From positions 62,001-126,000 of the forward strand of contig NC_013166.1 in assembly GCF_000024085.1 (NCBI RefSeq): a DNA stretch of 64,000 bases, given 5' to 3'. Origin of the DNA: Kangiella koreensis DSM 16069. GTDB taxonomy: Bacteria; Pseudomonadota; Gammaproteobacteria; Enterobacterales; Kangiellaceae. The notes under the pieces were generated by a model. That model saw only the letters and a program-made list of their open reading frames with translations. It was not told the origin of the DNA and did not search any database. The position numbers were made by a program, and so were the translations under genes. Positions within the stretch are counted from its first letter, which is position 1. Each line of letters opens with the position of its first letter. Below, in pieces: positions 1 through 64,000 of the stretch.

Positions 1-3
1 AAT

Positions 4-27
4 ATTACGCCCTCAATTTGGCGTAAT
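4..27. other. perfect 8-bp hairpin at window edge
   Basis: ATTACGCC and GGCGTAAT pair perfectly around an 8-nt loop. No U-tract follows, so it is not a clear terminator. It could be the end of the element that lies left of the window. The rest of the first 150 bases shows nothing I recognise. Confidence 0.4.
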
Positions 28-150
28 GCTGGATGCAAGAGCCACTTCTGGATTGTAGGAGGTGAAATCAAATGGGTTATATAAATAATTTGAAAATTAC
101 ATAAGACTATTGTTGGCTATCAGAGCCGGACACATAATGAGATCGCTATA

Positions 151-1278
151 ATGATAGATATAAGTGAAATCAGAGCGCAGATAAAATTGCTCAATCCAGA
201 AATAAACTTTGATGGTGCTTACACTTTCTACTATGACGAAACGAATAATATAAGAAAGTTCCGCATCAAAGAAACGGGGTTTAATTCAGCATTTACAAAT
301 AACTTTGTGTTAGGTGGCTTGGTTTTTGAAGGAGTTTCACCTGACGTACAACCACTCAAGGATAGTTTGAGATTACAGAGTACTGCCAAAGAAGTGAAAT
401 TTAACCATATCGCACGGGGGAGCTTCATTGATTGCTTGAAATCACAAAATCTGAACCTCTTTCTGAAGTATCTAGTCAGTAATAATTTATATATCCACTA
501 CTCAAGTATAAACATTCTCTATTGGTCACTTGTGGACATTGTTGACTCAGCCATTGTAAATTCAGAGATAAGCCAAAAAATAAGCGCACAGTTTATTAAT
601 GTATTGAAGAATGATTTGTATAAATTGGCCAGGCTAGAAATAAACTCTATGGTTTCATTGTTCCGAAAGTACGAATATCCGAATATAAAGCAAAATAGAG
701 TGTTATCATTTATAGAAGAAATGAGCGAATTGTTCTTTCCATATATTAATGAACCGGAGTTTCACATTGGGTTAGAGTCGCTTAGACAAATATTGCAAGA
801 ATGCAGAAGGAAAGGGTCTTTGCCATTTGTCATGGGGGAAGAGGACTTTATCCTAATAAATGATTTCTCACAGTTCTATATGCGCCCTATCTACACGTTT
901 ATAAACTCTACACATATTTTTGATAAAGAAAACTCGATAGAGGAACTGTTAGAAAAGCAGATAATTATGGATGGCCCAAGACAAATTAATAATTACTCAT
1001 TTGCTGATTCTAAATCAGAGCAATTAATACAGTTATCAGATGTTGTAGTTGGTATTCTGGGGAAATTAGGTTCCTACTGTAATACTAATGATAAAGAGAA
1101 AATATATTCGGATATGCACTCATTAAACTCATTGCAAGAAGAAAATATCGATTTACTCTTGAATCTAATTGCTGAGTCGCGTGATAGAAATATGGGATTC
1201 TTGCATGCAATAGACTGTTATGAGGAAATGTCAAAAATGGATATAATTATAGAATGTAGACAAGGGATATGCGCATAA
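151..1278 (+). CDS. DUF3800 domain-containing protein
   Basis: A 375-residue protein. Near the N-terminus it has the acidic pair typical of DUF3800 (FYYDETNN, Asp29-Glu30), and near the C-terminus (about residues 287-300) the segment SEQLIQLSD, which fits the family's E..GLQ.AD-type motif. DUF3800 proteins are predicted to have an RNase H-like fold and are common in mobile and defence islands, but their reaction is not established. The gene is AT-rich like the rest of the block. It starts the visible + strand run and is followed 46 bp later by the Ntn-hydrolase gene, so the two may be co-transcribed. The start is ATG with only a weak GAG-type upstream match. The family call is fairly secure; the cellular role is unknown. 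Confidence 0.7.
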   Translation: MIDISEIRAQIKLLNPEINFDGAYTFYYDETNNIRKFRIKETGFNSAFTNNFVLGGLVFEGVSPDVQPLKDSLRLQSTAKEVKFNHIARGSFIDCLKSQNLNLFLKYLVSNNLYIHYSSINILYWSLVDIVDSAIVNSEISQKISAQFINVLKNDLYKLARLEINSMVSLFRKYEYPNIKQNRVLSFIEEMSELFFPYINEPEFHIGLESLRQILQECRRKGSLPFVMGEEDFILINDFSQFYMRPIYTFINSTHIFDKENSIEELLEKQIIMDGPRQINNYSFADSKSEQLIQLSDVVVGILGKLGSYCNTNDKEKIYSDMHSLNSLQEENIDLLLNLIAESRDRNMGFLHAIDCYEEMSKMDIIIECRQGICA

Positions 1279-1324
1279 TAATTAGCTACTATCTGAGGGT
1301 TATTCTTGAGAAGGTTACCGACTA

Positions 1325-1963
1325 ATGACAATGATTGTTGCGCTACAACTTGATGCTTACGTATTAATTGCTGCTGATAGACGTGAGACATATCAAGTAA
1401 ATGGTGAGGTTGCATACGTTATTAGTGACGACAGACAAAAACTTATACAATGGTCAGGTGGCATAGTTACCGGAAGTGGCTATGTCCCACTTCTTAGTGA
1501 ATTTAAGTCGAAAATAGCTGACGCAAAAATTACTTTTGTCGATGAGATAATAGAAATAGCACAAGAGTGCTGTAATAACCTTTCAGGTGATCAGTCTGAG
1601 TGGAAAAAAACGACGAATTGGCTTTTTACTTATGGTGCTGATAGTCCAGAAGGTGAGGTAAGCAGGGTTGCGTTTATCAAATCACAAGAGCCCGAAGGGA
1701 TTCATGTTTTAGAAGTGGGGGAATCATTGATTTGGGCTAAAATACCTGACTATAAGGAGGAGTTATCCAATCTCAAGGCAAAAATCAGACCAGAAAAAGA
1801 CTTATCGAATATTAACTGTAGTTTATCCTACCATACAGAAATTCTGAAAGAGCTTTACGCTTATGTTGCAAAGGTGAATCCCAGTGTGTCTGAGGCATTT
1901 GATTGCTATCTTCATTCTGTTGAGGTAAGAGGAATGGTACCAGTGGAGTATTGGAAAACTTAA
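1325..1963 (+). CDS. proteasome/HslV-like Ntn-hydrolase
   Basis: A 212-residue protein whose first residues match the N-terminal nucleophile (Ntn) fold of proteasome beta and HslV subunits. It begins MTMIVALQ, so removal of Met1 would expose Thr2. Asp18 in AADRR falls exactly at the Asp17 position of proteasomes, counted from the nucleophile. Lys39 in RQKLIQW sits where the catalytic Lys33 strand lies, followed by a glycine-rich GGIVTGSG turn. The initiator ATG is preceded by AAGG about 10 bases upstream. There is no HslU, Anbu or proteasome ATPase gene in the window. It lies just after the DUF3800 gene. Fold and nucleophile are inferred from motifs; the substrate is unknown, and it might be a peptidase or an amidase. 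Confidence 0.65.
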   Translation: MTMIVALQLDAYVLIAADRRETYQVNGEVAYVISDDRQKLIQWSGGIVTGSGYVPLLSEFKSKIADAKITFVDEIIEIAQECCNNLSGDQSEWKKTTNWLFTYGADSPEGEVSRVAFIKSQEPEGIHVLEVGESLIWAKIPDYKEELSNLKAKIRPEKDLSNINCSLSYHTEILKELYAYVAKVNPSVSEAFDCYLHSVEVRGMVPVEYWKT

Positions 1964-2017
1964 GTTAGATCGAAGTTGTTATGAAATAAGTATATTGTAC
2001 TATAAAAGGAATTTTAT

Positions 2018-2512
2018 TTGATTATAAACATATGGCTTCAAGCAATACTATCTCTCCTCTTAGGAGGGATAGTATTTTACATGGTTGCTCCATTTAGCAG
2101 CGAGTTAGGTGTTATTGCTTACGAACCTAAGGTAGTTCTGATTGTATTAGGTTGTTGTCTGTTGATTTTGTCTATTATTAAGTTCTTTTACAGGAAGCTT
2201 AGTTGGGTTTTATCATCAATCAGTACTTTTATAGCCGTAATTGCGATGGTCTTTTTATATCCGCCCTCTTCACGACTTGCTGAGCCGAATGGTGCTTTAA
2301 GGGACAAGGTAAGTTCATACTTAGTGCAAGTAAAAAAAGTAGAGGCAGAGGTTCTAAATATCAATCATAGACCAAAGAAGATGTTTGATCTGATCAGAGA
2401 AAAAGATTGGTTGGTATCGATCGACTGTTCAGGTAAAAGGCAAGCACTTTACATAAAAGAACCCTTGTTCGGAGAAATGTATTCTGACGTGGAGCCAGTT
2501 TGTAAGAAATAA
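2018..2512 (+). CDS. small membrane protein, paralogue A
   Basis: A 164-residue protein of unknown family. It starts at TTG with an AAAGGA ribosome binding site 7 bases upstream; no in-frame ATG fits better. Hydrophobic segments lie at about residues 4-25, 37-52 and 60-78, followed by a soluble tail of about 80 residues. It is a clear paralogue of the next gene: both share the SLL.GG..FY..AP start, a YP..R segment after the last membrane helix, and an FD....WLV or FD....WEV motif in the tail. The adjacent arrangement suggests tandem duplication. No function can be assigned. Confidence 0.6.
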   Translation: MIINIWLQAILSLLLGGIVFYMVAPFSSELGVIAYEPKVVLIVLGCCLLILSIIKFFYRKLSWVLSSISTFIAVIAMVFLYPPSSRLAEPNGALRDKVSSYLVQVKKVEAEVLNINHRPKKMFDLIREKDWLVSIDCSGKRQALYIKEPLFGEMYSDVEPVCKK

Positions 2513-2542
2513 TGACTATATTTTCGGAGAGTTAGTAATGAA

Positions 2543-3085
2543 ATGAAAAGAACAAATAGAGTAGTCTATTTGAAAAGTTGGCTAATACAATCTGCATTAT
2601 CCCTCCTGGTAGGAGGATGGGTATTCTATATTTGTGCTCCACATAGTTGGGGAGTTGGGATTGTCTTTCAAGAGATAATCTATGGAGTAATATCACTAGG
2701 AATTAGCCTTGCTATATTAATTCCTACAGCTATTCTATTCTTTAAAGGTAGAAAAAAATATCCTTTCTCAATCCTCATATTCAGTATTATAGGTTGCTTA
2801 CTGTTAGTTTATTTCTACCCGGCAAATTATAGATACTCAGCTCCTTCTGAAGCTATTAGCAACAAAGTTGAGGCTCTCTTAATAGATAAAGGAATGCCAT
2901 CAACCGTTGACTTCCAAGTTATACGTAGGAAGAAAGTACCTTTTGATATTTTTGCAGAGCATAATTGGGAGGTGGAAGTCTCAGGCAACAAAGCTGGGGA
3001 GTATTTGTACTTCTATTATATAGAACGCTTTGGAGAGGGTGAGCTGGTAACTTATGGAGAAAGCAATTGGTCAAAACTTAATTAA
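2543..3085 (+). CDS. small membrane protein, paralogue B
   Basis: A 180-residue paralogue of the preceding gene, separated from it by 30 bp. It has an extra basic N-terminus of about 10 residues, then three hydrophobic segments (about 13-30, 40-65 and 72-90) and a soluble C-terminal tail. Shared landmarks with the first copy are WLIQSALSLLVGGWVFY, FYPANYR and VPFDIFAEHNW. An in-frame GGAGAG lies about 11 bases before the ATG. No known domain is recognised. The two copies may form a heteromeric membrane complex, but that is only a guess from their adjacency. Confidence 0.6.
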   Translation: MKRTNRVVYLKSWLIQSALSLLVGGWVFYICAPHSWGVGIVFQEIIYGVISLGISLAILIPTAILFFKGRKKYPFSILIFSIIGCLLLVYFYPANYRYSAPSEAISNKVEALLIDKGMPSTVDFQVIRRKKVPFDIFAEHNWEVEVSGNKAGEYLYFYYIERFGEGELVTYGESNWSKLN

Positions 3086-3130
3086 GTTTAACGTTGATTT
3101 ATGGTGTGAATTTAAAACAAGGAGATGAAA

Positions 3131-3466
3131 ATGAAAGGCAAATACGAGATATTTCAAAGTACCGCTAATAATGAATACTACTTTCGGCTAAAGGCATCTA
3201 ATGGAGAGCCTATATTAGCTAGCGAAGGGTATACCGCTAAATCAAGTTGTCAGGGAGGAATAGAATCAGTGAAGAAGAACTCACCAGACGATAATAACTA
3301 CGCAAGAAAAGACTCTAAAAATAATCAGTATTATTTTGTTCTTAAAGCACAGAATCATGAGCCCATAGGTCATAGCGAAATGTATACGACCAAGGCCTCA
3401 AGAGACAATGGTATAGAGTCAGTTAAGCGGTTTGGCCCTGATGCTGACGTTGTGGACTTAACTTAG
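3131..3466 (+). CDS. YegP-type protein with two DUF1508 repeats
   Basis: A 111-residue protein made of two tandem DUF1508 units of about 50 residues. Unit one has YEIFQS..NEYYFRLKASNGEPIL..EGYT, and unit two YYFVLKAQNHEPIGHSEMYT; each ends in a GIESVK motif. The start at 3131 is chosen because GGAG lies 6 bases upstream, and because the family usually begins MxGKxEI; an ATG at 3125 sits directly on the ribosome binding site. DUF1508 proteins are small soluble proteins widespread in bacteria with no firmly known role. The gene follows the membrane paralogue pair on the same strand. Confidence 0.85.
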   Translation: MKGKYEIFQSTANNEYYFRLKASNGEPILASEGYTAKSSCQGGIESVKKNSPDDNNYARKDSKNNQYYFVLKAQNHEPIGHSEMYTTKASRDNGIESVKRFGPDADVVDLT

Positions 3467-3545
3467 ACTTGGCTCTTATCGTCTGACCCTAAGTTAATAC
3501 AATGGCAAACTAGCACTATTTTAGTACGATGTTGATAGTAAATGA

Positions 3546-3574
3546 CCGTATGAGCATCATTGATGTTCGTACGG
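3546..3574. terminator. hairpin between DUF1508 and NT5C genes
   Basis: CCGTATGAGCATCA and TGATGTTCGTACGG pair with two mismatches and almost no loop. No run of T follows, so this may be a weak terminator or a structured leader of the next gene. Confidence 0.35.
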
Positions 3575-3620
3575 TTAAAGCTGTTATACAATAGTGGAAA
3601 TTGCGAACAGTGATTGAATT

Positions 3621-4052
3621 ATGATCATCTATATTGATATGGACGGAGTTCTGGCAGATTACGATGCTGCGTACGCTCAAATCAAGAAACAGGAGCCCAC
3701 TGTAGCTTATCCTCAATCCCTACCAAAGTTCTTTGAAGACCTGGAGCCTATAGACGGTGCTATAAAAGCATTCTTCAGGCTGTGTGAGAAGAACGATGTG
3801 TATATCCTAACCGCCCCTTCTAATAGAAATCCTTTGAGCTATACTGAAAAGCGACTGTGGGTTGAAAGGCATTTGGGCTTTGAGGCTACTGAGCGACTAA
3901 TCATCTGCTCTAATAAAGGGCTGCTTAAAGGTGACATTCTGATTGATGACAATATCGACGGTAAAGGACAAGAAGCATTTGAAGGTAAAGTGTTACACTT
4001 TGGGAGCAAAGGCCTTGAAACCTGGGCTAGAATATTAAAGCAAGTGGGCTAG
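3621..4052 (+). CDS. 5' nucleotidase, NT5C (5'(3')-deoxyribonucleotidase) type
   Basis: A 143-residue HAD-superfamily phosphatase. Motif I is YIDMDGVLADYD (residues 4-15) with both catalytic aspartates. Motif II is ILTAPS (about 62-67), the motif III lysine lies in TEKRLWVERHLG, and motif IV is ILIDDNIDG. This order and the short length fit the NT5C family, which removes phosphate from (deoxy)nucleoside monophosphates. Such genes are common in phages and mobile elements, where they act in nucleotide salvage. It is flanked by accessory genes, and a hairpin lies just upstream. The family assignment is firm; the substrate is not known. Confidence 0.85.
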   Translation: MIIYIDMDGVLADYDAAYAQIKKQEPTVAYPQSLPKFFEDLEPIDGAIKAFFRLCEKNDVYILTAPSNRNPLSYTEKRLWVERHLGFEATERLIICSNKGLLKGDILIDDNIDGKGQEAFEGKVLHFGSKGLETWARILKQVG

Positions 4053-4164
4053 CCTCTAGCTTCTATGGTGAAGTTTATTGCGTAATACCGTTCAAAGCCA
4101 ATAATAATGTTATTGAAGCTACGTTTAAGGAGTTAGATTCAGGAGTTAGTTTACGGAGATAGGT

Positions 4165-4425
4165 ATGGCCATAGTTCGAAGTAACATATTGCCGGTTAAG
4201 CACCCTGGCATTGTCTTTAAAGAAAAATGCATGAATGCTTACAATCATACCGACCTGAGCAAAAGGTTAAATATGACCAGGAAGGAGTTGCAGAGCTTTA
4301 CTGATGGTATAAGTTCAGTAACGATTGAGCTTGCTAAAGGATTAGAGCAAATAACAGGCATTAGCCTTGAGTACTGGATGAGTCGTCAAAAGAAATATGA
4401 TGCGTATAAAGGCGATATAAAGTAA
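4165..4425 (+). CDS. HigA/VapI-family antitoxin-like XRE regulator (orphan)
   Basis: An 86-residue helix-turn-helix protein with the HigA-type lead HPGIVFKE at residues 13-20 and an XRE-like helix-turn-helix (about 30-65, DLSKRLNMTRKELQSFTDG). GGAG lies 8 bases before the ATG. HigA antitoxins are normally preceded by a HigB RelE-type toxin gene. The 112 bp upstream here contain no such open frame, and neither does the downstream gap. It is therefore an orphan antitoxin, a regulator, or the remains of a toxin-antitoxin pair. Confidence 0.75.
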   Translation: MAIVRSNILPVKHPGIVFKEKCMNAYNHTDLSKRLNMTRKELQSFTDGISSVTIELAKGLEQITGISLEYWMSRQKKYDAYKGDIK

Positions 4426-4456
4426 GTATTGTGGTGTAAAGCTTGAGCATGACTAT

Positions 4457-4597
4457 TCAAGCCAGATAATTTGGCTCAGTATAAATATCATCGACACTTA
4501 CTGTTTTAAGTCCCGCTGCTGTCCCCACTGCAACAATCGCAACGATAAGAATTGCCTGAGCTGCAATTAAAACCGATAGTAAATATCCAGATCGCAA
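4457..4597 (-). CDS. possible 46-residue single-pass membrane peptide
   Basis: A short open frame reading leftward from a TTG start, with AGGA about 9 bases upstream. The product has a basic start (MRSGY), one strongly hydrophobic segment (about residues 4-28, Ala/Ile/Val-rich), then a soluble acidic tail. It could be a small membrane protein. I see no family, and codon evidence at this length is weak. Confidence 0.3.
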   Translation of the reverse strand: MRSGYLLSVLIAAQAILIVAIVAVGTAAGLKTVSVDDIYTEPNYLA

Positions 4598-4998
4598 ATG
4601 ACCTAATCCTATAGCTATATGGCTTAAGTTAGATATTATTTCAATTAAGTATTTTTATCTATTTTTAATTTACTCTGATGAAATAATTTTCAAAAGTAGA
4701 TATATACCCAATCATATAAAATTTACACTTTAAACTTCAAAGGTAGTGGGTCGATTTAATAAGAATAGTAAGAAATGCCTTTATGTAAGAAGTCAGAGAA
4801 CCACTGTAACTTAATATAGAAATTTATATGTGTTAATAGATAGGCTTATGTAGAAATAACAGGTTCCAGAAATTGAAGTCTCACATAAATCAGCAAGCAC
4901 CGCGCTTAAGTGAAATCAATATAATTAAAATTTATTACTTGCACTTGTTAAAACTGAGTAATAGTCTTTGCATGAAAATCAAATTCGGAGAAATATTT
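4598..4998. other. AT-rich gap without a recognisable gene
   Basis: About 400 very AT-rich bases between the small putative leftward frame and the next + strand gene. I see no tRNA, hairpin terminator or convincing frame. The segment probably carries the promoter of the following gene. Confidence 0.4.
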
Positions 4999-5253
4999 AT
5001 GACTACAAATAAAAACAAAGAAGTGCAAATAAGACAGTTGGCTTTGGGTACTTTGGGCGACGTGGACATGAGATTTGCCAGGCACGAGCTTGAGGAACGT
5101 AGAGCAAGAGAAGTCAAAGAAAGAATAATTAATGGAGAGTTTACTGCTGAAGAATTCTGCGCAGTTTTAGAGGAAGTCATGATAAATGCAAATGCAACTA
5201 GAGAGCATATTGATTATGAGATTCACTTAGCTCGAACATTTTATGACCTTTAA
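4999..5253 (+). CDS. hypothetical protein, 84 residues
   Basis: A small, charged, mainly helical protein: MTTNKNKEVQ start, then R/E-rich helices to LARTFYDL at the end. The start at 4999 is preferred over the longer frame (from 4873) because GGAGAA lies 8 bases upstream and the extra N-terminus has no conserved look. It contains no cysteines beyond one, no membrane segment and no domain I recognise. It sits alone between two gaps, upstream of the Gabija-type unit. Confidence 0.5.
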   Translation: MTTNKNKEVQIRQLALGTLGDVDMRFARHELEERRAREVKERIINGEFTAEEFCAVLEEVMINANATREHIDYEIHLARTFYDL

Positions 5254-5554
5254 TCAAGTAAGCAATGAATAGACTCAAAACTGTGAGAAGTACTTATGGA
5301 TATCAATACCTCTCGCATTGTTTCTAAGAGATAACTATACAAACTAATAAAGTACTAGGTAAAGTTATTCTGAGGTTATGTGGTAGAGTGCCCGCTAAGG
5401 AAAAACAGCTATAGTGAAATTAATAATTCGACTTTCGATATACAACACACATTGAAGCTATAAGCTTAGCTATAGATGCATTATTGGTTTATGTCTGCTC
5501 GACGGCTAATGAGGCTTTAGCTGAAATAATACATATGCAATCATTGGGTAAATA
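5254..5554. other. AT-rich gap upstream of the OLD/UvrD unit
   Basis: A gap of about 300 bases with no convincing open frame or hairpin. It should hold the promoter of the defence unit, but I cannot single out a good -35/-10 pair. Confidence 0.35.
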
Positions 5555-7540
5555 ATGGAAATTGAAAAAATATCAATCAGTAACTTCAGATGCTTTTCAG
5601 AGGCTGAGGCTGTCATATTTATGGAGTCTGATATCACATGTTTTGTTGGAAATAATGGAACAGGAAAATCAGCGCTAATACTGGCTTTAAAAAGAATATT
5701 TGGATCAACTAGAGAAGAGAGAACCGTTATTCGGGAAGACTTTTATGTTGGGTCAGGTGAAGATTACAAAGAAATATCTGGTCGAGAACTGTATATAGAA
5801 ATCATTTTTTCATTTCCAGAGCTTCAAACAGCTGTTGATGAGTCGCGGGAGGTGTGCCCCGCATTCAGTTCAGTAATTTATGCTGATCAAGATGATAAAA
5901 GACTTAAAGCAAGAATGCGATTAGAGTCTAAATGGGATGAAAACGAATACGAAGATGAGGTGCAATCCCAGTTGTATTGGATAACAACTTCTAACAAAGT
6001 AGACTTCGGGGATGATGCTGAAAATAAATTCCCTGTTTCGGTATATGATCGAAAACACATCAAGCTAAGATACATCCCTGCTTTCAGAGACTCAAAGTCA
6101 ACACTTAAGAATGAAGTGAAATCGTTAACAAATCTACTTGATGGATATACAGATTTAAATATTTCTTCTCAAGAAAAAATAGAAGCTATAAGCAGAGACC
6201 TTAGCAATGAAATCCAAAGTCTTGAATCTATCAAAACAGCCACAAGTTTATTAAAACAAGTCTGGAATAACACTCATGACAAAACGCTAAAGCACTATCA
6301 AGAGCCTAAACTTGAAGCAGCATCAACTGAGATTGGGGAGCTTCTAAGAACAATGACTGTGAAACTTTCACCCTCAGAAGATGGTGGAAGCAGAGATATT
6401 AACGAATTAAGTGATGGTCAAATATCACTTCTTTATTTTACGCTTTCGGTTGTTCTATATATTCTAGAACAAAAGCATCATTCAGGAGAATTAAGAGGTT
6501 TTAAATCTCTTGATAGAGATATTCCTGTATTTACAATATTTGCATTCGAAGAACCAGAAAATCATCTGTCTCCATTTTACTTGGGACGGGTAATAGAGGT
6601 TTTGTCCACTCAAACAAATAGTTTAAAAGCAACAGGTATTATCACGTCACACTCAACGAGCGTGGTACGTCGAATGCAGCGAGTGGAGCAAATCCGACAT
6701 TTTAGGCAAGAGGTAAACTCAACTGATCGCTACTCAATTGTTAACCAAGTTTTACTTCCGTCAGAAAAAGCAGAAGATGATTATAAGTATATAAATCAAG
6801 CAATACTTGCTCATCCAGAGTTATATTTTGCTAAACTTGTAATACTGGGTGAAGGCGATTCAGAAGAAATAGTCATTCCAAAATTGGCAGAAGCGTTGGG
6901 GTTTGACCTAGATCCATCATTTGTTTCTTTTGTAAAACTAGGTGGCAGACATGTAAATCATATGTGGAGGTTATTATCAGACTTGAATATTCCTTTCTTA
7001 ACCTTAGTTGATATGGACTTAGGAAGGAGCGGTGCTGGTCCATTACGAATCAAGTACATAATTGATGAATTAGAAAAGATAGATAGGCCCTTTGCCTTTC
7101 CAGAAGGTGTAAGCACTCAAAAACTACAAGAGAAGCAATTAACATACAGGCAATTAAATGAAATGGCGATATTGCTTGAAGAATATGGCGTCTTTTACTC
7201 TTTCCCTCTCGATCTAGATATGGCTATGATTTTCGCATACCCTGACTATTATGATGCCTCAAATGCGCAAGATAGCGATAGAGAAGTGCTAGATAGAGCC
7301 GTCTTAGGCGAGAATTACGATGACTATGATGATAATGGGGTAGAAATATACTCGGATGAAGAATTAAAAAAATATAGATATCTGTTTTGCACCAAGAGTA
7401 AAGTCGCATCCCACTATAAAGCAATAGCTGATTTATTAGAACTGGAGGTAGACGATGTCGTGACAGAATGCCCTGATTTTCTAAAACGTCTGATTAATAA
7501 GTCATCGAATTTGCTATCGGAATCAAAAGAGAATGAGTAA
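5555..7540 (+). CDS. gajA: GajA-like OLD-family ATPase/TOPRIM endonuclease
   Basis: A 661-residue protein with an ABC/SMC-like ATPase half and a TOPRIM half. Walker A is GNNGTGKSA (about 32-40), the signature-like segment is LSDGQ (about 286-290), Walker B is FAFEEPENH (about 329-337), and the H-loop is TSHST. The TOPRIM half has LGEGDSEE (about 430-437) and VDMDLG (about 485-490), which supply the metal-binding acidic residues. This order is that of OLD nucleases. The next gene is a UvrD-like helicase overlapping by 8 bp, which is the class 2 OLD arrangement known as Gabija. In that system GajA is a DNA endonuclease regulated by nucleotides and acts with GajB against phage. At 661 residues it is somewhat longer than GajA proteins I recall. 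The AT-rich composition suggests transfer. Confidence 0.85.
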   Translation: MEIEKISISNFRCFSEAEAVIFMESDITCFVGNNGTGKSALILALKRIFGSTREERTVIREDFYVGSGEDYKEISGRELYIEIIFSFPELQTAVDESREVCPAFSSVIYADQDDKRLKARMRLESKWDENEYEDEVQSQLYWITTSNKVDFGDDAENKFPVSVYDRKHIKLRYIPAFRDSKSTLKNEVKSLTNLLDGYTDLNISSQEKIEAISRDLSNEIQSLESIKTATSLLKQVWNNTHDKTLKHYQEPKLEAASTEIGELLRTMTVKLSPSEDGGSRDINELSDGQISLLYFTLSVVLYILEQKHHSGELRGFKSLDRDIPVFTIFAFEEPENHLSPFYLGRVIEVLSTQTNSLKATGIITSHSTSVVRRMQRVEQIRHFRQEVNSTDRYSIVNQVLLPSEKAEDDYKYINQAILAHPELYFAKLVILGEGDSEEIVIPKLAEALGFDLDPSFVSFVKLGGRHVNHMWRLLSDLNIPFLTLVDMDLGRSGAGPLRIKYIIDELEKIDRPFAFPEGVSTQKLQEKQLTYRQLNEMAILLEEYGVFYSFPLDLDMAMIFAYPDYYDASNAQDSDREVLDRAVLGENYDDYDDNGVEIYSDEELKKYRYLFCTKSKVASHYKAIADLLELEVDDVVTECPDFLKRLINKSSNLLSESKENE

Positions 7541-9365
7541 GTACCAGTCTGTAGAATCATGGAAACCAAGTGACGGCTTTATATCTACAGAAGTCGCAAA
7601 TGAGGTTATTAAAGAAAAAAATAACAATCTAGCAATCCTTGCTGGTCCAGGGGCTGGGAAAACAGAAATTTTAGCTCAGCGCGCAAATTATCTATTGCAA
7701 ACTGGACTATGTAAATCTCCACAAAAAATATTAGCCCTAACTTTCAAAGTGGACGCTGCCAGTAACATCAAAAATAGGATTGATTTACGCTGTGGAAGAG
7801 AGCTAGCCAGTAGATTTGAATCATCAACATTCGATGCGTTCTTCATATCACTGGTACGTAGATTTTCTACCCTCTTACCAAGTTGGATTGATATACCTTC
7901 TGATTTTGATGTTTATCCTTTTGATCATAACTGGTGGTCAGATTATGAGCAAAATCAATTAGGGGGTCGTCCTTTTGTCTTCAAAAATAACTATTCTCCG
8001 CTTGATTTAACAGCTAGACCCAATGATGAAATAACGAGACTTTGGAAATACTGTGCTGAGAATAAAATTGCGGATTACAAGATGTGCCGCTCAATGGCTT
8101 TTACCATTATTAAGAACTATAGCCAAGTAAGGTACTTAATTCTATCAACCTACAAATATTTATTCCTTGATGAGTTTCAGGATACTACGGACGAACAGTT
8201 TGCATTTATACAAACAGTTTTTAAAGGTAGTAATACTATAATTAGTGCGGTTGGAGATACAAATCAAATGATAATGGCATGGGCGGGAGCCAACCCCCAA
8301 AATTTTGAAAAATTAGCGAAGGATTTTAATTCCAAAACTGTTCATTTGATGGTAAACCATAGGTCAAATACCAAAATCATTAATCTTATTAATCATGTTA
8401 TTCAAGATTTAACAACTTCAATGGAAACTCCAGTCGTTTATGTAGGGACTAGGAAAGGAGCTCCGCCTTATAACTGTATAGGTGCAAAAGCCTTCGATAG
8501 CCCGGAGAGTGAAGCCGCGTATATCTCCAAGCATATCAATTTAACTCTGAGTGAAAATCCCACATTAGCACCTAGTGATTTTGCACTCATATTGAGACAG
8601 AGGGCTCAGGATTATTATAAGAATGCAATTGGGGAATTTCTAAGTAACGATTTAAGCCTCAGAAATGAGGACGCATTAGTTGTTAGTAATGGCGTCAAAA
8701 TACAAGACCTGATGGTTGAACCGTTATCTATATTTTGGATGCTACTGATAAGATATAAGGCAGGTCTTATAAACTACTCACAAGAGAAAAAGCTTGATAA
8801 AATAGCGTCGTTTTTTACAGGATATAACTTAGGTCAAGAGCGAGAGCGCAAGAAGTTAAAGGCATACATCGCACGCCTGATGTCTTGCATTAATTTCTCA
8901 GAGCCAGTAGAGAATACTATAACTAAAATTTTTGATATTGTTGGAAGTGCAAAAATTAAATTGGTGTACCCTCAATATAGATCGCAGTATTTCAATAAGG
9001 TTAAAGAGTCATTCTGCATTCTTTTTCAAGATGCGCTCAATAACAACCCGAAAGATCTTAAACAAGCAATAAATGATTATGAAGGAACAAATCAAGTCAA
9101 ACTAATGACTATACATAAAAGTAAAGGGTTAGAGTTTGATACAGTTTTTTTTGTTGACTTCCATGATGACTCCTGGTGGGGACTTAGACGTGCTGTGCAG
9201 GAGAAAAATGAAAAGTCTCAAAGAGAAGAAAAAAACACCTTTTTCGTAGGCCTGTCTCGTGCAGAGGAGCGACTATATTTTACCAAGAATCGTGGAAACT
9301 GGCCGCCTGTTCTTGTAGGTTTACTCAAGGATTCAAACTTGGTAGTTCAACTGCCTGATATATAA
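7533..9365 (+). CDS. gajB: GajB-like UvrD/Rep-type superfamily 1 helicase
   Basis: A 610-residue SF1A helicase. Motif I is LAGPGAGKT (about 36-44), motif II is FLDEFQD (about 210-216), motif III is VGDTNQMIMAWAGA (about 238-251), and HRSN lies in the motif IV region. LMTIHKSKGLEFD (about 525-537) is motif V and VGLSRAEERLYF (about 571-582) is motif VI. It starts 8 bp inside the OLD gene, so translation is probably coupled. In Gabija, GajB binds GajA and is thought to sense or process DNA ends and to consume nucleotides that otherwise inhibit GajA. All helicase motifs look intact, so the unit should be functional. Confidence 0.85.
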   Translation: MSKYQSVESWKPSDGFISTEVANEVIKEKNNNLAILAGPGAGKTEILAQRANYLLQTGLCKSPQKILALTFKVDAASNIKNRIDLRCGRELASRFESSTFDAFFISLVRRFSTLLPSWIDIPSDFDVYPFDHNWWSDYEQNQLGGRPFVFKNNYSPLDLTARPNDEITRLWKYCAENKIADYKMCRSMAFTIIKNYSQVRYLILSTYKYLFLDEFQDTTDEQFAFIQTVFKGSNTIISAVGDTNQMIMAWAGANPQNFEKLAKDFNSKTVHLMVNHRSNTKIINLINHVIQDLTTSMETPVVYVGTRKGAPPYNCIGAKAFDSPESEAAYISKHINLTLSENPTLAPSDFALILRQRAQDYYKNAIGEFLSNDLSLRNEDALVVSNGVKIQDLMVEPLSIFWMLLIRYKAGLINYSQEKKLDKIASFFTGYNLGQERERKKLKAYIARLMSCINFSEPVENTITKIFDIVGSAKIKLVYPQYRSQYFNKVKESFCILFQDALNNNPKDLKQAINDYEGTNQVKLMTIHKSKGLEFDTVFFVDFHDDSWWGLRRAVQEKNEKSQREEKNTFFVGLSRAEERLYFTKNRGNWPPVLVGLLKDSNLVVQLPDI

Positions 9366-9459
9366 AGATGAATATAGCGAAAATGGGAACTATATCTTTG
9401 TCTACTCATCAGGCTTTCATGAAGAAGACTGAATAGACTTAGAAGTAAGCATAGATATA

Positions 9460-9506
9460 GACAAGTTATAACATGATGTCTGTGTCCGAGCAGAACTTTG
9501 TTAGCT
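9460..9506 (-). other. possible attC site ending the leftward cassette array
   Basis: Read on the - strand, AGCTAAC overlaps the stop of the DUF4145 gene, followed about 30 bases later by GTTATAAC. Spacing and position fit a short attC site, but the inner arms pair poorly, so this is weaker than the other sites. Confidence 0.35.
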
Positions 9507-10264
9507 TATTTTGATGATCCCGGCCCTTTTTTCTTGTTTATACCCTTTGTCAACTCCCTGAGCCTTTTTAGTTTTTTTACAAATAAGTGTTCGATCACAT
9601 GGTCAAGTAGTTCAAAGGCTTCCAACACATTATTGGTGTTAAGCGAACCAGTGTGACTGCCTGCATTTCCTAGCCATTTAACCGCCAGCATAATTTCTGC
9701 CAATTGGGGATCTTTTACTTTAAACAATTCAATTCTTTCGTGAAGAGAAAGAATTCTACGCTTTCGTGAATTTGTTAATTTTGTTTTATTGATTTTTTTA
9801 TGAGTTAAAATTAACTCCAATGCTGTTCTAATTCTATTGGCACTCGCAGACAAATCAGACCAAAACAGTGAGCTTGCCGATATTAATTCTGTTTTAACAT
9901 CATGAGGACACTCGTCTGGAATAGGTATTATTTGAATAGGAGGCTGGAAGTAAAGTGGCTTTAAAGCGCTCTCTAAATACAATCCGTGTTCGTCATCATA
10001 AGCTTCGACAGGCTGCGTTTTTCCTACAGAGAAAACATGCTCATCACAATGGAAGCATTTTAATAGTGCTGAGTAGTTGGCTTCTGTCCAATCTGGCTCC
10101 CAATTTTCATGTCTGTGATATGACAGTGAGCGTACGGTTTCTTTTATAAAAAGCGATTTTGGTACAAGCTTTAGCGACCCTTCGGCACAGCTTGGGCAGC
10201 GCCAAGCCGGTAGAGATGTTCTATTAAAAGGTCCTATATAACGATCTCTGTTCAATTCATGCAC
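9506..10264 (-). CDS. DUF4145-containing protein in integron cassette
   Basis: A 252-residue protein. The N-terminus has a CPSC pair (about residues 23-26) and a CFHC pair (about 70-73), which look like a zinc ribbon. The C-terminal half has the DUF4145 hallmark AVKWLGNAGSH (about 199-209) followed by helices. DUF4145 is often found in defence-associated or mobile proteins; its action is not established. The gene faces left, with a clear attC before the next cassette gene on its right. It starts shortly after that attC, as expected for cassettes. Other genes of the same orientation follow the same layout. Confidence 0.75.
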   Translation of the reverse strand: MHELNRDRYIGPFNRTSLPAWRCPSCAEGSLKLVPKSLFIKETVRSLSYHRHENWEPDWTEANYSALLKCFHCDEHVFSVGKTQPVEAYDDEHGLYLESALKPLYFQPPIQIIPIPDECPHDVKTELISASSLFWSDLSASANRIRTALELILTHKKINKTKLTNSRKRRILSLHERIELFKVKDPQLAEIMLAVKWLGNAGSHTGSLNTNNVLEAFELLDHVIEHLFVKKLKRLRELTKGINKKKGPGSSK

Positions 10265-10276
10265 CTCGTCTTGTAG

Positions 10277-10334
10277 TTAACTAACACTTTATAGCAGGGA
10301 GCAGGGGCAGGTCCCTTGCCTGCATCTGTTAGCT
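10277..10334 (-). repeat. integron attC site
   Basis: On the - strand it runs from AGCTAAC (just after the stop of the neighbouring gene) to GTTAGTT, which leads into the next cassette. The two core sites are inverted copies, and the inner arms around GCAGG and CCTGC are partly complementary. Length is about 58 bp. This is the typical attC layout of R''-L''-L'-R'. Confidence 0.75.
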
Positions 10335-10335
10335 A

Positions 10336-10917
10336 CTATAGCAAATTGTATACAAAGGAATGGCCGTACCGTCCCATGTCAGTCCCTTTAAAATAGGCAT
10401 CTCCAACATTGAGGAGCCTTGGCAACGTAAGCAACTCGCCATTCTCTGCTTGAGGTTGGTAAAGATACAATACTGACGCGTAGAGCGCCGCAATTGAATT
10501 CAAGCAATTCTTCAAATTAGCTTTTTGGAAATGCTCGTGTCGATGATGCTTGACCTTGTTGTGGTCTCGCCACCAAAAAGGCGGTTCTCCTTCTTCCCAA
10601 TCAATCCAAGGGGTCAGGGTCAGACCGTGGCGTGGGAGAATAACCTCAAACTCTTTGAATCTCGGAAGGTTGTTAGCTACATGGCTGTAGTATGAGTTGA
10701 TTGAAGAAGCATCCGACCCAGTGTTCAAGGCGGCACACAACTGTTTAAGAACCACGTCTACCTCCGCACTCGCACCGAGGAATAGCCGAGCGATTTCTAT
10801 GGAGTAGACCTCGTCGTTTGCCGAGAAATCGACAAAACGTGAAAGCCTGTCTAAGTCTTCCTCTATTGAGAGAAAGAAATTCCAGTGGATCAACGTTTCC
10901 TGTCTAATTATTCCCAC
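10336..10917 (-). CDS. hypothetical cassette protein, 193 residues
   Basis: I do not recognise a family. The protein seems mainly helical and soluble, with many aromatic and acidic residues. A conserved-looking WWRDHNKVKHHRHEHF segment (about residues 116-131) carries Arg, Asn and His residues spaced rather like HEPN-type ribonuclease helices, but I cannot prove that relationship. The gene has an attC site on each side, so it is a single-gene integron cassette. Its stop codon directly abuts the core site of the left-hand attC. No membrane segment or signal peptide is present. Confidence 0.6.
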   Translation of the reverse strand: MGIIRQETLIHWNFFLSIEEDLDRLSRFVDFSANDEVYSIEIARLFLGASAEVDVVLKQLCAALNTGSDASSINSYYSHVANNLPRFKEFEVILPRHGLTLTPWIDWEEGEPPFWWRDHNKVKHHRHEHFQKANLKNCLNSIAALYASVLYLYQPQAENGELLTLPRLLNVGDAYFKGTDMGRYGHSFVYNLL

Positions 10918-10930
10918 ACATTCTCCTTGT

Positions 10931-11013
10931 AGCTAACGCCCGCAGCACGCGCGGCTTTGTAATGGAGGCCAGCCGCAATAAAAAAGCCGTCGCTGTGCCT
11001 GCGATTGTTAGGC
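10931..11013 (-). repeat. integron attC site
   Basis: The clearest attC of the leftward array. On the - strand it begins GCCTAAC and ends GTTAGCT. The arms CGCAGGCACAGCGACGGC and GCCGCGCGTGCTGCGGGCG are largely complementary with an extrahelical-base pattern. A spacer of about 30 bases forms the loop. It follows the stop codon of the 11.0-11.5 kb gene directly. Confidence 0.9.
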
Positions 11014-11014
11014 A

Positions 11015-11476
11015 TTACGCCACCACCTTCGTTAAAGTTCTTGGTTCAGAAATTATTTTGTTTTCAGCTTTACCATGAAAAGTAGCCATGCCGATCATGG
11101 TCGTACCGTCATTTTGGACAACAAAAACATATGTGCCGGTATCAAATCCGGCTCCTTTTTCGTCCTCAAATGTGAGAGTAATTTGCTTGCCGCAAGTAAA
11201 TCCGTGATACTTGAATTTCCGCTCAGACTTTTTACCATCGCGGGTTCTTGTTCTAGTGCTTGAGCCAGTTATGATGCGGCCTTTTTGATTTAAATGAATC
11301 TTACCCGCTTTAACAGTTTCTCCATTTCGCAGTTCCGAAATTTCCCATGTTCCAGCCACCCTAATGCCCTTGTATAAGCACCTGTCCTGAAAACTAGGCC
11401 ATAACCATTTGGTAACCGCTGCAATAATAATTGCTGTTGCGATACCTGCGAGTAAGGCTATAGCAAATTCAGTCAT
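11015..11476 (-). CDS. hypothetical membrane-anchored cassette protein
   Basis: A 153-residue protein with one N-terminal membrane helix (about residues 5-25, LLAGIATAIIIAAVTKWLW) and a soluble beta-rich domain (about 35-150) with paired strands such as GTWEISELRNG and QKGRIITGSSTRT. The fold might be lipocalin-like or a small beta barrel, but I see no firm family. It is the first gene of the leftward cassette array: GTTAGGC of the attI-like repeat lies about 40 bases before its ATG, and an attC follows its stop codon. Confidence 0.65.
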   Translation of the reverse strand: MTEFAIALLAGIATAIIIAAVTKWLWPSFQDRCLYKGIRVAGTWEISELRNGETVKAGKIHLNQKGRIITGSSTRTRTRDGKKSERKFKYHGFTCGKQITLTFEDEKGAGFDTGTYVFVVQNDGTTMIGMATFHGKAENKIISEPRTLTKVVA

Positions 11477-11511
11477 ATTTGATAGTTCCTCGGATTAAAG
11501 ATGCCTAACAT

Positions 11512-11610
11512 TATATTACCGGACAACGTCGATAACCATTTGATATTTAATTGTTTATTTTTATTTTTTTTTTACGGATAACACCAGGTAAACCGGACAT
11601 TAATGTCATG
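11512..11610 (-). repeat. attI-like inverted repeat, left copy
   Basis: This ~100-bp segment is the reverse complement of 13037-13140, at roughly 80 percent identity judged by eye. On the - strand it ends ATATAATGTTAGGC, whose GTTAGGC matches the GTTRRRY core, and the first leftward cassette gene follows. Its ends do not pair with each other as attC arms would, so it resembles attI more than attC. It contains repeated TGTCCGGT-like words. The 270-base gap here (11477-11747) has no gene. Confidence 0.55.
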
Positions 11611-11747
11611 TTTACTTCAATGGATAGTAGCAAAATCGGTATGTTAGAGAAAGAATATATTAGAGCCTGGGTTTTCGTCCTCCATTACTGTATTGCAGGC
11701 TTCAGTTAATGTTAGTCACTAATATTCTCAATTATTGTGACTGATTC

Positions 11748-12689
11748 TCATTTAATTTGATTCCTGACAAACTCGGTCAGCTCATCCAGAAATAAAACCC
11801 CATTATGCGACAAAGAAATCTCGCCGGGCTTGGGATGACTGCCGCCACCGATTAACGCTGGTGCAGAACAGGAATGATGTGGAGCGCGGTATTTACGCAC
11901 AAAAAACTGACTGGCATCGAATCCAAAATGACTAACCGAATAAATGGATGCCGACTGTTTGGCTTCCTGTTCGGTCATGGGCGACAAAATGGTCTGCATA
12001 CGCGAAGCGAGCATACTTTTGCCCGTACCAGGAGGACCAATGAATAAAAGATGGTGCTTGCCCGCTGCGGCGATGGTCAAAGCGCGCTTGGCTGACTCTT
12101 GAGCGATGACATCCGACATATCCATATCAAAGTCATAATCGTTCACCACCGCATCGTTAACGCACTCAGATAACGGCGTATTGCGCATTAACGAATGACA
12201 CACATCCAACAAGTGCTTGGCGTGAACCGCCTGTACCGAAGGCACCAAACCTGCTTCCGCCGCGTTAGATTCGGGCACAACCAAAGTGCGCGAGTCTTCA
12301 GTGCAAGCCAAAGCCACCGGCAACACACCCTTAACAGGGCGCAATTCACCGGTTAAAGCTAGCTCACCAATAAATTCATAATTGGATAAATAATCAGACG
12401 GCAGCTGACCGGACGCCGCCAGAATCCCCAATGCAATTGGCAGATCAAAACGCCCGCCTTCCTTCGGTAAATCCGCAGGTGCCAGATTAATGGTGATGCG
12501 CCGCGCGGGAAATTCAAAATTAGAATTGATAATGGCGCTGCGCACTCGATCTTTGCTTTCTTTAACCGCCGCTTCAGGCAAGCCCACAATATTCAAACTG
12601 GGTAAACCGTGCGACAGATGCACTTCAACGGTAACTAATGGCGCTTCAATCCCAACCCCGGCACGGGAATAAACAATAGCGAGAGACAT
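11748..12689 (-). pseudogene. comM: comM (YifB-family helicase), 3'-truncated
   Basis: This 313-residue frame is the N-terminal three-fifths of a ComM/YifB Mg-chelatase-like ATPase, normally about 500 residues. The Lon-like N-terminal domain is intact (GVGIEAPLVTVEVHLSHGLP, LAPADLPKEGGRFDLPIALG). Walker A is GPPGTGKS (about 217-224), and Walker B is LFLDELTEF (about 299-307). Right after Walker B the sequence switches to VRNQIK and a stop, so sensor, arginine-finger and C-terminal parts are missing. ComM promotes branch migration during natural transformation. AAGGAAG precedes the ATG. The gene is a well-known insertion target for genomic islands in other gammaproteobacteria. Here it lies between two inverted attI-like repeats. 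It is almost surely inactive. Confidence 0.9.
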
Positions 12690-12706
12690 AAACTTCCTTA
12701 TTTAAT

Positions 12707-12902
12707 TTATAGATGATCCAATGGGCTTTTCACTGCATTAGCCCCTTTATTCATAACGTGGGTGTACGCCACACAGGGAAGTGTCAGTGCCGCGAGAGGT
12801 CAGGATGTCCGTAGCGGTGAGCTGTGTGGTTGCAACTTGATAGCTGTAATTATTCGTTCGCAGATAATGGCGAATAGATTGTAAAAAAGGAGAACCAGAC
12901 AT
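12707..12902 (-). pseudogene. intI: intI integron integrase remnant, internally deleted
   Basis: A 196-bp relic. From an ATG at 12902 with an AAGGA site, the frame reads MSGSPFLQSIRHYLRTNNYS, very like the N-terminus of chromosomal IntI proteins. At codon 23 it jumps to VATTQ, the segment preceding the tyrosine-containing YTHV in IntI. A 61-bp palindromic insert then interrupts, after which another frame reads AYTHVMNKGANAVKSPLDHL and stops at 12707, matching the conserved IntI C-terminus. About 250 internal codons, including most catalytic residues, are gone. Position and direction are canonical: intI points left, with the attI-like site and rightward cassettes upstream. The similarity is from family memory, not a search. 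Confidence 0.8.
12769..12829. repeat. 61-bp palindromic insert in the intI relic
   Basis: CCACACAG and CTGTGTGG border a GC-rich 61-bp segment that separates the VATTQ and YTHV codons of the integrase relic. These codons should be only one codon apart. The inner part has a second partial pairing (AGTGCCGC with GCGGTGA). It looks like a small hairpin element or a rearrangement scar. Confidence 0.45.
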
Positions 12903-13036
12903 TCCTTGTCCTATTTACTGGGTTTATCGGCATACTAAAAAATCCGTTGCAATTACAAAAGAGCCAATTACTATAAGGCCTGTAGGTCATTGACCATGGT
13001 ATCTGTAAACTCAATACAAAAAGAGATACCAGAACA
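12903..13036. promoter_or_regulatory. intI upstream region with two palindromes
   Basis: Between the intI relic and the attI-like site lie GGTCATTGACC (12985-12995) and the inverted pair GGTATCT...AGATACC (12998-13004 and 13024-13030). They sit where the integrase promoter should be. A standard LexA box (CTGT-N8-ACAG) is not evident. Confidence 0.35.
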
Positions 13037-13140
13037 GTAATGTCCGGTTTTACATGGTATTAGCCGGAAAAAAGGACATTAAAAATAAATCATTTTAAAT
13101 CAAAAGGTTATCGGCGATGTCCGGTAATATAATGTTAGGT
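13037..13140 (+). repeat. attI-like site, right copy
   Basis: Inverted partner of 11512-11610. It contains three TGTCC or GGACA words, one pair forming the hairpin TAATGTCC/GGACATTA. It ends ATATAATGTTAGGT, a GTTRRRY core, with the first rightward cassette ATG only 9 bases later. Together with the leftward intI relic this gives the standard order intI-attI-cassettes. Confidence 0.6.
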
Positions 13141-13149
13141 ATTTAGAGT

Positions 13150-13713
13150 ATGCATCCAGTTTTGGATCAAAATTTTTGGAATAGTATTTGGTCATCTTTA
13201 TTATCTAATTTGATATTTACGTTCGTGATCGCAGTTTTAGTTGCACAATTAATCAGTTACTTGAGAAAGCCTAAATTAGAAGTTGCGATTGATATTGGGC
13301 ACAGAGCTAATGGTGAGAAAGTATTTCATTTCATGCTAAAGAATCTCGGAAAGCAGGGTTTAATGCAAAATGAAATGCAATGGCACTTATATTTTGAAGG
13401 TTCCTTTATGCCAAAATCTAAGGAATTTAATGGTGTTATATTTAATAATGATCACTATTGGGAGTTTATAGGGTTTAATGAATCACCTATTTTACCCGGT
13501 AGTTGTATTACCCTTGATAATATTGTTGTTAATGTTCAAGAAGACTTTCCCTATGAGTGGTTAACTGATGCAAAGTTTTATTGTGCAATAACCACTAGAA
13601 ATGGCACATGGAAACCTTTTAAAAAACTATTTTCAGCAAAGCCTGAAAAAGTAGTGTTTAATAATGGTCACATTGATATAAATACTTTTAGGGTAAAAAG
13701 TATCACTCAATAA
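13150..13713 (+). CDS. hypothetical membrane-anchored cassette protein
   Basis: A 187-residue protein with one N-terminal membrane helix (about residues 15-37) and a soluble domain of alternating strands (about 45-185). It is the first gene of the rightward cassette array. Its ATG lies 9 bases after the GTTAGGT core, and an unmistakable attC follows its stop. Its overall layout (one anchor helix plus a beta-rich domain) is like that of the first leftward cassette product, but I see no real sequence similarity. No family recognised. Codon use is AT-rich, unlike the chromosomal genes to the right. Confidence 0.6.
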   Translation: MHPVLDQNFWNSIWSSLLSNLIFTFVIAVLVAQLISYLRKPKLEVAIDIGHRANGEKVFHFMLKNLGKQGLMQNEMQWHLYFEGSFMPKSKEFNGVIFNNDHYWEFIGFNESPILPGSCITLDNIVVNVQEDFPYEWLTDAKFYCAITTRNGTWKPFKKLFSAKPEKVVFNNGHIDINTFRVKSITQ

Positions 13714-13717
13714 AAAT

Positions 13718-13817
13718 ACCTAACAAGAAATTAAACAAGGACAAAAAACAGTTGGCTTTTGCTCCTTCGTCGCTCATTTTAGCCAACAATTTTTTGCCTG
13801 TTAATTGGGCGTTATAC
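13718..13817 (+). repeat. integron attC site
   Basis: A 100-bp attC. It begins ACCTAAC and ends GCGTTATAC. The outer arms AAATTAAACAAGGACAAAAAA and TTTTTTGCCTGTTAATT are complementary with small bulges, and the inner GTTGGCT pairs with AGCCAAC. The folding is far better than chance and matches long marine-type attC sites. Confidence 0.9.
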
Positions 13818-13838
13818 GAATAAACCAACGGAGAACGC

Positions 13839-14702
13839 ATGAGTGACAAGCCCAATGTATTTATAGCTTCATCGGTTGAAGGACTTTCTGTGGCTGAAGC
13901 TGTAAATATAAAAATGGAATATGATGCCCAAGTAAAACAATGGGATAATGCCTTTGATTTATCGTCAGTCACTATTACATCTTTGATCAAGCGAGCCAAA
14001 GAAACTGAGTTTGGTATTTTTGTATTTCATCCTGATGATAAGACCATAATCAGAGAGAACGAATACAGTACCGTCAGAGATAATGTACTTTTTGAACTTG
14101 GCTTATTCATAGGTTCGCTGGGCATCGAACGCTGTTTTGTTTTGATCCCAAAATCAAAAGAAACAGAATTTAGATTACCAGCTGACTTAGCGGGAGTTAC
14201 TACTACAAGCTACGACGACCAGTTGGAAGACAAAGTGGATGCTGTTGCTACGAGTTGCGCGAAGATAAAGCAAGCAATTAAGAAAATTAGGAACTCAGAA
14301 ATTGAAGTTGTATCTGAGCCGGAAGCCGAGCGACTTAAAAAGCAGCTCGCTGATGTCCAATCGCAATTATGGATGCAAAACCATGAAATTCAACGTGCAA
14401 GGGAAGAGGCATCAACGCTTTTATCCTCAATAATGAGCTACTTTCATGCGGTTGCAAAGCCTGCTACCGAAGCTGAAATTGTTGCTTGGGAAGAAGGGGC
14501 AAAAAGTAGTTATTTAAAAGACATAAAGATCTCTCGCCGAAATGTTTTCTATGTGGATAAGGAAATTGTTATTCCACCGCTGGCTGGAGCTAGTTCAATT
14601 TCAGTAATCGTTGCTGAAGGCGTCAGAGTTCATGGTGCGAACCGAAGAAGTCATAACTCAATCTACTATATGGACGGCTTCAGAACTGATGCACGCGTAT
14701 AA
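13839..14702 (+). CDS. TIR-like (CAP12/PF10137-type) protein in integron cassette
   Basis: A 287-residue protein. Residues 5-125 match the TIR-like nucleotide-binding family PF10137, the fold of CAP12/Pycsar TIR effectors. It opens KPNVFIASSVEGLSVAEAVN, then has FGIFVFHPDD and the hallmark VRDNVLFELGLFIG, where Glu86 is the expected catalytic glutamate for NAD cleavage. A coiled-coil (about 160-195) and a C-terminal region without a recognised domain follow. There is no STING domain and no adjacent cyclase gene, so its trigger is unknown. A good attC precedes it and a weaker attC-like segment follows. Family members that are characterised deplete NAD to stop phage infection; that role here is inferred. 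Confidence 0.8.
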   Translation: MSDKPNVFIASSVEGLSVAEAVNIKMEYDAQVKQWDNAFDLSSVTITSLIKRAKETEFGIFVFHPDDKTIIRENEYSTVRDNVLFELGLFIGSLGIERCFVLIPKSKETEFRLPADLAGVTTTSYDDQLEDKVDAVATSCAKIKQAIKKIRNSEIEVVSEPEAERLKKQLADVQSQLWMQNHEIQRAREEASTLLSSIMSYFHAVAKPATEAEIVAWEEGAKSSYLKDIKISRRNVFYVDKEIVIPPLAGASSISVIVAEGVRVHGANRRSHNSIYYMDGFRTDARV

Positions 14703-14743
14703 CAATTTTCTCCTGTTTGGCCGAAACAGAGCAAGGCGTTAAC
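14697..14743 (+). repeat. short attC-like site after the TIR cassette
   Basis: GTATAAC overlaps the stop of the TIR-like gene, and GCGTTAAC lies 33 bases on, with CTGTTT/AAACAG pairing between them. It is short and imperfect but correctly placed to end the cassette. Confidence 0.5.
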
Positions 14744-14752
14744 GAGTAAGTA

Positions 14753-14778
14753 GGGCTACATAGCGAACTATGCAGCCC
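14753..14778 (-). terminator. terminator with UUCG tetraloop
   Basis: GGGCTACATAG and CTATGCAGCCC form an 11-bp stem with one mismatch around CGAA. On the - strand the loop is UUCG, an extra-stable tetraloop. It lies just downstream of the leftward gene ending at 14817. Confidence 0.6.
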
Positions 14779-14816
14779 CTTGTGAGCTATTAAATAATAA
14801 AACATAAAACTAAAAG

Positions 14817-15104
14817 TTAGTCTTTGTTTTTGTCAGCGCATGGTTTGCGAGGGCGTTTACCATGATCATTAGGAACTGCAGCCAACACGCCAGACACTTT
14901 CTTGCAGGTGGCTTCCAAATTTTCACCATTCGGTGCTTCAAAACTCACAGAGTCACCTTCAATATAACCTTCGCAAGCTGCAATGGCTTCTTCCGGTGGT
15001 CCGTGGCGTTTGCCGGACTCTGATGGATGCGCCATAGCACTCGTCATTGAGATGCTCGTTAATAGTGCGAACCCGGTTAAAAACATCTTAGTTTGAGTCT
15101 TCAT
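14817..15104 (-). CDS. small periplasmic protein with paired cysteines
   Basis: A 95-residue secreted protein. The start at 15104 is chosen because GAGG lies 7 bases upstream. A signal peptide covers about residues 1-26 (FLTGFALLTSISMTSAMAHP). The mature part follows a pattern I associate with small periplasmic proteins of marine bacteria: PPEEAIAACEGYIEGDSVSF, then NGENLEATC, then LAAVPN, ending in a basic tail. Two cysteines about 24 residues apart could form a disulfide. It is transcribed divergently from the adjacent sensor kinase/regulator pair, which suggests regulation by, or signalling to, that system. No enzymatic motif is visible. Confidence 0.65.
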   Translation of the reverse strand: MKTQTKMFLTGFALLTSISMTSAMAHPSESGKRHGPPEEAIAACEGYIEGDSVSFEAPNGENLEATCKKVSGVLAAVPNDHGKRPRKPCADKNKD

Positions 15105-15304
15105 AATATTACCTCTTAATAGATTGTTAGGGGTGGTAATGGCTGACGCGTTACTGCCGACCATTAACGGCTATTCTAGAAGTAGTATTTGCAGAAATTG
15201 TTCAGCTAATGTGGAAAAAAATGACAAGTTATTGATTGCGAGTTGGTTCACGGCTGTGCCAGGTGTATATTTCTTACAGATGTTTGAGATAAGCTGTTCA
15301 AAGC

Positions 15305-16792
15305 ATGTTAGGGCTTAGCTTCAGGCGTAAAAAAGTCAAACTGGCGGTGCAGATGCAGATTCGATACAAGCAATTTTTAGTCATACTGGTGGCCAACCTG
15401 TTGCTGGCGGGAGCGCTGTTTACGGCTGTGAGCTGGAACTTCAATCGCAGTTTTCGAGATTATGTGCGCAACGATCAAGCCAAGGAGTTGCAGCCATTAG
15501 TGGAGGGCCTGGCCGAGGCCTTTCAGCAAAATGGCAATCAATGGCAGTGGCTGCAAGATAATCGGCGGCAATGGCAGCATCTTGTACAGCGTTATTTGAT
15601 ACTCCGAGATAGCGCAGAAAACCTTTCGCCAGTAAAATCCGAATCATCAAAACGGCCACCGCGTATGCCGCGCCCACCTCACCCCATGACTCAGCGATTA
15701 CTGCTAAGCGACGAGAACGATAAACCGATTATCGATTTACCTATGATCAATCCTGAGCACAGAAAACCAAGTATCCAGTGGTTGCCAATCAGGGTAGATG
15801 GAGAAATGATAGGGCGGCTGGGTGTGGCGCATTCAACGGAGCTGGAGCGGGAGATGGATCGGCTGTTTGTAACCCATCAATTGCAGCAACTGGCCTGGAT
15901 TGTGCTGGGCATATTGCTGATATCTGTGGGTCTGGCTTTCCCTTTTGCGAAGCGGTTGGTGCGGCCAGTGACTCGTCTACAACAATCCATGCAACAGTTA
16001 GCTGCCGGTGAAATAGAGCAACTGGAGCCGTTGCCTGTAACCTCCGACGATGAGCTGGGTCGGCTTGCTCATGCTTTTAATCTGCTGACGGACACCTTGA
16101 AGGATAACTTAAAGGCACGGCAACAATGGATAGCAGATATCTCTCATGAATTACGGACGCCGGTGGCAATTTTGCAGGGGGAACTGGAAGCCCTGATCGA
16201 TGGCGTCAGACCTATGCAACCCTCTGCGCTTGAATCCCTGCATGCTGAAGTGGGACGACTGACTCGCCTGATTAACGATCTATACGAGCTTGCGCTGTCG
16301 GATCAGGGAGCACTGGCTTATCATCGTGATGAGGTTTCACTGAATAGACTGCTTAGTGATTTTCTTGAGGAAAGCCAGCCTCGGCTGTCAGAAAAAGATA
16401 TTCAATTGGATTTCGAGGCATCCAAACACCCTTTGATTTTATTCGCAGATGAATCACGTCTTATTCAGTTGTTCCGCAATCTGCTGAATAATTCGCTACG
16501 CTACACCAATGCGGGAGGACAGCTGCGAGTGCGTCTGCTCGAAGACAGGCAAAAGGGGATGGTGACCGTGCTTTGGGAAGACAGTCTTCCCGGTGTGGCA
16601 AATGAGGATTTGGAAAGACTATTTGAACGGCTGTATCGGACCGATAGCGCCAGGGATCGAATCAGCGGCGGGGTCGGTTTAGGGCTTGCCATTTGCCGAG
16701 CGATTGTAGAGGGCCATCAGGGTTCGATTGAAGCCCGCCACAGCGAATTGGGTGGCCTGGCCATTGCAGTACATTTGCCGCTTTACCGGTAA
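15305..16792 (+). CDS. BaeS-like sensor histidine kinase
   Basis: A 495-residue inner-membrane kinase. Transmembrane helices lie at about residues 24-46 and 193-212, and the periplasmic loop between them is rich in Gln/Trp and has a proline-rich PPRMPRPPHP stretch. A HAMP domain follows (about 213-265), then HisKA with the phosphorylated His in ISHELRTPVA (about 279-288). HATPase boxes are NLLNNSLRY and GGVGLGLAICRAIVEGHQG. The ATG at 15353 may be the true start, since it lies nearer the first helix; neither start has a strong ribosome binding site. The response regulator follows 22 bp later. The BaeS/CpxA-type likeness is general; the signal is unknown but is probably envelope-related. Confidence 0.85.
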   Translation: MLGLSFRRKKVKLAVQMQIRYKQFLVILVANLLLAGALFTAVSWNFNRSFRDYVRNDQAKELQPLVEGLAEAFQQNGNQWQWLQDNRRQWQHLVQRYLILRDSAENLSPVKSESSKRPPRMPRPPHPMTQRLLLSDENDKPIIDLPMINPEHRKPSIQWLPIRVDGEMIGRLGVAHSTELEREMDRLFVTHQLQQLAWIVLGILLISVGLAFPFAKRLVRPVTRLQQSMQQLAAGEIEQLEPLPVTSDDELGRLAHAFNLLTDTLKDNLKARQQWIADISHELRTPVAILQGELEALIDGVRPMQPSALESLHAEVGRLTRLINDLYELALSDQGALAYHRDEVSLNRLLSDFLEESQPRLSEKDIQLDFEASKHPLILFADESRLIQLFRNLLNNSLRYTNAGGQLRVRLLEDRQKGMVTVLWEDSLPGVANEDLERLFERLYRTDSARDRISGGVGLGLAICRAIVEGHQGSIEARHSELGGLAIAVHLPLYR

Positions 16793-16814
16793 CAAACTTA
16801 TAGAGACCTGTGAT

Positions 16815-17477
16815 ATGAGTACACCTATTTTAATTGTCGAAGACGAGATAAAACTTGCGGAACTGATGCGCGATTATTTGATTCGTGATGGTTACGAGGT
16901 GGAAATGCTGCATCGGGGAGATGAAGTGATGCCGTGGCTGAAAAACCATCAAGCCCGATTGATACTTCTGGACCTGATGTTGCCGGGAATCGATGGATTG
17001 AGTCTGTGTCGGGAAGTGCGGAAAAATTCCAACCTGCCCATTATTATGGCCACAGCGCGAGTGGAAGAAATAGACCGGCTGCTTGGGCTGTCATCGGGCG
17101 CCGATGACTATATCTGCAAACCGTTCAGCCCACGGGAAGTTTGTGCGCGAGTAGTAGCGGTGCTACGTCGGGCAGAAGGTACGCCAGCCTTGCAGGACAA
17201 ACTGGAGATAGATGAAGATAAATACCAGGTTCGTGCCGGTGGCCAGGTGCTGGAACTGACTGCGTTAGAGTTTCGTCTGATAACCACATTAGTGAAACAA
17301 CCTGGCAGGGTGTTTTCACGTGATCAATTGATGGATGCCATCTATACCGATCAACGACTGGTTTCCGAGAGAACCATAGACAGCCACGTTAAAAAATTAC
17401 GCAAAAAACTAGAGCTGCTACCATTAACGGAAAACCCTATCCGCTCGATTTATGGTGTGGGCTATAAGTTCGATTAA
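16815..17477 (+). CDS. BaeR/OmpR-family response regulator
   Basis: A 220-residue two-component regulator. The receiver domain begins PILIVEDE (acidic pocket) and has the phosphoacceptor Asp in LLDLMLPGIDG (about residue 54); the switch Lys lies in CKPFSP. The C-terminal winged helix ends RSIYGVGYKFD, as in OmpR-type regulators. The start at 16815 is used because longer frames overlap the kinase end. It forms an operon with the kinase gene just upstream. The pair likely controls the divergent small periplasmic protein, as BaeSR and Cpx systems do with Spy/CpxP, but no site was identified. Confidence 0.9.
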   Translation: MSTPILIVEDEIKLAELMRDYLIRDGYEVEMLHRGDEVMPWLKNHQARLILLDLMLPGIDGLSLCREVRKNSNLPIIMATARVEEIDRLLGLSSGADDYICKPFSPREVCARVVAVLRRAEGTPALQDKLEIDEDKYQVRAGGQVLELTALEFRLITTLVKQPGRVFSRDQLMDAIYTDQRLVSERTIDSHVKKLRKKLELLPLTENPIRSIYGVGYKFD

Positions 17478-17581
17478 AGGAGGGACTATTAGAGTTCCAC
17501 AATCCTTGCACATTGTTTGAAAAATGGATCGTTAAGCTGTGAAGGTAAATAACAATTACCAAGCAACTCATGGAGCAGCTT

Positions 17582-18994
17582 ATGAAATCCATCAAGCAAT
17601 ACCTTCCCTTATTATTGATAAGCGGAGCCTTAACCGCCTGCGACAGCAGTTCAGATACAGAAACGACCTCAACTGACGAATCTAGTTCGAGCCTGGACGT
17701 GTTACTCGAAGTGACTCCAGACGAAACCACCTCGTTGCGCTACGCCCAGTTTGAATTTAGTGCACCGGATGCCTCTGGTTATGAGTGCGCCATAAACGAA
17801 GAGAACTTTAGCGATTGTGAGTCACCATTTTTTAAAGAAGAGATTGCGCTTGGCAGCAACTGGTTGAGCGTACGAGCTTATGATGAAGCGGGAGACTTCG
17901 GAGAAGTAACATCATTCAGTTGGTATGTTAACGATGTCTTTTTTGAAGGACACGAAGATCTAGTCGCCACCAATATATCGCCAAGCCCGGTAGAACCAAA
18001 TAGCTGGCGAGGCATATTCCGTATCAATTGTGATTTTGCCCATAGCAGCTACGATGACCCGATTGTATTCCCTGGCCAGAATGATGCAGCGCACTTGCAC
18101 CGTTTCTACGGCAATACCGAGGTGGATGAGAACACTACCATGGCCTCGCTTTATACTGAGGGTGAATCCACCTGCCAGGGCAATTTGCTGAACCTGACTT
18201 CTTACTGGGTACCAGCTTTGCTGGCTCCGGTGTACGATCAGATTACCGGCGAACGGGAGTTGGATAACAATGGTGATCCAGCCTGGCAGGTGGTGCCAGC
18301 AGTAGTCGGTAATGACGATGAAGCGCATGAGGTCTTCTATTATTCTGCCGGAGTCGATGATCTGGACTCCGTTCAACCGCTGCCACCGGGCTTACGCATG
18401 ATTGCTGGTGTTGCCAGTACCCGGCCTGGTGAAGAACAGGATAGTACCGTAGCCCGATGGCACTGCCAGACCTGGGAGTCGAACGACGCAACAAATCCGC
18501 AGTTCAGCGCAACAATACCAGAATGCCACGAACCGGATCGCCTAAGAATGGATCTGTTTTATCCCAGCTGTTGGGACGGTGAAAATCTTGACTCAGAAGA
18601 CCACCGCAGCCATATGGCTTACCCGATTAATGAGGGCGGAATTGAAGGTACTCATTGTCCAGATTCGCACCCGGTTCCTGTAGTTCGTGTCAGTTATCAT
18701 TACGCATTCGGCGTGCTACCCGAATACACCCACCCAGTAGAGAGAAGCAGTAAGGGCTGGCGCTTGGCCGCTGATATGTATGACGTCACCGATGAGCAGG
18801 CCGGTGGACTTTCCCTGCACGGCGACTGGTTTAACGCATGGCATCCTTCAGTAATGGAAGCAATCTTGAGCAATTGTATTAAGGCGGGTCTGGATTGCCA
18901 TGACGGAAATCTGGCCAATGGATACCGCCTGTCTGGAACCCGAGAAGGAACTCAGGAAGAACCCCCCATCATAAATAGCGGAATGGGTTACTAA
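17582..18994 (+). CDS. DUF1996 lipoprotein
   Basis: A 470-residue exported protein. The start at 17582 is supported by GGAG 6 bases upstream. The signal peptide ends in the lipobox LTAC, so the mature protein should be lipid-anchored; a Ser/Thr-rich linker follows. Residues about 130-420 carry the DUF1996 domain, seen as FAHSSYDDPIVFPGQNDAAHLHRFYGN near its start, with conserved His/Asp residues, and SCWDGENLDSEDHRSHMAYP later. DUF1996 is known from fungi and bacteria; its function is unsettled, though the histidine-rich motifs suggest metal or polysaccharide handling. A strong hairpin terminator follows the gene. Confidence 0.8.
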   Translation: MKSIKQYLPLLLISGALTACDSSSDTETTSTDESSSSLDVLLEVTPDETTSLRYAQFEFSAPDASGYECAINEENFSDCESPFFKEEIALGSNWLSVRAYDEAGDFGEVTSFSWYVNDVFFEGHEDLVATNISPSPVEPNSWRGIFRINCDFAHSSYDDPIVFPGQNDAAHLHRFYGNTEVDENTTMASLYTEGESTCQGNLLNLTSYWVPALLAPVYDQITGERELDNNGDPAWQVVPAVVGNDDEAHEVFYYSAGVDDLDSVQPLPPGLRMIAGVASTRPGEEQDSTVARWHCQTWESNDATNPQFSATIPECHEPDRLRMDLFYPSCWDGENLDSEDHRSHMAYPINEGGIEGTHCPDSHPVPVVRVSYHYAFGVLPEYTHPVERSSKGWRLAADMYDVTDEQAGGLSLHGDWFNAWHPSVMEAILSNCIKAGLDCHDGNLANGYRLSGTREGTQEEPPIINSGMGY

Positions 18995-19020
18995 CAAACA
19001 CAGCTGTATAATTATAAAAG

Positions 19021-19043
19021 CCGACAACAAAAGTTGTCGGTTT
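19021..19043 (+). terminator. rho-independent terminator after DUF1996 gene
   Basis: CCGACAAC AAAA GTTGTCGG forms a perfect 8-bp stem followed by TTT. It lies 27 bases after the stop codon. Confidence 0.8.
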
Positions 19044-19364
19044 AAATCCAAGTAAAACAACTGACATCAGCAGTAAATCAAAGACATTGAGCTGGTTTTT
19101 CGCCTTGTGGGATCTACTCTTACTGGTAAATGCCGGGCTTGTAAAAAAAGCTCAATGAGAATAAGGTCATAAGAACGAATTCGAAAAAATGTTATGTGTT
19201 ATAGGGTATGGATAAGACGTTCAGAATGTATTTGATGGCACAAAGCAGATCATATTCATAATAAACGAATGCATTTTGATAGAAGCAACTTGGAAAGCAA
19301 AAGATGACATCGACTCATAACCAGGCCGCCTAAAGCGAAGGCCATGTAACAATAGGAGTTGATT
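19044..19364. other. gap with no recognised gene
   Basis: About 320 bases before the diguanylate cyclase gene. I see no frame, repeat or RNA gene; the ribosome binding site AGGAG at 19354-19358 belongs to the next gene. Confidence 0.4.
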
Positions 19365-20867
19365 ATGTTTGAAAGCTTTATGGCGGGTGCGCACCGTCTG
19401 TCACGCGTCAACTACGCTCCGAGAGCGGTTGCCTTTGCTATCAGCTTCGTCATTATTGCGCTTTTAGCTCAGGAACGAGGATGGGGGGCCTGGTATCTCG
19501 CTTTCCCGGCATTGTATCTATTGTTGTACCCACACCTGCTGGTGGTGGCTGGTGGGTTCCTTTCGGCGACTGCACGATTCGAAACAAGAGCCATCCTCGC
19601 TGATTCCCTGATTCTCGGTTTCCTCGCTGCCTTTGTTAACTTTTACCTCTGGCTATCCTTCGGCTTTATGGTAGCAATCGCCCTGAATGCGTCGGTTGTT
19701 GGAGGTAGCCGTCAGCTGTTGTTGGCATTGCTTCTATACACAACTGGCGCGATTGCTGGTGGAATCCTTAATGACTGGCAGGTGCAGATCGATGGTCCCT
19801 TTTATCTAGACATAATGACCATGGCCTTGTTACTGGGCTATGTTCTTGGTGTGGGTTTCCTAGCGTACAACCAGAATGCCCGATTGGTCAGCACTACGCG
19901 TGGGGTTGAGGAGCGTAATCGTGTATTTCAGGTGTTGGTGGAGATTTCATCAAGTGCCGATCTGGTAGGGGAGGTGCAAGACTTCATCCATGATGCGCTG
20001 CAACGAATTCATGATCTTTATCCGAAGTATGGTCTGGGGATGGTGGTACGTGACGTGAAACGCCCCGGGGTTTTGCGTTTCGTGGAATTCGTGGATATCT
20101 CTGTGGAGGAACAGGATGCGCTGGTTAAGTATTTATCTACCACTCGCACACCAGACAGCCGGGAGTTAACCTGGATCAACCCGGATAACGGGGCGATCTT
20201 CCAGATGGTATTCGATAATAGCCGCGTTCGTGGTAATGAAGGCATCATAGTGGTACGTGCGCGAGCGATAAGTTCGTTGCTTCGCGAGGCAGCCCGGTTA
20301 GCACTCGAAATGCTCGGTGTTCACGTCGAGAACAAGATGCTGGCACTCGATCTCAAACACGCCGCAGAGCGAGATCCCCTGACGGGTGTTTTCAACCGTG
20401 GTCGCCTCGACGCCGAGTTGGCCTCCGCCATACGCAGCCGCAAGCAACATGGCGCTATGGAGTTTGCTGTATTGATGATCGATGTGATCGGCTTGAAGGG
20501 TGTCAACGACAAGTACGGTCACGTAGCTGGAGATTCGCTGATTCGAGAAACTGCGGTGGTACTGCAGGAAGTATGTCGCGCCACAGATGTTTTTGGGCGT
20601 TATGGTGGTGATGAGTTTGTCATTATCTGCCGAGGCAGTAGCCTCACAGATGCACAAGGACTGCGTGAACGCATCAAGCGCGATGTGTCGGGCCGCAAGA
20701 TCCGCCTGGCTACCGGAGCGCAGGAAACGGCTACAGCATATCTTGAACTCAGTATCGGACTCGCCAGTTCCAGTGAAGTCGAACCCGAAGAAGTGCTAGC
20801 AGCCGCAGATGAGGATATGTACCGCGACAAAAAAGAATGGTACGCAACGCACGAGCGATACAGATGA
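19365..20867 (+). CDS. MASE2-GGDEF diguanylate cyclase
   Basis: A 500-residue membrane protein that should make c-di-GMP. The N-terminus resembles the MASE2 sensor of E. coli DgcC: RLSRVNYAPRAVAF, then GAWYLAFPALYLLLYPHL, with about six membrane helices up to residue 165. A GAF-like cytoplasmic segment follows (about 180-320). The GGDEF domain covers about 335-500, with DPLTGVFNRGRLD, the metal site in VLMIDVIGLKGVND and the intact active motif GRYGGDEF. The start at 19365 is used because AGGAG lies 6 bases upstream; a TTG 6 bases earlier is less likely. There is no EAL domain. Confidence 0.9.
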   Translation: MFESFMAGAHRLSRVNYAPRAVAFAISFVIIALLAQERGWGAWYLAFPALYLLLYPHLLVVAGGFLSATARFETRAILADSLILGFLAAFVNFYLWLSFGFMVAIALNASVVGGSRQLLLALLLYTTGAIAGGILNDWQVQIDGPFYLDIMTMALLLGYVLGVGFLAYNQNARLVSTTRGVEERNRVFQVLVEISSSADLVGEVQDFIHDALQRIHDLYPKYGLGMVVRDVKRPGVLRFVEFVDISVEEQDALVKYLSTTRTPDSRELTWINPDNGAIFQMVFDNSRVRGNEGIIVVRARAISSLLREAARLALEMLGVHVENKMLALDLKHAAERDPLTGVFNRGRLDAELASAIRSRKQHGAMEFAVLMIDVIGLKGVNDKYGHVAGDSLIRETAVVLQEVCRATDVFGRYGGDEFVIICRGSSLTDAQGLRERIKRDVSGRKIRLATGAQETATAYLELSIGLASSSEVEPEEVLAAADEDMYRDKKEWYATHERYR

Positions 20868-20985
20868 GCGGCGGTGATAAGTGTGTGTCTAATGCTTTAA
20901 GACTTTGCTCGCAAATTATTTTCCGATATGGAAAGAGTTAGCTAATTTAAATCAAAAAAAGAAAATATTTTAACAAGGAACTTGT

Positions 20986-21609
20986 ATGCAAATATCATTA
21001 AAATTGTTGCTATTAACTGCTTCACTTTCAATCCTGTCTGGAGAGGCAATCGCTTCTGAAGCTATTGGAATTAACCCAACAAGCAAGACACCTCTTTTCG
21101 ATGGCCATTGCGATAAAGAAGAATGGCAAGCTTCAACAAAGATTGAATTACCAGCACAGACTGCTATTTATCTTATGCACGATAAAGAGTCTTTATTCGT
21201 TTGCGCCAAAGGAAAAGCTGAAGATTACACGGCTATTGACCTTTACATTGAACACGCAGAAACGGGTCATCTCTATAATTTACATGCTTCGGCTCAATTA
21301 TCAGAGCGAACTCTCAGTGATAAAGACTGGAGTGAATCTGCATTTTGGAATCACAAAGATTGGAGTGGATATTGGGTTCCATACGCAGGTGAAGAAGAAA
21401 CTGATGAAGGCAAACGCACAAAATTCTTGGAGGGATCTCACAGAGAAGTTCAGGTATTGAGAAAGAAGTTTGTCGGTAACACCTGGAATATGATGATTCG
21501 TCTCAGTGCAGTATATCAAGATGGAGAGTATGGCGCAGAGTTCTTTTATCCAGAAAAAGCAGCAGATACCGAAAAATCGACTTGGGCTAAATTTTTCTTT
21601 TCTAAATAA
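20986..21609 (+). CDS. exported CBM9/DOMON-like protein
   Basis: A 207-residue protein with a signal peptide (about residues 1-23, ending AIASEA). The mature start TPLFDGHCDKEEWQAS matches the FDG..D..EW opening seen in CBM9/DOMON-like beta-sandwich domains, and the remaining sequence is strand-rich with many Trp and His residues. Such domains bind sugars or heme. No catalytic motif is visible. AAGGAAC lies before the ATG. It stands alone between two diguanylate cyclase genes, and a long palindrome follows its stop codon. Confidence 0.55.
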   Translation: MQISLKLLLLTASLSILSGEAIASEAIGINPTSKTPLFDGHCDKEEWQASTKIELPAQTAIYLMHDKESLFVCAKGKAEDYTAIDLYIEHAETGHLYNLHASAQLSERTLSDKDWSESAFWNHKDWSGYWVPYAGEEETDEGKRTKFLEGSHREVQVLRKKFVGNTWNMMIRLSAVYQDGEYGAEFFYPEKAADTEKSTWAKFFFSK

Positions 21610-21617
21610 AGACGAAA

Positions 21618-21669
21618 CAATGGGGTCAAAGTATATTTATAATTAATTAAATATACTTTGACCCCATTG
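21618..21669. repeat. 52-bp near-perfect palindrome (REP-like)
   Basis: CAATGGGGTCAAAGTATATT and AATATACTTTGACCCCATTG are inverted copies around a short AT loop. TGGGGTCAAAGT-type ends are known from dispersed REP-like repeats in gammaproteobacteria. It may also end transcription of the preceding gene. Confidence 0.75.
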
Positions 21670-21746
21670 TTGGTAACGTTGTAAAAATGAATTGGTGATG
21701 ATCAAGTAGAGTAATTTAAAAGCTGGAGCTTGCCAAATATTCGGGA

Positions 21747-22535
21747 ATGAACCCGACAAATTTCAGTTCGCATTGGAAATCAAAGATGACTGTGAAATCG
21801 CTAACTATAAAACAAGTACTCCTACGGATTGTGATCATCATTGCCTCAGTGGAGGCGTTGATTATGGTGTGTTTTGCCGTGATTCCGAATAAATTAAATG
21901 TCTATTCTCTAACTAGTATTGATGTTACAGCACTTGCATTTATTTCTACTCCTTTGATCTACTTTTGGATTATTAGACCTTTTGTAGTCGCTCGAGACAA
22001 TGCGATCACGCAACTAGAAAATATGGCAAATACCGATCCATTAACAAAGTTGGCAAATCGCCGACTTTTTTTAAGACACTTGGAACGGGATATAGCTGGC
22101 AATATCAGGCACAAGCATTATGGAGGGTTACTGCTAATAGATTTAGATGGTTTCAAGCTTATAAACGATCACAGTGGACATGATGCCGGTGATGCTGTAC
22201 TCGTCGAAGTTGCTAAACGCTTTCAATCTCTCACTCGATCCGAGGACATTGTCGCTCGTCTGGGCGGAGACGAATTTATTCTTCTGCTGAACCGTCTTGA
22301 TGAAGACGAACGAATAGCAAAGGAAAAGGTATTTCACGTTGCCGAAAAATTAATTGCTACAGTGAACAAACCAGTTAAGTTTAACGGTGAAATGTTACAA
22401 GTTAGCGCGAGTATAGGAATTCGCCTTCTGGGATTCGAAACCTTGAATGGGGAGAGCGCAATTAGAGAGGCAGATATCGCCATGTACGAAGCGAAAGAAA
22501 GAGGAAAAGGATGTGCTGTTTTTTATGATAAATAA
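21747..22535 (+). CDS. GGDEF diguanylate cyclase with two membrane helices
   Basis: A 262-residue protein. Two hydrophobic segments (about 28-47 and 55-78) are followed directly by a GGDEF domain (about 95-262): DPLTKLANRRLFLRHLE, LLLIDLDGFKLINDHSG and the intact motif ARLGGDEF. It should synthesise c-di-GMP at the membrane. ATG at 21786, with GGAAA 8 bases upstream, is a good alternative start that would remove 13 residues. No other sensor domain is present. It is the second of six GGDEF proteins in this window. Confidence 0.85.
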   Translation: MNPTNFSSHWKSKMTVKSLTIKQVLLRIVIIIASVEALIMVCFAVIPNKLNVYSLTSIDVTALAFISTPLIYFWIIRPFVVARDNAITQLENMANTDPLTKLANRRLFLRHLERDIAGNIRHKHYGGLLLIDLDGFKLINDHSGHDAGDAVLVEVAKRFQSLTRSEDIVARLGGDEFILLLNRLDEDERIAKEKVFHVAEKLIATVNKPVKFNGEMLQVSASIGIRLLGFETLNGESAIREADIAMYEAKERGKGCAVFYDK

Positions 22536-22742
22536 ACCTCTAAATAATCCTCCACACCTATGTATCCATAATAATTGGTTCTAAAAAAACGTTCTTCTGG
22601 TTTTAGTAATGTTTAAAGCCGGTGCTATCTGAACAAAAAAACAGTGATCGAGCTATACAGACATTCAATAACACACACTTGTTGGAAGATTACTAAAGGC
22701 GTATATTTTCTATATTGCCATCTGGCATAAAGGAGATGTCAC

Positions 22743-23207
22743 ATGTCTAAAGAAATTATATTAATGCTGCATCCTACTTTCGGCATTCTCGCATTAATTG
22801 CGGCTGTATGGGTGTTCGTTGAAACGCTTAATGCTAGCGACGCCAACTATAGTCGTATCAGAAGTGCAAGTGTACTGGTAGCAATTCTAATATGGCTTAC
22901 TTATATCGTCGGCGGCTATTGGTATGTGACTTTCTACGGGGGCGATAAAGCCATTATAAAAGAAGGCCCTTGGCCTTTTGCTCATTCGTTTTTCATGGAA
23001 GCGAAGGAGCACCTTTTTCTAATGTTATTGCTTCTTGCAACCTTTCTTCCCATTGCTGCGTGGGGTGACATAGTTAAGCAAATTCCAAGGCGAAAGGTCG
23101 TTCTTTGGAGTTCGGCGCTAGTGGTTCTTCTGACTCTTACAATGGAGGGTGCGGGCGCCATTATTAGCTTAGGGGTTAAACTCGCTTTGCATGCTAAGCA
23201 ACTATAA
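22743..23207 (+). CDS. four-helix integral membrane protein
   Basis: A 154-residue protein with about four membrane helices (about 9-27, 42-64, 88-108 and 118-145) and histidines near helix ends (HPTFG, HSFFMEAKEH). The family is not recognised. AAGGAG lies 7 bases before the ATG, a strong ribosome binding site. The next membrane gene follows 12 bases on, so the two are probably one operon and one complex. The histidines could bind heme or metal, but that is speculation. Confidence 0.65.
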   Translation: MSKEIILMLHPTFGILALIAAVWVFVETLNASDANYSRIRSASVLVAILIWLTYIVGGYWYVTFYGGDKAIIKEGPWPFAHSFFMEAKEHLFLMLLLLATFLPIAAWGDIVKQIPRRKVVLWSSALVVLLTLTMEGAGAIISLGVKLALHAKQL

Positions 23208-23219
23208 GGAGCAGGGAAA

Positions 23220-23549
23220 ATGCCGACTAATAAATCTACAACAGAGATGACACAAGAGCTTTCCGCAAGTATAAGCGGATTTGGCCTCTCCTACGCTATC
23301 ACAAGTATTTTGAGTGCGCTTCTAGTCGTTATCAAGGAGAGTAGCGAGGCCGTGCACCACTGGTTGGCCTCGATTACAGGCCATCACTGGGTGACTCATG
23401 GAATAATAGATGTAATTGTCTTTCTGATACTTGGCTTTGTGCTCTATAGAATGGAAGCGGGCGCGCGAATGAAGGCAAATACGCTCATCACGATCATCGT
23501 TGGGTCAACTGTCATTAGTGGGCTAATTATCAGCGGTTATTTTATCTAA
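23220..23549 (+). CDS. three-helix integral membrane protein
   Basis: A 109-residue protein with a polar N-terminus and about three membrane helices (17-40, 56-78 and 86-108). A short HHWLASITGHHW segment between helices carries four histidines. AAGGAGCAGG precedes the ATG, and the gene is 12 bp after the previous membrane gene. No family recognised. The shared histidine-rich character and tight spacing suggest the two work together. Confidence 0.6.
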   Translation: MPTNKSTTEMTQELSASISGFGLSYAITSILSALLVVIKESSEAVHHWLASITGHHWVTHGIIDVIVFLILGFVLYRMEAGARMKANTLITIIVGSTVISGLIISGYFI

Positions 23550-23823
23550 AGTATCCATAGACACTACTAAACCACCTATTGATCAGAGAGTTACAAATAT
23601 AAACAAACAGAAAGTTTAGGAAGACACAAAATAATCCTCTTTTTATATCCCTTCTGTAGGGTTGAGTCTGATTAAAGTCACTGAATTGCCGAGGCAATGA
23701 CAGTAGATGTTAAGGATGATAGTTTGTCGTTAAGACATCTGAAAAATGAATAGCTGATGCTATACTGTTCTCAATCGCATCTATAATGATGCAATGTAAC
23801 TCCTTCTTTTGCTGGATATGTGT

Positions 23824-24300
23824 ATGAACTCTGAAATAAATTACAAGAACAACCCTTTGAATGGTGTCGGTTTAAAAGCCTTAGTCACTGAATTAGTCGA
23901 TCACTATGGTTTTGAGATCCTTTATGCATATCTAAACATTAACTGCTTTAAAACCAATCCGAGCGTCGAATCGAGTATTAAGTTTCTTAAGAAAACACAA
24001 TGGGCGCGCGAAAAAGTAGAAGCATTCTATATGTACCAATATAAGAATTTGCCGCGTGCGTCTTCGGAACAATTTAAAGTACCGCCCAGAGATCGCATAA
24101 TTTCAGATGATGAAAAGCCCGGTGAACCTGCCGAATTAAGTTTGGAAGATGCTGAGCGGTTAAACGAGAAACGAGAACAAAAAGCAGCAGAATACGGGAA
24201 AGGTGGCGGCCATCGCCCTCGTAAGAAGAGAAAAGACTCGGCGGACTCTTCAGATTCACAAATCGACAAGAGTAACGATCCTTGGGGAAAATGGAATTAA
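23824..24300 (+). CDS. VF530/DUF2132-family DNA-binding protein
   Basis: A 158-residue protein. Residues 7-70 match the VF530 family: [61 protein letters not shown]. The family is a small helical fold thought to bind DNA. An unusual charged C-terminal tail follows (about 85-158) with an RPRKKRK basic patch. ATG at 23824 is chosen over upstream TTG/ATG codons because the family begins at about that point. It is a monocistronic gene by appearance. Confidence 0.85.
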
Positions 24301-24358
24301 AGGGTTCGGCTTACGCTAAGATTAATAATGAGGCCAAACTAGATGTTTATCTATACTA

Positions 24359-24730
24359 GTGAAAAAGTTTATGAAAATAATATCTAGTTTATTTCTAATA
24401 AGCTTTTTGGTGGCTTGTACTTTAAACTCCGAGAATTCAGAGAGTTACCCTACCCAAACAATTGAACATTATTGTGACGAAATGGTAGGGCCTGAATGGG
24501 TTAGATCCGAGAATCCTGTAAAACGAGATAAACTTATTAGTATGGCAAACTTTCATGTCAAACCCACAGGGATTATCTGGTATACATCTTCAACCGAGAA
24601 TTACATGGTATGCGCATTTACGAATGATCCGAACGGATGTGGATATGGAACACATGAATTCCGCAAGTTCGATGGTCGCTGGTTTTACGCACCCGTTTCT
24701 ATGCAAGAGAAAATCTGTGTTGTTGAATAA
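24359..24730 (+). CDS. small lipoprotein
   Basis: A 123-residue exported protein starting at GTG (ATG at 24371 is an alternative). The signal peptide ends in the lipobox FLVAC at about residues 17-21. The mature part contains four further cysteines (YCDEM, MVCAF, NGCGYG, KICVV), which could form two disulfides. No family is recognised. No strong ribosome binding site is seen for either start. Confidence 0.6.
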   Translation: MKKFMKIISSLFLISFLVACTLNSENSESYPTQTIEHYCDEMVGPEWVRSENPVKRDKLISMANFHVKPTGIIWYTSSTENYMVCAFTNDPNGCGYGTHEFRKFDGRWFYAPVSMQEKICVVE

Positions 24731-24916
24731 ACAATAACACTTCCACTCTAATTTCTGGGCGTGTATCGACTGGTGTTGGGTCATGGGCAGTACCTAGAAA
24801 CTCAGTATTTCCCGTTACCTCCCAATGCGTCTGAGCGACGTGTATCGGCACGCAGCATTGTGCCTCCGGAATAAACCTCTCCATCTTGACAACCCATAGC
24901 TTTGTCTTTATATTTG

Positions 24917-24939
24917 CTGTACCAATACAAATAGTACAG
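24917..24939. promoter_or_regulatory. probable operator of the YtrA-type regulator
   Basis: CTGTAC-N11-GTACAG is a perfect 6+6 inverted repeat 18 bases before the GntR-family start codon. YtrA-subfamily regulators usually bind inverted repeats in their own promoters, so autoregulation of the operon is likely. Confidence 0.65.
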
Positions 24940-24956
24940 TTGATACAAAGGCAGGT

Positions 24957-25373
24957 ATGGCAATGTCACGAACAGTCCCATTGATGCTCAAGCTTAGCGC
25001 GGCAGATCCGCGCCCCATCACCCGGCAGATCACTGACGGTATCCGTCGCCTGATTGCCACAGACGAGATTCCAGTCGGCGCGCAGCTTCCCAGCGTGCGC
25101 GGCCTGGCGAAGCAGTTGATGGTGAATCCCAACACTATCGCTAAGGCTTATTCTGAATTGAACAATGAGGGCTGGCTGGATTCCCGTCAGGGACTTGGTC
25201 TTTTCGTGGCCGCACCGCAACAGCGGCTTTCCGATTCGGAACGCGAGCGACGCTTGGCGTTGGCAATAGACACTTTCGGCGCTGAAGTGCTAGGCCTCGG
25301 TTACACAACAGACGAAATTGTTAACCGCCTGCAAGTCGACCTAGCACCGATGCTCGACAAGCGTTCCGCCTGA
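24957..25373 (+). CDS. GntR-family regulator, YtrA subfamily
   Basis: A 138-residue repressor-type protein. The winged helix lies at about residues 15-80: PITRQITDGIRRLIATDEIPVGAQLPSVRGLAKQLMVNPNTIAKAYSELNNEGWLDSRQG. The short C-terminus (about 90-138), without an effector domain, identifies the YtrA subfamily. ATG at 24963 is a close alternative. It heads an operon with an ABC ATPase and permease, the usual YtrA context, and an inverted repeat lies just upstream. Base composition here and in the next three genes is clearly richer in GC than in their neighbours. Confidence 0.9.
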   Translation: MAMSRTVPLMLKLSAADPRPITRQITDGIRRLIATDEIPVGAQLPSVRGLAKQLMVNPNTIAKAYSELNNEGWLDSRQGLGLFVAAPQQRLSDSERERRLALAIDTFGAEVLGLGYTTDEIVNRLQVDLAPMLDKRSA

Positions 25374-25413
25374 GGCGAACCGGACAAAAGCACCAATACA
25401 AAAGGAAAAGATC

Positions 25414-26421
25414 ATGTCCACCCCCGAACTTAAAGTTATTGAGCAGCCCGTCAGGCCGTCAACATCGCAAAACTTGCCCTATGTGATCGAAACCGAGAAT
25501 CTCGAATTGCGTTACGGCAAGAAGTTTGCATTGAAATCGCTAAGCCTGAAAATTCCACCAGGCCGCATTCACGCACTAGTAGGAGCGAATGGTGCGGGCA
25601 AGTCATCGCTATTTCGCATCCTGCTTGGCTTCCAGTCGCCGACGGGTGGTGAAGCGCGAATACTCGGCCGTGATTGCGTTTCTCTAAATGAGCACGACCG
25701 CGCCCGTATCGGCTTTGTGAATGAGGAGCACAGCCTACCTGCTTGGCTGCGCGTGGAAGACGTCGTGAAGATGCAGCGGAATCTCTATCCGCAGTGGGAT
25801 CAAAAGGTGTATCGCAGCATCGTCGGACATTTTAATGTCGGCGAAGAGCAACGCATTCGCGAACTCTCGCGCGGTGAACGCGCCGGCGTAAATCTGGCGA
25901 TGGCGATGGCGCAGAAACCGGAGCTGCTGATCCTGGATGAACCGACGCTCGGGCTAGATGTGGTTGCCAAGCGGGCCTTCTTGGAAGCGGTACTGGCATC
26001 TGTTGAGGCTACTAACTGCACCATCATCTATTGCTCACACCAGATGGAAGAAATTGAGCGGCTGGCCGACAACCTCATAGTGATGGAATTGGGCGAGCTG
26101 GTGCACATGTCCTCACCGGATGAATTTTGTGAGCGCGTCAGCCTGTGGGTGGCGGAATTTCCGTTTCAAACATCCGGCGCTGAGTTCCTGCCCGGTGTGT
26201 TGCAGGTCGAACGCATTGATGGATTGTTCCATTTCATCGTGCTCGACCAGGATGAAAATTTCGGCGAGTTGCTGGAGGACAAGGGCGCACGATGTGCCTG
26301 GCAGGGTGCGGTGGATCTCGACCGTGCGGTCAATGCATTCCTCACCCGCAACCATGCACGACCATTGCCGGATAATGCCGAGCCGGACATTGCCGGAGAA
26401 AATGGAGGAGACGCACAATGA
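25414..26421 (+). CDS. ABC transporter ATP-binding protein
   Basis: A 335-residue ATPase with Walker A GANGAGKSS (about 57-65), signature LSRGERAG (about 149-156), Walker B LLILDEPTLGLD (about 170-181) and the switch His in YCSHQMEE. The first 25 residues are a variable leader, and the C-terminal 100 residues form an extension typical of export-type ABC ATPases. AAGGAAAAG lies before the ATG. It overlaps the permease gene by 4 bases (ATGA), so translation is coupled. The YtrA regulator upstream suggests an exporter responding to cell-envelope stress, but the substrate is unknown. Confidence 0.9.
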   Translation: MSTPELKVIEQPVRPSTSQNLPYVIETENLELRYGKKFALKSLSLKIPPGRIHALVGANGAGKSSLFRILLGFQSPTGGEARILGRDCVSLNEHDRARIGFVNEEHSLPAWLRVEDVVKMQRNLYPQWDQKVYRSIVGHFNVGEEQRIRELSRGERAGVNLAMAMAQKPELLILDEPTLGLDVVAKRAFLEAVLASVEATNCTIIYCSHQMEEIERLADNLIVMELGELVHMSSPDEFCERVSLWVAEFPFQTSGAEFLPGVLQVERIDGLFHFIVLDQDENFGELLEDKGARCAWQGAVDLDRAVNAFLTRNHARPLPDNAEPDIAGENGGDAQ

Positions 26422-28238
26422 AAGACCTTTATTTTTCGGAACTGAGGCGTTTTCGCTGGATTGCGATGGCAGCCGCTGTTGCCAATCAGCTGTTGCTGAT
26501 TTTTCTTAACCGCATCGGCGATTTGTTGCAGAACTCGTATTTTCATGGCCTGCTGCTGTTGATCGCAATGGTAAGCGCGGTAGCACTGGCTATTTTCCAG
26601 GTCGGCAGTTACCGTAAGCCCAGCCAGTGGGCATGGCTGATTCACCGCCCTCTATCAACGTCGCGTATTTTCGGCGCGCTGGCTTTGTCAGCCACTACCA
26701 TACTGTCACTGGTGATACTCCTACCGATGCTAATCGTATTGATCAGCACGGATATTCTGACGACGCGCGTCGCGGATCTGCACCATTATGTGTCACTTTT
26801 GCACGTGCTCGCATTTTCGATGATGGCGTGGATGGCCGGTGCACATGCCTGCATCAGCCGCAGCCGAGTTGCCATCGCCGTCCTGTTTGCACCATTACTA
26901 CTGGCCTTGCACATGGTATCGGTATTTGTACTGTTGCTGCCTGTGTCACTGGCGCTCGGCTGGCTGTCATGGATCACGCTGAAGAGTTTTCGCGCAAACC
27001 GCGAAGGCCCCATTCATGGTAGTGGCACCCTGCTGCTTACGACGCTTCCCTTGCAGATCGGCCTGTTCCTGTTGTGCCTTGTGCTAGTGCGTTTCCTGAT
27101 GGTCAGTGGTGGGATTCTGCTTGGCACGGATCCGCTGAACACCGATTACCCGCCGAAGGGTGGCTTAATCGAAACAGAGCGCTCCGAACCGAGCGAAGAA
27201 TTTGTTCTTGGGCTGGCGGAAAGTGATGATCCGCGAGCCGAGTCTTGGCGCACGCAGATGCCGTTGCTCGAACCGCTGCGCTTCGGTCCCTGGCTCAAGC
27301 GCTTTCCAGTGCGACATCAGTTCAGCAAGCTGCCCCTGCCGAGCAACTGGTATGACAAAGAGCGAAATATCTTCTGGTCGTTCAGCCATGACCGCATGCT
27401 GTTTGTGGGGCGTAATCCAGAAAGTGGTGTCGCACAAGGCGTCTTCGGAATGAACGGTGGTGGAGATGACACGCCTTTCGCTTCCGTGCCGGTCGTGGCG
27501 GAGCATGGTGATCTGCTGACAACGAATACTCTGTATGGAATCGACGAGCAGGAGCAGAGCCTGTTCAAGCGATTCGAACTGAGCGAAGGTGAAATCTTCA
27601 CGGCATTGCCGCAGCGTGAATTAGGACGCTTACTGTTGCTGACCAACCAGCGACTGATCGTGTTGCGCGAGGATCGGCGTGCAGCTGCAACCATTCCGCC
27701 ATTGTTACTGGATTGGGAAGTGAATCTGCCCGATGGTCCGCAACATATGGAATCTGTCAGCGTCGCCGAACTGATGGACGGCTGGCTGGTGTCTTTTGTA
27801 TATAGTGATGGCATGCGCCAGATTGGATTGAGCCAATTCCCCGATATTGTTCCGCCATGGCAGCAGGTCATCTGGATTGATACGGACGGCAATACAGAGG
27901 TTGTGGCAGAACGTCGTATCGAGCCTGACTTCCCCGTGCTGCAACGAAGTTTCTGGTGGTTGTCGCCTACATTGGAAGTGCTGACGACCTGGCCGGAAGT
28001 TGCACTGGACAAGGGGCTGACCTGGCCAATGAAATTGAAGCTTGTACCTGCTGCATCATCGCAATGGATCGCCGCCGCTCTACTAATATTGCTTTCTGTC
28101 ATTGCTGCCTGGTGGTGGCTACGCAAGTCGCGGATACCTGTATCGCGTCAATGGCTGTGGATCGCAAGTTGCGCAGTGATTGGCCTGCCAGCCTTGCTGA
28201 GTATGTTCCTGCTGGAGCCGCGGGAGCGGCAGGCATGA
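26418..28238 (+). CDS. ABC transporter permease with large extracytoplasmic domain
   Basis: A 606-residue membrane protein. The N-terminal half has about six membrane helices (to about residue 235), then a long soluble segment of about 300 residues rich in beta strands (about 240-545), and two more membrane helices near the C-terminus. The soluble part has W- and D-rich repeats that could be a beta-propeller, which is unusual for such permeases. GGAGGAG precedes the ATG. It overlaps the ATPase gene before it and the peptidase gene after it (ATGA each). Confidence 0.75.
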   Translation: MKDLYFSELRRFRWIAMAAAVANQLLLIFLNRIGDLLQNSYFHGLLLLIAMVSAVALAIFQVGSYRKPSQWAWLIHRPLSTSRIFGALALSATTILSLVILLPMLIVLISTDILTTRVADLHHYVSLLHVLAFSMMAWMAGAHACISRSRVAIAVLFAPLLLALHMVSVFVLLLPVSLALGWLSWITLKSFRANREGPIHGSGTLLLTTLPLQIGLFLLCLVLVRFLMVSGGILLGTDPLNTDYPPKGGLIETERSEPSEEFVLGLAESDDPRAESWRTQMPLLEPLRFGPWLKRFPVRHQFSKLPLPSNWYDKERNIFWSFSHDRMLFVGRNPESGVAQGVFGMNGGGDDTPFASVPVVAEHGDLLTTNTLYGIDEQEQSLFKRFELSEGEIFTALPQRELGRLLLLTNQRLIVLREDRRAAATIPPLLLDWEVNLPDGPQHMESVSVAELMDGWLVSFVYSDGMRQIGLSQFPDIVPPWQQVIWIDTDGNTEVVAERRIEPDFPVLQRSFWWLSPTLEVLTTWPEVALDKGLTWPMKLKLVPAASSQWIAAALLILLSVIAAWWWLRKSRIPVSRQWLWIASCAVIGLPALLSMFLLEPRERQA

Positions 28239-30319
28239 TGCAGAAGAATCTTTCAGCTCTGGTCGCCACCATGTTTGCCGCGATTGCTTTTAGCACTGCA
28301 AGTGTAGGCGAGAGTCAGAGTCGAGTCGTGGACAATGATCCTCAGGAATTGACTTTGCAGGTAGCAGCGAGCAGTGCAGAAAAATCGGAACGTCCCATTC
28401 TGATTCCGCGCGATGATCTCATGCAGCGTGCCGACCTCTACGATATCAACCTGTCGCCGGACGGTCGCTGGCTGAGCTACCGCCGTGAGAATGACCAGCG
28501 TAACGAACTTTGGCTGCATAACATCGCTTCTGGCGAAGACAATCGCGTGATGGCCAACAGTGAGGACGCTGAAGTCGAATGGTCCGGTGATGGCAAGCTT
28601 CTCTGGTTGCCGGACAACAAGGGGCTGGCCGTGTTCGACATCGATAGCATGAAAGGACGTCGCATTGTTCGTTATGACGCCGATCGCGGCCAGAGGTTCT
28701 GGGGCGTGGATCATAATGCTCCGAATGTTGCAATTCTTCGCGAAAAGATACCGGTGAAAGGTGAGTGGCGGTATCGCTACCTGGCCGTGGATGGCAGTGG
28801 TAAGACTCGCCTATTGCGTGAAACGGAGCGAACATTACTGCATTTGCTGCTCGATCAAAAAGGCAAATTGCGTTACGCCTCCGGCTACGATGGAGAAAAA
28901 TTCGACACCGTGATCTGGCGGTTTGAGAAAAAAGGCAGGCATGAGCTGATGCGCTGTCCGCTGCCGCAACAGTGCCGGCCAGTAGCATTTCATGAAAGCG
29001 ACGCTGGCGAGATTCTGTGGGCATTGGCACACAACGGTGAAAACCTGATGTCGTTGCAGCGACTGAAGGGCGGTGCGATTGAATGGCATATCGTACATTC
29101 CGATCCGCGTGGCATTTCAGACGCGGTATCCTTGCTGATGCAGCCCGGTAATTCGGACTGGCTGGCGTTGGCATATCGCCCCGACCGTGTCGAATGGTAT
29201 GGCCGCACACCAGCAATGAAAAGTCACCTGGAAAAACTGCGTAAACAATTTCCACGTGCCAATCTTGATTTCACGACAAGCAATGATAACGAACGTTGGC
29301 TGCTGCGTGCTTCGAAAGCGAACTGGCAGTACGACCGCTATTTTCTTTATGACGTCGAGCATCAATCCTTAGCGTCTATATTTTCGGAAGAGCGAAAGGC
29401 TCTTATACCGTCAGCGCACCTTATTGAATCTGTTGCGGTTAATTGGCAAGGCAAGGATGGCATGACCTTGTATGGCTATCTGTACCTACCGAAAGGAATT
29501 CCGCTGGCAAGGGCACCATTGATCGCGATCTTGCATGGCGGACCCTACAATCGTTCGAACGGCGACAATGATGTCGCTACTCAGCTACTGGTCAATCGAG
29601 GCTATATCGTCTTCAAGCCAAATTTTCGAGCCTCCACCGGCCATGGCGTAAATTACGTCACTGCAGCGCGCGGTGATTTCGGCAAGGAAGGTGTGCTGGA
29701 TGATATTATCAGTGGCATGGATTACCTGCTTGCCAATGGCATCGGCGATAAAAACAAGCAGGCCGTACTTGGACATTCTTTTGGCGGTTACGCGAGCTTG
29801 CTGGCCGTCACACATTATCAGGATCGTTTTGTGTTTGCAGTACCAAGTGCGGCGCCGGTAGACATGGCATGGACAATGGCGGACATCGCTATTGAAGGAG
29901 GCAGCGCGATTTCATCTGAAGGTCCGCCAATTGATATTCTATTTCCGGGATACGGGGTGCCTTATGGTGAGCCGACTTGGCATGAACTCATGCACCGTGA
30001 CTCACCGATTGCCCACGCTGACGAACTGAATGTTCCAGTATACCTCTGGGCAGGTGCAAAGGATGATCGCGTCGCATTGGAAAGCCTGGTTCGTTACTTT
30101 GCCGAGTCGAACGCGGAATTCAAACCGGCGCTACTTATTGATCCGGAGTCGGGTCACAGTCCGCGTGAACGTCTGAACGTGGAGGCACTAGCCTGGTTAA
30201 TCGAAGCAAGTGCAGACAAGCACTTCGGCGGCGGTGTCACGCCACCTTCGAGAGAGTTGGAAAAATTCCTCAACAAGAACTTTCAGAAAGGAAGCGCAGG
30301 CTTGCTGGAAAGTAACTGA
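28235..30319 (+). CDS. S9-family (prolyl oligopeptidase-type) exported peptidase
   Basis: A 694-residue enzyme. The start at 28235 gives an ATGA overlap with the permease and a clean signal peptide (residues 1-27). Residues about 60-400 look like the beta-propeller of S9 enzymes (DINLSPDGRWLSYRRE, WSGDGKLLWL). The catalytic domain follows: HGGPYNR (about 435), the nucleophile in GHSFGGY (about 514-520), Asp in GAKDDRV and His in SGHSPRE near the end. It should cleave peptides in the periplasm. Co-transcription with an ABC exporter suggests it works on or protects against a peptide, perhaps self-made or antimicrobial. Confidence 0.85.
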   Translation: MMQKNLSALVATMFAAIAFSTASVGESQSRVVDNDPQELTLQVAASSAEKSERPILIPRDDLMQRADLYDINLSPDGRWLSYRRENDQRNELWLHNIASGEDNRVMANSEDAEVEWSGDGKLLWLPDNKGLAVFDIDSMKGRRIVRYDADRGQRFWGVDHNAPNVAILREKIPVKGEWRYRYLAVDGSGKTRLLRETERTLLHLLLDQKGKLRYASGYDGEKFDTVIWRFEKKGRHELMRCPLPQQCRPVAFHESDAGEILWALAHNGENLMSLQRLKGGAIEWHIVHSDPRGISDAVSLLMQPGNSDWLALAYRPDRVEWYGRTPAMKSHLEKLRKQFPRANLDFTTSNDNERWLLRASKANWQYDRYFLYDVEHQSLASIFSEERKALIPSAHLIESVAVNWQGKDGMTLYGYLYLPKGIPLARAPLIAILHGGPYNRSNGDNDVATQLLVNRGYIVFKPNFRASTGHGVNYVTAARGDFGKEGVLDDIISGMDYLLANGIGDKNKQAVLGHSFGGYASLLAVTHYQDRFVFAVPSAAPVDMAWTMADIAIEGGSAISSEGPPIDILFPGYGVPYGEPTWHELMHRDSPIAHADELNVPVYLWAGAKDDRVALESLVRYFAESNAEFKPALLIDPESGHSPRERLNVEALAWLIEASADKHFGGGVTPPSRELEKFLNKNFQKGSAGLLESN

Positions 30320-30442
30320 CGTTGGCATGGACAATAAAAGGGTGGCACATGAGTGTCCGGCCCGAACCGTCGACATCGGTCAACGCTGATCCAGGAAGTA
30401 CTAGCGAGCCGTAATTTAGTTACAGGCTACTAGAGTCAATTA

Positions 30443-31747
30443 CTAGTGCTCGCTTTTCTTTCCACTCTTATTAGCAGGCTTATTTTTTCTAGGCTTACCT
30501 TTGTTTTTCACTGCGCCGGGCTTTTTATTCGCTTGGTTCAGTTTAGCTTTAGCTAATTTCTTTTTGTGCGGCTTTTTCTTTCCGGCACTCTTAAGTGGTG
30601 TTTCAGGTAGCACATGTTGCGGTTCGTAATCTTCTACAAATCTTCGTTCCAAGGGTTTGCGGATTAGATCCTGGATGGCACGCAAATCATCAACTTCATC
30701 GGCGCTGACCAGCGATATGGCAGTGCCTTTTTCGCCCGCCCGTCCAGTACGACCAATGCGGTGGACGTAATCCTCTGCTACATTCGGTAAGTCATAGTTA
30801 ATAACTAATGGCATCTGTTCGATATCCAGACCACGGGCTGCCACGTCAGTTGCCACTAAAACAGTCACCTTTCCAGATTTAAACTCAGAAAGTGCGCGAT
30901 TACGTGCGCCCTGACTTTTACCGCCATGAATGGCTGTTGCTTTAATGCCACGCTTTTCAAGATCAACACTGAGTTTATTGGCGCCTCTGCGCGTTCGGAC
31001 AAAGACCAGCAACTGATCCCAGCGATGGTGACCGATAAGATAGCTCAGTAAAGCCGGTTTCTGTTTTTTGTCGACTGGATGAATCCACTGCTTGACTGTT
31101 GCTGCCGTGGTATTGGTTTGCTCAGTTTCGACCAAAGAGGGATTGGTTAGAAACTGCTGGCTTATCGCTTTGATTGATTCCGAGAAAGTAGCGGAAAACA
31201 ATAATGTTTGACGCTTCTTGGGAAGTTTGCCAATGATGCGTTTAATACTGGGGAGGAAACCCATATCGAGCATTCGGTCCGCTTCATCCAGAACCAGAAA
31301 TTCAAGATCGTTAAAACGGACGGCGTTCTGTTCCATCAAATCCAACAATCTGCCCGGAGTTGCGACTAGCACATCAGTACCGCGACGCAGCTTCAACATT
31401 TGCGGATTAATCTTAACGCCACCGTAGACCACGATTGAATTCAGATGCAAATTCGCCGCGTACTTTTGCACGCTTTGATGAACCTGCTCGGCCAGCTCTC
31501 GGGTCGGCGTCAATATCAGGCAACGTGCCGAATTCGCGGAAGGCCTTTTACCCTCAGACAGACGTTGCAAAATAGGGAGTGAAAAACCAGCAGTTTTACC
31601 GGTGCCAGTCTGCGCAGCAGCCATCACATCCTGACCATTCAGGATTAAAGGAATAACTTTTTGCTGGATCGGGGACGGGGTTTTATAACCACTCTTGTGT
31701 AGAGCGTCTAGTAAGGGCTGAATTAAATCGAGTTTCGAAAAAGGCAT
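30443..31747 (-). CDS. RhlE-like DEAD-box RNA helicase
   Basis: A 434-residue RNA helicase. The Q motif is YKTPSPIQ (about 19-26), motif I AAQTGTGKT, motif II VLDEADRML, motif III SAT, and motif VI HRIGRTGRAG. The C-terminal 60 residues form a lysine-rich tail (KKKPHKKKLAKAKL and more), as in RhlE-type proteins that act in ribosome assembly and RNA decay. The start at 31747 is used because the family begins MxFxxLxL; a longer frame reaches 31798 but shows no ribosome binding site. It is transcribed alone, convergent with the S9 peptidase gene. Confidence 0.9.
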   Translation of the reverse strand: MPFSKLDLIQPLLDALHKSGYKTPSPIQQKVIPLILNGQDVMAAAQTGTGKTAGFSLPILQRLSEGKRPSANSARCLILTPTRELAEQVHQSVQKYAANLHLNSIVVYGGVKINPQMLKLRRGTDVLVATPGRLLDLMEQNAVRFNDLEFLVLDEADRMLDMGFLPSIKRIIGKLPKKRQTLLFSATFSESIKAISQQFLTNPSLVETEQTNTTAATVKQWIHPVDKKQKPALLSYLIGHHRWDQLLVFVRTRRGANKLSVDLEKRGIKATAIHGGKSQGARNRALSEFKSGKVTVLVATDVAARGLDIEQMPLVINYDLPNVAEDYVHRIGRTGRAGEKGTAISLVSADEVDDLRAIQDLIRKPLERRFVEDYEPQHVLPETPLKSAGKKKPHKKKLAKAKLNQANKKPGAVKNKGKPRKNKPANKSGKKSEH

Positions 31748-31902
31748 AAAGGAAGGATTGGATGCATAAGGCGCACAGTTTAGCCTTTTCAAGGGCAAAC
31801 TACGAGGACTTAAGGAGTGTATTGATTAATGTCGACTGGGCCGAAACGAGCTGGATTACGTATTTTATTCTCCTATGCGATATAAGAAGACTAATTTTTA
31901 TA

Positions 31903-32387
31903 TTAAGTAAAAAGGTGCAATAACCAGCCTGATAGATACAGACCCAACCCAAAAGTTGCATGTGCTATAAGGCTGTGAAATCGGGCAGAGTTCGGGTTTT
32001 GTGTGTGTGAAGCGGCAATACCTGCCCCCATGCTAGGCTGCATCAGTAGGAAAGGTGCGATAACTGTTCCAATACCGACAATTAATGAAGGACCAAAGGT
32101 CGGGTTCTCGATCCATGACCCGCCCCAGATACCGATTAATAAGGCGGCGAACGCGATGCCTGTCAGGTAGTGGATTGCCCAACCTATGATGTGTTCTCCA
32201 GAAATGGGGGAGAGGCGGTAATAGTATCATGGCGAAATTGGCCGTGAGTCATATGGCCTATCCATCGTCCCACCATCCCATAGTTTGGGGCTGGAACGCC
32301 TAGCAGAGTTTTGCGTACGATACTCCATAAATCCATCATTGCCGTAGCCCCAGCCCCTATAAATACTATGAGTAGCAGAGTTTTCAT
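31903..32387 (-). pseudogene. DUF2938 membrane protein, frameshifted
   Basis: Starting at ATG 32387 with a strong GGAG site, frame one reads MKTLLLIVFIGAGATAMMDLW, then VPAPNYGMVGRWIGHMTHG, the DUF2938 opening. After a run of five C (at 32207-32211) it hits a stop within about 10 codons. The +1 frame resumes seamlessly with SGEHIIGWAIHYLTGIAFA and runs to 31903, giving the rest of the four-helix protein of about 161 residues. One missing base in the C run explains the break. It may be a true pseudogene, a slippage-variable gene or a sequencing error. It diverges from the MerR gene, a usual partner. Confidence 0.8.
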
Positions 32388-32434
32388 AACTTGCTCCTTT
32401 GCTTGTTTTGTTGTTGAACGGGTGATAGCGTACA

Positions 32435-32454
32435 ACTTCAAGTTGGCTTGAGGT
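32435..32454. promoter_or_regulatory. MerR-type operator
   Basis: ACTTCAAG-N4-CTTGAGGT is a near-perfect inverted repeat (7 of 8) between the divergent MerR and DUF2938 genes. It matches the CCTCAAGTTAACTTGAGG-type operators seen in MerR-family promoters. Confidence 0.65.
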
Positions 32455-32466
32455 CAAGGGGAAATT

Positions 32467-32919
32467 ATGGATATCGCCGAGGTTGTTAAACGTTCCGGTG
32501 TTCCTGCATCGACGCTACGCTTCTATGAGGAAAAAGGTTTAATAAACTCCATTGGTAGGCAGGGAATACGTCGACAGTTTAATGCTAATGTGTTGGAGCG
32601 GTTGGCGCTGATTGCACTGGGGCGATCGGCCGGTTTCTCGCTGGAGGAAATAGCGCATATGTTCAATGATAACGGGCAACCCAGTATTGACCGACAACTG
32701 CTATTAGATAAGGCTGAGGAACTTGATAGTAACATTCGTAAGCTGACTGCGATGCGCGATGGACTACGACATGCAGCCGCCTGTTCAGCACCAAGCCATA
32801 TGAAGTGTCCAACCTTCCGACGCTTGTTGGGATTGGCAGCAGCTGGTGTGATAGGTGGATATAAGAATGCACCCCAAAAGAAGCGTTCCAAAAAAGCGTT
32901 GTACCGGACAAGGGGATGA
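32467..32919 (+). CDS. MerR-family transcriptional regulator
   Basis: A 150-residue regulator. The MerR helix-turn-helix is DIAEVVKRSGVPASTLRFYEEKGLI (residues 2-26), with the second wing around RRQFNANVLERLALIALGRSAGFSLEEI. The C-terminal dimerisation helix continues to about 120, with one Cys pair (HAAACSAPSHMKCPTFRR) that could bind a metal or sense oxidation. The last 25 residues are basic and poorly conserved. It is divergent from the broken DUF2938 gene with a palindromic operator between them. Confidence 0.85.
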   Translation: MDIAEVVKRSGVPASTLRFYEEKGLINSIGRQGIRRQFNANVLERLALIALGRSAGFSLEEIAHMFNDNGQPSIDRQLLLDKAEELDSNIRKLTAMRDGLRHAAACSAPSHMKCPTFRRLLGLAAAGVIGGYKNAPQKKRSKKALYRTRG

Positions 32920-33013
32920 AATTGACGATAGAGTAGTAGCTACAAGTGGAACCTTTAATTTAGTGTGCTGGGATATATACGCACTGCTAACATATCAACC
33001 AGAGTTAAAGCTT

Positions 33014-33535
33014 ATGACTAAATACACAATAACTAATGCAAATTTAGATGAATTCAAATCAATTGGAGATCTCATGGTGCGTGTCTATTCGGCTCTAGAG
33101 GGTTTTCCAAAGCCTGAGGAGCAACCCACGTATTATCAAATGCTACGCAATGTGGGTAGTTTAACCGAGACGCCTTCAACGGAGCTTTTCGTAGCCAAAG
33201 ATGAACAAAAAGAAATACTTGGGGCAGTCGTGTTTTTTGGTGACATGAAAGACTATGGTTCCGGCGGTACTGCAGTTCAAGAAAAAGGTGCCTGTGGCTT
33301 TAGGTTGCTGGCTGTAGCTCCTGCTGCACGTGGATTAGGTATTGGCAAAGCTTTGTCTATTGCCTGTATAGAACGAACAAAACTTTTGGGTAAGAAAACC
33401 GTTGTGATTCACAGTACTGAGGCAATGAAAGTTGCTTGGGGAATGTACGAGCGACTGGGTTTCAAAAGAGAGTTAGATTTAGATTTTACGCAACAAGACT
33501 TGCCAGTATATGGCTTTAGGTTAAAATTGAATTAG
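33014..33535 (+). CDS. GNAT-family N-acetyltransferase
   Basis: A 173-residue enzyme. The acetyl-CoA pyrophosphate-binding loop is in RLLAVAPAARGLGIGKALS (about residues 98-116, Q/RxxGxG/A-type), followed by the C-terminal strand VIHSTEAMKVAWGMYERLGFKRE. The start at 33014 is used because a longer frame reaching 32855 overlaps the MerR gene and lacks GNAT features there. The substrate is not predictable; many such enzymes acetylate small amines or peptides. A gap of about 125 bases follows before the next gene. Confidence 0.85.
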   Translation: MTKYTITNANLDEFKSIGDLMVRVYSALEGFPKPEEQPTYYQMLRNVGSLTETPSTELFVAKDEQKEILGAVVFFGDMKDYGSGGTAVQEKGACGFRLLAVAPAARGLGIGKALSIACIERTKLLGKKTVVIHSTEAMKVAWGMYERLGFKRELDLDFTQQDLPVYGFRLKLN

Positions 33536-33659
33536 GATCTTGAAAAGTAAAAAAAACTATAAACATAAAAAATATTACGTAAAACATAATAATTTGATTG
33601 AAATTCATACTCCCCTGATCTAAAGTACCTCCAATCTTATTGGTGACACTCTAGATCAA

Positions 33660-34310
33660 GTGAGTATGATAATGACCGCTCGAAGTTTACATTTTCTATT
33701 AACATTAGCTCTGGTGGCATCGGTCTTGATTGCAGCGCTGGCCATTGTTTTTGCTATTGCCTTACCCCTTCTGAACGAGCCCCTTTTAACAACATGGTCG
33801 GTGTCTATTGATTCGGATCAGCCTCTGGCTCTTGCTAACGCGATGCCAAACACCGCTTGGACGATTGAGCAAAATCAAGGAACTTTATCGGTGGATACCA
33901 CCGCTATAGGATTAGGCCTGAGCCGAGCACTTTACATACTGGTGTTGTGGGGAATCATTGTTGCCATCATTTGGTACTTGCGGCGTGTAGTTGATGATGT
34001 TCGACACGAAAGACCGTTCAATGTCAGGAGCAGCCAATACCTGAAACGAGCGGGTTATTTATTGGTTGCGTTACCATTGTGGTTATTCATTGAAGAGTTT
34101 GTTCGCTTTTATATTTTTGTTCCTAACGCTATGGATATTTCGGAATATAAATTTACCCATATTCAGCTGCTAACAGAGAGCAAAGCGGAAGTAGCCATTT
34201 ATCCAGATTTCAATATTGGGATTTTAATCGCTGGCTTATTTGTTTTAGTGATAGCAAAGGCTTTTGAGATCGGTATGGAACTACAACGCGATAGTGATGA
34301 GATTATCTGA
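33660..34310 (+). CDS. DUF2975 membrane protein
   Basis: A 216-residue membrane protein with about four helices (12-35, 85-107, 128-146 and 180-200). The motif DVRHERPFNVRSSQYLKRAGYLL between helices two and three is typical of DUF2975. GTG at 33660 and ATG at 33666 are both possible. Its stop overlaps the start of a small XRE regulator (TGATG), the usual partner of DUF2975. The pair is thought to form a membrane-linked regulatory unit, but its function is unknown. Confidence 0.75.
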   Translation: MSMIMTARSLHFLLTLALVASVLIAALAIVFAIALPLLNEPLLTTWSVSIDSDQPLALANAMPNTAWTIEQNQGTLSVDTTAIGLGLSRALYILVLWGIIVAIIWYLRRVVDDVRHERPFNVRSSQYLKRAGYLLVALPLWLFIEEFVRFYIFVPNAMDISEYKFTHIQLLTESKAEVAIYPDFNIGILIAGLFVLVIAKAFEIGMELQRDSDEII

Positions 34311-34522
34311 TGGCGATTATTGTTAATTTAGATGTGATGATGGCGCGCCGCAAAATGAAGATGAAAGATCTAGCGGATGCGGTTGGGATTTCCACAACAA
34401 ATTTGTCATTGCTTAAAAACAGTCATGTTCGCGGTATTCGATTCGCAACGCTGGAAGAAATATGCCGAGTGCTCGAGTGTCAGCCAGGCGATATATTAGA
34501 ATACAAGGAAGACAAAGAATGA
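34310..34522 (+). CDS. YozG-type XRE transcriptional regulator
   Basis: A 70-residue helix-turn-helix protein of the Cro/C1 type: MARRKMKMKDLADAVGISTTNLSLLKNSHVRGIRFATLEEICRVLECQPGDILEY. It overlaps the DUF2975 gene by one base and the next serine hydrolase gene by 4 bases (ATGA), so all three are probably one operon. YozG-like regulators of this size always carry the CQPGDIL motif near the end. Confidence 0.9.
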   Translation: MAIIVNLDVMMARRKMKMKDLADAVGISTTNLSLLKNSHVRGIRFATLEEICRVLECQPGDILEYKEDKE

Positions 34523-35829
34523 AATACGTAAACACCATTATTATTTGCCTGCTGTTGGTAGGGTGCGGAAATTATAAGACAGAAGAATTAACCGAGATAC
34601 CGCCAGAGGTGAAGAAAAGCATTCAAAGAGCCGTTGACGGAAAACATCGTCCCGGTGTTGTTGTCGGATTAATCAATCCTAATGGAACCTACTTCTACAG
34701 TTATGGCACAGCTGTGGTGGGTCAGAAGAAAGAGCTTTCCGCTGACTCGCAGTTCGCCATAGGGTCGTTGACAAAATTATTTACCGCAGAAGTTTTTCAA
34801 CGTTTAGTCGACAATCAAACACTTTCTTATCAAACCAAGGTTAAAGACATCTGGCCTGATATTGTTGATGGTGGAGACACTGAGCTGTGGCATCTGGCGA
34901 GTCATAAAGCTGCGTTACCGAGAAAGATACCATATGAAGCTATAGCGAATAATGATCCGCAACTATTGCTGGCAACATTAAAACGCAGAGAGTCATTGCC
35001 TGCTGAATATGAGTATTCGAATACTGGAATGGCAATATTGGGTTTGTCTCTCGCACAAGTACAAAAGAATAATCTTGCTGGTTTAATGGAAAAGGTTGTA
35101 TTTAAACCAATGGGTTTAACTCAGACAAGCTATCAGCCCAATCAAGAATATTTAGTGGGCATGCATCAAGTGATGGAGCCTGTAGAGCAGCGCAATACTA
35201 GCTCTGTAGAAATTGCGCGCGGAGCAGGTGGGCTATATTCAACAGCAAAAGACTTAGCAAAATTTGTCAGCGTTCAATTAAATAACACAGAAACTGCGAC
35301 TAAAGCACGCTATGAAAAAATTGGCTGGAAAAAATACAAGAGCGAGGACTTTGTCAGTTATTACCATGGTGGCGATGGCAATGGTAATCAGGCGTTCGTT
35401 GGCTACCGCCCGGATAATAAAGTTGGTGTGGTTTTGTTAAGCAATTCGAGTACCGATGATGACTTACAAACCATCGCGCTGCATTTGCTTGATCCAGCTA
35501 TAGAGCTACCGAAATTTGATCATCAGCCTGCACGAAAATACAGTCATGAAGAGTTGGCATCATTGGTCGGAGTCTACTCCATAAAAGGTGACACAGAAGG
35601 CAATTCATTCACATTTGAAGATAGTAACGGACGATTGATCTACATAGAAAAAACCGCAGAGGGCGAACTAGTACGTCGAACACGGATGTTAGGAATAGGT
35701 AAGGACAAATTTCAGCTAGCAGAAATGCCATTAACAATTCATTTCTTATACACTGAAACAAAAAACTATAATGCAATCATGACATTTCAAGATCAGGAAT
35801 ATTATTTAGTGAAGAAAAGTGATAACTAA
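34519..35829 (+). CDS. beta-lactamase-family serine hydrolase, lipoprotein
   Basis: A 436-residue serine hydrolase of the class C beta-lactamase/PBP4B superfamily. The start at 34519 gives an ATGA overlap with the XRE gene. The signal peptide ends in the lipobox LLVGC. The catalytic S-x-x-K is in IGSLTKLF (about 84-91); the tyrosine motif is YEYSNTGM (about 166-173); an HGG-type third motif is YYHGGDGNG. The C-terminal 80 residues form a separate small domain. It is the first of four such genes in a row on the + strand. Confidence 0.85.
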   Translation: MKYVNTIIICLLLVGCGNYKTEELTEIPPEVKKSIQRAVDGKHRPGVVVGLINPNGTYFYSYGTAVVGQKKELSADSQFAIGSLTKLFTAEVFQRLVDNQTLSYQTKVKDIWPDIVDGGDTELWHLASHKAALPRKIPYEAIANNDPQLLLATLKRRESLPAEYEYSNTGMAILGLSLAQVQKNNLAGLMEKVVFKPMGLTQTSYQPNQEYLVGMHQVMEPVEQRNTSSVEIARGAGGLYSTAKDLAKFVSVQLNNTETATKARYEKIGWKKYKSEDFVSYYHGGDGNGNQAFVGYRPDNKVGVVLLSNSSTDDDLQTIALHLLDPAIELPKFDHQPARKYSHEELASLVGVYSIKGDTEGNSFTFEDSNGRLIYIEKTAEGELVRRTRMLGIGKDKFQLAEMPLTIHFLYTETKNYNAIMTFQDQEYYLVKKSDN

Positions 35830-35910
35830 ACCTTTTGACTCAATTAAGCATCATAAAAGTTAATGCTAAAAAATTATCTGCTTCAAGGGCAAGAAAAGGA
35901 ATGATAATTT

Positions 35911-36987
35911 ATGCGACCTATACTAAAAATCTTCGGAGTTGCTCTTATTGCAGTGATTGCCGTAGCACTGGTGATTGGACTTAACCCTTTTATTGACAGA
36001 GATGCAGTAGCGACAAATCCTATATCACTCGACGAAGCTCCTATAGCGGAAGCCGAAGCCGAAAAAATCAGAAGCTTTATTGAAACTGAAGCAGATGGTA
36101 TTGATGCATTCATTGCTTTGCGTGGTGAAAAGATTCTGATGCAAAACGGTGAGGTTGGAACGCCAATGAATCTGGCTTCGGCGCGTAAAAGTGTGGTTAG
36201 CCTACTATTTGGCATTGCAGCGGACCGTGATTTGATCGATATACAAAAGACGCTTGCTGAACTAGGGATAGATGAAAGCGGTAAGTCGCTGACGGCAACC
36301 GAAAAGAAGGCTACCGTAGAGCAGCTGTTAAAAGCACGTTCAGGTGTCTACCTGCAGTCGGGTGCAGAGACCGTTGAGATAAAGGATGGTCGTCCACGTC
36401 GGGGGCAATATGCACCAGGCGAATATTACTTTTACAACAACTGGGACTTTAATGTTCTGGGAGCAATTTTTGAACAAGAGACTGGTCTGTCAATTGGAGA
36501 AGCTTTAGAACAATGGCTAGCGGTGCCATTAGGCATGCAGGACTTTAATACAGAACATGTGTTTTACGACAAGCAGGGATCAGACTCTGACTATAGGACT
36601 TATCGAATCCACATGAGTGCACGTGATTTGGCAAGATTAGGAGCACTAGTCGCGCAAGATGGTATCTGGAATGGGAAGCAAGTAGTTTCAAAAGAATGGA
36701 TTGAGAAAAGCACCTATCCTTATTCAGCAACCAACAATTACTTTTACGATGGATTTGGCTATTCATGGTGGCTGAACTCAGAAATAAATGCAGTCGCCGC
36801 CGATGGCTGGGGTGGGCAATATATGCTGATTAATCGTGAACAAGGTTTAACGGTAGTGACACGCCGTGATACCGGCAATTCGATGCTCGGATTTTTGATA
36901 TTTATTGGATTTAAGAAACAAGGTCATCCAGCAGATATACAGAAAATCTATAAACAGATGCTGGAAATAATAGAAAACAAAATATGA
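35911..36987 (+). CDS. beta-lactamase-family serine hydrolase, membrane-anchored
   Basis: A 358-residue relative of the preceding hydrolase. It has an N-terminal membrane anchor (about residues 5-25) and no lipobox. The S-x-x-K motif is in SARKSVVSLLF (Ser about 91), the YxN motif in YYFYNNWDFNVLG (about 170-182), and a glycine-rich C-terminal motif in WGGQYMLINR. It belongs to the branch resembling 6-aminohexanoate-dimer hydrolases or esterases rather than true lactamases. Substrate unknown. Confidence 0.8.
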   Translation: MRPILKIFGVALIAVIAVALVIGLNPFIDRDAVATNPISLDEAPIAEAEAEKIRSFIETEADGIDAFIALRGEKILMQNGEVGTPMNLASARKSVVSLLFGIAADRDLIDIQKTLAELGIDESGKSLTATEKKATVEQLLKARSGVYLQSGAETVEIKDGRPRRGQYAPGEYYFYNNWDFNVLGAIFEQETGLSIGEALEQWLAVPLGMQDFNTEHVFYDKQGSDSDYRTYRIHMSARDLARLGALVAQDGIWNGKQVVSKEWIEKSTYPYSATNNYFYDGFGYSWWLNSEINAVAADGWGGQYMLINREQGLTVVTRRDTGNSMLGFLIFIGFKKQGHPADIQKIYKQMLEIIENKI

Positions 36988-37010
36988 TGCAAGAATAGTT
37001 GGAGTTAACA

Positions 37011-38489
37011 ATGAAAAGAGTAGAGCAGCTGGTTGCGATTCTAACATGCTCAATAATCGTGATAACGGCTAGTGGCAAAGAAGTTGGTAATGACCAAGAT
37101 TTGAGCATCAGTGCGATTGACAGAATAGAGAAAAACTTACTACCCAATCATTATCTAGATGGGCATGTAACGCCAAAGTCCATACCCCAGGTTATGCTAG
37201 AAGAAAAAATACCGGGCGTGAGCATCGTATTCATCGATGATGGAAAGATTGCATGGTGCAAGGCTTATGGGTATGCGGATTTAGAAAAGGCAAAATTAGT
37301 AACATCTGAAACCGTATTTACTGGAGCCTCGTTAAGTAAACCGATAGCTGCCGTAACCGCATTGCGGCTGGTTGATAAAGGTCTGGTTTCACTGGATGAG
37401 GATATAAATCATAAGTTAGAAGGTTGGACAATACATGAAAGTGATTACACAAAAGACAAAAAAGTAACATTGAGACACTTGATTGGTCATACAGCTGGTG
37501 TAAAAAACTTCGTATATGGCTCATATGATGAAGGACAAGCAATTCCAACGACAGTACAGATATTAGAAGGAACATCACCATCTATTAATCCTTCTGCTGA
37601 AATGATGGCTGTACCTGGTGAGCAATATAAGTATTCAAACCCAGGCTACACCATCATTGAGCTATTAATAGAGGATATTACCGGCAAGGGTTTCGAGGAG
37701 GTCGTTGAAGAAGGCGTTTTATCACGCGCAAACATGAAAGATAGTTCTTTTGTGCAACCAGCTCCGCAATACTTGATGAAGCGAAAAGCAACAGGCTACT
37801 CAAACGAACTAAAAGCATACCCCTATAGGCTTTTTCCATTCCAGGCAGCGGGAGGGATTTGGACGACTCCACAAGACCTAGCAAAATTCATGATTGCGCT
37901 TATGGATGACTATCACGAAAAAAATAATACACTAGTGTCGAAAAAAATAGCAGACCAGATATTTGCAAAGGACAAAGCTAGACTTGGTTTTACAAAAAAG
38001 TATAACGAAGAAAGCGGTGACTTGGTCTTTGACCATTGGGGTAGCAATGAGGGATTTACTTCTTATATGGTCGGCTCTTTAGGTGATAAACAAGGACTGG
38101 TTATCATGACCAATAGTGATAATGGCTTTGGACTGATGGCTGCAATATCAAGAGCGGTAGCCCAGGAATATGATTGGGATTTACATAAGCCAAGAGTTTA
38201 TAAAGCTACATCGATAGAAGAAAATAAATTAGAAGCCTTTGCTGGCAAATTCGGAGATGGCAAAGACGATGGTGAGGTTAACCAATTCACCATAATAGAT
38301 GATGTATTGAACTTATCATTAAAAGAGTCAAAGGCGGCACAAGAATTGGTACCGATTGGCGATAATATATTCATAGCGCCATCACAATATGTCACGTACG
38401 AATTTTTGAAAGGAAAAGACGGTTCTATAAAGTGGGTGCGTGTAACGCATGAAAGTGGCTGGAATTATGACCTTATTAAATATCAATAA
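37011..38489 (+). CDS. beta-lactamase-family serine hydrolase, exported
   Basis: A 492-residue enzyme. The start at 37011 has GGAG 7 bases upstream. A signal peptide covers about residues 1-24. Motifs: S-x-x-K in GASLSKPIAA (about 105-114), Y-x-N in YKYSNPGY, and HWGSNEGF for the third motif. The C-terminal ~110 residues form an extra domain (FAGKFGDGKDDGE) such as is seen in larger members. The next gene starts 23 bases before its stop. Confidence 0.85.
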   Translation: MKRVEQLVAILTCSIIVITASGKEVGNDQDLSISAIDRIEKNLLPNHYLDGHVTPKSIPQVMLEEKIPGVSIVFIDDGKIAWCKAYGYADLEKAKLVTSETVFTGASLSKPIAAVTALRLVDKGLVSLDEDINHKLEGWTIHESDYTKDKKVTLRHLIGHTAGVKNFVYGSYDEGQAIPTTVQILEGTSPSINPSAEMMAVPGEQYKYSNPGYTIIELLIEDITGKGFEEVVEEGVLSRANMKDSSFVQPAPQYLMKRKATGYSNELKAYPYRLFPFQAAGGIWTTPQDLAKFMIALMDDYHEKNNTLVSKKIADQIFAKDKARLGFTKKYNEESGDLVFDHWGSNEGFTSYMVGSLGDKQGLVIMTNSDNGFGLMAAISRAVAQEYDWDLHKPRVYKATSIEENKLEAFAGKFGDGKDDGEVNQFTIIDDVLNLSLKESKAAQELVPIGDNIFIAPSQYVTYEFLKGKDGSIKWVRVTHESGWNYDLIKYQ

Positions 38490-39573
38490 AGCAGTTATAG
38501 TACTTAGCCAGTGGATGGCTTTGCTTTGTAGCATAATAATACTGACAGCTTGTCAAACCGTACCACATAGCATTGAAAAGGTAACTGGAGAGCCAGTTGA
38601 AATAAAAGAACTAGAAAATTTTGTAAGCCATCGAATGGAAGAACTGAATGTGCCCGGGTTGTCATTGGCAGTCATAAATGATGGAGAGATTGTGTATCAA
38701 GGTGCATTCGGAGTAAAGAATCGTTCTACAGGTGAAAAGCTAACTAACCAAACAGTGTTTGAGGCGGCTTCTTTATCCAAACCGCTATTTGCCTATTTTG
38801 TAATGTTGCAAGTTAAAAAGGGACTGATTGGACTTGATGAACCTTTATATCAGTATCATCCCAATAAAAATCTATTAGTAGATAAGCGGCACCAACTAAT
38901 TACGGCACGCATGTTATTAACCCATACTTCTGGGTTACCAAACTGGAGAAAACATTCTGGCGCTGAATTGGAGTTATCGTTCATGCCAGGTACTCAGTTC
39001 CAATACTCGGGAGAAGGCTATGAGTATCTAAGGCGAGTGTTACAAGAGTTGCTGGCAACCGATGATGATGGTCTTCAAATGTTATTAGAAGAAGAGGCAG
39101 TAGAAGCTATCGGCTCAGACTTTATGAAGTACAACTGGGATGAAAGAATTCCATCACGAAAAGCATTTGGACATCGCAATGATGTGCCGACTGACAACCA
39201 TAAACATGATCATAATTTTGGAGCATCCTATAGTTTAAATACGACTGCAGAAGATTACGCGAAGTTTTTAGTGGCCCTAATGCGACCAGTGCCAGCGAAA
39301 AAGGAAATGGTAGAAACCTTTCTAAAAATCCAAGATCAGATGCCAAATGAAGAAGGCGAAATGCACCGAAGCCTTGGCTTTCCAGTTAAGCAAACAGAGC
39401 ATGGCATAAGATACTACCATTCAGGTAATAACGGAGACTTCAGGGCCTATTGCCATTTTTATAAAAAGAGAGGGTTTGGAGTAGTCCTTTACAGTAATTC
39501 CGATAAATTATTCTCTTCTAATCTTGCCGAAGAAATAGTCGAGTACCTGGGAGATACCTGGTTTTATATGTAA
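38467..39573 (+). CDS. beta-lactamase-family serine hydrolase, lipoprotein
   Basis: A 368-residue enzyme with a signal peptide ending in the lipobox LTAC. S-x-x-K lies in AASLSKPLFA (about 102-111), the tyrosine motif is FQYSGEGY (YSG in place of YSN), and YHSGNNGDF supplies the third motif. The start at 38467 is nearer the hydrophobic core than an upstream ATG at 38449; both overlap the previous gene. It closes the set of four related hydrolases before the katG promoter gap. Confidence 0.8.
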   Translation: MTLLNINKAVIVLSQWMALLCSIIILTACQTVPHSIEKVTGEPVEIKELENFVSHRMEELNVPGLSLAVINDGEIVYQGAFGVKNRSTGEKLTNQTVFEAASLSKPLFAYFVMLQVKKGLIGLDEPLYQYHPNKNLLVDKRHQLITARMLLTHTSGLPNWRKHSGAELELSFMPGTQFQYSGEGYEYLRRVLQELLATDDDGLQMLLEEEAVEAIGSDFMKYNWDERIPSRKAFGHRNDVPTDNHKHDHNFGASYSLNTTAEDYAKFLVALMRPVPAKKEMVETFLKIQDQMPNEEGEMHRSLGFPVKQTEHGIRYYHSGNNGDFRAYCHFYKKRGFGVVLYSNSDKLFSSNLAEEIVEYLGDTWFYM

Positions 39574-39716
39574 AGGCCATACAAAATGTCGACTAGGTTC
39601 ATAGAATATTTTTATTACAGTGTTCTTAGGTGAGAAATAACAAACATTTATGATATAACAATCTCATAGCTTTAAAGCTACTGAGCCACAAAAGCCTTAG
39701 CTTATATAGTCAGTAG

Positions 39717-41897
<2,181 letters not shown>

Positions 41898-41910
41898 TAA
41901 TACTCAAAAT

Positions 41911-41934
41911 GCCGCATCAGTCCTCTGATGCGGC
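41911..41934 (+). terminator. hairpin terminator after katG
   Basis: GCCGCATCAG TCCT CTGATGCGGC is a perfect 10-bp stem, 14 bases after the stop. The T-tract is weak. Confidence 0.75.
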
Positions 41935-42039
41935 AACTCTTACGAAATCCTTTTAATAAATCAGTATTAGCTAACAGAGTATTAGCCAGCCCGACTTATA
42001 ATACAGGTACCGACTAAATATAAATATAAGGAGAGTGCC

Positions 42040-42867
42040 GTGAATAAAAAAATTGCACTGATAACCATTCACGGAATGGGGGATACTGAACGAGATTATT
42101 ACACAGGGTTCTATGACCAAATTAAAAAAACTTTAGGTGAAGATCTGTGGGAGAAGGTCATATTCAAACCACTTTATTATCAGGATATCCTACAGGCGCA
42201 GCAAGAAACCATTCTTGGACGTATGCGAGATCAGGTTGACTGGATGAGGATGCGGCGGTTTTTGCTCTATGGGTTTTCTGATGCAGCGAGCCTTGAATAC
42301 AAGAAACGGGTGAAGAACAGCCCCTACTATTTAACCCAGAAAATGATTCTGGAAAGCATGGATGAAATCTTCGATGAGGTCGGCAATAAACAAATTCCGG
42401 TAATTGTAGTTGCACAATCCCTCGGTTGTCAGGTGCTATCAAGCTATATCTGGGACGCGCAGCGAATAGCTGCTTCGGTCGGCATCTGGAGCATGGCAAG
42501 GAATGACGATGTAAAAGAGGGATCGCCACGAGATCAGTTTAGGCGAATGAAAAGTCTTCAATCCTTCTACACCTTAGGTGCCAATATTCCAATCTTCGTT
42601 GCTGGACATAAAAAAATAGACGCAATAAAGCCAACCAATCCTGATTTCAATTGGATAAACTTTTACGACAAAGATGATGTGCTTGGTTGGCCATTGCAAC
42701 CATTAAGCCCCTCCTATGAGCAGCTTGTCGAAGATATTCAAATTAATGTGGGTAGAGGATTTTTCAGTAAACTATTTAAATCATGGAATCCTTTAAGTCA
42801 TGGCCAATATTGGGAAGATAAAAAGGTTATTCGTGATATAGCAAATAAGGTTACAGAAATAATATAA
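42040..42867 (+). CDS. alpha/beta-hydrolase-like protein
   Basis: A 275-residue protein that begins KKIALITIHGMGDTERDY, the oxyanion-type HG motif of alpha/beta hydrolases. The nucleophile elbow is in VVAQSLGCQVLSSY (Ser about 126). Acidic and histidine partners are likely around FYDKDDVLGWPLQPL (about 208-222) and the C-terminal SHGQYW. No signal peptide. The AAGGAGAG ribosome binding site is strong. It could be a lipase or serine esterase of the PGAP1-like group; substrate unknown. The next small gene follows 25 bp later. Confidence 0.6.
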   Translation: MNKKIALITIHGMGDTERDYYTGFYDQIKKTLGEDLWEKVIFKPLYYQDILQAQQETILGRMRDQVDWMRMRRFLLYGFSDAASLEYKKRVKNSPYYLTQKMILESMDEIFDEVGNKQIPVIVVAQSLGCQVLSSYIWDAQRIAASVGIWSMARNDDVKEGSPRDQFRRMKSLQSFYTLGANIPIFVAGHKKIDAIKPTNPDFNWINFYDKDDVLGWPLQPLSPSYEQLVEDIQINVGRGFFSKLFKSWNPLSHGQYWEDKKVIRDIANKVTEII

Positions 42868-42892
42868 AACTAAACAATTGGAAGAGAAAACA

Positions 42893-43111
42893 ATGAGACA
42901 AGAACTAAGAAATAGAATAATCGAAATCTGCGAAAAAAAAATATTAGCTAAGGGTGAGTCGGTAGGTGTTTCATTTTATGCATTCTTTGCCAACAAGAAT
43001 GATAATCCAGAATTACTTATGGAGGCTGCAACTTGGTGGATAAAAATGCATAAGCTCGATCACTTTGAAAAAGCAGTAAAAGTAAAGGAAATGGTTGAGA
43101 CAGGACTATAG
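42893..43111 (+). CDS. hypothetical protein, 72 residues
   Basis: A small charged helical protein (MRQELRNRIIEICEKKILAKG). The start at 42893 is preferred because GGAAGAG lies 7 bases upstream, and the longer frame begins with a TTG. It has no membrane segment and no family I recognise. It probably forms an operon with the hydrolase gene just upstream. Confidence 0.55.
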   Translation: MRQELRNRIIEICEKKILAKGESVGVSFYAFFANKNDNPELLMEAATWWIKMHKLDHFEKAVKVKEMVETGL

Positions 43112-43216
43112 AATATAAAAGTGAATCTAAATAAGACAATTAATAGCATACAATATGCTGTACAAAGAAAGTCTGTGCTATATTTAATTTATAAAAAATA
43201 ATGTTGGGGACAAATC

Positions 43217-43762
43217 ATGCCATTAAAAGATAACCAAAATCAGTATGGGACAGTCAGCCGAGTATTACACTGGGGAATAGCGATATTATTGTTATGGCAA
43301 TTTCTTAGCGCAGCATCGCATTTCTTTTTTGATGATACAGCCATTGAAGCTTTCTTTTGGCCAACGCATAAACCAATGGGCTTTTTGCTGTTTGTATTAA
43401 TCTTTATTCGAGTTATTTGGGCGTTAATCAATGTAAAAAATCGTCCACCATCTATCAACTGGTTTGCAAGACTCGGCCATATCACGCTTTACCTATTAAT
43501 GTTAGCCATACCAGCGTTAGGCTTGTTGCGTCAATATGGGTCGGGAAGGTCATTTGAACCATTTGGTATCCCATTGTTCAGTGGATTTGAAAGCGGAAAA
43601 ATTGAATGGACGTTAGATCTGGGTGGATTATTACATGGCGAGCTTGGATGGTTACTGTTCGTGCTCACCATCGGCCATATCATTATGAGCTTCTGGCACA
43701 AAAAATCAAAAACAACTGAAAACGTCATGCCACGTATGTGGGGAAGACAAAGTAAAGAATAA
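43217..43762 (+). CDS. cytochrome b561
   Basis: A 181-residue four-helix membrane cytochrome. Heme-ligand histidines lie in RVLHWGIAILLLW (about 16), FFWPTHKPMGFLLF (about 51), and HGELGWLLFVLTIGHIIMSFWHKK (about 138-160). This pattern matches the bacterial cytochrome b561/YodB family, which shuttles electrons between quinones and superoxide or other acceptors. The next small membrane genes follow closely. Confidence 0.9.
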   Translation: MPLKDNQNQYGTVSRVLHWGIAILLLWQFLSAASHFFFDDTAIEAFFWPTHKPMGFLLFVLIFIRVIWALINVKNRPPSINWFARLGHITLYLLMLAIPALGLLRQYGSGRSFEPFGIPLFSGFESGKIEWTLDLGGLLHGELGWLLFVLTIGHIIMSFWHKKSKTTENVMPRMWGRQSKE

Positions 43763-43777
43763 AGCTGGAAGAAATTA

Positions 43778-44059
43778 ATGGAAAAGTTCGATAGTTTACT
43801 AATTTCAGTATTGGTGATATTGCCATTGGTATTACTGGTCATTCTAATGGCACAGAAAAGACGAGGTGTCACTGTTATTGTAAGCTGTGTATTAATAGGT
43901 TTAGTCGTTGCCACAATATTAGAAATATCGTTCCAGCAGCACCCGCATATACCAGTGCCGATTTGGGCTATGCTACAAGTGGTAATAGCCTTTGTAATTC
44001 CAGTGTTAGCAATTGCAATAAGGTTTATGATAAAAAATACAGGAATAATAGGGAGATAG
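43778..44059 (+). CDS. small three-helix membrane protein
   Basis: A 93-residue membrane protein with helices at about 6-24, 31-50 and 60-86. No family recognised. It lies 15 bases after the cytochrome gene, and its stop codon is 1 base before the next small membrane gene, so all three may be one transcript. Confidence 0.55.
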   Translation: MEKFDSLLISVLVILPLVLLVILMAQKRRGVTVIVSCVLIGLVVATILEISFQQHPHIPVPIWAMLQVVIAFVIPVLAIAIRFMIKNTGIIGR

Positions 44060-44060
44060 A

Positions 44061-44261
44061 ATGAGTAAAAATATTCGAAATATTACAGCGTTTATAATTT
44101 CGTACTTTATAACGCGACTAGGATTTTATTTATTAGGCTATAACCCCTTTGAGCACAATACCTTCTGGGTTGGATTATTGATAGACTTTGGTATCTGGGT
44201 GTTAATTTTTGGCTTGATAAGCTGGATCATTCATAAAGTTGGTCCCAGCAAGAAAGGCTAG
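44061..44261 (+). CDS. small two-helix membrane protein
   Basis: A 66-residue membrane protein with two hydrophobic helices (about 8-26 and 34-58). GGGAG lies 6 bases before the ATG, inside the end of the preceding gene. No family recognised. Confidence 0.55.
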   Translation: MSKNIRNITAFIISYFITRLGFYLLGYNPFEHNTFWVGLLIDFGIWVLIFGLISWIIHKVGPSKKG

Positions 44262-44287
44262 AAAGATACAAATTAAAGGAACTCAAA

Positions 44288-45025
44288 ATGGCTAAAGTGA
44301 AAGAAGGGATATCCAAAGTTGATTTTAGCCATTTGTCAGGATTGCCAGAGCCAGTACAGCGTTATTTCAGGCATGTATTGGTGGATGGCCAGCCCTACAT
44401 CAACGAAGTCATCATTAATCAAACCGGTGTCCTTAGAACCAGTACCGAAAAGAATAAATGGTTCTCTTTCAGTGCCCAACACCAGGTCACTCCTCTCAGC
44501 AAAAGTTTTGAATGGAACGCACGAGTAACATTATTCCCTGCTTTATGGATTAGCATACAAGACCGTTACCTTGATCGCGTTGGCTCTGGTCACATAAAGC
44601 TATGGTCAATAATCCCAGTAGCCAATGACGGCGGACACATGGAAATCAACTCAGGTGAATTACATCGCTATTTAGCGGAAGGCGTCTGGTATCCGACAGC
44701 ATTGCTGCCGGAATCAGGAGTAACATGGAAAGCGATTGATGGGGGCAAAGCATTAGCGTCGATAACCATCGACAATATTACAGTCGCACTTGAGTTTACC
44801 TTCAATGAAAGAGGCGAAGTGGTGGCCGTTTATACCGATGGGCGCTATGGACGATTTGGTGAAGGCTATCAACAGAAACCATGGGAAGGACACTTCAAAG
44901 ACTATCATGAAGTTAACGGCATGAAAGTCCCGAGATATGGTGAAGTCGGCTGGTGGGTCGATGGGCAGTATGAATTGGTCTGGAAAGGCGACATAATTAA
45001 AACTGAGATTGTTTTTAAGGATTAA
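44288..45025 (+). CDS. DUF6544/DUF6920-like protein
   Basis: A 245-residue protein. The start LSGLPEPVQRYFRHVL and the segments WFSFSAQHQVTPLSKSFEWNARV and GYQQKPWEGHFKDYHEVNGMKVPRYGEVGW match what I recall for the DUF6544/DUF6920 family, a beta-rich fold of unknown role. AAAGGAACT lies before the ATG. The family name is from memory, so moderately sure. The next gene begins 10 bases after its stop. Confidence 0.65.
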   Translation: MAKVKEGISKVDFSHLSGLPEPVQRYFRHVLVDGQPYINEVIINQTGVLRTSTEKNKWFSFSAQHQVTPLSKSFEWNARVTLFPALWISIQDRYLDRVGSGHIKLWSIIPVANDGGHMEINSGELHRYLAEGVWYPTALLPESGVTWKAIDGGKALASITIDNITVALEFTFNERGEVVAVYTDGRYGRFGEGYQQKPWEGHFKDYHEVNGMKVPRYGEVGWWVDGQYELVWKGDIIKTEIVFKD

Positions 45026-45035
45026 GATAAGAGCA

Positions 45036-45632
45036 ATGAAAATCATTCTACTAGTTACTGCTTTAATACTTTTTACTGGTCAGGTAAATGCACAAAAACT
45101 TAGTGAGCAACTAGTCTATGCTGCGATAGACAGAACGGAATTAGAAATAACCTACGATGGACGTTATATTGCGATTGATTATCCAAATGGCGACGTACCT
45201 GCAGAGATTGGGGTCTGTACCGATGTGGTGATTCGTTCCTATCGAGAGCTGGGGATTGATTTGCAACAACTAGTTCATGAAGATATGCGCGATAACTTTG
45301 AATTGTATCCTTCAAAAAGAATTTGGGGACTAACCTCAACCGATAGAAATATTGATCATCGAAGAGTCCCCAATCTGCAAACATTCTTTAAGCGGCAAGG
45401 GGAAAGCTTGAGTATCAGTGAAAACCCCGAACACTATCAGCCCGGAGATATAGTTAGTTGGATGCTGCCGGGTAACTTGCCGCATATTGGCATCGTAACC
45501 AATCAAAAGAATCCAGATAACGGTAACCCATTGATTGTGCATAATATTGGCGCAGGTCCTAAGCTTGAAGATATGTTATTTGACTATGATATAACAGGTC
45601 ATTACCGCTATTTCCCGCAAACACAAGAATAA
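45036..45632 (+). CDS. DUF1287 exported protein
   Basis: A 198-residue secreted protein. A signal peptide covers about 1-20 (ending VNAQ). DUF1287 features follow: QLVYAAIDRTELEITYDGRY, then GDVPAEIGVCTDVVIRSYRELGIDLQ with the Cys that would be the nucleophile in an NlpC/P60-like fold, and LPHIGIVTNQKN with the His. Such proteins are predicted to be cysteine hydrolases of the cell envelope. The start at 45036 has AAGAG upstream. Confidence 0.85.
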   Translation: MKIILLVTALILFTGQVNAQKLSEQLVYAAIDRTELEITYDGRYIAIDYPNGDVPAEIGVCTDVVIRSYRELGIDLQQLVHEDMRDNFELYPSKRIWGLTSTDRNIDHRRVPNLQTFFKRQGESLSISENPEHYQPGDIVSWMLPGNLPHIGIVTNQKNPDNGNPLIVHNIGAGPKLEDMLFDYDITGHYRYFPQTQE

Positions 45633-45722
45633 GCCTTAATAAGCTTTAGTATTCCATCAGAAAGGGCTAATCTATAGCCATTAAACTCGATAAAACTATT
45701 TGATCTGTAAGTGAGCAGAATT

Positions 45723-46133
45723 ATGTCTACAAAACCTGATATTGTGATTTCTTCGCTGGATGTGGAAAGGCTGGAAAAACTGTTGGAAACACTACCACAC
45801 GATGCGGTGGGAAAAGAAGAGTTGGAAATTGAATTAGAAAGAGCAGAAATCGTAGAGCCTAAAGAGGTTCCCGCGAATGTGGTGACCATGAACTCAACAG
45901 TGCGTTTTAAAGTGGCTTCGTCAAAAGAAGAGTTTGAATATACTTTGGTGTATCCAAAGGATGCGGACGGAAGTAACAACAAGATTTCAATTCTCGCTCC
46001 AGTAGGTAGCGCTATGCTAGGTTTGAAAGAAGGCGATGAGATCGAGTGGCCGAAGCCGGGTGGCGGCGTATTAAAAGTACATATTGATAAAGTTGTTTAC
46101 CAGCCTGAAAGGGAAGGACTGTATTATCGATAA
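45723..46133 (+). CDS. rnk: Rnk, nucleoside diphosphate kinase regulator
   Basis: A 136-residue protein. The N-terminal coiled part is SSLDVERLEKLLETLPHDAVGKEELEIELERAEIV, and the C-terminal GreA-like domain is SILAPVGSAMLGLKEGDEIEWPKPGGGVLKVHIDKVVYQPE. Rnk binds RNA polymerase in the manner of GreA/B. It is full-length. ATG at 45723 fits the family better than the GTG at 45711. AT-rich intergenic regions on both sides suggest its own promoter. Confidence 0.9.
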   Translation: MSTKPDIVISSLDVERLEKLLETLPHDAVGKEELEIELERAEIVEPKEVPANVVTMNSTVRFKVASSKEEFEYTLVYPKDADGSNNKISILAPVGSAMLGLKEGDEIEWPKPGGGVLKVHIDKVVYQPEREGLYYR

Positions 46134-46187
46134 TCGATAAAAAGTGATTATGAGCTAGAGTAAAGAAAACGAAATAAGGAGTCAGTT

Positions 46188-46472
46188 ATGTCGAATGAAG
46201 GTTATCACGAACCGTATGAAGAATTATCCGATGAAACGAAAGATATGCACCGTGCGATTATTTCGTTGATGGAAGAACTCGAAGCGGTCGATTGGTATAA
46301 CCAGCGTATTGATTGCTGCAAAGATAATGATCTGAGAAAGATCCTGCGTCATAACCGCGATGAAGAAAAAGAACATGCGGCCATGGTTCTCGAATGGATT
46401 CGTCGTCGCGATCCAAAATTTGATCAGCAACTTAAAGATTATTTATTTACTGAAGATGAAATTGGTCATTAA
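46188..46472 (+). CDS. EncFtn-type encapsulated-ferritin-like protein without targeting tail
   Basis: A 94-residue ferritin-like protein. The sequence from YHEPYEELSDETKDMHRAI through SLMEELEAVDWYNQRIDCCKD to RHNRDEEKEHAAMVLEWIRRRD matches the encapsulated-ferritin (EncFtn) family. Expected metal and ferroxidase residues are present: Glu29, Glu30, Glu32, Trp36, Tyr37, Glu60 and His63. Known EncFtn proteins continue into a C-terminal encapsulin-targeting peptide (LTVGSL-type), but this one stops at about 94 with no such tail, and no encapsulin gene is in the window. AAGGAG precedes the ATG. Likely an iron-oxidising decamer that works outside a shell. Confidence 0.85.
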   Translation: MSNEGYHEPYEELSDETKDMHRAIISLMEELEAVDWYNQRIDCCKDNDLRKILRHNRDEEKEHAAMVLEWIRRRDPKFDQQLKDYLFTEDEIGH

Positions 46473-46543
46473 TATAATCTTAAGTGAGCGTAGCCGAGAA
46501 GGAACAGCTGTGACTTCGTGGTAATAACTTAGAAGGCAGATCT

Positions 46544-47725
46544 TTGTCACAACAAAAAACACGCAATGAAATACATTGGCTGACGGGGCAGTTTCGTGAC
46601 CGTAGTAATGAGTCGAAATACCGCGATTATATTGAGAAAAGCGTACGCTTCGAATCTCGCTTTGCGTTGATTGTAGTAGCGGTGATATTTGGGATGTTTG
46701 GGATAACCGACTACAACCTGTTGGGGTTAACTCGCGACTATTATCTATTGTTAACCATGCGCATTATAGTAGTGAGCTCATGTTTGATTTTAGCATTTAT
46801 CATTGGGCGTAGTGGCGGTTATGCTCGAAACGTTTGGTTGCATGCTTTGCCACTGTGGATAGTAGCGACCGGTATTGTTTTAATTGTTCCCTTACGCCCA
46901 GAAAGTCTCTCCACCCAGGTCACAGCAATCGTGGTGGCGATAATGGCATTTTACCTACTCATTCCCAATTTGCTTACTGTGGCAGCGTTAGCCAGCTTAT
47001 ATTTAAGTATCAGCTTTTTATCAGCAGCAGTGGCTTTTGCAGAATTGTCACCCGTAGCTACGGTAACTATAGGGCTCTTGATAATGGTGGCGAATATTGT
47101 GGGTTACACCGCTTTGTTGAGGATAGAGTTTCTGCAACGTAAGCAATTTGCGCTACTTAACGAGGAGCGTGAACAAAACAGACATCTGGAAAAAGAAATA
47201 ACGCATCGAAAGTCCTTGGAAGAACGATTACGTACGGCTGCTGAAAGTGATGCGCTGACAGGCGTCGACAGCCGAGGCCATTTTATGCAGCGGGCCGAAG
47301 CACTCTTGCAACGTTCGCGATTCGAAAAAGCACCTTTCTGTTTATTCATGATCGATGTCGATTATTTTAAGCGTGTTAACGACACCTGGGGTCACACCTG
47401 CGGCGATCAGATATTGAGCAAAATCGCCGAAGTTTGCCAGCATTCGCTTCGCCCAAACGATATTATCGGACGCTTCGGCGGCGAAGAATTTGTGGTGGGT
47501 TTGCCGAATACAAATACCAGTGAAGCAAAGGCCGTGGCAGATCGATTAAAGGACAATGTCGCGGCACTGACACTGGACGGTGAAATGAGCGAACTAAGAC
47601 TAAGCGTCACCATTGGAATAGCAGTCGCCGATACCGAAGATGATGATCTCGATGTTCTCATTACGCGAGCGGATAACATGCTCTATGTGGGTAAGCGCGA
47701 AGGTAGAAATCGGGTGGTGATTTAG
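46544..47725 (+). CDS. membrane GGDEF (GGEEF) diguanylate cyclase
   Basis: A 393-residue protein with a TTG start; AGAAGG lies 8 bases upstream. About six membrane helices fill residues 35-205 without a named sensor domain, then a coiled-coil (EEREQNRHLEKEITHRKSLEERL). The GGDEF domain (about 228-393) has DALTGVDSRGHFMQ, FMIDVDYFKRVNDTWGH and the active motif GGEEF. Should make c-di-GMP. It is the third GGDEF gene in the window. Confidence 0.85.
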   Translation: MSQQKTRNEIHWLTGQFRDRSNESKYRDYIEKSVRFESRFALIVVAVIFGMFGITDYNLLGLTRDYYLLLTMRIIVVSSCLILAFIIGRSGGYARNVWLHALPLWIVATGIVLIVPLRPESLSTQVTAIVVAIMAFYLLIPNLLTVAALASLYLSISFLSAAVAFAELSPVATVTIGLLIMVANIVGYTALLRIEFLQRKQFALLNEEREQNRHLEKEITHRKSLEERLRTAAESDALTGVDSRGHFMQRAEALLQRSRFEKAPFCLFMIDVDYFKRVNDTWGHTCGDQILSKIAEVCQHSLRPNDIIGRFGGEEFVVGLPNTNTSEAKAVADRLKDNVAALTLDGEMSELRLSVTIGIAVADTEDDDLDVLITRADNMLYVGKREGRNRVVI

Positions 47726-47836
47726 ATTTAAAAATGTGATTATTCACTCGTTATAAACCTGAATACGTACTTTAAAAACTCAATTCAAAAGACTGTCGGG
47801 TTTGCCCGATAATAATGTTATCGAAAAAGGAAAATC

Positions 47837-48247
47837 ATGAAAATATTAAGTTTATTAATGACGATCGCTATTCTTCTATCTGGGTGTGCAACTGGGCCGT
47901 ATGCAATTATTGATGGAAGTCAAAGTAAAATTACAGCTAAAAATAGCTATGATGTAATTATTACAGGTATTAATGGGAAAATGTATTTTAATGGACAAAA
48001 GATTAAGAATATTGATGTAGGGCCTCATTATGTTCAGCTTACTTCAACTAAAGCTGGAAGTAGAGGAGATATATCTTACCAATCTTGGTACTTTAATGCA
48101 GAACCGTGTAAAAGGTATGTGGTTGTTGCAAATCATGATAAAGATAAACAATTTAGTAATAATTACTGGGAAGTGGAACTTCTGAGGGTTGAATCGATAG
48201 GAGGCTGTAAAGTATCCGAGGATGACAAAGAAGAATCACACGAATAA
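47837..48247 (+). CDS. hypothetical lipoprotein
   Basis: A 136-residue exported protein. The signal peptide ends in the lipobox LLSGC (Cys19). The mature domain is beta-rich (AIIDGSQSKITAKNSYDVIITGINGKMYFNG) with two cysteines (EPCKRY, GGCKVS) and an acidic end. AAGGAAAATC lies before the ATG. No family recognised. Confidence 0.6.
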   Translation: MKILSLLMTIAILLSGCATGPYAIIDGSQSKITAKNSYDVIITGINGKMYFNGQKIKNIDVGPHYVQLTSTKAGSRGDISYQSWYFNAEPCKRYVVVANHDKDKQFSNNYWEVELLRVESIGGCKVSEDDKEESHE

Positions 48248-48402
48248 AGCTAAAATTTTTATTACGATAGAGTGAATAGCACAATATATAGCATTCAAAG
48301 GAGTGCTATTGACTTTGAAGTTTGTGAGTTAAAAAAGTAGCCTTGATTAGTGTTGGGTAATCGAGGTTACAGGTTATGTAGAGTGCGCTTTTTAGTTCTG
48401 TA

Positions 48403-48501
48403 TATAGGATGGGTTAGCATTTATGTGTGACCCATCACTAACGTCATTGATGGGTTACGGCTAGCGCCGGGTCTGCCACCTTGGGTATAACCCATCCTAT
48501 A
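48403..48501. repeat. 99-bp inverted-repeat element (GGATGGGTTA-type)
   Basis: TATAGGATGGGTTA at the left end is the exact inverse of TAACCCATCCTATA at the right end. Inside is a second palindrome, ACCCATCACTAACGTCATTGATGGGT. Elements with GATGGGTTA/TAACCCATC ends are common dispersed repeats in gammaproteobacteria. It lies just upstream of the PhzF-family gene. Confidence 0.75.
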
Positions 48502-48516
48502 AAGTGAAGGAAAAAT

Positions 48517-49308
48517 ATGACTGTTGAGATGCATGTGGTGGATGCGTTCACTGAGCAATTGTTTGGGGGAAATCCTGCGGCGGTTATTATGACCGAGGAA
48601 TGGTTGGATGATTCTTTAATGCAATCGATTGCTACTGAGAACAATCTTTCCGAGACGGCTTTCCTTAAGCCTGTTGAACATAACCATTATCAAATCCGTT
48701 GGTTTTCTCCTTTAACTGAAATTGATTTTTGTGGCCATGCGACGATGGCTTCTGCTTTTGTGGTGTTCTTGAATAATCCTTCGTTATCGGAAGTTAAGTT
48801 TAGTGCGCCTGCGGTAGGTGAGCTGATTGTGACTAAGCAGGCGGATGGTGTGATTGATATGAGTTTTCCGAATCGAAAGCCGGAGCCGGTCGGCGATGTA
48901 CCGCAGGCTTTGTTGGATGGATTGTCAAAAGAACCGCGACAAGTGTTACGTAATGAACAGGCTTATTTTGCGATTTACGATGGTGAAGAATCTGTCAGAG
49001 CGATTGAGTACGATAGTGAGAAGTTGAAGTTGTTGGCGCCGTTTGATGTGGTAGTGTCGTCGCCAGGTAAAGATTATGATTTTGTGTCACGTTATTTCTG
49101 GCCAGCAAATGGGGGTGATGAAGATCCGGTGACGGGTTCGATTCATGCCGGACTTGCGCCTTATTGGGGTGAAAAAATGAGTAAGCAGGAGCTGGTTGCT
49201 TTTCAGGCTTCGCAACGCGGTGGTGTGGTGCATTGCCGTTTAGCAGACAATAGAGTGCATGTGGCGGGGAAAGCGGTTTTGTACTTGAAGGGTGAAATCG
49301 TTATTTAG
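48517..49308 (+). CDS. PhzF-family isomerase-like protein
   Basis: A 263-residue protein of the PhzF/diaminopimelate-epimerase fold. The start EMHVVDAFTEQLFGGNPAAVI and the catalytic Glu in NNLSETAFL (Glu46) are conserved; the second half of the fold has GGDEDPVTGSIHAGLAPYW. Family members isomerise small acids; in phenazine producers PhzF acts in that pathway, but no phenazine genes lie nearby, so the role here is open. AAGGAAAA precedes the ATG. An inverted-repeat element lies just upstream. Confidence 0.9.
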   Translation: MTVEMHVVDAFTEQLFGGNPAAVIMTEEWLDDSLMQSIATENNLSETAFLKPVEHNHYQIRWFSPLTEIDFCGHATMASAFVVFLNNPSLSEVKFSAPAVGELIVTKQADGVIDMSFPNRKPEPVGDVPQALLDGLSKEPRQVLRNEQAYFAIYDGEESVRAIEYDSEKLKLLAPFDVVVSSPGKDYDFVSRYFWPANGGDEDPVTGSIHAGLAPYWGEKMSKQELVAFQASQRGGVVHCRLADNRVHVAGKAVLYLKGEIVI

Positions 49309-49390
49309 GTTAGGTTCAGAAACCCGAGCGTATGCTAAATTCGGTCAGTTCATCATGAACAGGCTTAAAAACAAGACAAAGGAGTACGTT

Positions 49391-49825
49391 ATGAAAACAA
49401 TTAATAAAGTAACCGGGGTAATTTTTGGAGTTAGCTTGTTGTTGGCAAGTGGTACGATTGTTGCCAATGACAAAAAAGTTGAAATCGAAAGCGAAGCTAA
49501 TGCTCGCGGTATCGAAAAGTCAGACATAAAGCGTGGTATGCAAGTTGAGAAGCAGCAAGATGCACAAGATGGTGGACCTAAGCGTGCGGGAGATCCAATT
49601 CCAGGTATCGATATTACGGTCAATCAGGGCCATAGCGTGTGTCAGTCCGGCTCGGATGACTGTAATGTTGGCAACGCATCAGCGGAGCATGTGATACAGC
49701 AAAAAGGTGGCGTTAAGTTGAAAGGCGGTAAGACATTAGCCGAAACCGTTAAGTCCGTCGATAAGGGCGATGATGTTAAGCATATCGATGAAGACAGCGA
49801 TGATGATGGTCTCCCTGAGCAGTAA
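49391..49825 (+). CDS. hypothetical exported protein
   Basis: A 144-residue protein. The signal peptide is MKTINKVTGVIFGVSLLLAS up to about residue 26. The start is set at 49391 because AAGGAG lies 8 bases upstream. The mature part is polar, with a Cys pair (SVCQSGSDDCNVG) and a highly acidic end (HIDEDSDDDGLPEQ) that could bind calcium. No family recognised. Confidence 0.6.
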   Translation: MKTINKVTGVIFGVSLLLASGTIVANDKKVEIESEANARGIEKSDIKRGMQVEKQQDAQDGGPKRAGDPIPGIDITVNQGHSVCQSGSDDCNVGNASAEHVIQQKGGVKLKGGKTLAETVKSVDKGDDVKHIDEDSDDDGLPEQ

Positions 49826-49848
49826 CAACCAGTAGAAAAAATATCACT

Positions 49849-50517
49849 ATGAAGTACTTATTATTTCTTGGTACTGTTCGTGACAGTACACCTCCGAAAC
49901 CTGCGCGACTTGGTCTTCGAGTCGTCAGGGCTTGCCTCAATCATCTGCAAGAGTTTCAGTCGGAACATGAAGTCGAGTTGATTGATCCCATGGATTACGA
50001 TTTAAGTGCGCCTTTTAAACCGCACTTTTCTTACGCAAAAGGTCAGGCACCGAAATCTCTTGATGAGTTAGCCGAAAAAATCAAACAGGCCGATGCCTAT
50101 ATTATGGTGAGCCCTGAATACAATCACACCATGAGTCCCGCCTTATCTCATCTGTTGAATCACTTTGGTAGTTCGCAGTTTTCCTACAAGCCCAGTGTGA
50201 TCGTGACTTATTCCGCTGGCCAGTGGGGCGGCGTTCGAGCGGCTATGTCAATGCGGGGCATTTTGTCGGAATTGGGTTGTTTGCCAGTGTCCGCCATGAC
50301 CAATATTCCCAAAGCGCAGGAAGTCTTTACTGAGGATGGTGATTTTGAGGAAGGGGAGAATGTAGAAAGGTGGAATACATATCTGGCGCGAGGTTTTTTA
50401 CAGCTGGAATGGTGGGCGCAGGCGACTAAACAGCACAGAGCAGAAATTGACCCGGATAAAGTGATTCAGGCTTTTAAAAAGGATCCATCACAACGAAATG
50501 CACCTGAAAAGAGTTAA
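49849..50517 (+). CDS. NADPH-dependent FMN reductase-like flavoprotein
   Basis: A 222-residue protein of the flavodoxin-like FMN reductase family. The phosphate-binding loop is GTVRDSTPPKPARLG (residues 8-22), and the conserved flavin segment is MVSPEYNHTMSPALSHLLNH (about 85-104); a later one is YSAGQWGGVRAA. It should reduce flavin or quinones with NAD(P)H. The gene follows the exported protein after 23 bases. Confidence 0.85.
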   Translation: MKYLLFLGTVRDSTPPKPARLGLRVVRACLNHLQEFQSEHEVELIDPMDYDLSAPFKPHFSYAKGQAPKSLDELAEKIKQADAYIMVSPEYNHTMSPALSHLLNHFGSSQFSYKPSVIVTYSAGQWGGVRAAMSMRGILSELGCLPVSAMTNIPKAQEVFTEDGDFEEGENVERWNTYLARGFLQLEWWAQATKQHRAEIDPDKVIQAFKKDPSQRNAPEKS

Positions 50518-50658
50518 GCTACAAAAGAGTGCATGAAAAATGAACAATCTAATGATATAACTAATGTCAGGGTAGATAGAATCGAAAAAAAGGGAAAAAA
50601 TGATAACCAATAGGGATTCGATTACGAATAAAAACTATTTGTAAGCAATGGGGGCCCT

Positions 50659-52680
50659 ATGGCAAATCCGGGTAAACGGACACTTCTATTACTGACGAGT
50701 ATCTGTCTGTTGATACTTGTTATCGCATCACCGAAAGTAAAAGCAGAAACCTATCAGGACATCATTCAAGATATTGGGCAGACTGGCCGCGTATCACCTA
50801 AAGCCGTGCTCGATCGACTAGAGTGGGCTGATGCAATCCCGGATGAGCGCTCATCGATGGACGACAGAGCGAACTATTACCTGTGGCTTGGAAAGTTTGC
50901 TGCATTATCTCGCGACTACGACAAAGCAGACCTTGCGCTAAAACAGTTAGCCAGCCTGACTGAGACATTTGATTGCAATGTGTGTGGGGAAAACCGTTAT
51001 ATCGTTGAGGCTTATATAGCGGCAAGACAGAATAATGTGTCGGCCCTGGAAGCGCTCCTTAAAGAGATAGAGGCGTCGAATGACGAGCCTCTAAAAAAAT
51101 TACAATCACTTGAGTTGCATGCCTTTCTCTATAATGCAAAATCAATGATCCCTGAAATTATTGAAACTGCATTCGAAGCTGCTGAACTTTCTGAGCAACT
51201 CAATCGTCCTTCCGACCACATCAGGGCACTCAATTATATTGTATTAGCCAATATTCATCGCCGCGATCTGGAGCGGGCAATGATTTTGGCAACAGAAGCT
51301 TATGAAAAAGCAAAAAAGTTAAATGATGTTGAGCAAATGGTGAATACACGCGGTAATCAGGGCTGGATATATTCATTACAGGGAGATTATGAGAAGCAGG
51401 CTGACTGCTTGCGCGATACCATAGCCATAACCGACCAATATCCAGATATGGAAGTGGCGGCAATGACCAATCGGATCAATCTATCGCATAACTTAATTGA
51501 GCGGAAATTGTATCAAGAAGCAATTGATGTTGCGGATGAAGCTGTAAGCAGGGCAGAGACATTAAAGCATCCGGTTGGGCGCGCGGTGGCGATACATAAC
51601 CGGGCAATTGGCGTCGCTTATGTTGAGGATAGAGAGCAAGGAATTAAGGAGTTACAAGCAGCGATACAGTTAGCGGAATCGGAAGGCGCAAAGAGTTATG
51701 CCTTGGATATGTATCGTTCCTTGGCACAGTTGTATGAAGAGTTTGAGGAACACCAAAATGCGGTTACGGCTTATAAGAAAATTATTGAATTGGAATCTGA
51801 GCTGATAAAGTCAGAACGTGAAGATGCGGTGCAGGCTCTGCAAGAGCAATATGAAACGGAAAAAAAGAATCGTGAGATTGAGCGTTTATCATTAGAAAAA
51901 GTAGCTGCTGACGCAGAGATTGCAGAAAAAGAAGCCCGACAAAAACTGTGGATTGCATTAGCCATTGTATTTTTACTGATAGCGGTCATTCTCATTCAGT
52001 GGTTGAGGACCAGTCGTAAGCGCAATAAAGATTTAGCCGATGACAATGTGCAATTAACAAAACAAACCGATCGTGATCCCTTAACAGGAGCCTATAACCG
52101 CCGCTTCCTGCAAAAGACAATGCAAGAACTTCATCAGAAATTAAAGAATCTAGATCGACCAGGTCGAGCCGATGACGTCATGGGAATCATTCTTCTAGAT
52201 GTGGACTTCTTTAAAAATGTGAACGATACCTATGGTCATGCAGTTGGCGATGCAGTGCTGGTTGAGATAACAAAGCGATTTAGAAAGTTATTGCGCGAGC
52301 GGGATATGGTGGTGCGTTGGGGTGGTGAAGAGTTTGTGCTGCTTCTACCTAATGTCAATGGTGCTTTATGTAACGTTGCAGATCGGGCTATTAATAAAAT
52401 TGGTAACGAAACCTTTAACTTTGAAGGGCAGCAGTTGCGAATTACCATTTCTGCAGGTTGCGTAACCTGGCCAGCTTTTGAGGAACAGAGTTGGGAAGAG
52501 GCGCTGCATTTGGCCGATATGGCTGCTTATCTTTCAAAATCTGGCGGACGAAATCGTGCTACCTGTATTACTAAAATCAATCAAGATTCGGACAAAAAGG
52601 AATTGGCTAAGGATTTATTGGAAGCCGAAAAGAAGAGTTGGATAGAGCTCACCAGAATAGCTGGACCGCGAGCTGAGTAA
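50659..52680 (+). CDS. exported TPR-GGDEF diguanylate cyclase
   Basis: A 673-residue membrane-anchored protein. A signal peptide (about 1-30) is followed by a periplasmic TPR-type helical array (about 40-400), a coiled-coil, one membrane helix (about 433-452), and a cytoplasmic GGDEF domain (about 470-640): DPLTGAYNRRFLQK, ILLDVDFFKNVNDTYGH and RWGGEEF. It should sense a periplasmic signal and make c-di-GMP. The layout is shared with the gene at 59512. The P-type ATPase gene follows only 9 bases after its stop. Confidence 0.85.
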   Translation: MANPGKRTLLLLTSICLLILVIASPKVKAETYQDIIQDIGQTGRVSPKAVLDRLEWADAIPDERSSMDDRANYYLWLGKFAALSRDYDKADLALKQLASLTETFDCNVCGENRYIVEAYIAARQNNVSALEALLKEIEASNDEPLKKLQSLELHAFLYNAKSMIPEIIETAFEAAELSEQLNRPSDHIRALNYIVLANIHRRDLERAMILATEAYEKAKKLNDVEQMVNTRGNQGWIYSLQGDYEKQADCLRDTIAITDQYPDMEVAAMTNRINLSHNLIERKLYQEAIDVADEAVSRAETLKHPVGRAVAIHNRAIGVAYVEDREQGIKELQAAIQLAESEGAKSYALDMYRSLAQLYEEFEEHQNAVTAYKKIIELESELIKSEREDAVQALQEQYETEKKNREIERLSLEKVAADAEIAEKEARQKLWIALAIVFLLIAVILIQWLRTSRKRNKDLADDNVQLTKQTDRDPLTGAYNRRFLQKTMQELHQKLKNLDRPGRADDVMGIILLDVDFFKNVNDTYGHAVGDAVLVEITKRFRKLLRERDMVVRWGGEEFVLLLPNVNGALCNVADRAINKIGNETFNFEGQQLRITISAGCVTWPAFEEQSWEEALHLADMAAYLSKSGGRNRATCITKINQDSDKKELAKDLLEAEKKSWIELTRIAGPRAE

Positions 52681-52689
52681 AATAACATC

Positions 52690-55416
52690 ATGGAAAGATC
52701 AACCAATACGATTGCCTGGCATGCTTTGGATACCGAAACAGTGCTCAATAAGCAAGACTCAAGCCCGCAAGGTTTGAGTGCCCAGCAAATTGTAGAGCGA
52801 CAAAAAAAATATGGTGCCAACCGTTTGCCTCAACCAGCTCGCCGCAGTTGGCTGCTCCGTTTTATTCTGCAATTTCAAAATACACTCATCTATGTCCTGA
52901 TCATCTCAGCTGCGATAACCGCTTTGCTAAATCATTGGGTTGATACCTCGGTGATTGTTGCTGTGGTATTGATTAATGCCATAGTGGGAATTCTGCAGGA
53001 AGGCAAAGCAGAACGCGCATTAGATGCAATAAAGAAAATGTTAGCGTTAAAAGCGGCTGTACTCAGAAATGGTCAGCGAATAACTCTTGATGCAGAAGCC
53101 TTAGTGCCAGGCGATATCGTTATTCTAGAAGCTGGTGATAAAGTGCCGGCAGATCTTAGATTGTTTAATGCTCATAACTTGAATATTCAAGAGGCTATTC
53201 TAACCGGTGAGTCATTAGCGGTAGAAAAACAAATAGAGGCTGTTGAGAACAGTGCGGCACTTGGCGATAGAAGCTGTATGGCTTTTAGTGGCACAACGGT
53301 TACTAGCGGGCAGGGAAAAGGAGTTGTTGTTGGTATCGGTGTTGAAACACAAATTGGACGAATCAGTGGCTTGCTGTCAGAAGTTAAAACCTTAACCACG
53401 CCTTTGGTTGAACAAATGGATACTTTTGCTAAGTGGTTAAGCGTGGTGATTGTCGTCTTCGCAGCTTTCGTCTTTGCTGTCGGCTATTGGTTACTCCAAT
53501 ATGAGTTTAGTGAATTGTTCATGGCGGTCGTGGGTTTGACCGTTGCTGCGATACCTGAGGGGCTACCGGCAGTACTGACAATCTCTCTAGCAGTCGGTGT
53601 TCAGGCAATGGCGAAACGTCATGCGATAGTAAGACAATTACCTGCCATAGAAACTCTTGGTTCCATTTCGGTTATTTGTACGGATAAAACGGGGACACTT
53701 ACCCGCAATGAGATGAGCGTGGTAGCACTGGCAACTTATGGAAAAGACTATGAAGTCAGTGGTGAAGGTTATGCGCCAATTGGAATCATCAGCAATGAAA
53801 AGCAGCCAGTTGAACAGAAGTCGGAAGAAGTTTTAAGACTGATGGGGCTGGTGGCGCTGCTCTGTAATGACTCGCAACTAAAAAAAGAAGCTAACGAATG
53901 GGGGGTTGAGGGTGATCCGATGGAAGGGGCATTATTAACTTTTGCAGGGAAGATTGGCCTTGAATTAGACAGTGATAAAAAAGAATGGGCACGAACTGAT
54001 CTGATTCCCTTTGATGCCAGTCATCGTTATATGGCTACCTTAAATCATGAGCATCAGGGTAATGCAGCTATATACGTGAAGGGAGCTCCGGAAAAGCTGA
54101 TAGAACTGTGTACCAGGCAGCAGATAGACAGCGAGAATACAGCAGAAATTGAACATCAATTTTGGGAGAAAAAAGCAGAAGCTCTAGCCAGTCAGGGACA
54201 TCGAGTATTGGCATTGGCGACAAAAAAAGTATTAATCGAACATACAGCATTAACCCAGCAGGATGTTGAAACTGATCTAGTTTTATTAGGTTTGGTGGGA
54301 TTAATGGATCCTCCCCGGAGTGAAGTGATTGATGCAATCAAGGAATGTTATAGCGCTGGAATTGAAGTAAAGATGATTACTGGCGACCATGCGCTGACTG
54401 CTTCAGCCATAGGGAAACATATTGGTTTGCACAATACTGATCGAGTGTTGACCGGAGCGGAACTCGATCGACTGGATGAGGCTGAGTTGTTACAGGCAGT
54501 CAAAGAGGTCGATATTTTTGCTCGCACCAGCCCTGAGCATAAGCTGAGGTTAGTAAGTGCATTTCAGGCTGGGGGCTTGGTGGTGGCGATGACAGGCGAT
54601 GGCGTTAATGATGCACCGGCTTTAAAACGTGCGGATGCTGGAATTGCCATGGGCGTTAAGGGTAGTGAGGCAGCTAAAGAAGCATCTTCGTTGGTATTGG
54701 CTGATGATAATTTTGTATCTATTGTGGCTGCAGTTAGAGAAGGCCGGACGGTCTATGACAACATTAAAAAAGTCATCAGCTGGTCAATTCCTACCAGTAC
54801 TGGTGAAGCCTTCACCATTATTATTGCATTGATGCTAAGCATGGCTCTACCTATTACGGCGGTTCAGATATTGTGGGTCAATATGATAACTGCAGTGACG
54901 CTTGGCATTGCTTTAGCGTTTGAGCCGACCGAAACCAATACCATGATGCAGCCACCCAGAGTGAGAAATCAGCCATTATTGAGCGGAACCCTAGTCTGGC
55001 ATATTGTGTTTATCACAGCGCTGTTTGTAGCAGGTGTATTTGGAATATATCGTTATGCGATAGAACAGGGTTACACAATAGAGCTAGCCAGAACCATGGC
55101 CATGAATACCTTGGTGGTGATGGAAGTGTTCCATCTGTTCTTCATTCGAAACATGTATGGCACTTCGCTAACCTGGAAAGCGGTAAAGGGAACCAAAATG
55201 GTTTGGTATGCCGTGATTCTGGTGATAATCGGTCAGCTAGCAATAACCTACTTACCAATAATGCAGACCATATTTAAGACAGAAGCGGTACCTTTTCAGG
55301 ATGGAATATTGGTGATCGCTATTGGCGTCGCATTATTTGCGGTGGCAGAAACGGAAAAGCAGTTACGGTTAGTGACAAAAAAGTATCGCAAAGCAAATAA
55401 GGCTAAAGCACGCTAA
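52690..55416 (+). CDS. cation-transporting P-type ATPase (P2-type, calcium-like)
   Basis: A 908-residue membrane pump. The N-terminus is ERSTNTIAWHALDTETVL, typical of P2-type ATPases. Motifs: LTGES (about 176-180), the phosphorylated Asp in CTDKTGTLT (about 330-338), and TGDGVNDAPALKRADAGIAMG. About ten membrane helices are visible, with the PEGLPA motif in helix four. These features fit the P2A/P2B calcium-type group. AAGAAGAG-like sequence lies nearby; the gene starts 9 bases after the preceding one. Confidence 0.9.
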   Translation: MERSTNTIAWHALDTETVLNKQDSSPQGLSAQQIVERQKKYGANRLPQPARRSWLLRFILQFQNTLIYVLIISAAITALLNHWVDTSVIVAVVLINAIVGILQEGKAERALDAIKKMLALKAAVLRNGQRITLDAEALVPGDIVILEAGDKVPADLRLFNAHNLNIQEAILTGESLAVEKQIEAVENSAALGDRSCMAFSGTTVTSGQGKGVVVGIGVETQIGRISGLLSEVKTLTTPLVEQMDTFAKWLSVVIVVFAAFVFAVGYWLLQYEFSELFMAVVGLTVAAIPEGLPAVLTISLAVGVQAMAKRHAIVRQLPAIETLGSISVICTDKTGTLTRNEMSVVALATYGKDYEVSGEGYAPIGIISNEKQPVEQKSEEVLRLMGLVALLCNDSQLKKEANEWGVEGDPMEGALLTFAGKIGLELDSDKKEWARTDLIPFDASHRYMATLNHEHQGNAAIYVKGAPEKLIELCTRQQIDSENTAEIEHQFWEKKAEALASQGHRVLALATKKVLIEHTALTQQDVETDLVLLGLVGLMDPPRSEVIDAIKECYSAGIEVKMITGDHALTASAIGKHIGLHNTDRVLTGAELDRLDEAELLQAVKEVDIFARTSPEHKLRLVSAFQAGGLVVAMTGDGVNDAPALKRADAGIAMGVKGSEAAKEASSLVLADDNFVSIVAAVREGRTVYDNIKKVISWSIPTSTGEAFTIIIALMLSMALPITAVQILWVNMITAVTLGIALAFEPTETNTMMQPPRVRNQPLLSGTLVWHIVFITALFVAGVFGIYRYAIEQGYTIELARTMAMNTLVVMEVFHLFFIRNMYGTSLTWKAVKGTKMVWYAVILVIIGQLAITYLPIMQTIFKTEAVPFQDGILVIAIGVALFAVAETEKQLRLVTKKYRKANKAKAR

Positions 55417-55473
55417 TGTGATATAAAGTTAACTATATGAAGATGGTGCCATGCAGGAAATAGAGAAAAGCCG

Positions 55474-56832
55474 ATGAAAACTGAGATTAATGATATCGCA
55501 GCAAGAGTTGTCGATTTATTGATGGATGTGGTTTGCGTGGTCGATCTCGAAGGTAATTTTGTCTATATCAGTGCCTCTTGCGAGAAAGTGTTCGGTTATA
55601 CGCAGGCGGAAATGTTAGGCACTAATATGGTTAATTACGTGCACCCTGAAGATCGGGATAAAACCTTAGCTGTTGCTGGGCAAATCATGCATGGCAAGGA
55701 GCAACCTTACTTTGAGAACCGCTACCTCAGGAAAGACGGTACCACTGTCCATATTATGTGGGCAGCGCGATGGTCGGAAAATGATAAAGTCCGGGTGGCT
55801 GTTGCAAGAGACATAACGGAGTATAAACGCTACGAGCGTATTCAAAGCTCGATCTATAAGCTCTCACAAGTTGCACATCAAGCAGACGATTTATCAGAGC
55901 TATTTCAAAGAGGCCACCATATTATTAGTCAATTAATTGCAGCGGAAAGCTACGTTGTTGCTATATCTCAGCCCGGTAGCAATAGAGCTAAGCTGGCCCA
56001 TTGTATTGACGGAAAATACCAGCCTAAGGATATCATTAAACTGTCGGACAGAAGTGCGTTAGGGGAAGTGATTCGAAGTGGCAGAGCGCTTTTAGTGAAC
56101 TCAGTAAAAGAGTTTGCGTTACAGCAAGAAATAGAGGCTGGATGTGAATCACAAGATCAGGGTAATTGGCTGGGAGTGCCTTTAATAACCCAGGACAATA
56201 TTATTGGGGCTTTAGTAATTCGAACCCATCGAGCAGATGGTTATTCTAGGCATGATGTAAAGTTGATGGAGTTTGTGGCAGAGCAATTTGCTTTGACAAT
56301 CGAAAGAAAAGAATATGAGCAGAGGCTACACCATATGGCCAGTCATGATTGGTTAACTGGCCTACCAAATCGTCTGCTATTTAATGACCGATTGGATGTG
56401 GCTATTAAGCGGGCGAGACGAGTAGAAGAAAAATTAGCGCTGCTTTATATGGATCTGGATGGCTTTAAAGATGTTAATGATTCACTGGGACATGCAAAAG
56501 GTGACCTATTACTGAGCAAAGTTGCCAATCGAATTAAGTCCTGTGTGCGTGAGTCCGATACCATAGCAAGAATGGGCGGTGATGAATTTACGGTATTACT
56601 TACAGAGATTCACGATCAAGATGCTATTAGCATGGTGCTTGAAAAAATCAAAACCGCGGTGAATAAGCCTTTTGTTCTTGAAGGAAATACAGTCAATATT
56701 GGAATCAGTATTGGGGTCGCAGTATTTCCAGAACAGGGGCAGGAAAGAGAACAGTTGTTGCGAGTTGCGGATAATGCAATGTATGACGACAAGTACTTAA
56801 AATCAAAAGAAAAGCATAAAATAAATAGCTGA
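55474..56832 (+). CDS. PAS-GAF-GGDEF diguanylate cyclase
   Basis: A 452-residue soluble protein. A PAS domain fills about residues 8-118 (VDLEGNFVYISASCEKVFGYTQAEMLG), then a GAF-type domain (about 130-275), then GGDEF (about 285-450): DWLTGLPNRLLFNDRL, LLYMDLDGFKDVNDSLGH and the motif ARMGGDEF. No EAL follows. It should make c-di-GMP in response to a small ligand or redox state. No heme ligand was assigned. It follows the P-type ATPase gene after 57 bases. Confidence 0.85.
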   Translation: MKTEINDIAARVVDLLMDVVCVVDLEGNFVYISASCEKVFGYTQAEMLGTNMVNYVHPEDRDKTLAVAGQIMHGKEQPYFENRYLRKDGTTVHIMWAARWSENDKVRVAVARDITEYKRYERIQSSIYKLSQVAHQADDLSELFQRGHHIISQLIAAESYVVAISQPGSNRAKLAHCIDGKYQPKDIIKLSDRSALGEVIRSGRALLVNSVKEFALQQEIEAGCESQDQGNWLGVPLITQDNIIGALVIRTHRADGYSRHDVKLMEFVAEQFALTIERKEYEQRLHHMASHDWLTGLPNRLLFNDRLDVAIKRARRVEEKLALLYMDLDGFKDVNDSLGHAKGDLLLSKVANRIKSCVRESDTIARMGGDEFTVLLTEIHDQDAISMVLEKIKTAVNKPFVLEGNTVNIGISIGVAVFPEQGQEREQLLRVADNAMYDDKYLKSKEKHKINS

Positions 56833-56913
56833 GTTCTAATACCATAGAGTAAGAAATTAACTCTATGTGTGACATAGTATTCGGTCGTAAAAACACTATA
56901 GCTGGGGGAAATC

Positions 56914-57429
56914 ATGAGCAAGTTAAAAAAGAGCACAGAGTTGCTTGGGTTGTTTGGTTGGTTGATTGTGGTATTTATCACCGCAACAATTGGCGCCATT
57001 GCTTCAGTCGACGCTGGAGAGTTTTACAGTCAATTAGAGAAGCCATCCTGGGCACCTCCGGGTTGGTTATTTGGCCCAGTCTGGACGGTACTTTATGCCT
57101 TCATGGGGATTGCCGCCTGGTTGGTTTGGCGTGAGCGATATAATTTAAATGCTTCACTAAAAAGAGTCCATGCAGGCTTAACCGTTTTCCTTATGCAGCT
57201 GGTGCTAAATGCTTTGTGGAGTTGGTTGTTCTTTAGCTGGCATCTGGGTGGTTGGGCATTTGTTGATATCGTTGTGTTGTGGATATTTATTGGCTTCACC
57301 GTGGTCGGTTTTTTAGGGGTTAATAAATTAGCAGCCTTATTAATCGCACCCTATTTATTATGGGTACTCTTTGCAGCTATCCTGAATTATGCTGTCTGGA
57401 AAATGAACCCTGCATTACTCGGCAGTTAA
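56914..57429 (+). CDS. tspO: TspO/MBR-family membrane protein
   Basis: A 171-residue five-helix protein of the TspO/peripheral benzodiazepine receptor family. The conserved helix-one and loop segment EKPSWAPPGWLFGPVWTVLYAFMGIAAWLVWR is complete, as is NALWSWLFFSWHLGGWAFVDI. Members bind porphyrins and regulate tetrapyrrole or stress responses. A ribosome binding site GGGGGAAA lies 5 bases before the ATG. Confidence 0.95.
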   Translation: MSKLKKSTELLGLFGWLIVVFITATIGAIASVDAGEFYSQLEKPSWAPPGWLFGPVWTVLYAFMGIAAWLVWRERYNLNASLKRVHAGLTVFLMQLVLNALWSWLFFSWHLGGWAFVDIVVLWIFIGFTVVGFLGVNKLAALLIAPYLLWVLFAAILNYAVWKMNPALLGS

Positions 57430-57489
57430 GTGGCGTCTTGTAGATAATATTCTTACAATAAGCGCCATTAGTAATAACCATTATAAGAC

Positions 57490-58029
57490 ATGATAGAAGT
57501 TATTATTTTGGCGCTTGCCTTAAGTATGGACGCCTTTGCGGTGTCGGTTGGTCTTGGTTCAAAACCTGTTGAAAGTCATAAGAAGCTCGCTATCTGGGCT
57601 GCTGTTTACTTTGGTCTGTTTCAGGGTCTGATGCCACTGGTGGGTTATTTAGGCGGCAAGGGCCTGTTGGGCTGGATTGAAGCGTATGCACCTTGGATAG
57701 CTTTTCTTCTTTTGCTATTTATTGGCGGAAAGATGATCTTTGAGGCTTTTTCAGAAGGTATCGAAGAAGATATTTCACAAATCACGCAGCGCGTCATGCT
57801 GACGCTAGCCATTGCCACCAGTATTGATGCGATGGCAGCCGGGTTTGCCTTGAATCTGTTGCAAGTGAATGCGCTGGTGGCTTGCCTCATCATTGGTCTG
57901 GTGACTTTTGTGATGAGTGCCATTGGAGTGTATATCGGCAAGCGTAGCGGCACCTGGCTGGAGAGCAAGGCGGAGTTGCTAGGTGGTGTAGTATTAATAC
58001 TGATTGGCATCAAGATTGTGTTAGGCTAA
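57490..58029 (+). CDS. mntP: MntP manganese efflux pump
   Basis: A 179-residue six-helix membrane protein. The start [18 protein letters not shown] and the second repeat [16 protein letters not shown] match MntP, which exports manganese. The two Asp residues in the SMDAFA and SIDAMA helices are the expected metal ligands. The 60-base gap upstream is too short for a complete yybP-ykoY manganese riboswitch and shows none. Confidence 0.95.
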
Positions 58030-58072
58030 GTAGTCCCGATACTCAAAGAATTTATCAATAAGAAAGAAGCCG

Positions 58073-59269
58073 ATGGCACCCAAAATATTTTCGATTAAAG
58101 GAATTAAGACATTTATTTTATTGATGCTACTTAGTGGTTTTGCCTTTTCCGTTAAGGCAAGTCAGGTGGTAAGCGAGCCGCAAGCTGTAACCAGCTTTGA
58201 TTGGCTCTTGTTAAGCATTTATATTTTAATCGCTTTGCTGTTTTCGTTCTTATGTTCAGTCGCGGAAGCAGTTCTATTGAGTATCACTCCCTCCTATATT
58301 GAACATCTGCAAGAAAAGAGACCCAAAAAAGCGAAAGTATTACGGACGTTGCGCATTACCAGCGTTGACCGATCCCTTGCTGCCATTTTAACGCTCAATA
58401 CAATTGCCCATACGGTCGGTGCCATTGCGGCTGGTGCTCAGGCAACGGTAGTGTTTGGCAGTGGCTGGATTGGAATTTTCTCTGCAGTAATGACGCTAGC
58501 TATTCTGTTTTTTTCTGAAATTATTCCAAAGACCATTGGCGCTGTTTACTGGAAGCCATTGGCTTCTATTACAGCGGTCTTCGTGCAATGGCTAATCAAG
58601 GTTCTCTATCCATTGATATGGGTTTCTGAGGCTATTACCAAGTGGATTTCTCATGGCAAAAAGCAACACATCTTCAGCCGAGATGAGTTCCTGGCAATGG
58701 CGGGTTTGGGTGAGCGGACCGGAGATATTGATGAGCATGAGTTTAGAGTGGTGCGTAGCCTATTTCGCTTCAGACAGCTAAGAGCTAAAGACATTATGAC
58801 GCCTCGAACAGTGATGGTTTCGCTACCGGCCAACGCTAAGGTTGAGGAAGTGTTCCAGCAGGTGTTGAATATTCGGTTTTCGCGAATTCCGATATATAGT
58901 GAAGATAATGATGATATCACTGACTTCGTCCTGAAAGATGATGTGCTGATGACCCAGGCTAAAGACCATGGTGCTCGAACTCTGGCTCATCTCAAGCGTA
59001 AATTAATGTGTGTGCTTGCTGAAATGCCATTACCTGACCTAATGGAAGTGTTGTTGAATGAGCGTCAGCATATAGCTCTGGTGGTGGACGAGTATGGGCA
59101 AACCTCGGGTTTGGTGACACTTGAAGATCTGGTTGAGACGTTACTGGGCTTAGAAATAATGGATGAAATGGACGAAGTAAAGGACATGCAATTGTTGGCT
59201 CGACAACAGTGGCGTAAGAGAGCGGAAAAACGTGGCCTAATCATAGATAATGACTCTGAAAGCCAATAA
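58073..59269 (+). CDS. CorC/CNNM-type transporter with CBS domains
   Basis: A 398-residue membrane protein. A short signal-like helix leads into a DUF21 membrane domain (about 45-205; CSVAEAVLLSITPSYIEHL, FFSEIIPKTIGAVYW). Two CBS domains follow (about 235-370; IMTPRTVMVSLP, LVVDEYGQTSGLVTLEDLVETLLG). Members move or sense magnesium or related cations. The C-terminal HlyC/CorC extension present in longer members is missing. It follows MntP after 43 bases. Confidence 0.85.
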   Translation: MAPKIFSIKGIKTFILLMLLSGFAFSVKASQVVSEPQAVTSFDWLLLSIYILIALLFSFLCSVAEAVLLSITPSYIEHLQEKRPKKAKVLRTLRITSVDRSLAAILTLNTIAHTVGAIAAGAQATVVFGSGWIGIFSAVMTLAILFFSEIIPKTIGAVYWKPLASITAVFVQWLIKVLYPLIWVSEAITKWISHGKKQHIFSRDEFLAMAGLGERTGDIDEHEFRVVRSLFRFRQLRAKDIMTPRTVMVSLPANAKVEEVFQQVLNIRFSRIPIYSEDNDDITDFVLKDDVLMTQAKDHGARTLAHLKRKLMCVLAEMPLPDLMEVLLNERQHIALVVDEYGQTSGLVTLEDLVETLLGLEIMDEMDEVKDMQLLARQQWRKRAEKRGLIIDNDSESQ

Positions 59270-59281
59270 AATAAGTCAAAA

Positions 59282-59385
59282 CTGACAAAATTTGTCAGCG
59301 GCTTAAGTCATATATGACTTGTTGATTGCAATTTGTTTATGAAATATTTCAAATCAGTAGTGGGATAGGTTATGAACTAACCTAT
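59282..59385. promoter_or_regulatory. three palindromes upstream of the TPR-GGDEF gene
   Basis: CTGACAAAATTTGTCAG (59282-59298), AAGTCATATATGACTT (59305-59320) and ATAGGTTA-N5-TAACCTAT (59365-59385) are all exact inverted repeats within about 100 bases. The first may also end the CorC-like transcript. They look like operators for the next promoter. Confidence 0.6.
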
Positions 59386-59454
59386 TGTTTAATCAGGGAA
59401 AAAAGGAAAAATACAACAAAACCTGTCAAAACATATCAAAAGTTGTAAAAAATA

Positions 59455-59483
59455 TTGACACTGTGACCTAGTGCTCATTATTT
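59455..59483 (+). promoter_or_regulatory. sigma70-type promoter of the TPR-GGDEF gene
   Basis: TTGACA at 59455-59460 is a perfect -35 box, followed after 17 bases by TTATTT (59478-59483). The start codon lies 28 bases further on. Confidence 0.6.
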
Positions 59484-59511
59484 ATATTTGTTAAAGTGAT
59501 TGCAGGTCAAC

Positions 59512-61578
59512 ATGAAAAAGGCTTCAGCTATGGCAAGACGCTACGGTAATGTTCGTGTGGCCGTCTCGATTGTAGATAGTGAAAGGAAGCCAATGCCCCA
59601 AACGAGGCGCCCAATAACATTGAAATATCTAATCTCTCCTTTATTCGTAGGAGCTCTCATTTATTGGTTGAGCCTTTCAGCCTATGCAATGAATTCTGTG
59701 CCTGGCATTAAAGGTACTTTTGACGATCAACATGACAATGAGTCTGTGGTGGGTGTACAGCCAAAAGAACTGACTGCGGAACAAAAAGTATTTGATGAAC
59801 TATTGTATAAAATTGATAGTGGACAAATAGAGCTAGTCACCCAACAAGATTTTGATAAGCAATTGGAAAAGCTGGAACAGCTGATCCCTGATGGGGATGA
59901 AGATAGACGTTTAACCTATGTCTATTACCAATGTCTTTTGAGTAGTATTTATGATCCACAGCGAGGGACACAAATAGCAAACGACATGATCAGTAGTGCC
60001 AAAGGGCGAGATGAGCGGTTAGAAGAAGGCATCCTCTATTTATGTTTAGCTAATTATGAAGATAGGACTGGCAATACTCCGGAAGCACTATTGAATATCG
60101 AGAAGGCTATTGATATTGGCAAAGAAGTGAATGACAAGATTTTGATGGCTGACGGTTATGTAAGCCGTTGTGGTATTCGTTCTTTACTCGGTGAGAATGA
60201 CTTTGCTTTAAAGGACTGTATTCAGGCGGAAGAATTATATCGAGAGGAAGGAGTGCTGGAAGCGTCCGATGGACTGATTTTTGATATAGGTATAATTTTC
60301 AGACGATTAGGTTTTTTAGAGCGAGCTGAAAAGTATTTCAATCGATCAGAGGAAGTTGCCAAGAAGGATAACTTGGGCTTTGGATTAATTCGTGTGTATT
60401 TGCAGCAGGGATTTATGGAAGAGCAGCGAAATAATCCTGGGAAAGCTATTGAGAAGTACCTTGCGGCTTTAAAGGTTGCGGAAGGAAAGGGAATCATTAC
60501 TGAAATGGTCCCAATCCGAATTGCTTTAGCTGGCGGTTATAACCTTGATGGTCAATATGGTAAGGCCATGCAAGAATTGAAGCTCGCTGAAGAAGCTAGA
60601 CAGAAGATGGGCAACAGTGGCTATGACGGTATGGCTTCGATGTATTATGGCGTCGCCTTTAGTAATCTGGAACAGCCTGAGCAAGCGGAAGAATTTTTTG
60701 TTAACGCGGAGCAACTGATGCTAGCGAATAACAATAAGCGTTATTTGGCTCTGTTATATGAGGGTTGGGCTAAAAGCTATGAGCGAGTGGGTAATAGTGC
60801 AAAGGCATTGGAAAAGTATGAAAAATATATGGCGTTGCAGAAAGAGCTCGATAGACAGCGCTCGGATCAACAAACTCAAGTGCTCCGCTTTGAGTATGAT
60901 AGTGAAAAAACAGAAATTGAAAACGAGCGCTTGCAGCAGGAGCAGAAGTTAAAGGATGAGCAACTAGAATCTTTACAAGCTGCAAGAAAGTGGCAAATTT
61001 TGGCTATTATTCTAGGTAGCGTCTTAACGGTTGTTCTGATTTGGTTCTCATTAAGACAGGTAGCGAATTCTCGTAAGTTTAGATTGTTGGCGCATACCGA
61101 TAGTTTAACTGGTCTTGCAAATCGTAGGCAGATTGAGCGTGCATTAAAAAGAGAAATGGAGTCCTCCAATCAAAGCGGAAAGCCATTAAGCATATTAATG
61201 TATGACATTGATCACTTTAAAGTTGTTAATGACATTCATGGTCACTCGGTGGGTGATGTGGTGCTGACCAATCTATCAAACTTTAGTAAAGAACTACTGC
61301 GTGATAATGATGTGTTAGGTAGAACTGGTGGTGAGGAATTCCTGGCAGTGTTGCCTAATGCCAATTTGGATCAAGCCATTCAGGTAGCTAAGCGTTTGCA
61401 GCAAGAAGTTGACCTCAAGCAATATACAGAGATCGAAAGCGAGTTAAATGCGACCATTAGTGTTGGCGTTACAGAATATAAGCAAGGCGAACACATGGAT
61501 GAATTTTTAAGACGTGTCGATGAAGCTTTGTACCAAGCGAAAGAAAATGGCCGTAACAGAGTAGAGTATGTGATTTAA
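59512..61578 (+). CDS. TPR-GGDEF diguanylate cyclase
   Basis: A 688-residue membrane protein with the same layout as the gene at 50659. A basic N-terminal tail of about 40 residues leads into a hydrophobic segment (about 43-60), then TPR-type repeats (about 95-440), a coiled-coil, a membrane helix (about 500-520) and a GGDEF domain (about 530-688): DSLTGLANRRQIERAL, LMYDIDHFKVVNDIHGH and RTGGEEF. A TTG 12 bases earlier is less likely than the ATG, which has AGG upstream. A bidirectional hairpin follows. Confidence 0.85.
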   Translation: MKKASAMARRYGNVRVAVSIVDSERKPMPQTRRPITLKYLISPLFVGALIYWLSLSAYAMNSVPGIKGTFDDQHDNESVVGVQPKELTAEQKVFDELLYKIDSGQIELVTQQDFDKQLEKLEQLIPDGDEDRRLTYVYYQCLLSSIYDPQRGTQIANDMISSAKGRDERLEEGILYLCLANYEDRTGNTPEALLNIEKAIDIGKEVNDKILMADGYVSRCGIRSLLGENDFALKDCIQAEELYREEGVLEASDGLIFDIGIIFRRLGFLERAEKYFNRSEEVAKKDNLGFGLIRVYLQQGFMEEQRNNPGKAIEKYLAALKVAEGKGIITEMVPIRIALAGGYNLDGQYGKAMQELKLAEEARQKMGNSGYDGMASMYYGVAFSNLEQPEQAEEFFVNAEQLMLANNNKRYLALLYEGWAKSYERVGNSAKALEKYEKYMALQKELDRQRSDQQTQVLRFEYDSEKTEIENERLQQEQKLKDEQLESLQAARKWQILAIILGSVLTVVLIWFSLRQVANSRKFRLLAHTDSLTGLANRRQIERALKREMESSNQSGKPLSILMYDIDHFKVVNDIHGHSVGDVVLTNLSNFSKELLRDNDVLGRTGGEEFLAVLPNANLDQAIQVAKRLQQEVDLKQYTEIESELNATISVGVTEYKQGEHMDEFLRRVDEALYQAKENGRNRVEYVI

Positions 61579-61583
61579 AAAAA

Positions 61584-61601
61584 GGGCTAAAGAGTTAGCC
61601 C
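61584..61601. terminator. bidirectional terminator between convergent genes
   Basis: GGGCTAA AGAG TTAGCCC is a perfect 7-bp stem preceded by a run of A, so it works for the leftward gene as a T-tract. It overlaps the last codons of that leftward gene. Confidence 0.75.
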
Positions 61602-62243
61602 TTCATTAATTCGATACCAGCCTGTAAGACTAAAGCGTGACTTATTAGCTGGTAACACTTCATGCGGAAATACTTCACTTAAAAATACTACTAAAGTACC
61701 AAAACTTGGTACTACAGTTTCTATCGGTGTTTTTGAGCGCTTACGGTAAATCAATAACTCACCACCATCTTCAGGATTCCACTGTGGATTCAAATAAAGC
61801 ACTGTCGTCAAACGACGATTGGTGCCACCCCGAAAGGCATCCAGATGGCGCTTGTAGAAAGCCCCCTCCTGATAGTGTGCGAACATACACTCGTAATCAA
61901 ACAAACCCAGAAACAAATGACGGTTTAAGCGTAATCGCAACTCTTCTATCCAGGCGAAATAATCCTGGGCAAAAATTTGATGTAGTTCGAGCCATTGGAT
62001 TTGGTCAGTACGTACAAATTCGTTGGTGTGGAAATCCTGCTCACGTCCAATGCCAGCCTGATCGAACTGATGTGGGTTGCTGTCAATTAAGCCACTGAAT
62101 AAATGATTTAGGACGTCTAGAGGTAATGCATTCGGCAGAACGATATAACCCTGCTCAGTAATAGCATCACAGATACGAGTAAAGATATCGTCATCGAAGT
62201 AACCAGTAGAACTCGAAGAAACAGATGTTAGGGCGTGGCTCAA
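61587..62243 (-). CDS. 2OG-Fe(II) oxygenase (prolyl 4-hydroxylase-type)
   Basis: A 218-residue oxygenase of the P4Hc type. The iron triad is His and Asp in YKRHLDAFRGG (about 132-142) and His in VFPHEVLP (about 191-198); the 2-oxoglutarate Arg is in RFSLTGWYR (about 203-211). The first 25 residues are poorly conserved. Members hydroxylate proline or other residues of proteins using 2-oxoglutarate and oxygen. Its stop codon lies inside the shared hairpin, and it converges with the TPR-GGDEF gene. Confidence 0.9.
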   Translation of the reverse strand: MSHALTSVSSSSTGYFDDDIFTRICDAITEQGYIVLPNALPLDVLNHLFSGLIDSNPHQFDQAGIGREQDFHTNEFVRTDQIQWLELHQIFAQDYFAWIEELRLRLNRHLFLGLFDYECMFAHYQEGAFYKRHLDAFRGGTNRRLTTVLYLNPQWNPEDGGELLIYRKRSKTPIETVVPSFGTLVVFLSEVFPHEVLPANKSRFSLTGWYRINEGLTL

Positions 62244-62388
62244 TGTCGTAAACCGAAAAGTTATATGCGCGTTTTATACTCCAAAAATGAGATTTTGTGA
62301 ACAAAATTTACACACTGTGGGCAATAGGATTAGGCCAGTCGCAATTCTGCTATAGCTGATTTAGACTAGTCACTATCGATGAATAGAT

Positions 62389-63456
62389 GTGAGTACACCC
62401 TTAATGATATACAAGCAGAATGTAGCAGAAGTGATTGGTCATACCGATTTACTGAGGATACCATCCCTTTCACAGCTAACGGATTGCGAGATTCTGGTGA
62501 AGTGCGAGTTTCAGAATCCCGGTGGCTCAATCAAGGACCGGGCTGCTTTGCAGATGGTGCAGGATGCCATTGCAAGAGGTGAACTCAAACCCGGCATGAC
62601 TATTGTAGAAGGCACAGCCGGAAATACCGGTATTGGCTTGGCGGTGGTGGCCAAAGCTTTGGGCTTTAAGATGCTGACTGTTATGCCAAAGGGGCAAACA
62701 CCGGAAAAAGAAAAGATGATTGCTCTGCATGGCTCAGAATTAATGTTGGTGGATCCTTGCCCCTTTGCCAACCCGAACCATTTTTATCACACAGCCAAGC
62801 GCCTTGGCGAAGAGAACGACAGCTACTGGTGGGCCAACCAGTTTGAGAATATCAGTAATGCCAAAGCTCATTACGAACACACTGGACCAGAAATTTGGCA
62901 GCAAACTGACGGTAATGTAGACGCTTTAGTATCGGTGTCGGGAACTGGTGGCACTATTGGTGGTTGTTCGCGTTTTTTAAAAGAGCAAAATGAGGATGTG
63001 CAGGTATGGTCAATCGATCCGGATGGATCTGGAATTTATCACTACCTCAAAACTGGTGAATACAAAGCCCAGGGGAGCTCGTTTACCGAGGGGATTGGCA
63101 TTATGCGTACGGTAGCCAATTTTGCACAGGCCAGAATTGATAAAGGCATAACCTTACCGGATGATGATTTAGTCACCGTTTCGCGCGCAGTAAGAAATGC
63201 AGATGGTTTGGTTCTGGGCAGTAGCACGGCATTAAATATTGCCGGTGCACTCTTTGCCGCAGCCAAATCTGGCCCCGGAAAAACCATTGTCACCTTTGCG
63301 TGCGATGCGGGGGAACGCTCTTATTCAAAGTTATGGAATCCGGAGTTTCTGGCCGAAAAAGGCATACAGGAAGACAGAGAAACCATAGAGCAGATGTTCA
63401 ACCGTTATAAGACAATGGATGACAGCGTTATAGTGAACGTTACTGGCAAGGATTAA
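62389..63456 (+). CDS. cysteine synthase-like PLP enzyme
   Basis: A 355-residue PLP-dependent enzyme of the CysK/CBS family. The PLP lysine is in NPGGSIKDRAAL (about 43-54), the substrate loop in EGTAGNTGIGL (about 74-84), and the phosphate loop in SGTGGTIGGCSRF. It is about 30 residues longer than usual CysK, due to a loop (LVDPCPFANPNHFYHTAKRLGEE) and a C-terminal extension. GTG at 62389 or ATG at 62404 could be the start; the second matches the MIY start of many CysK. It overlaps the ACT protein gene by 1 base. Confidence 0.85.
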   Translation: MSTPLMIYKQNVAEVIGHTDLLRIPSLSQLTDCEILVKCEFQNPGGSIKDRAALQMVQDAIARGELKPGMTIVEGTAGNTGIGLAVVAKALGFKMLTVMPKGQTPEKEKMIALHGSELMLVDPCPFANPNHFYHTAKRLGEENDSYWWANQFENISNAKAHYEHTGPEIWQQTDGNVDALVSVSGTGGTIGGCSRFLKEQNEDVQVWSIDPDGSGIYHYLKTGEYKAQGSSFTEGIGIMRTVANFAQARIDKGITLPDDDLVTVSRAVRNADGLVLGSSTALNIAGALFAAAKSGPGKTIVTFACDAGERSYSKLWNPEFLAEKGIQEDRETIEQMFNRYKTMDDSVIVNVTGKD

Positions 63457-63845
63457 TGATGGATAAGAAACCACATTTGAAATTACTGGATGCACAGTTT
63501 GATGTGCATCGACTGTTATCAATGACGGATTTGGAGGACTTACAAGGAAGTTGGTTTTTGTCCTCAACCGATGAAGAATTATCACTGGTTTGTGAGGCGA
63601 TAAACCGTGATTTGCTAAAAGACACTGTGCAGAAAAGTGAGCTGGGTTGGCGGGCAATAAAAGTCGCAGGACCGCTCGACTTTAACCTGACAGGAATTAT
63701 AGCTGGAATAAGCCAGGTATTGGCAGAAGCAGAAATCCCGATCTTTGTCGTCTCCACCTTTGATACCGACTATGTTCTGGTAAAGGAAAGAAAACTTGCT
63801 GAAGCCTTGGTTGTGTTGAAGAAAGCCGGTTATGTGTTTGTTTAA
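63456..63845 (+). CDS. ACT-domain protein
   Basis: A 129-residue protein with an ACT-type regulatory fold of the aspartate-kinase/CASTOR type, seen in the C-terminal half: WRAIKVAGPLDFNLTGIIAGISQVLAEAEIPIFVVSTFDTDYVLVKERKLAEALVVLKKAGY. Such proteins bind amino acids. Its start overlaps the end of the cysteine synthase-like gene (TAATGATG), so it probably regulates or senses the product of that enzyme. After it, 155 bases to the window end show nothing I recognise. Confidence 0.8.
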   Translation: MMDKKPHLKLLDAQFDVHRLLSMTDLEDLQGSWFLSSTDEELSLVCEAINRDLLKDTVQKSELGWRAIKVAGPLDFNLTGIIAGISQVLAEAEIPIFVVSTFDTDYVLVKERKLAEALVVLKKAGYVFV

Positions 63846-64000
63846 ATTGATGAAGTTGCAATGGATGGCTGATTATAGCTGAAATTGCAAACCGGTCGGC
63901 AGAATGGAAAAGTGGCGAGAATGGGCGAATTAAAGCAATGATAAGTGCATGTTAAGTGAAGTTGCCAACATTTCTCTACAAATCAAACGTTAATCCCATT

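Follow-up and report, generated by a model that had tools for sequence, protein, structure and literature searches.

The comM locus of Kangiella koreensis DSM 16069, part of the 64,000-nucleotide stretch of DNA analysed here (the window), holds a decayed integron integrase gene (intI) whose attI site belongs to a set of nine copies on one chromosome. Nine attI copies on a chromosome with a dead integrase gene suggest that one integrase once fed gene cassettes into many separate sites, and we consider it likely that this enzyme, since lost, served many attI platforms in trans, the trans action being how we read the arrangement of these sequences. Comparisons were made in a genus sample of 20 genomes, K. 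koreensis (G000) and 19 others, and attI and attC sites were scored with two models, R1 (built from 30 attI copies, mean column identity 80%) and R2 (built from 17 Kangiella attC sites picked downstream of attI).

The intI relic and the comM locus

On the minus strand, window positions 12902 to 12707 correspond to codons 1-22, 297-301 and 303-321 of a Kangiella IntI, with the IntI protein and intI DNA of G016, the closest relative, as the reference.

12837 to 12902, minus strand: intI codons 1-22 (MSGSPFLQSIRHYLRTNNYSYQ); tblastn of the G016 IntI against the whole window, 95% over 22 aa, E 1e-8, 48.1 bits
12822 to 12836, minus strand: intI codons 297-301 (VATTQ); read by eye against the G016 intI DNA
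12767 to 12821, minus strand: palindrome-rich 55-bp insert, replacing codon 302 directly before the Tyr codon of YTHV
12707 to 12766, minus strand: intI codons 303-321 (YTHVMNKGANAVKSPLDHL) and stop; tblastn of the G016 IntI, 100% for 12766-12710, E 2e-7, 43.9 bits

An earlier note on this DNA had described the segment as the relic of an integron integrase with only its ends left. Both ends indeed match the G016 IntI (95% over 22 aa and 100% over 19 aa), far above the best score obtained with 500 shuffled copies of that protein (30.4 bits, versus 48.1 and 43.9 for the true ends), and there is no complete reading frame passing TIGR02249. The large internal loss, put by the note at about 250 codons, is real, with its size corrected to the 274 codons 23-296, deleted in frame relative to G016 so that VATTQ continues the frame of codons 1-22; codon 302 is missing as well. 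The gap is more than a loss of codons, since it also contains the 55-bp insert, which the note had overlooked.

The insert adjoins the codon of the YTHV tyrosine, which we take to be the catalytic residue. Related inserts of 52-55 bp occupy the same spot in four species, K. koreensis, G020, G021 and G024 (a partial copy in the last). In G021 (K. shandongensis) the frame is still open through the insert, which adds 17 residues before the tyrosine, and the IntI scores above the cut-off. In the public protein P0011 (331 aa) the IntI sequence is intact as far as codon 301 or 302 and continues through an insert-like stretch into a shifted frame, with 14 of 19 residues of that stretch the same, by eye, as in the translated K. 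koreensis insert; when the other 22 of the 23 closest proteins were compared, only that of G021 itself had an insertion at this spot. Since the nearly full-length P0011 has a similar insert and is out of frame beyond it, inactivation by the insert probably preceded the internal deletion. A REP repeat was considered as the source of the insert. Searching 861 kb of Kangiella loci with a pattern modelled on these same inserts (up to 2 mismatches) gave just four hits, each within intI and in front of the Tyr codon; in that sample the insert is therefore not a dispersed repeat.

The genome is a single contig of 2,852,073 bases, and a TIGR02249 profile search found no intact IntI elsewhere in it. 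The four matches, at two loci, are far under the cut-off and come from proteins that score as XerD and XerC, and the remaining tyrosine recombinase of the genome (1,356 kb) is not matched by TIGR02249. This genome-wide check bears on the note's view that the array is immobile unless an integrase elsewhere acts on it: with 274 codons gone and no other intact IntI found, the active integrase of a functional sedentary chromosomal integron is missing, and with its loss the array and the platforms described below would presumably have become static.

In the direction opposite to intI, the relic is followed by an attI site and cassettes:

12947 to 12977, plus strand: promoter-like leader TTGCAA ... 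TATAAG, a candidate cassette promoter; motifs conserved among type 1 leaders
13025 to 13138, plus strand: attI copy A, linked to intI; model R1, 109.6 bits
13150 to 13713, plus strand: cassette 1 ORF, no Pfam family (ORF list, Pfam)
13721 to 13814, plus strand: attC-like site of cassette 1; hairpin finder, not in the model R2 list at E <= 0.05
13839 to 14702, plus strand: cassette 2 ORF, TIR-domain effector-like; PF10137 E 4e-28, PADLOC TIR effector models

Copy A adjoins intI, as expected of a sedentary chromosomal integron, its crossover is expected inside GTTAGG (13134-13139), and its 304-nt region is 94% identical to the G016 counterpart. Behind it the hairpin finder gave one attC-like hairpin and a second was seen by eye, with none from model R2.

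The note had called the position and direction of the relic canonical, and both the orientation and the order comM, intI, attI, cassettes are the same in the nine Kangiella genomes with an above-cut-off IntI. These nine, out of the 19 other genomes, each have one such gene, directly upstream of comM. Both ends of intI are kept with the middle lost in three genomes: K. koreensis, G020 (K. sediminilitoris), with codons 1 to about 54 (by eye) and those from 266 onwards, and G033 (K. spongicola), with codons 1-39 (1-13 of them by eye) together with roughly codons 307-321 (by DNA). G024 has codons 27-127 and the C-terminal end, with its 5' end past the contig edge, G019 (K. profundi) has a 5' stub, and in G032 attI abuts comM. 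No intI pieces were found in the 2.6 kb searched in G017 (K. geojedonensis), G023, G027 and G034, and comM was not found in G022, a genome 55% complete.

The note's view of the relic's placement as canonical stands, but the neighbouring comM is split by a 38,551-bp Tn7-like transposon (C1:35219-73769) carrying a second attI, both of which had been overlooked:

11770 to 12689, minus strand: 5' part of comM; the 3' part is at C1:34595-35218, minus strand, at a distance of 38.5 kb
1 to 11769: right part of the Tn7-like transposon; target duplication AACTC at 11770-11774
11504 to 11618, minus strand: attI copy B, with a type 2 leader, in the transposon right end; model R1, 79.9 bits at C1:73505-73615 (window 11505-11615)
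9506 to 11476, minus strand: three cassette-like ORFs led by attI B; DUF4145 in the third
10932 to 11013, minus strand: attC in the B array; model R2 E 0.0034, and hairpin finder

The left end of the transposon encodes TnsA, TnsB, TniB (a TnsC-type ATPase) and TniQ, for which PF08722, PF09299, PF05621 and PF06527 all pass gathering, and the element has TGWCAG termini, TGAGAAT repeats and the 5-bp AACTC duplication on both sides, so that both the tns gene set and the ends are those of a Tn7-like transposon. Copy B is an inverted repeat of copy A (83%). comM is a hotspot for islands in Acinetobacter. The comM transposon carries some defence-type cargo, including homologs of the Gabija proteins GajA and GajB (window 5555-9365; PADLOC E 3e-198 and 1e-167).

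It could be argued that the relic was retained because its ends serve comM expression (as leader, ribosome site or 3' hairpin) or code for a small peptide. Both ends are kept in K. koreensis, G020 and G033, none of which has an intact IntI, the 3' end is kept in G024, and the K. koreensis 3' piece differs from G016 at only 2 of 60 nt (counted by eye), against 87% identity for the intI end and comM start jointly. Nevertheless, comM stands without the 3' end of intI in six genomes (G017, G019, G023, G027, G032 and G034), and the K. koreensis comM that would be served is itself interrupted, so we regard such a role as improbable. Within 12710-12766, GGGGCT is able to pair with AGCCC at the intI 3' end; this end is retained, by eye, in several decayed genes and is a candidate for a leader hairpin of comM.

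Solo attI platforms in K. koreensis and the genus

The first further attI copies were found by searching the K. koreensis chromosome with the stretch that runs from the relic as far as cassette 1, and model R1 places nine copies on it, seven strong (at least 76 bits) and two degenerate.

Strong copies, positions in kb (model R1): B 73.5, A 75.0, F 1347, E 1474, D 1941, C 2365, G 2550
Degenerate copies (model R1): 562 kb, 59.9 bits; 1539 kb, 46.9 bits

The attI-like site that the earlier note had placed beside the relic is therefore present, but it is one of nine rather than the only one. A tenth, doubtful R1 match at C1:109747 (window 47747-47820) reached only 19.4 bits and was left uncounted. 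The strong copies have about 115 bp in common, ending at GTTA, and fall into two main leader types with promoter-like motifs, a crude sorting in which a few copies are misclassed and on which no count rests. Across the genus, R1 gave 76 matches in 19 of the 20 genomes (E <= 0.01), of which 59 were fetched and placed by their flanking DNA, the 17 left out being nearly all weak. Twelve solo positions are common to 2-6 genomes; this number excludes group 1 (the comM locus, which G021 C5 joined via intI homology) and group 12 (a tandem pair within a single genome).

At shared solo positions the upstream flanks are related, and the leader and core are clearly alike in most groups and near noise in a few, as for the 562 kb copy of K. 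koreensis and G025 C108, in which they are 55% and 68% identical, little over noise. Past the site the picture is different: over the first 150 nt, identity is at most 63% in all cross-species pairs compared, where random pairs have a mean of 38% and a maximum of 67%, all measured by crude global alignments with free end gaps. Some copy-to-copy alignments extend up to about 23 nt beyond the site. At platform C, the K. koreensis and G016 sequences share 93% identity across about 1.5 kb, ending within about 2 nt beyond GTTA; they then differ for 1.2-1.3 kb, after which homology returns. Judged by these sequence patterns, the solo attI platforms look like used insertion sites. Closely spaced copies also occur, with two platforms 1.7 kb apart in G032 C33 that have about 450 bp of upstream DNA in common, and two attI 0.76 kb apart in G019.

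Genus-wide, model R2 found 80 attC, 49 of them on the same strand as an attI and within 7 kb downstream of it (up to 17 of these 49 are the seeds of the model itself), none downstream on the wrong strand and four upstream; for 31 of the 80 no attI was found nearby. This placement used the R1 matches and, for G028, G029 and G030, a main attI interval deduced from the position of intI. In K. koreensis, all six attC of the genome-wide R2 search (E <= 0.01) lie at three of the nine platforms, D (four), F (one) and G (one), and a smaller R2 search of 50 loci adds attC at B (E 0.003) and C (E 0.02), the attC-like site of A coming from the hairpin finder only. Thus D, with four attC and no IntI match close by, has the makeup of a CALIN (at least two attC without a nearby intI), and every other platform has one attC or none by R2. 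The hairpin finder gave 27 sites in 171 kb downstream of attI, compared with five in 171 kb on the opposite strand and three in 76 kb upstream; it gave one candidate each at 562 and 1474 kb, both discarded, and no attC at the 1539 kb platform. The array of platform D contains a duplicated cassette of the small multidrug-resistance family, whose copies are 99.7% identical over the 292 nt compared.

These data also bear on two readings that dispense with attI function. The copies are short and numerous and one sits on a transposon, as would be expected of a dispersed MITE-like repeat with cassettes nearby by coincidence; this is very improbable given that 49 attC follow an attI on its own strand and none lies downstream on the wrong strand, and that similarity ends near the crossover at shared positions. 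Even less credible is that the extra arrays are ordinary CALINs produced by attG insertion, with an incidental likeness to attI. Integron integrases do also recombine at attG, according to PMC12901181 and to E. coli data cited in PMC12444791, but the homology of about 115 bp (80% mean column identity in 30 copies) extends far past a GTT core and is accompanied by conserved leaders.

Platform sources and the proposed reach of one integrase

Two sources of the solo attI platforms come into view. Copy B sits in the Tn7-like transposon, and platform F has a second tnsABC-like set (weak Pfam matches) at a distance of about 3.5-8.5 kb, its assignment to a transposon being by location alone. Platform C and its G016 ortholog, on the other hand, reach about 29 codons into intI, and G021 C5 retains about 425 bp of type 1 intI; with the type 1 intI query, these are the only solo copies that do so, and from their sequence they look like eroded integrons. 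Transposition and erosion of whole integrons are therefore both plausible sources. Circularisation of the attI leader catalysed by IntI was considered as a further route and rejected, as the upstream homology extents vary (about 115, 150, 200, 235 and 322 nt) and so do not support a precise left site. At C1:1350-1355 kb, this tnsABC-like set is accompanied by a large ORF without a Pfam match that looks TnsD/TniQ-like by eye, and then by metal-efflux-like genes (by eye).

Cassettes led by attI inside one end of a Tn7-type transposon are familiar from Tn7 with its class 2 integron, which B resembles in this respect. The K. koreensis element differs in that no intI was noticed between B and the transposon end, and in its insertion in comM with an AACTC duplication.

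Main attI cores are 52-78% identical between species, outside the pair G016-G025. At four shared positions with differing core types, the odd one matches the type of its own comM-linked attI (G030, G026 and, twice, G020), and in G026 the solo core and the main attI are 98% identical, though the position of this solo is common to species of another core type. When the 9 main attI were ranked against each of the 20 solo cores from genomes whose IntI is above the cut-off, the main attI of the same genome came at 3.15 on average (P 0.001 in a permutation of genomes, which leaves shared ancestry in) and was the best match for only 7 of the 20. Moreover, core types are mixed in G018 (K. marina), G020 and G021, and in two of the four positions with mixed types the other genome (G018, G021) has a core unlike its own comM-linked attI, so that some platforms may stem from lost integrases. 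By core sequence, the link to the resident integrase holds in part, with other types persisting and common descent contributing.

The intI sequence retained at C, its ortholog and G021 C5, together with the mixed core types of some genomes, would also be explained if each solo attI were the remnant of a separate complete integron, filled in cis before it lost its intI, with no trans action ever. We think this possible but unlikely: only those three copies reach into intI (by the type 1 intI query alone), nine genomes have one above-cut-off intI each, yet their solo platforms differ between species, and G026 has a core nearly identical to its own main attI at a position held elsewhere by another core type.

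We return to action in trans, and on balance lean towards a model of distributed integrons, in which the comM-side integrase acts on a large number of promoter-plus-attI platforms, some at constant chromosomal loci and some carried by Tn7-like transposons, with their cores kept in step with the resident enzyme, and in which CALINs elsewhere may be headed by attI that present software does not seek. The product of a live intI would have inserted cassettes at the platforms in trans, each platform providing its own promoter-like leader; some platforms ride Tn7-like transposons (B, and F by location only), and C and G021 C5, with their intI stubs, look like integron remnants.

Comparison with described integrons and other genera

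The Kangiella system has the traits of a sedentary chromosomal integron: intI points away from attI and its cassettes, and the locus has a constant chromosomal position, here beside comM. The described form typically has one attI, near the integrase (PMC9024848, PMC3607928), whereas K. koreensis has nine attI and a dead integrase. CALINs are likewise cassette arrays without a nearby intI, and those of Xanthomonas also lie at conserved loci according to part of PMC12444791, but the Kangiella arrays begin with a recognisable attI and leader, and several have one attC, under the default of two. Delta-attI-type cassettes of class 1 and 2 integrons also place surplus attI sequence at a distance from the integrase; theirs, as described in portions of PMC12901181, is usually 14-18 nt, seldom longer, and lies at a cassette end within one array, in contrast to the 115-320 nt that head arrays at distant loci in Kangiella. 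Decay of intI is common, almost one third of intI genes having been predicted non-functional (PMC2426708), so this aspect is already known, although the recurrent insert exactly before the Tyr codon and the internal deletion in some lineages set Kangiella apart.

What may be new is the set of solo attI platforms. In the literature searched, which covered few subscription journals, we found no description of several attI platforms per integrase and none of an integron in Kangiella, and the word 'integron' is absent from two Kangiella genome papers (one of them PMC3035244). If the reading is true, one cell could keep and express many first-position cassettes at once, and integrase-less arrays at conserved loci would be explained. 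Software blind to attI would miss such platforms; attI detection in IntegronFinder is limited to class 1, as stated in an excerpt of PMC9024848. The origin of CALINs would also become testable by sequence, by searching a genome with the attI of its own integrase.

Such copies were also looked for in other genera. Among six genomes of a third genus, G008 alone shows an additional partial match; it runs to the query end near a contig end and was not counted as a solo attI. In another genus, G037 carries two extra copies of its intI-linked attI region (78% and 83%), each followed by cassette-like DNA with attC-like ends, as seen by eye, and the other four genomes give no match.
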